Positions 1 through 14,874 of a stretch of DNA of 14,874 nucleotides are shown in pieces. Positions within the stretch are counted from its first letter, which is position 1; each line of letters opens with the position of its first letter. The DNA is taken from the NCBI GenBank assembly GCA_009782015.1, contig WQUP01000061.1, forward strand, positions 1 to 14,874. Direction: 5' to 3'. Under the pieces are notes generated by a model. It ran no database searches. It was not told where the DNA came from and worked only from the letters and a program-made list of their open reading frames with translations. The DNA is from Endomicrobiia bacterium. GTDB taxonomy: Bacteria; Elusimicrobiota; Endomicrobiia; Endomicrobiales; Endomicrobiaceae. Made by a program: the position numbers and the translations under genes.

Positions 1-78
1 GCCAATGGAAAATATTATGTGGCAGACAAATATGAAAATATAAGCGGTAATATAGGCGTGAGATATTTATTTAGATAG
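1..78 (+). CDS. C-terminal fragment of a probable outer-membrane beta-barrel protein (partial)
   Basis: Frame 1 is open from the left edge to a TAG at 76-78 and gives 25 residues. They end in GNIGVRYLFR, an alternating polar/hydrophobic strand with aromatic residues near the C-terminus. This pattern is typical of the last strand of outer-membrane beta-barrels, although the very last residue is Arg rather than Phe. The stop lies 20 bp before thyX, so the two could be cotranscribed. The family cannot be named from so short a piece, and the barrel reading is an inference. Confidence 0.5.
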   Translation, partial: ANGKYYVADKYENISGNIGVRYLFR

Positions 79-98
79 TTTTCAGCTTTAGAGGTATC

Positions 99-779
99 AT
101 GAAAGTCAAACTTTTAAAATTTACCAGTGATCCGGAAAAAACTTGCGCGATAGCGGGCAGGCTTTGCTACAGCGCCGGCGGGATCGATGAAATAACCGAG
201 AAGCTTACTAAAGAAAAAATGAAAGAGCTTCTTGAGAAAATAATCGCTTCGGGGCATCACTCGGTTTTGGAGCACGCGTCGTTTACGTTCGGCGTTGAGG
301 GCGTTTCGCGCGCGCTGCTTGCGCAGCTTACCAGGCACAGAATCGCGTCTTTTTCCGTGCAGAGCCAGAGATATGTGAAGTTTAAAAACGGCGTTGATTT
401 CGTAACCCCGGAAACTATAGCCAAAGACGAAAAAATGCTTGAAAAATATAACGCTTTTCTTAAAAATACTGAAGCTCTTTACAAAGAGTTTCTCGCCGCA
501 GATATCCCTGCGGAAGACGCCAGATACGTGCTCCCGAACGCCGCGGCTACAAAAATCGTAATAACCATGAACGCCAGAGAGCTCAGGCACTTTTTTGCGC
601 TCAGATGCTGCAACAGGGCGCAGTGGGAAATAAGAGATATGGCATGCCGCATGCTGAACCTCGCGCGCAAGGAAGCCCCGATACTTTTTTCCGATGCCGG
701 CCCGGACTGCGTAAGGGAAGGCTGCCATGAAGCGTTTCCGTGCGGACATCCGTGGAAAAAATTAAAGAGTGGAGTTTAA
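99..779 (+). CDS. thyX: Flavin-dependent thymidylate synthase ThyX
   Basis: ThyX converts dUMP to dTMP using methylenetetrahydrofolate, NADPH and FAD, replacing ThyA. The 226-residue length is normal for the family. The diagnostic RHR-x7-S motif is present as RHRIASFSVQS at residues 79-89. It is preceded by the conserved SVLEHASFTF (55-64) and followed by an ALRCCNRAQWEIR stretch that contributes to the substrate and flavin site. The ATG at 99 follows GAGGT at a suitable distance. The gene opens a run of deoxynucleotide genes (nrdR, nrdJ and dcd downstream), although unrelated genes intervene. The last residues, KSGV, come from an AGAGTGGAG stretch resembling the purine-rich repeat arm that follows, so the 3' end may have been reshaped by that element. 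Confidence 0.96.
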   Translation: MKVKLLKFTSDPEKTCAIAGRLCYSAGGIDEITEKLTKEKMKELLEKIIASGHHSVLEHASFTFGVEGVSRALLAQLTRHRIASFSVQSQRYVKFKNGVDFVTPETIAKDEKMLEKYNAFLKNTEALYKEFLAADIPAEDARYVLPNAAATKIVITMNARELRHFFALRCCNRAQWEIRDMACRMLNLARKEAPILFSDAGPDCVREGCHEAFPCGHPWKKLKSGV

Positions 780-780
780 C

Positions 781-905
781 GGCAGTGTGGAGAGTGGAGT
801 TATTGTGTTTCGGGGAGATTGTCCCCGAAACCTATTAATTAGTTTTCGCTTTGCGAAAACACAGACACTTCACACTCCAAACTCCACACTTCAAACTTTA
901 TCAGG
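781..905 (+). repeat. Heptad-arm palindromic element 1 with double-hairpin core
   Basis: This element fills the thyX to TPR-gene gap. The left arm (about 783-806) is purine-rich (GTGGAGA-like units). The right arm (about 866-900) is pyrimidine-rich, with 7-bp units CTTCACA, CTCCAAA, CTCCACA and CTTCAAA, roughly its reverse complement. The core holds two perfect hairpins. The first has a 10-bp stem, GTTTCGGGGA at 807-816 and its complement at 822-831. The second has an 8-bp stem, GTTTTCGC at 842-849 and its complement at 853-860. The core closely matches that of the element at 5683-5803, which has different arms. Confidence 0.85.
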
Positions 906-913
906 TTTTCGAG

Positions 914-3019
914 ATGAAAAAATACCAAATAGCAATGCTCATTGCCCTGATGTTTGTGACTGTCGTCGTGTTCTATACGGCTTTGAACGCGGATTTTGTC
1001 AATCTTGACGACAGAGTTATGGTTGTCGGGAACTGGAAAATACGTTCTTTGTCGCCGGAAAATCTGTCCGAACTTCTTTTCAAGACGCATTTCAGGCTTT
1101 ATCATCCGCTTGTCAATCTTTCTTATGCGGCAGAGTACCAGATAATGGAACTCGATCCGTACATATACCATGCTACGAACGTCATACTTCACCTTTTAAA
1201 CACGCTGTTTGTGTTTTTCATTTTCAGAAAGCTTTCCGGCGGCGATTTTTTTGTTCCGTTTATAACTGCTTTTATCTTTGCGTGCCACCCGCTTCATGTC
1301 GAGCCTGTGGCGTGGATAAGCAGCCGCAAAGACACATTGTACGCTTTTTTCTTTCTGGCGTCGCTTTTTATGTATCTGAAATCGGGAGAACAGGTATCAA
1401 AAAGGGATAAAATATCCCATTACGCGCTGTCGATGCTGCTTTTTTTGCTCGCCTGCCTTTCTAAAACCATGGCCGTAACGCTGCCGGCTATAATAGTGCT
1501 TTGCGACTGGCTGCGCGGCGAGGAATTTTTGTTTGACCGCAAAACGCTTGCGAAATATATTCCTTTTTTTATCGCGGCCGCCGCATTTGCCGCGGCTACG
1601 TACAAAGGCTACTACTTTCCGGAAGAGAAAACGCAGGCCAGCGTCTACAGTTTTTACATGAACTTTATAGGGGCTCATTTCAATTTTCTCTTTTACATAG
1701 CCAAGTTTTTTGTTCCGACAAAACTTGCCGTAGCCTATCCTTACTTTTTTTACCAAAACGAGATTCCTCCGGATTTTATAATGAAGGCTCCGGCGCTGCT
1801 GTACGGGATTGCCGTGCTTGCGCTCTACAGCCTCAAGGTTTCAAAAAAAATCTTTTTCGGATTTGCTTTTTTTGCCGTGTCTATTCTGCCCGTAATAAAT
1901 ATATTTCCTACCGGGATTGCTTCCGTTGCGGACAGATACACGTACATACCGCTGACGGGGCTTGCCTATATAAGCGCGGTTTTTATCGTTTATATCTATG
2001 GAAAACTCAAGGGCAACATTCTTAAGCGGGCGTACTTGATTGTTTTATGCGCGCTGTCCGTTGCAATGTGCGCCAATAGCATATCGCAGGCGCAGGTTTG
2101 GCTTTCTACGAGCAATCTTTTTGGAAATCAAATAAAGATCTATCCCGGACAGGTGGCGCAGGCTTATGCAACGCTTGGGGTTTACTACGGCGAGCAAGGC
2201 ATGGACAAAGAAGCGGAACGCTATCTTACCATTGCTTACGATATGGAGCCGGCGCTTTCTCTCGGGATATTTTCTCTTGCAGGCGTGAAGAAAAAACAAA
2301 AAAAGTACAAAGAAGCTCTTGAGCTTTACAGACGTGTCTCTCCGCATGACGGAAACATAGCCACGGCTTATGTAAACGCCGCGCAGATATATCTTGACAT
2401 GAAAAACGACAAAAAAGCGCTGGAACTGCTGGATACAGCTTCGCATTTCCAAAGAGATTTGACCGACGTGTATGTCGTAAGAGGAGTTTACTATGCGGAA
2501 AAAGGCGACTATAAAAATGCAATTATAGATTTTGATTCGGCAAAAAAAACAAGTCCTCAAAGAGAAGATCTTTATCTCTACGGCGGAAAGGCATATGAGA
2601 ATTTGGGCGATAATTACAAAGCGGCGTTGGAATATTCTCAAGGCATAGCGGTTCTCGGAGAAACCGAGAATTTGCTGATGAAACTCGGAGAGCTTTACTT
2701 TAAACTTGGAAAGTATGTCGCCGCGGAAAGCAAATTCAGGCGGATGATAGAACTCTATCCGGAAAGTCCGCAAGCGCGCGACCATTTGGGCAGCATATAC
2801 GCCGTAAGAGGCGACTATAAAAACGCTTTGGTGCAGTTTACAACAGCTGTGCTTATAGACAATAAATTCGCAGTTTCATATTTTCACAGGGCGGCGGCAA
2901 ATTACGAGATCGGGCATTACGAAAAAGCCGCCGAAGACGCAAGAAGAGCGGAGTCTCTGGGCTTTAAACTTCCGGATGATTTTAAACAGCAGCTTAAGGA
3001 AGCGGGAATAGTTTTATAA
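914..3019 (+). CDS. Polytopic membrane protein with C-terminal TPR repeats (TMTC/GT-C-like)
   Basis: The protein has 701 residues. The N-terminal ~390 are strongly hydrophobic, with about nine or ten membrane helices. An NLDD acidic pair (30-33) sits just after the first helix. There is a conserved HPLHVEPVAWISSRKD block (125-140) and an ADRYTYIP block (339-346). This arrangement is typical of bacterial relatives of TMTC proteins, GT-C-fold lipid-linked sugar transferases in which acidic residues after helix 1 are catalytic. Residues ~415-700 form tandem TPR repeats (for example AYATLGVYYGEQGM), probably on the non-cytoplasmic face. A glycosyltransferase role is inferred; substrate and partners are unknown. 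I chose the ATG at 914 because the upstream in-frame ATG at 851 lies inside the repeat element and would add repeat-derived residues before the first helix. The ribosome-binding site is weak. Confidence 0.8.
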   Translation: MKKYQIAMLIALMFVTVVVFYTALNADFVNLDDRVMVVGNWKIRSLSPENLSELLFKTHFRLYHPLVNLSYAAEYQIMELDPYIYHATNVILHLLNTLFVFFIFRKLSGGDFFVPFITAFIFACHPLHVEPVAWISSRKDTLYAFFFLASLFMYLKSGEQVSKRDKISHYALSMLLFLLACLSKTMAVTLPAIIVLCDWLRGEEFLFDRKTLAKYIPFFIAAAAFAAATYKGYYFPEEKTQASVYSFYMNFIGAHFNFLFYIAKFFVPTKLAVAYPYFFYQNEIPPDFIMKAPALLYGIAVLALYSLKVSKKIFFGFAFFAVSILPVINIFPTGIASVADRYTYIPLTGLAYISAVFIVYIYGKLKGNILKRAYLIVLCALSVAMCANSISQAQVWLSTSNLFGNQIKIYPGQVAQAYATLGVYYGEQGMDKEAERYLTIAYDMEPALSLGIFSLAGVKKKQKKYKEALELYRRVSPHDGNIATAYVNAAQIYLDMKNDKKALELLDTASHFQRDLTDVYVVRGVYYAEKGDYKNAIIDFDSAKKTSPQREDLYLYGGKAYENLGDNYKAALEYSQGIAVLGETENLLMKLGELYFKLGKYVAAESKFRRMIELYPESPQARDHLGSIYAVRGDYKNALVQFTTAVLIDNKFAVSYFHRAAANYEIGHYEKAAEDARRAESLGFKLPDDFKQQLKEAGIVL

Positions 3020-3022
3020 AAT

Positions 3023-3116
3023 AGAGTGAAGAGTGGAGAGTGAGGAGTGAAGATACGGCAAAACTGCTGTTTTGCAGTTGTCGTATCTCAACTCTTCACT
3101 CTTCAATCTCCACTCT
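3023..3116 (+). repeat. Heptad-arm palindromic element 2 (complete, purine-rich arms)
   Basis: The left arm (3023-3057) is exactly five 7-bp units: AGAGTGA, AGAGTGG, AGAGTGA, GGAGTGA and AGATACG. The right arm (3082-3116) is its inverted counterpart; the two agree at 29 of 35 positions, with mismatches at unit positions 1, 4, 6 and 7. The 24-bp core (3058-3081) folds by itself: GCAAAAC pairs with GTTTTGC. This is the cleanest copy of the family in the window. It fills most of the gap between the TPR protein and the antiporter. Confidence 0.92.
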
Positions 3117-3134
3117 GCAGTTTAAGGAATTGCG

Positions 3135-4301
3135 ATGCACGACATTTTCAATTTTTTGATGATGCTGGCCGTAATTTTGGCGGCGGCAAAACTTTTCGGC
3201 TCGCTTGCGGTAAGGTTTGGGCAGAGCGCGATAGTCGGCGAACTTATAGCCGGAGCAATAATAGGCCAGAGCGTTCTGGGAATTGTCAGAGAGACGCCTG
3301 CGCTTAGCGGCATTGCGGAACTCGGCGCGGTAATACTTCTTTTTGAAGCAGGCGTTTCTATGGACATAAAAGAGTTTGCCAAAGCCGGAGGCTGGGCAGC
3401 GGCCGTGGCTTTTGCGGGGGTAATACTCCCGTACTTTTTAGGGTATCATGTTTTTATGTATTTCGGGCTAAGCGGCGCGCAGGCAATTTTTGCCGGAGCC
3501 GTGCTTACGGCGACCTCTGTGGGAATTACGGCAAGAGTTTTTATGGATTTGAAAAGGATAGATACGCAGGAAGCCAAGATAGTGCTCGGAGCCGCTGTAA
3601 TAGACGATGTTATAGGGCTTGCCATTCTTGCGGTTGTTCTTAAGTTAGTAACCGGAGGCGCGGTAACTTTCTCAACCGTAACGCAGGTAAGCGCAACCGC
3701 GGTTTTGTTTCTGGCTTTAGCGGTCGGGGCCGGCCTTTTGATAGCGCCTACCGTATTTAAATATGTGTCCAAGTTGAAACAAGAGCATGCGGCTTACATT
3801 GTTGCCCTTGTATTCTGCCTCATAATATCCTCGCTCTCTTCAAAAGTCGGGCTTGCGTCCATTGTCGGCGCCTTTGCAGCCGGGCTTGTCGTTTCCGCAA
3901 CAAAGCAAAAGGAAGAGATAAAAAGGGATATAAAACCTCTTTACGCATTTTTAGTTCCGGTATTTTTTGTTTTAATGGGAACTCAGGTTGACGTAGGAAC
4001 CTTTAACCCGTTTGTAGCGGCAAACAGGGAGATACTGCTTCTTACGGCCGCGCTTTTTGCCGCGGCGGTTATAGGCAAAGCTGCGGCGGGCTTCGTTGTA
4101 TTTAAAAAAGGCGCGGACAGGCTTTTAATAGGAGTTTCAATGGTTCCCCGCGGCGAAGTGGGTTTGATATTTGCGGGCATAGGCTTAAAAAACGGCGTTT
4201 TCGGCTCTTCTCAGTACAGCGCTTTGACGGCGGTTATAATGCTTACGACGTTTGTTACGCCTTTTGTGTTAAAGTATATGATTTCTAAAAAAACAGAGTG
4301 A
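3135..4301 (+). CDS. CPA2-family Na+/H+ (cation/proton) antiporter
   Basis: This 388-residue polytopic inner-membrane protein has about 12-13 helices and no C-terminal TrkA-N/RCK domain. It exchanges Na+ (or K+) for protons, in pH and sodium homeostasis. The ion-binding aspartate pair typical of electrogenic NapA-type antiporters is present in AVIDDVIGL (D157 and D158). The broken-helix motif TATSVGITA lies at 125-133. A lysine in AVIGKAAAGF fits the conserved lysine of the NapA group. The final helix pair carries MVPRGEVGL, also typical of CPA2. The ATG at 3135 follows AAGGA at good spacing. The TGA stop lies inside the AGAGTGA unit of the next repeat element, so its last codons come from repeat DNA. 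K+ versus Na+ specificity cannot be told from sequence. Confidence 0.9.
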   Translation: MHDIFNFLMMLAVILAAAKLFGSLAVRFGQSAIVGELIAGAIIGQSVLGIVRETPALSGIAELGAVILLFEAGVSMDIKEFAKAGGWAAAVAFAGVILPYFLGYHVFMYFGLSGAQAIFAGAVLTATSVGITARVFMDLKRIDTQEAKIVLGAAVIDDVIGLAILAVVLKLVTGGAVTFSTVTQVSATAVLFLALAVGAGLLIAPTVFKYVSKLKQEHAAYIVALVFCLIISSLSSKVGLASIVGAFAAGLVVSATKQKEEIKRDIKPLYAFLVPVFFVLMGTQVDVGTFNPFVAANREILLLTAALFAAAVIGKAAAGFVVFKKGADRLLIGVSMVPRGEVGLIFAGIGLKNGVFGSSQYSALTAVIMLTTFVTPFVLKYMISKKTE

Positions 4302-4334
4302 AGAGTGGAGAGTGAGGAGTGAAGATACGGCAAA
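4295..4334 (+). repeat. Left-arm-only heptad element 3
   Basis: This 40-bp stretch is identical to 3023-3062. It holds the five 7-bp units of the purine-rich arm plus the inner GCAAA. There is no matching right arm before the next gene. It supplies the TGA stop of the antiporter gene. It is purine-rich on the coding strand and lies 30-70 nt upstream of the next start codon. Confidence 0.85.
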
Positions 4335-4363
4335 GTCCGTTCTCTATAAAATGGGGGTATAAA

Positions 4364-4861
4364 ATGAAAAGAACATTTGTGCTGTTATTGGCTTTTTTAT
4401 TTATGTTTTCGGTTTGCGCAAAGGATTTGGCGTTTGCGCAGGATGATGGGAACGCTCAGAGCGCCGAGGTGCTTGAGACTGACGGCGGCGCGGCCGGCGG
4501 CAGTTCATCGTCGGATTTGTCCGATAATTCCGGACAGGCTGCAGGCTCGGCTCTTCAAACAGGAGTAAACAAGATTGAGGATGCGGTAAAGACCGTTCAG
4601 AAAACGTCTGCCAAGGTTGAAAAAAGCGGTTTCATAGAAAAAATACTCGATTTTCTTTCAATGGTATGGCAAAAGATAAAGAAGATTTTTTCAAATCTGC
4701 CGGGCATAAAACAGTATAATGAGTCGTCATACTCAAGCGAGAACTACAAGAAAGAGATGGATGCCATGGGCGCCGAATACGCCTCGGACAAAGCGGTCCG
4801 GAAAAAAAGCGAATCTATGCTGAAAGAGGGAAGTAAAAAGTTCTTTAAGGGAGGCAGTTAA
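4364..4861 (+). CDS. Small secreted protein of unknown function
   Basis: I do not recognise the family. The 165-residue product starts with a classical signal peptide (MKRTFVLLLAFLFMFSVCA, then KDLAFA|QDD), with signal peptidase I cleavage likely after residue ~26. FSVC is a poor lipobox. A Ser/Gly/Asp-rich low-complexity stretch follows (~35-60). Next come a probable amphipathic helical segment and a hydrophobic/basic region around FIEKILDFLSMVWQKIKKIFSNLPG (~90-115). The C-terminal tail is charged and Lys-rich. The ATG at 4364 is preferred over an in-frame GTG at 4319 because it begins the signal peptide and follows GGGGG at good spacing; the GTG lies in repeat DNA. The TAA stop falls inside the first unit of the next repeat arm. 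Confidence 0.7.
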   Translation: MKRTFVLLLAFLFMFSVCAKDLAFAQDDGNAQSAEVLETDGGAAGGSSSSDLSDNSGQAAGSALQTGVNKIEDAVKTVQKTSAKVEKSGFIEKILDFLSMVWQKIKKIFSNLPGIKQYNESSYSSENYKKEMDAMGAEYASDKAVRKKSESMLKEGSKKFFKGGS

Positions 4862-5024
4862 TAGTTAATAATTAATAGGGTTTCTCTAAAAATCCTGCCC
4901 CGCCGTGTCATTCCCGCTTTCGCGGGAATGACAAACTAGGGTTTTTAGAGAGACCCAATAGTGAATAGCGGACTTCAAAAAATGATTTGCCGTTTATTAA
5001 CTATTCACTATTAATTATTAACTG
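4855..5024 (+). repeat. Heptad-arm palindromic element 4 (AT-rich arms, interrupted by a nested insertion)
   Basis: The left arm begins at 4855 with 7-bp units CAGTTAA, TAGTTAA and TAATTAA. It is then broken by a 78-bp insertion (4879-4956) and resumes as TAGTGAA, TAG. The right arm (4996-5024) is the inverted counterpart and ends in TTAACTG. If the insertion and one copy of AATAG are removed, the 7-bp register of the left arm is restored exactly. The element supplies the TAA stop of the preceding gene. Confidence 0.88.
4879..4956 (+). mobile_element. MITE-like insertion with TCTCTAAAAA terminal inverted repeats, nested in element 4
   Basis: The ends are inverted repeats: left GGTTTCTCTAAAAATCCT and right (reverse complement) GGTCTCTCTAAAAACCCT. 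It is flanked by AATAG at 4874-4878 and 4957-4961, consistent with a 4-5 bp target duplication; the exact boundary is ambiguous by one G. Inside lies a perfect palindromic hairpin of the GTCATTCCCGC type, GTCATTCCCGC-tttc-GCGGGAATGAC. It has no coding capacity, so it would need a transposase supplied elsewhere. A diverged relative with the same ends is at 14582-14728. Confidence 0.75.
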
Positions 5025-5122
5025 CTGTTTTACACAACCCGTAGTCTGTTATAACAATGCCATCAAAACCTGTAGTATTTCAGGCCGCCAAAACCCGCCG
5101 GAAAAAAATTTAAAAAAAATGA
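5025..5122. other. Unassigned spacer upstream of the nrdR promoter
   Basis: No gene or hairpin stands out in this stretch between repeat element 4 and the promoter candidate. Its last ~20 bp are A-rich, which could act as an UP-like element for the following promoter. I see no cobalamin riboswitch and no clear NrdR-box pair. Confidence 0.5.
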
Positions 5123-5151
5123 TTGACAAAGCTATAGGTATGTTGTACTAT
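5123..5151 (+). promoter_or_regulatory. Candidate sigma-70-type promoter for nrdR-nrdJ
   Basis: A perfect TTGACA (5123-5128) is followed after 17 bp by TACTAT (5146-5151), a 4/6 match to the -10 consensus. An A-rich tract lies just upstream. Transcription would start near 5158, giving a leader of about 50 nt before nrdR. It is the best promoter-like sequence in the window and lies in one of the few repeat-free stretches. Confidence 0.6.
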
Positions 5152-5208
5152 GAGCTCCGCTACAACCGGTAGTTCAAGGCAGCGCAATAAAAAAATAAGA
5201 GCAACCCA

Positions 5209-5688
5209 ATGAAATGTCCTTTTTGCGGAAGTTTTCAAGATCAGGTGCTTGACTCGCGTCCGGTTGAACATTCATCGGCAGTCAGAAGGCGCAGGGAGTG
5301 CGGCGAGTGCAAGAAAAGATACACTACTTTCGAAAGGCCGGAAGAAGTCTCCCTTATGGTCGTTAAATCCAACCAGAGCCGCGAGCCGTTTGACCGTCAA
5401 AAAGTAAAAGCAGGCATAGAACGCGCCTGCAGAAAGCGCCCCGTTGCAGCTGAAACCATAGATAAAATAGTAAGCGAAGTGGAAAATGAGCTGACGTCAG
5501 AGTATGTCATGGAGATACCCTCAAGCACCATAGGCCAAAAGATTTTGGAAAAGCTCTGGGACATAGATTTGGTAGCGTATATAAGGTTTGCTTCGGTTTA
5601 CAGGCAGTTCGGGGACATAGATACGTTTATGGACGAGCTTAAAAAACTCAAAAAAGAACATCAAAAAAGACAAAGACAAAGGCAATGA
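5209..5688 (+). CDS. nrdR: Transcriptional repressor NrdR
   Basis: NrdR senses ATP/dATP through an ATP-cone and represses ribonucleotide reductase genes by binding NrdR boxes. The 159-residue protein begins with the family's zinc ribbon: C3-x2-C6 in MKCPFCGS and C31-x2-C34 in ECGEC. The basic stretch VRRRRECGECKKRYTTFER is the DNA-binding part. The ATP-cone domain spans ~49-139 (VVKSNQSREPFDRQKV onward). The C-terminal tail is Lys/Gln-rich. The ATG at 5209 is needed for the zinc ribbon. The gene lies just upstream of nrdJ, its expected target, suggesting autoregulation of the pair from the promoter at 5123-5151, although I could not recognise NrdR boxes. The TGA stop lies inside an AATGATA repeat unit. 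Confidence 0.95.
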   Translation: MKCPFCGSFQDQVLDSRPVEHSSAVRRRRECGECKKRYTTFERPEEVSLMVVKSNQSREPFDRQKVKAGIERACRKRPVAAETIDKIVSEVENELTSEYVMEIPSSTIGQKILEKLWDIDLVAYIRFASVYRQFGDIDTFMDELKKLKKEHQKRQRQRQ

Positions 5689-5803
5689 TAAATGGTTAAT
5701 GATAAATGTCGGAGTTCGGGGACAATGTCCCCGAACCTACTATTAAGTTTCGCCGAAGGCGAAACACATCAATTAATCATTAACCATTAACCATTTATCA
5801 TTG
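5683..5803 (+). repeat. Heptad-arm palindromic element 5 (AATGATA arms, double-hairpin core)
   Basis: The left arm starts CAATGAT, AAATGGT, TAATGAT. The reverse complement of the right arm, which ends at 5803, starts CAATGAT, AAATGGT, TAATGGT, TAATGAT. The outer 19 bp are identical. The core has two strong hairpins: GTTCGGGGACA at 5714-5724 with its complement at 5726-5736, and GTTTCGCC at 5747-5754 with its complement at 5758-5765. Apart from small changes this is the same core as in the element at 781-905, including the CCTA..TATTAA linker and the trailing ACACA. It separates nrdR from nrdJ. Confidence 0.9.
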
Positions 5804-5822
5804 TCGTTGAGGGGGGGTTGAA

Positions 5823-8165
5823 ATGGCACAAAAAATTAAAGAAGATCTTATCTCGGAGCACGGAGCAAAACTTGAAAAAAATGCGCTTACGGTTCTTCAA
5901 AAAAGGTATTTGAAGAAAGATGCGCAGGGCAGCGTTACAGAAAAGCCGGAAGAACTGTTTTACAGGGTGGCCGAAAACATAGCCCAGGCCGATAAAATAT
6001 ACGATAAAGACGCCGATACCGACGCTTTGACAAAAGAGTTTTATCTTGCCATGTCTTCTCTTGATTTTTTGCCCAACTCCCCGACGCTTATGAACGCCGG
6101 CAGGCATTTGCAGCAGTTGTCGGCCTGCTTTGTGCTTCCCATAGAAGATTCAATGGATTCGATTTTTGAAACCCTCAAAAATACCGCGCTTATACATAAA
6201 TCCGGCGGCGGCACAGGCTTTTCATTTTCAAGGCTGCGCCCCAAAATGGATTCCGTGCAAACAACGAGCGGCGTTTCGTCGGGCCCGGTATCTTTCATGC
6301 AGGTTTTTAATGCCGCTACCGAAGCCATAAAGCAGGGCGGAACAAGGCGCGGCGCGAATATGGGTATGCTCAGGGTTGATCATCCGGACATTCTCGATTT
6401 TATAACCTGCAAAGACAAAAATGACAGCCTTAACAACTTTAATATATCCGTAGCTGTCACAAAAGAGTTTATGGACGCGCTTGAGGATGAAGAAGATTAC
6501 AATCTCTACAACCCCCGCACAAAAGCTGTCTCAGGAAAGCTCAATGCAAAAGAAGTTTTCAATAAGATAGTTGACCAAGCCTGGAAAAACGGCGAGCCAG
6601 GCATAGTTTTTATAGACCGCATGAACGATGCAAACCCCACTCCCGCCGCAGGCATGATAGAATCCACAAACCCTTGCGGAGAACAGCCGCTTCTTCCTTA
6701 TGAGTCGTGCAATCTCGGCTCGATAAATCTCGGGCATTTCATAGAAGGCAACGAAGTTGCCTGGGAAAAACTCGAAAGCACGATAAAAACTGCCGTTCAT
6801 TTTCTCGACAACGTAATCGACATGAACAACTACCCCATACAAAAAATCGGCGAGACGACCCGTTCTAACAGAAAAATAGGTCTTGGCGTAATGGGCTGGG
6901 CAGATATGCTTTTGCATCTTGGCATACCTTACGGCTCGCACGACTCGCTTATGCTTGCCGAAAAACTCATGGGCTTTATCAAGACAAAATCCCACGAAGC
7001 TTCCGAAGAGCTTGCTCTCAAGAGAGGCGCTTTCCCGAACTTTAAAAACAGCATTTACGGCAAAGGAAACCCTATAAGAAACGCCACTACCACCACCATA
7101 GCCCCTACCGGAACCATCGGCATAATAGCCTCGGCGTCCGGCGGCATAGAGCCGGTATTTGCGCTTGTCTATAAAAGAGCGCAGTGCCTCGACAACGAAG
7201 AGATGTTTGAAGTCAACCCTCTTTTTGAGAAAACAGCCAAAGAACACGGCTTTTATTCAAAAGAACTTATGGATAAAATCGCGGAAAAAGGCAGCGTGCA
7301 CGGACTTAAGGAAATACCAGAGAAGATAAAAAAGGTTTTTGTGACCGCTCAGGATATTACGCCGGAAGACCATATAAGGATGCAGGCCGCTTTTCAGAAA
7401 TTTACGGATAACGCCGTTTCTAAAACCGTCAACTTCCCGAATGCCGCCACTAAAGAAGACGTAAAAAAAGTGTACATTCTTTCTTATAAAATGGGCTGCA
7501 AAGGCGTGACGGTTTACCGCGACGGAAGCCGCGATGTGCAGGTTTTAAATCTCGCCAATAAAAAGGAAAACGGCCAGCCCGTTGAGATGATAAAAGAGAG
7601 AAAACCGAGAACCAGGCCGAAAAAGACTTTCGGATACACATATCTTATGCATACAGGCTGCGGTAAAATGTACGTTACGGTCAACGAAGACGAAAAAGGC
7701 GCATGCGAGATATTTACGCAGCTAGGAAAATCCGGCGGCTGCACCGCTTCTCAGGCAGAGGCTGTAGCGCGTCTCATCTCACTCTCTTTGCGCAGCGGAA
7801 TCGGCGAGCAGGATATAATAAACCAGCTCAAAGGCATCAGATGCCCGTCGCCGACGCTGGCGGAAGGCGGCGCCATACTTTCATGCGCGGATGCAGTTGC
7901 AAAAGCGCTTGAAGCTTACACAAAAGAAAAGATGGCTCCCGCGTTGTTTACGCAGGAAGTATCGGCCTCGGAGCCTTACGCCCAGATAGAAGAGCAGAAA
8001 GTTGCCGTAAACGAAAATGCGCACAGCGCTGCTAAGCCGTACTCTTCAGACGCCAGCAAGAACTTTTCCGGCTCATGCCCGCAGTGTCCGGAATGCGGCG
8101 AGATGCTGACGTTTGCAGAGGGCTGCGTGGTTTGCCGGGATTGCGGATATTCGAAGTGCTGGTAA
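5823..8165 (+). CDS. nrdJ: Adenosylcobalamin-dependent (class II) ribonucleotide reductase NrdJ
   Basis: NrdJ reduces ribonucleotides to deoxyribonucleotides using B12 to generate the thiyl radical, without needing oxygen. The 780 residues match the TIGR02504-type family. A redox cysteine is in QLSACFVLP (C102). The catalytic block NPCGEQPLLPYESCN starts at N283, with C285 and E287 as thiyl-radical cysteine and acid. ATTTTIAPTGTIG, further on, is the phosphate-binding loop. A linker (~700-750) leads to a C-terminal Cys-rich ribbon with Cys at 752, 755, 758, 768, 771, 774 and 779, ending CGYSKCW, which re-reduces the active site. The ATG at 5823 has a strong G-run ribosome site (GAGGGGGGG). 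It lies directly after nrdR. No cobalamin riboswitch precedes it. Confidence 0.97.
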   Translation: MAQKIKEDLISEHGAKLEKNALTVLQKRYLKKDAQGSVTEKPEELFYRVAENIAQADKIYDKDADTDALTKEFYLAMSSLDFLPNSPTLMNAGRHLQQLSACFVLPIEDSMDSIFETLKNTALIHKSGGGTGFSFSRLRPKMDSVQTTSGVSSGPVSFMQVFNAATEAIKQGGTRRGANMGMLRVDHPDILDFITCKDKNDSLNNFNISVAVTKEFMDALEDEEDYNLYNPRTKAVSGKLNAKEVFNKIVDQAWKNGEPGIVFIDRMNDANPTPAAGMIESTNPCGEQPLLPYESCNLGSINLGHFIEGNEVAWEKLESTIKTAVHFLDNVIDMNNYPIQKIGETTRSNRKIGLGVMGWADMLLHLGIPYGSHDSLMLAEKLMGFIKTKSHEASEELALKRGAFPNFKNSIYGKGNPIRNATTTTIAPTGTIGIIASASGGIEPVFALVYKRAQCLDNEEMFEVNPLFEKTAKEHGFYSKELMDKIAEKGSVHGLKEIPEKIKKVFVTAQDITPEDHIRMQAAFQKFTDNAVSKTVNFPNAATKEDVKKVYILSYKMGCKGVTVYRDGSRDVQVLNLANKKENGQPVEMIKERKPRTRPKKTFGYTYLMHTGCGKMYVTVNEDEKGACEIFTQLGKSGGCTASQAEAVARLISLSLRSGIGEQDIINQLKGIRCPSPTLAEGGAILSCADAVAKALEAYTKEKMAPALFTQEVSASEPYAQIEEQKVAVNENAHSAAKPYSSDASKNFSGSCPQCPECGEMLTFAEGCVVCRDCGYSKCW

Positions 8166-8174
8166 AAGAACGGC

Positions 8175-8209
8175 AGAGTGAAGAGTGAAAAGTGGAGAGT
8201 GAAGATACG
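8175..8209 (+). repeat. Left-arm-only heptad element 6
   Basis: Five 7-bp units: AGAGTGA, AGAGTGA, AAAGTGG, AGAGTGA and AGATACG, preceded by ACGGC. There is no inverted partner downstream before dcd; a GTCAT-type palindrome follows instead. It ends in the same GATACGGC as the copies at 3023, 4295 and 13639. Confidence 0.85.
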
Positions 8210-8218
8210 GCCTTTGCC

Positions 8219-8307
8219 GTCATTCTGAAGCGGCGAAGCCGCTGAAGAATCTAGACGATAATACTTCCGGCCTAGATACTTCGTAAACTTTGTTTACTCA
8301 GTATGAC
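8219..8307. repeat. GTCAT-ended palindromic element (GTCATTCTGA type)
   Basis: The ends are GTCATTCTGA (8219-8228) and the inverted TCAGTATGAC (8298-8307), 9 of 10 matching. Inside are a perfect hairpin, GCGGC-gaa-GCCGC (8230-8242), and a second inverted pair, GAAGAATCTAG (8244-8254) with CTAGATACTTC (8272-8282), 10 of 11 matching. It occupies the nrdJ to dcd gap. From memory, GTCATTCTGAAG..AGAATCT motifs recur in intergenic repeats of many unrelated bacteria. Confidence 0.8.
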
Positions 8308-8339
8308 AGCTGCCGAACTGTAAAATAAGGCAGATTATA

Positions 8340-9005
8340 ATGGTCAAAAGCGACAAGTGGATAAAAAAGATGGCTCTTGAGAAGAAAATCATAGAGCCGT
8401 TTGAAGCCGGACAGATAAAACAGATAGAAGGCAGAGGCGCCATTTCTTTCGGAACTTCTTCCTACGGCTATGATATGCGTTTGTCCGACGAGTTTATGGT
8501 TATGAGAACAGATGCGGCGAGGCAGGGAGGCAGAGATGCGCAGAAACAGCAGAACGGCAATCTTGTTGTTGAAGGCAGTTGCTCTGCATCTCCGCATCCC
8601 TGCATCTCAGCCTCGTCTTTTGTACTTGACCCCAAACAATCCGCCGAAACTCTGTTTGAACCCGTAAAAGTAAAAGATTTCATAGTGATTCCTCCAAACT
8701 CAATAGTTTTGGGCAAAACCATAGAGTATTTCAGAATACCTCGCGACGTCGTCACAATAGCATTCGGCAAATCCACTTATGCCAGATGCGGAATTTTCGT
8801 AAATGTGACGCCTTTTGAACCCGAGTGGGAAGGCTACGTGACGCTTTCCATAGCAAACACCACGGCTTTGCCGGTAAAAGTTTACGCCAACGAAGGCATA
8901 GCCCAGGTTTTATTTTTAGGAGCAGATGAAGTCTGCGAAATTTCTTACGCAGACAGAAAAGGCAAGTATCAGGCGCAGAAAAACATAACCTCGGCGAAAA
9001 TTTAG
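8340..9005 (+). CDS. dcd: dCTP deaminase-like protein with an in-frame palindromic insertion and altered catalytic residue
   Basis: The Dcd/dUTPase fold normally deaminates dCTP to dUTP, feeding dUMP to ThyX. Family features are clear: SDKWIKKMA at the start, SSYGYDMR (40-47), [27 protein letters not shown] (143-151), [15 protein letters not shown] (155-169), [11 protein letters not shown], and GKYQAQ near the end. Two things are odd. The protein is 221 residues; family members of this type have about 186-190. The excess is residues ~58-92, encoded by a palindromic repeat (8510-8615) in a loop before the conserved DPK. Second, where relatives read TLEFSN or TIEISN, with the catalytic Glu (E138 in E. 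coli), this protein has TLSIAN, placing Ser at 170. Activity is therefore doubtful. The reading frame is intact and the start follows AAGGCAG. Confidence 0.9.
8510..8615 (+). repeat. Intragenic palindromic element in dcd (octad arms)
   Basis: The left arm (8510-8544) and the inverted right arm (8581-8615) agree at 25 of 35 positions. Each is made of 8-bp units of the form GATGCAGA, for example GAGGCAGG and GATGCGCA on the left, and GATGCAGG, GATGCGGA and GATGCAGA in the right-arm complement. The 36-bp middle is Gln/Asn/Val coding. The protein insertion it explains is about 105 bp (35 codons), so the frame is kept. The design, degenerate short-unit inverted arms about 35 bp long around a short core, matches the intergenic elements, but the unit length is 8 and the GC content is higher. 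Confidence 0.82.
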
Positions 9006-9011
9006 TATAAT
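9006..9011 (+). promoter_or_regulatory. Candidate -10 element for guaA
   Basis: A perfect TATAAT directly follows the dcd stop codon, 27 nt before the guaA start. No convincing -35 lies 16-18 bp upstream (ACATAA at 8983-8988). It could be a weak internal promoter or chance; the short 32-bp gap also allows cotranscription with dcd. Confidence 0.3.
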
Positions 9012-9037
9012 AGCGCAACTTAATAATTGGAGAGACG

Positions 9038-10567
9038 ATGATTTTAATCTTGGATTTCGGTTCCCAGTACACGCAGCTTATAGCAAGGCGCATCAGGGAA
9101 GAAAAAGTTTACTGTGAGATATATCCCGGAAACAAATCTTTGGACGCCATAGGCAACTTGAAAGATTTGAAAGGCGTAATACTTTCAGGCGGGTATGACA
9201 GCGTTTACTCAAAAGGCGCTCCTCACCCGGATCCGAAAATCTGGAAGCTCGGAGTTCCGGTTTTGGGCATTTGCTACGGAATGCAGCTGATAGCCGAACT
9301 TCTCGGCGGCAGAGTTAGCCCGTCAAATAAAAGAGAGTTCGGGCTGGCTTCGGTAAATGTAAACCCGAAATGCGAACTGTTAAAAGGGCTTAACAACAGG
9401 GAAATCTTATGGATGAGCCACGGCGACAAGCTTTCCAAAATTCCTAAAGATTATAAAATAACCGCAAAATCCGCTAACTCTCCTTACGCGGCAATAGAAA
9501 ACGTCAAAGATAAAATATACGGCGTGCAGTTCCATCCCGAAGTAAAACATTCCGTCCACGGCAGGAAAATCCTCCAAAACTTTATTTTTAACATATGCGG
9601 CTCAAAGCGCGACTGGACCATGAAATCTTACATTGTCGACGAAGTAAAAAGAATCAAAGAACAGGTCGGCAGCGGCAAAGTTTTGTGCGCTCTTTCAGGC
9701 GGCGTTGACTCTTCCGTAGCTTCTTTTATGCTGCACAAAGCCATAGGAAAAAAGCTTATATGCGTCTATGTTGACCACGGATTGCAGAAACTCGGCGAGA
9801 CTGAAAGAGTCAGAAAGATTTTCGGGAAAAAGTTCGGCAAAAATTTGATTTTAGTAGACGCAAAAAAACTGTTTTTGTCTAAGCTCAAAGGCGTTACCGA
9901 CCCCGAGCAGAAAAGAAAGATCATAGGGCACACTTTTATAGAAGTGTTTGACAGAGAAGCTAAAAAATTAAAAGGGATAGATTTCCTGCTTCAAGGGACG
10001 ATTTATCCAGACGTAATAGAAAGCGTTTCGATAAAAGGCGCAAAGTCTCCGATTAAAAGCCATCACAACGTCGGGGGGCTTCCTGAAAAGATGAAAATGA
10101 AGCTTGTCGAGCCTCTCAAGTTCCTCTTCAAAGACGAAGTAAGAGTTCTTGGCAGAGAGCTTGGAATTCCGGACGAAATAATAGACAGGCAGCCTTTTCC
10201 CGGGCCCGGGCTTGCAGTGAGATGCCTCGGAGACATAACCGAAGAAAAACTGAGAATTTTAAAAGAAGCGGACGATATAGTCACGCAGGAGATAAGAAAA
10301 GCCGGGCTGTACGAAAAAATCTGGCAGTCTTTTGCGATAATACTTCCGGTGAAAACCGTCGGCGTTATGGGCGACGCGAGAACATACGAGCACGTGATAG
10401 TATTGAGAGCCGTAAATTCGGAAGACGCGATGACGGCCGACTGGGTAAAGCTTCCTTATGATCTGCTCGGCAGAATATCGTCGAGAATCATAAACGAAGT
10501 GAAAGGCGCCAACAGGGTGGTTTACGATATATCGAATAAGCCGCCTGCCACTATTGAATGGGAGTAA
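9038..10567 (+). CDS. guaA: GMP synthase (glutamine-hydrolysing)
   Basis: GuaA converts XMP to GMP with ATP and glutamine. The 509 residues are normal for the bacterial two-domain enzyme. The N-terminal class I glutamine amidotransferase (~1-190) has the nucleophile C79 in GICYGMQ and the H166 and E168 pair in QFHPEV. The ATP-pyrophosphatase domain has its P-loop SGGVDSS at ~220-226. The C-terminal dimerisation/XMP-binding region contains [15 protein letters not shown] and ends KPPATIEWE, as in canonical enzymes. The start has a clear GGAGAG ribosome site. The gap to dcd is only 32 bp and, unlike most gaps here, contains no repeat element. Nothing is unusual in the protein. Confidence 0.98.
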
Positions 10568-10572
10568 AACGG

Positions 10573-10678
10573 CAGTGAATAGTTAATAATGAATAATTAA
10601 TAGTTAACGGCAAACGGCGCTAATATCGCGGTGAAGCCGCCCCAAAATTATTAACTATTCACTATTAATTATTAACTG
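10573..10678 (+). repeat. Heptad-arm palindromic element 8 (AT-rich arms)
   Basis: The left arm (10573-10607) has the 7-bp units CAGTGAA, TAGTTAA, TAATGAA, TAATTAA and TAGTTAA. The inverted right arm (10644-10678) reads in reverse complement CAGTTAA, TAATTAA, TAGTGAA, TAGTTAA, TAATTTT. The GC-rich core contains GCGGTGAAGCCGC. It is preceded by ACGGC, like several other copies. It fills the guaA to pstS gap and ends 6 nt before the pstS start. Confidence 0.9.
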
Positions 10679-10684
10679 GATTTT

Positions 10685-11569
10685 ATGAAACGCATAAAAA
10701 TATTTGTAATTCTATTGCTTTCCGTCTCGCTGTTTTCCTGCTCTCGTCATTCCGAACAAAACGGGGCAGGGGGCGGCGAGTCAATGCAGATAAAAGGCTC
10801 CGATACCATAGTTAATCTCGTGCAGGTTTGGGCGGAGAGATTTGTTGAAAAGAATCCCGAGTGCAATATCGGCGTTACCGGCGGCGGCTCGGGCACGGGT
10901 TTTGCCGCGCTTTTAAACTCTACCTGCGATATAGCCATGGCGTCAAGAGCGATAGAAGATAAAGAAATCGCAAAGGCCGCGCAAAATAATATAGAACCCG
11001 TCGAACATATCGTAGGCCTTGACGGTTTGGCTGTGCTCATAAATAAAAATAATCCGGCGGATAAGCTGACTTTGGAGCAGTTGCGGGATATTTTTATGGC
11101 GAAAATCACGAACTGGAAAGAAGTCGGCGGAGAAGACAGAAAGATAGTGATTCTTTCAAGGGAAAGCAATTCCGGAACGCACATGTTCTTCAAAGAGCAC
11201 GTCTTGAGGCGCGGCAATGCCAAATCAAAAGAAGAGTTTGCGCCGAGCGCTTTGCTTATGCCGTCGTCTCAGGCGATATATGATGAAGTTTCACAAAATC
11301 CCAACGCTTTGGGTTATACGGGAATGGGCTATATCAACGGCGAAGTCAAAGCTGTCTCGGTGGCTAAAGACGAGAGCAGCGGTTATTTTTATCCGACTGC
11401 GGACAATGTTATAACCGGCAGGTATCCTATATCAAGGCCTCTGTATCTTTACACAAACGGCATGGCGAAGGGAATCGTCGGAAAATTTATAGATTACGCT
11501 TTGTCTCCGGAAGGGCAGAAAATCGTTGAGGAAACGGATTTCGTTCCGATAAAGAAAAAGAGCGAATAG
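10685..11569 (+). CDS. pstS: Phosphate ABC transporter, substrate-binding lipoprotein PstS
   Basis: PstS captures phosphate outside the inner membrane and delivers it to PstCA. The 294-residue protein has a lipoprotein signal peptide: a basic start, a hydrophobic core, and the lipobox LFSC with the lipidated C19. Phosphate-site motifs of the family follow: KGSDTIVNLVQVW, GGGSGTGFAALL with the glycine-rich loop, DIAMASR, and SRESNSGTHMFF in the second lobe. It ends with a YALSPEGQKIV stretch common to PstS-like proteins. It heads pstS-pstC-pstA-pstB, all in the same direction. The only sequence just before the start is the end of a repeat arm (AACTGGATTTT), so its ribosome site is provided by the repeat boundary. 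I see no CTGTCAT-type Pho box. Confidence 0.95.
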   Translation: MKRIKIFVILLLSVSLFSCSRHSEQNGAGGGESMQIKGSDTIVNLVQVWAERFVEKNPECNIGVTGGGSGTGFAALLNSTCDIAMASRAIEDKEIAKAAQNNIEPVEHIVGLDGLAVLINKNNPADKLTLEQLRDIFMAKITNWKEVGGEDRKIVILSRESNSGTHMFFKEHVLRRGNAKSKEEFAPSALLMPSSQAIYDEVSQNPNALGYTGMGYINGEVKAVSVAKDESSGYFYPTADNVITGRYPISRPLYLYTNGMAKGIVGKFIDYALSPEGQKIVEETDFVPIKKKSE

Positions 11570-11615
11570 GCTAAGATGTCATGCTGCGAAGTTCAGGATT
11601 GACACATGCTCTGGC

Positions 11616-11747
11616 CGTCATTGCGAGGCGGAGAGGAGCGACAACGAAGCAATCCAGAAAGCCGAAGTCCTGAGCGAAGTCGAAGGATCTCGGAAACAAC
11701 AGTTATAATGCCTAGATTGCCGCGCCCTTTCAGCGCTCGCAATGACG
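11616..11747. repeat. GTCAT-ended palindromic element (CGTCATTGCGAG type)
   Basis: The terminal 12 bp CGTCATTGCGAG (11616-11627) is perfectly inverted at 11736-11747. Inside are GCAATC (11650 region) and its inverse GATTGC (11715 region), and a segment reading GTCCTGAGCGAAGTCGAAGG, which looks like part of a different common intergenic repeat. The 230-bp pstS to pstC gap (11570-11799) therefore holds a composite of repeats; I see no gene in it. A TATAAT at 11704-11709 lacks a -35 partner. Confidence 0.82.
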
Positions 11748-11799
11748 ACAAAAAGCAGTAGTGAGTTGATGACACCTCTGGAGATTTATAGAGAAAATA

Positions 11800-12666
11800 A
11801 TGAGAAAAATAATAGACTCGGTAATGGAAACCATAGTTTTTATCTGCGGCATACTGTCGATAGTGTTTGTCGCGCTCATATTCGGTTTTTTGCTTAAGGA
11901 AGGCTTTGCATTCTTTAAAGAGTTCGGCGTTATAAACTTTATAACGGGAAGATTCTGGTACCCGGTCTCAAATCCTCCGCAGTTCGGCATACTTCCTTTG
12001 ATAGTAGGTTCGCTTTTGGTTACCGTCGGAGCCGCTGTTATAGCGGTTCCTATGGGCGTTATGGCTGCGCTTTATATTTCCGAGATAGCTCCGAAAGGCG
12101 TAAGAGATATATTAAAATCTTTTGTCGAGCTTATGGCCGCCATACCGAGCGTAGTTATAGGTTTTGTCGGAATGGTCACCATAGTTCCGATAATCAGAAT
12201 GACGTTTAATCTTCCGACGGGTCTTACGGCTTTTACGGGTTCGCTGATGCTTGCTTTTATGGCAATGCCTACGATAGTGACGATATCCGAAGACGCTATA
12301 CGCTCAGTTCCGTGGGCTTATAAAGAAGGCGCATTGGCGCTCGGCGCGACAAGATGGCAGACGGTAAGAAGAATAGTTTTAAAAGCTGCGATGCCCGGAA
12401 TAGTAGCCGCCGTAATGCTTGGCATAGGAAGAGTAATCGGTGAAACGATGGCTGTCATGATGATTACGGGAAACGCCGCGCAAATACCTCACTCGATATT
12501 TGAGCCGGTAAGGACGATGACCGCTACGATCGCCGCCGAAATGGGCGAAACCGTCAGAGGCGGCATGCACTACAGAGCGCTGTTTGCCTTGGGATTTGTG
12601 CTTTTTGTAATAACTTTTATCGTTAACTTTGTAGCGGATTTATTTTCGGGAAAAAGCAAGAAGTAA
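11800..12666 (+). CDS. pstC: Phosphate ABC transporter permease PstC
   Basis: PstC is one of the two inner-membrane subunits forming the phosphate channel. The 288 residues contain a cytoplasmic N-terminus, a first helix at ~10-35, a periplasmic loop, and a five-helix binding-protein-dependent permease core. The EAA loop that contacts the ATPase is visible at ~175-200 as EGALALGATRWQTVRRIV followed by MPGI. The GRVIGETMAVMM segment is typical of PstC/PstA proteins. The ATG at 11800 follows AGAGAAA. The TAA stop coincides with the first TAATTAA unit of the following repeat. PstC is assigned over PstA by gene order and the N-terminal region. Confidence 0.93.
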   Translation: MRKIIDSVMETIVFICGILSIVFVALIFGFLLKEGFAFFKEFGVINFITGRFWYPVSNPPQFGILPLIVGSLLVTVGAAVIAVPMGVMAALYISEIAPKGVRDILKSFVELMAAIPSVVIGFVGMVTIVPIIRMTFNLPTGLTAFTGSLMLAFMAMPTIVTISEDAIRSVPWAYKEGALALGATRWQTVRRIVLKAAMPGIVAAVMLGIGRVIGETMAVMMITGNAAQIPHSIFEPVRTMTATIAAEMGETVRGGMHYRALFALGFVLFVITFIVNFVADLFSGKSKK

Positions 12667-12764
12667 TTAATAGTTAATAGTGAATAGTTAATAATTAAAA
12701 AAACTACACTAATGCGGCGAAGCCGCTCAAAAACTATTAACTATTCATTATTAATTATTAACTG
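12664..12764 (+). repeat. Heptad-arm palindromic element 10 (AT-rich arms)
   Basis: The left arm (12664-12698) is five 7-bp units: TAATTAA, TAGTTAA, TAGTGAA, TAGTTAA and TAATTAA. The inverted right arm (12730-12764) reads in reverse complement CAGTTAA, TAATTAA, TAATGAA, TAGTTAA, TAGTTTT. The core holds a perfect GCGGC-gaa-GCCGC hairpin (12714-12726), the same one as inside the element at 8219-8307. It lies between pstC and pstA, overlaps the pstC stop codon, and ends 9 nt before the pstA start. Confidence 0.9.
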
Positions 12765-12773
12765 GATATTAAA

Positions 12774-13628
12774 ATGTTTAGACTAAATCCAAAACTATCC
12801 CAGAAACTTTCATACGCATTGCTTTTCTGTGCTACTATATTCGTTATAATTCCAGTGGTCTTTATACTCTTCATTATAATTAAAAACGGCGCGTCAGCGA
12901 TAACTTGGGAGTTTTTGACCAGCATGCCAAGAAACGGCATGCGCAGCGGAGGCATTCTTCCTGCAATTTTGGGTACGCTTTCAATAGTTTCGTGCGCAAT
13001 ATGCATAACGCTTCCCATAGGCGTAAGCGCGGCAATATATCTCAACGAGTACGCAAAAGATAATCTGCTGACGAGGATTATAAAGCTTGCAATCGTAAAT
13101 CTTGCCGGCGTCCCTTCAGTAGTGTATGGACTCTTCGGCCTAGGAATATTCGTAATGTTTTTTAAGCTCGGCGTTTCAATTATCGCAGGCGCATTGACGC
13201 TTTCCATAATGGAGCTGCCGGTAATAATAACCACGGCGCGAGGCGCGCTAAACAGCGTTCCGTACTCTTTCAGGGAAGCGAGCATGTCTCTCGGCGTAAG
13301 CCGCTGGCAGACTATAAGATATATAGTTCTTCCTAATGCGTTGCCGGGAATATTGACCGGCGCGATACTCAGCATAGCCAGAATATCCGGCGAGACCGCT
13401 CCGATTTTATTCACGGCCGCGGCGTTTTACGTTCCGCATCTTCCGGGCTCGATATTCGATCAGGTGATGGCGCTGCCGTACCATCTTTTCATAATATCCA
13501 CGCAGATACCCAACATGCCTAAAAATATAATTTTCGGAACGGCGCTGGTGCTTTTGATGCTGGTTTTGAGCATGAGTTTGATAGCAATAATTGCAAGGCT
13601 GTATTTCAGAAAACGCCGTAAATGGTGA
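12774..13628 (+). CDS. pstA: Phosphate ABC transporter permease PstA
   Basis: PstA is the second channel subunit of the phosphate importer. The 284-residue polytopic protein has a helix at ~14-37, the ITLPIGVSAAIYLNEYA segment, and GVPSVVYGLFGL typical of PstA. The EAA loop reads EASMSLGVSRWQTIRYIVLP (~168-187), followed by LPGI. ARISGETAPILFTA is the PstA counterpart of the PstC GE motif. A basic tail (FRKRRKW) ends the protein in the cytoplasm. The ATG at 12774 follows the right end of a repeat arm (AACTGGATATTAAA), the same leader as for pstS. It pairs with pstC upstream and pstB downstream. Confidence 0.94.
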   Translation: MFRLNPKLSQKLSYALLFCATIFVIIPVVFILFIIIKNGASAITWEFLTSMPRNGMRSGGILPAILGTLSIVSCAICITLPIGVSAAIYLNEYAKDNLLTRIIKLAIVNLAGVPSVVYGLFGLGIFVMFFKLGVSIIAGALTLSIMELPVIITTARGALNSVPYSFREASMSLGVSRWQTIRYIVLPNALPGILTGAILSIARISGETAPILFTAAAFYVPHLPGSIFDQVMALPYHLFIISTQIPNMPKNIIFGTALVLLMLVLSMSLIAIIARLYFRKRRKW

Positions 13629-13638
13629 TTTGAACTAC

Positions 13639-13673
13639 AGAGTGAAGAGTTGAGAGTGAAAAGTGAAGATACG
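13639..13673 (+). repeat. Left-arm-only heptad element 11
   Basis: Five 7-bp units: AGAGTGA, AGAGTTG, AGAGTGA, AAAGTGA and AGATACG, followed by GCAAAG as in the other purine-rich left arms. There is no inverted partner downstream. It starts 10 nt after the pstA stop. Confidence 0.85.
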
Positions 13674-13690
13674 GCAAAGTCGTAAAAATT

Positions 13691-13805
13691 CCCCTCGGAG
13701 CCTGTCCTCGAGTGTCTAAATCGGGGAGAGGGGTGGACGCAAAGCGGACGGGGTGGTAGACGTTTTTGTTGTCATTGTGAGCCGCTGAAACCGTCGCGGC
13801 AATAC
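13691..13805. repeat. Repeat-like G-rich block and truncated GTCATTG palindrome before pstB
   Basis: The rest of the pstA to pstB gap has CCCCTC (13691-13696) facing GAGGGG (13728-13733), and a direct GGGGTGG repeat at 13730-13736 and 13750-13756. Then comes GTCATTGTGAGCCGC at 13771, followed by GCGGCAATAC. The last part resembles one end of the GTCATTGCGAG element at 11616-11747, but the inverted end is missing. No gene is seen here. Assignment as decayed repeats is an inference. Confidence 0.5.
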
Positions 13806-13815
13806 AGAGGAAAAA

Positions 13816-14571
13816 ATGTCAGATAAAATAAAAGTTGAAAACCTGAGCTGTTTTTACGGCAAGCACCGCGTTTTAGAGTCGCTCAACATAAACGTCGTCA
13901 AAAATGAAATTTTGACTATCATCGGCCCTGCAAACAGCGGCAAGACGAGTTTTTTAAGAACGCTCAACAGGATGAACGATTTTAATCCGGATTATTCCAG
14001 AGAAGGCGCGGTTTATCTCGACAATGACAATATTTTCGAAATGAATACGGAGAAACTCAGAAAGCGCGTCGGCATGCTTTTTGCCATGCCCATACCTCTT
14101 CCCATGACGATTTATGAAAATATAGTTTATGCGCCCAAAAGGCTCGGCGTTGTTGCCGGCAAAAAAAGCGATCAGGACGCGGTTGTGGAACAGGCATTAA
14201 AAGACGCGTCGCTTTGGGACGAAGTCAAAGACAGGCTTGATTCTTCGGCGATGAAACTCTCCGGCGGGCAGCAGCAGAGGCTTTGCATCGCGAGAATTCT
14301 TGCGATAAACCCGGAAGTGATCTTGTTTGACGAGCCGTGCTCCGGCCTTGATCCGATTTCTACGGCAAAAGTCGAAGAGTCGATGATAGAGCTGAAAGAA
14401 AAATACACAATAGTTCTTGTGACTAACAACGTAAAACAGGCGTCGAGAGTAGGCGACAGAACGGCATTTTTCCTTATGGGAAAGCTTGTGGAACTCGATA
14501 AGACCGGAACGATGTTTGTATCTCCGAAACAGAAGCAGACTGAAGACTATATAACTGGAAGATTCGGATAA
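13816..14571 (+). CDS. pstB: Phosphate ABC transporter ATP-binding protein PstB, atypical Q- and H-loops
   Basis: PstB is the cytoplasmic ATPase that powers phosphate uptake. The 251 residues include Walker A GPANSGKT (37-44), the PstB-typical LRTLNRMND (48-55), signature LSGGQQQRLCIARIL (148-162), Walker B VILFDEP (168-174) and a D-loop SGLDP. Three positions depart from the usual PstB pattern. The Q-loop normally reads VFQKPNPFP and here reads LFAMPIPLP, so Ala90 replaces Gln. The H-loop normally reads VTHN and here reads VTNN, so Asn204 replaces the switch His. Walker A has PANSGKT instead of PSGCGKS. The position after pstA, with PstB-specific blocks, keeps the assignment firm. It may be a distinct subfamily; catalytic competence is uncertain. 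The start follows AGAGGAAA. No phoU follows directly. Confidence 0.92.
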   Translation: MSDKIKVENLSCFYGKHRVLESLNINVVKNEILTIIGPANSGKTSFLRTLNRMNDFNPDYSREGAVYLDNDNIFEMNTEKLRKRVGMLFAMPIPLPMTIYENIVYAPKRLGVVAGKKSDQDAVVEQALKDASLWDEVKDRLDSSAMKLSGGQQQRLCIARILAINPEVILFDEPCSGLDPISTAKVEESMIELKEKYTIVLVTNNVKQASRVGDRTAFFLMGKLVELDKTGTMFVSPKQKQTEDYITGRFG

Positions 14572-14581
14572 AGACAATTAA

Positions 14582-14728
14582 TAGTATTTCTCTAAAAACT
14601 CTCAGTCGTGTCACCCTGAATTTGTTTCAGGGTCTGCTGTTAACGTTTTTTTACGACGATATGCTGAAATGAGTTCAGCATGATCCCTTGTGCGTTGTTG
14701 ATTTCAGGTATTTTTTAGAGATACTCTA
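14582..14728. mobile_element. Second TCTCTAAAAA-ended MITE-like element
   Basis: The left end TAGTATTTCTCTAAAAA and the inverted right end TTTTTTAGAGATACTCTA match the ends of the nested element at 4879-4956. The left flank AATTAATAG is also the same as at that site. Inside are two perfect 8-bp hairpins: ACCCTGAA at 14613-14620 with its complement at 14626-14633, and ATGCTGAA at 14661-14668 with its complement at 14674-14681. There is no clear target duplication on the right. It covers most of the gap after pstB. The hairpin at 14613 has a T-run only 12 nt later, so a terminator function is possible but weak. Confidence 0.65.
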
Positions 14729-14739
14729 TGGAGATTGAT

Positions 14740-14874
14740 ATGACGTTAATGAAATTTATAATGACTGCTTTAATCGTTATGGCGTTTGCCGGAAATATAT
14801 ACGCGAATGATACTTCTGGAACTATATTGCCTAACAAAGATTTGCGTTTTGAAATAACTGAAGGCATAAGCATG
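14740..14874 (+). CDS. N-terminus of a secreted or outer-membrane protein (partial)
   Basis: The frame is open from the ATG at 14740 to the right edge, 45 residues. The start is chosen because GGAG lies 6 nt upstream and the product begins with a signal peptide, MTLMKFIMTALIVMAFAG then NIYA|ND, with signal peptidase I cleavage likely after residue ~18-20. An in-frame ATG at 14728 is possible but has no ribosome site. The mature start, TSGTILPNKDLRFEITEG, is not one I recognise. Its place after pstB would suit a phosphate-related porin or binding protein, but that is only context. Confidence 0.6.
   Translation, partial: MTLMKFIMTALIVMAFAGNIYANDTSGTILPNKDLRFEITEGISM

Follow-up and report, generated by a model that had tools for sequence, protein, structure and literature searches.

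A palindromic element of a dispersed octad-repeat family lying in frame within dcd of an Endomicrobiia bacterium

In passages of three papers, the Rickettsia palindromic elements (RPEs) and the elements of Wolbachia are described as dispersed palindromes of ~100-150 bp that form several families and lie in frame within conserved protein genes at solvent-exposed places, and different element families occupy one locus in orthologues (PMC3767692, PMC2229807, PMC10969869). The section of the R. japonica paper that concerns orthologues reports that every Rickettsia orthologue of the 18 genes it aligned carries inserts at the same sites, and it leaves undecided whether different elements at one site represent hotspots or a single diverged insert (PMC3767692). 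Rickettsia, Wolbachia and Methanocaldococcus are the hosts named for in-frame protein inserts in a passage of a further paper (PMC2996958). Two other kinds of repeat behave in part similarly. The REPs tagged with CGTC or GTAG, as characterized in a portion of PMC3733652, measure 20-40 bp and occur in frame in repair and replication genes, singly, as dimers or in groups. MITEs such as Correia, ERIC and RU are presented, in the sections concerned, as short elements with inverted ends and no transposase coding that are mostly intergenic, with some in-frame fusions; the stop-rich 155-bp form of Correia is almost exclusively intergenic, while the open 107-bp form is intragenic (PMC2229807, PMC10969869). 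Among the matches listed for the open-licence PMC literature, no title or abstract opening dealt with palindromic elements in proteins of Endomicrobia or Elusimicrobia, and in the relevant portion of an Endomicrobia genome paper both uses of "palindromic" concern CRISPR (PMC11257099).

The window, the whole stretch of DNA analysed here, comprises 14,874 nucleotides of contig WQUP01000061.1 from an Endomicrobiia bacterium (Elusimicrobiota; assembly GCA_009782015.1), a relative of Endomicrobium, a genus of termite guts. The genome that contains it, G000, is assembled in 290 contigs and is 71% complete. Apart from dcd, the names used below for genes with repeat inserts (pdxA, mfd, pyrK and that of an outer-membrane-like protein) were assigned by us from sequence. 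The features of the dcd locus are as follows.

8340..9005, + strand: dcd, encoding a dCTP deaminase of 221 aa (TIGR02274, 131.7 bits; PF22769, 115 bits; PDB 4dhk, E 3e-69)
8510..8618, + strand: octad palindromic element within dcd, about residues 57-93 (RNA fold z -4.18; genomic copy at C262:7948-8050)
8510..8540, + strand: left arm of the element, GATGCRGR-like octads (28 pairs with 8585-8618)
8541..8584, + strand: middle of the element, containing AACGGCA and GGCAGTTGC (seen in the sequence)
8585..8618, + strand: right arm of the element, YCYGCATC-like octads (pairing with the left arm)

The octad units visible in the element are GATGCGGC GAGGCAGG GAGGCAGA GATGCGCA / TCTGCATC TCCGCATC CCTGCATC TCAGCCTC. 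Ungapped pairing of 8510-8544 with 8581-8615 joins 25 of 35 positions, reproducing the count of the original prediction, which had ended the palindrome at 8615; when bulges are allowed, the outer stem contains 28 pairs (8510-8540 with 8585-8618), and the end of the element therefore lies nearer 8618. The best 35-column pairing within dcd scored 26 (8511/8614), and none of 60 dinucleotide shuffles of the gene exceeded 22; the RNA fold of 8505-8620 (-54.6 kcal/mol, z -4.18) was equalled in stability by 0 of 200 shuffles. On these two results a chance palindrome was rejected. The excess was weaker for a DNA fold (z -2.26, with 7 of 200 shuffles as stable). At ~110 bp and with a stable stem, the element is of the size of RPE-like elements (100-150 bp). 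Its insertion preserves the dcd frame, as had been proposed: the frame is open through the palindrome and encodes 221 aa, compared with mostly 180-190 aa in relatives, in a product that TIGR02274 recognizes at the score given above. The solved Dcd structure 4dhk covers residues 2-55 and 92-220 in alignment and has no counterpart to 56-91, which locates the ~36-residue excess at the palindrome, just before the DPK motif, where some 35 extra residues had been predicted. The dcd copy is decayed, so that its age is uncertain. In a protein collection, the window Dcd clusters with one other sequence (2 sequences on 2 contigs), which is not necessarily an independent assembly.

Palindromes of other families, with 7-bp units, are found elsewhere in the window.

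3022..3124, no strand: palindrome with AGTGRAG heptads, 3 bp past the stop of the ORF at 851-3019
5677..5809, no strand: palindrome with AATGATA/AATGGTT heptads in the nrdR-nrdJ gap, also covering the final 12 bp of the nrdR ORF
10574..10677, no strand: palindrome with AGTTAAT heptads, after guaA
12664..12763, no strand: palindrome with AGTTAAT heptads, over the stop of the ORF at 11800-12666

Elements in the window that start no more than about 15 bp from a stop codon begin at 3022, 4295, 4856, 8175, 10574 and 12664. The final codons of thyX, which encode the tail LKSGV ahead of the stop at 779, fall inside the left arm (757-777) of a palindrome in region 757-899, and the repeat thus seems to supply the thyX C-terminus. 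The listed TTG start of the ORF at 851-3019 reads through repeat arms (851-913), and by eye an ATG at ~914 looks better. At 4850-5030, nested palindromes are seen, with TGTCATTCCCGC/GCGGGAATGACA inside ATAGGGTTTCTCTAAAAA arms inside AGTTAAT heptad arms, and at 8165-8340, directly upstream of dcd, a heptad arm with no clear partner is followed by a different repeat (GAAGCGGCGAAGCCGC). No Rfam family reached its gathering score within the window.

The octad family, whose arms consist of tandem GATGCRGR octads and their complement, is dispersed. With the element as a DNA query against 41 genomes (E up to 10; G028 and G031 were outside this set), the best E value among the matches listed was at most 2.4e-6 in G000, G001, G004 and G023, and in the remaining 37 it was at least 0.03 or there was no match; at this threshold, 1-12 chance matches turn up even in genomes free of the family. 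With each arm and strand counted separately, G000 yielded at least 33 matches (the query included), G001 at least 46 and G004 at least 43, the best non-self copy listed in G000 being C262:7948-8050 (E 4e-12). No other octad match was listed in the window contig, which is why the original prediction saw other families alone. A 21-base octad pattern, allowing up to one mismatch and counting overlaps, occurred 56 times in G000, 50 in G001, 86 in G004, 10 in G031, 5 in G023 and once in G028, so that it is present in 6 of 60 genomes, G000 included (three each from this genus and a neighbouring one), and absent from the other 54; a reversed control pattern was found in 0 of 60.

A complete intergenic copy reads AACGGC, four to five octads, TAACGGCA, a variable middle, TGCCGTTA, complementary octads and GCCGTT, and thus has the inverted terminal repeats of a MITE. 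AACGGCA and GGCAGTTGC in the middle of the dcd element may be what is left of these inner borders, TAACGGCA and TGCCGTTA. Among 38 octad copies, the AACGGC/GCCGTT borders were present on the left in 12, on the right in 9, on both sides in 4 and at one end or more in 17 (raw counts, with some copies clipped by the pattern). Hairpins of other families had similar borders on at least one side in 24 of 84 cases in G004, a raw count in which ACTGC and GCAGT were also accepted. No target duplication was seen in the 4 of 38 octad copies that have both complete borders, which may be a difference from MITEs. The elements differ from MITEs in having inverted ends that are tandem arrays with a unit that varies by family. 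Their length (~110 bp) and their AACGGC/GCCGTT ends likewise set them apart from the 20-40 bp palindromes tagged with CGTC or GTAG, which they resemble in lying in frame within genes as the cited portion of that work describes (PMC3733652).

Most copies are intergenic. We drew 64 octad clusters from 56 match-holding loci, that is, places among the matches listed for G000 (18), G004 (18), G001 (18) and G023 (2), with the window outside the set. Genes were called with a home-made codon score, and 59 clusters were intergenic and 5 inside called genes, in DNA of which 81.5% was called coding; coding copies of the octad element are thus few, namely these 5 clusters and the one in dcd. Strong hairpins of any kind followed the same pattern. 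In 400 kb of G004 (86.8% coding) there were 84, of which 81 were intergenic, 2 inside genes and 1 at an edge, compared with 1 in a single shuffle; in 400 kb of G014 there were 25 (22 intergenic, 3 inside genes), compared with 3 in the shuffle, and by eye few of these resemble heptad or octad elements. This strict census misses decayed copies like that of dcd, and therefore mostly describes intact intergenic palindromes.

Octad elements also interrupt pdxA, mfd and pyrK without shifting the frame. The loops concerned are empty or differently filled in relatives, and as in RPE-like systems these conserved genes, together with dcd, have element-free orthologues. A search for similar octads in other proteins, suggested along with the original prediction, bore fruit in pdxA of G000 itself, at two places. 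PdxA of G000 carries an octad insert and, downstream, a nested composite in which heptad arms surround an octad arm that surrounds a CGTCATTGCGAG-type repeat. Among 13 aligned relatives, other inserts occupy the first loop in G004 and G005 and the second in G001, G004 and G005; the loops of the other ten have no insert or a few residues. The open frame of mfd in G000 (1196 residues, its start cut by a contig end) contains about five inserts in the N-terminal half of the protein. At loops shared with G000, Mfd of G001 has heptad composites at two and that of G004 an octad element at one, and there are no inserts in G002 and G003 and at most a few residues in G021 and G006. The insert in the third mfd loop of G000 (L311) folds at -170.9 kcal/mol over ~210 nt of coding RNA. 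In PyrK of G001, a heptad-octad composite fills a loop that in G014 reads as a CGTCATTGCGAG-type repeat and in G004 as half a heptad arm. By eye, the CGTCATTGCGAG repeat, nested here and also found in dcd of G023, looks like a CGTC-type REP. A partial octad arm is present in an outer-membrane-like protein of G000, and a hunt for repeat peptides in the ORFs of an 800 kb survey gave two half-arm candidates, both in G004, in ORFs named by eye as glutamate synthase-like and beta-ketoacyl synthase-like.

Alternatively, with no incoming element, a palindrome of this kind might have grown where it lies as replication slipped and switched templates at a hairpin. The arms are tandem short units, the unit families vary between genomes and the four complete copies have no target duplication, all of which would suit such growth. 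It would not readily place one octad sequence at dozens of positions in three genomes and in none of the 54 others, supply an AACGGC or GCCGTT border at one end or more of 17 of 38 copies, or nest three repeat types as in pdxA, and we consider it very unlikely.

The Dcd loop that precedes DPK is variable across the order. In 31 readable Dcds (L030 and L015 were left out of the count) it has 4-7 residues in 25, 12 in one and 13-39 in five, that of the window being the longest. The genomes of the same genus, G001-G004, all have loops of 6-7 residues (4 of 4), so that the alignment of Dcd from close relatives that had been proposed as a check did uncover element-free versions. Mfd, too, places G000 with these four: over its large segment, G004 Mfd matches that of G000, G001, G002 and G003 at 84-86%, compared with 71% across nearly the full length for G014, of the neighbouring genus g11. 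The octad insert is absent from the other 29 rows of a wider Dcd alignment (A1), where the loop is short; the likeliest reading is that the line of G000 acquired it. A conserved Dcd extension was rejected on the absence of the insert from the same-genus Dcds and from these rows. No empty dcd allele from the same species was found, and the insertion junction and any target duplication are accordingly unreadable.

Of 120 top homologues, 117 could be parsed (3 could not), and 15 of the 117 have a loop of at least 13 residues, a count that omits 6 of 25 rows with at least 9 residues, whose 8 extra residues come from a fallback pattern. The long loops of the 15 are mutually unrelated in sequence or nearly so, and several look by eye like repeat translations. 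An insertion conserved in length and protein sequence, lacking any palindrome at the DNA level, had been named as the outcome that would speak against the original prediction; we found unrelated long loops and a majority of relatives with short ones. By eye, the insert of G014 is a GGAAGTT-like repeat unrelated to octads, that of G023 a CGTCATTGCGAG-type repeat, and P0002, P0007, P0012 and P0015 have further unrelated inserts at the same place. The inserts fold at -25.0 kcal/mol in G014, -18.2 in G023, -24.1 in G028 and -6.9 in G031; those of G023, G028 and G031, with weak or no hairpins today, appear by eye to be repeat insertions. Judged from these alignments, the Dcd loop is an insertion hotspot. 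A second site near residue 29 has varied inserts in G028 (L004), G003 (L009), P0077, P0079 and P0116. P0112, a 325-residue Dcd, has a 108-residue lysine-rich insert in the loop before DPK that is not obviously a repeat translation, and P0013 and P0119 repeat part of their own sequence, perhaps through assembly errors.

Dcd is an oligomer. Our first model of the enlarged monomer (A1; mean pLDDT 55.7) was poor and was replaced by a second (A2; mean pLDDT 72.2), in which residues 63-72 and 78-91 fall below 50 and have no secondary structure; other low-pLDDT parts are 38-40 and 216-221. Foldseek matched model A2 to 4dhk with E 1.5e-16, TM 0.81 by target length and 0.63 by query length, and rmsd 5.8. 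The insert segment is thus predicted to be disordered, which argues against its having been retained for a role in Dcd, for example in regulation or partner binding. Such a role might be suspected because several species have inserts in this one loop; the peptides added show no relationship across species and most relatives have none, and we regard such a role as most unlikely. That the insert is an artefact of assembly seems extremely improbable. Repeats are a known cause of misassembly and G000 is fragmented, in 290 contigs; against this, the frame is kept in dcd, pdxA and mfd, and inserts of the same kind occur in G014, a single contig, and in G004 (50 contigs, 100% complete). A lineage-typical extension of the Dcd loop, with the palindrome a by-product of composition, would fit the variable loop length across Endomicrobia (15 of 117), yet it has a negligible probability in view of the same-genus Dcds free of the insert, the DNA match to another genomic copy (E 4e-12), the 0 of 200 shuffles that fold as well and the unrelated long loops of other species.

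The extra residues of Dcd thus very probably derive from a ~110-bp palindromic element of the dispersed octad family, inserted in frame in a tolerant loop. We suggest that insertions which break genes or hit structured regions would be lost, and that the few frame-keeping insertions in flexible loops would survive and then decay by mutation. Conserved columns kept outside the loop suggest that the enlarged Dcd still works.

The unit length may help to explain how octads pass through genes. Units of 8 bp (or 7 bp) take a tandem array through all three frames, so that it encodes the same cyclic peptide in any of them, for octads DAGMQGCR on one strand and PASLHPCI on the other. Since the octad is 8 bp long and stop-free, an arm is open in whichever frame or strand it is read, and the total length alone must fit. 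None of the six frames contains a stop in arrays of GATGCAGA, GATGCAGG, GATGCGGA, GAAGTTTG, GGAAGCTC, AGTGGAG or AGTGTGG. For AATTACG and AGTGAAG one strand is open, and for AGTTAAT, AATTAAC, AATTAAT, AGTTAGT and AATGGTT every frame is closed. Every heptad or octad unit met inside genes has at least one open strand. Among hand-picked intergenic octad copies, 25 of 26 have a frame open throughout the element (mean 2.8 of 6), compared with 19 of 45 period-7 elements of G004 (mean 0.58); the figure was 10 of 14 for other period-8 elements and 19 of 24 for hairpins that lack a period. In the window, five of six other palindromes tested have no open frame, and the dcd element has four. Intergenic octad copies are thus open already, and coding adaptation is needless. 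The original prediction had interpreted the insert as a dispersed palindrome behaving in frame like an RPE, with arms unlike those of the intergenic copies, suggestive of adaptation to coding. The first part stands, on the element-free same-genus orthologues, the dispersed family and the in-frame copies in other genes; the second was rejected, as octads (59 of 64 clusters) and openness (25 of 26 copies) are both commonplace between genes.

The state of the mfd loops bears on how active these repeats may be. In the third loop, the heptad arms of G000 and G001 are identical at 32/34 and 33/34 positions (65/68 together), compared with 109/213 fourfold sites (51%) and 78.7% of core nucleotides of the same gene. 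Fisher's test against fourfold sites gives p 7e-13, an overstated value as the kinds of site differ, and a binomial test against the core gives p 1e-4. The arms pair with themselves at 32/34 positions in G000 and 29/34 in G001; between them lies a CCCTCTCCCGC palindrome in G000 and a CGTCATTGCGAG-type repeat in G001, whose left arm matches an intergenic arm of G004 (L283) at every position. In the second loop the arms are decayed in G001 and intact by comparison in G000. The pattern of the third loop may represent recent re-entry at the same site, or conversion or homogenization by other copies. As a tentative proposal, and one that we lean against, Endomicrobia may host an active system of frame-independent coding palindromes that is modular (tandem 7/8-bp arms, AACGGC borders, interchangeable middles) and re-enters or is rewritten at the same few loops, giving Mfd, PdxA, PyrK and Dcd fast-changing appendages with arms near the genome-wide consensus in host genes near saturation.

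Searches for Y1_Tnp and inspection of flanks tied no mobilizing enzyme to the octad family. Y1_Tnp was present in G001, G004, G028 and G031 and was not found in G000 (71% complete), G023, G002, G003 or G014; octad-rich G001 and G004 thus have Y1 transposases and octad-free G002 and G003 lack them, as do octad-bearing G000 and G023. At least five of six Y1 genes inspected in G001, G004 and G018 have other flanking repeats, mostly of the GTCAAGGGGACG kind, and no octads were seen in the examined flanks of the six. One Y1 copy of G004 (L335) adjoins a heptad palindrome with AACGGC/GCCGTT borders.

The heptanucleotide repeats of cyanobacteria (STRR) are tandem 7-bp units located between genes. They share these features with the elements described here, the hallmark of which is two arrays that pair with each other. 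The contrast between stop-rich and open forms of Correia, as set out in the passages cited, is paralleled by that between heptads and octads (PMC2229807, PMC10969869). The closest likeness is to the RPEs and Wolbachia elements as those papers portray them, since the octad element is also a dispersed palindrome of ~110 bp, in frame, with several families and varied inserts per locus; this is a likeness of behaviour. It differs in belonging to another phylum, in its arms of tandem 7- or 8-bp units, in its AACGGC/GCCGTT borders and in its nested composites, and the same-genus dcd genes are insert-free, unlike the Rickettsia orthologues of 18 aligned genes, all of which are occupied according to the section cited (PMC3767692). 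By analogy, then, what we describe is the known behaviour of RPEs in Endomicrobia (Elusimicrobiota), with a different architecture.

Passages of the literature indicate that Rickettsia and Wolbachia are the best-known hosts of in-frame palindromes in conserved proteins and that further cases come from an archaeon and from some REP families (PMC2996958, PMC3733652); the present case adds another phylum. A simple rule emerges for repeats that pass through genes, namely a unit length that is not a multiple of three in an array that is stop-free. The phylum has a cultured member in Endomicrobium proavitum. Since a single loop is empty in some related species, occupied in others and differently occupied in yet others, such genomes can decide the hotspot question, and if the reading of an active system is true, the choice posed in Rickettsia between one diverged ancestral insert and repeated entry at a hotspot would be answered here as repeated entry. 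For annotation there is a warning: loop inserts of Endomicrobia proteins may be repeat translations.
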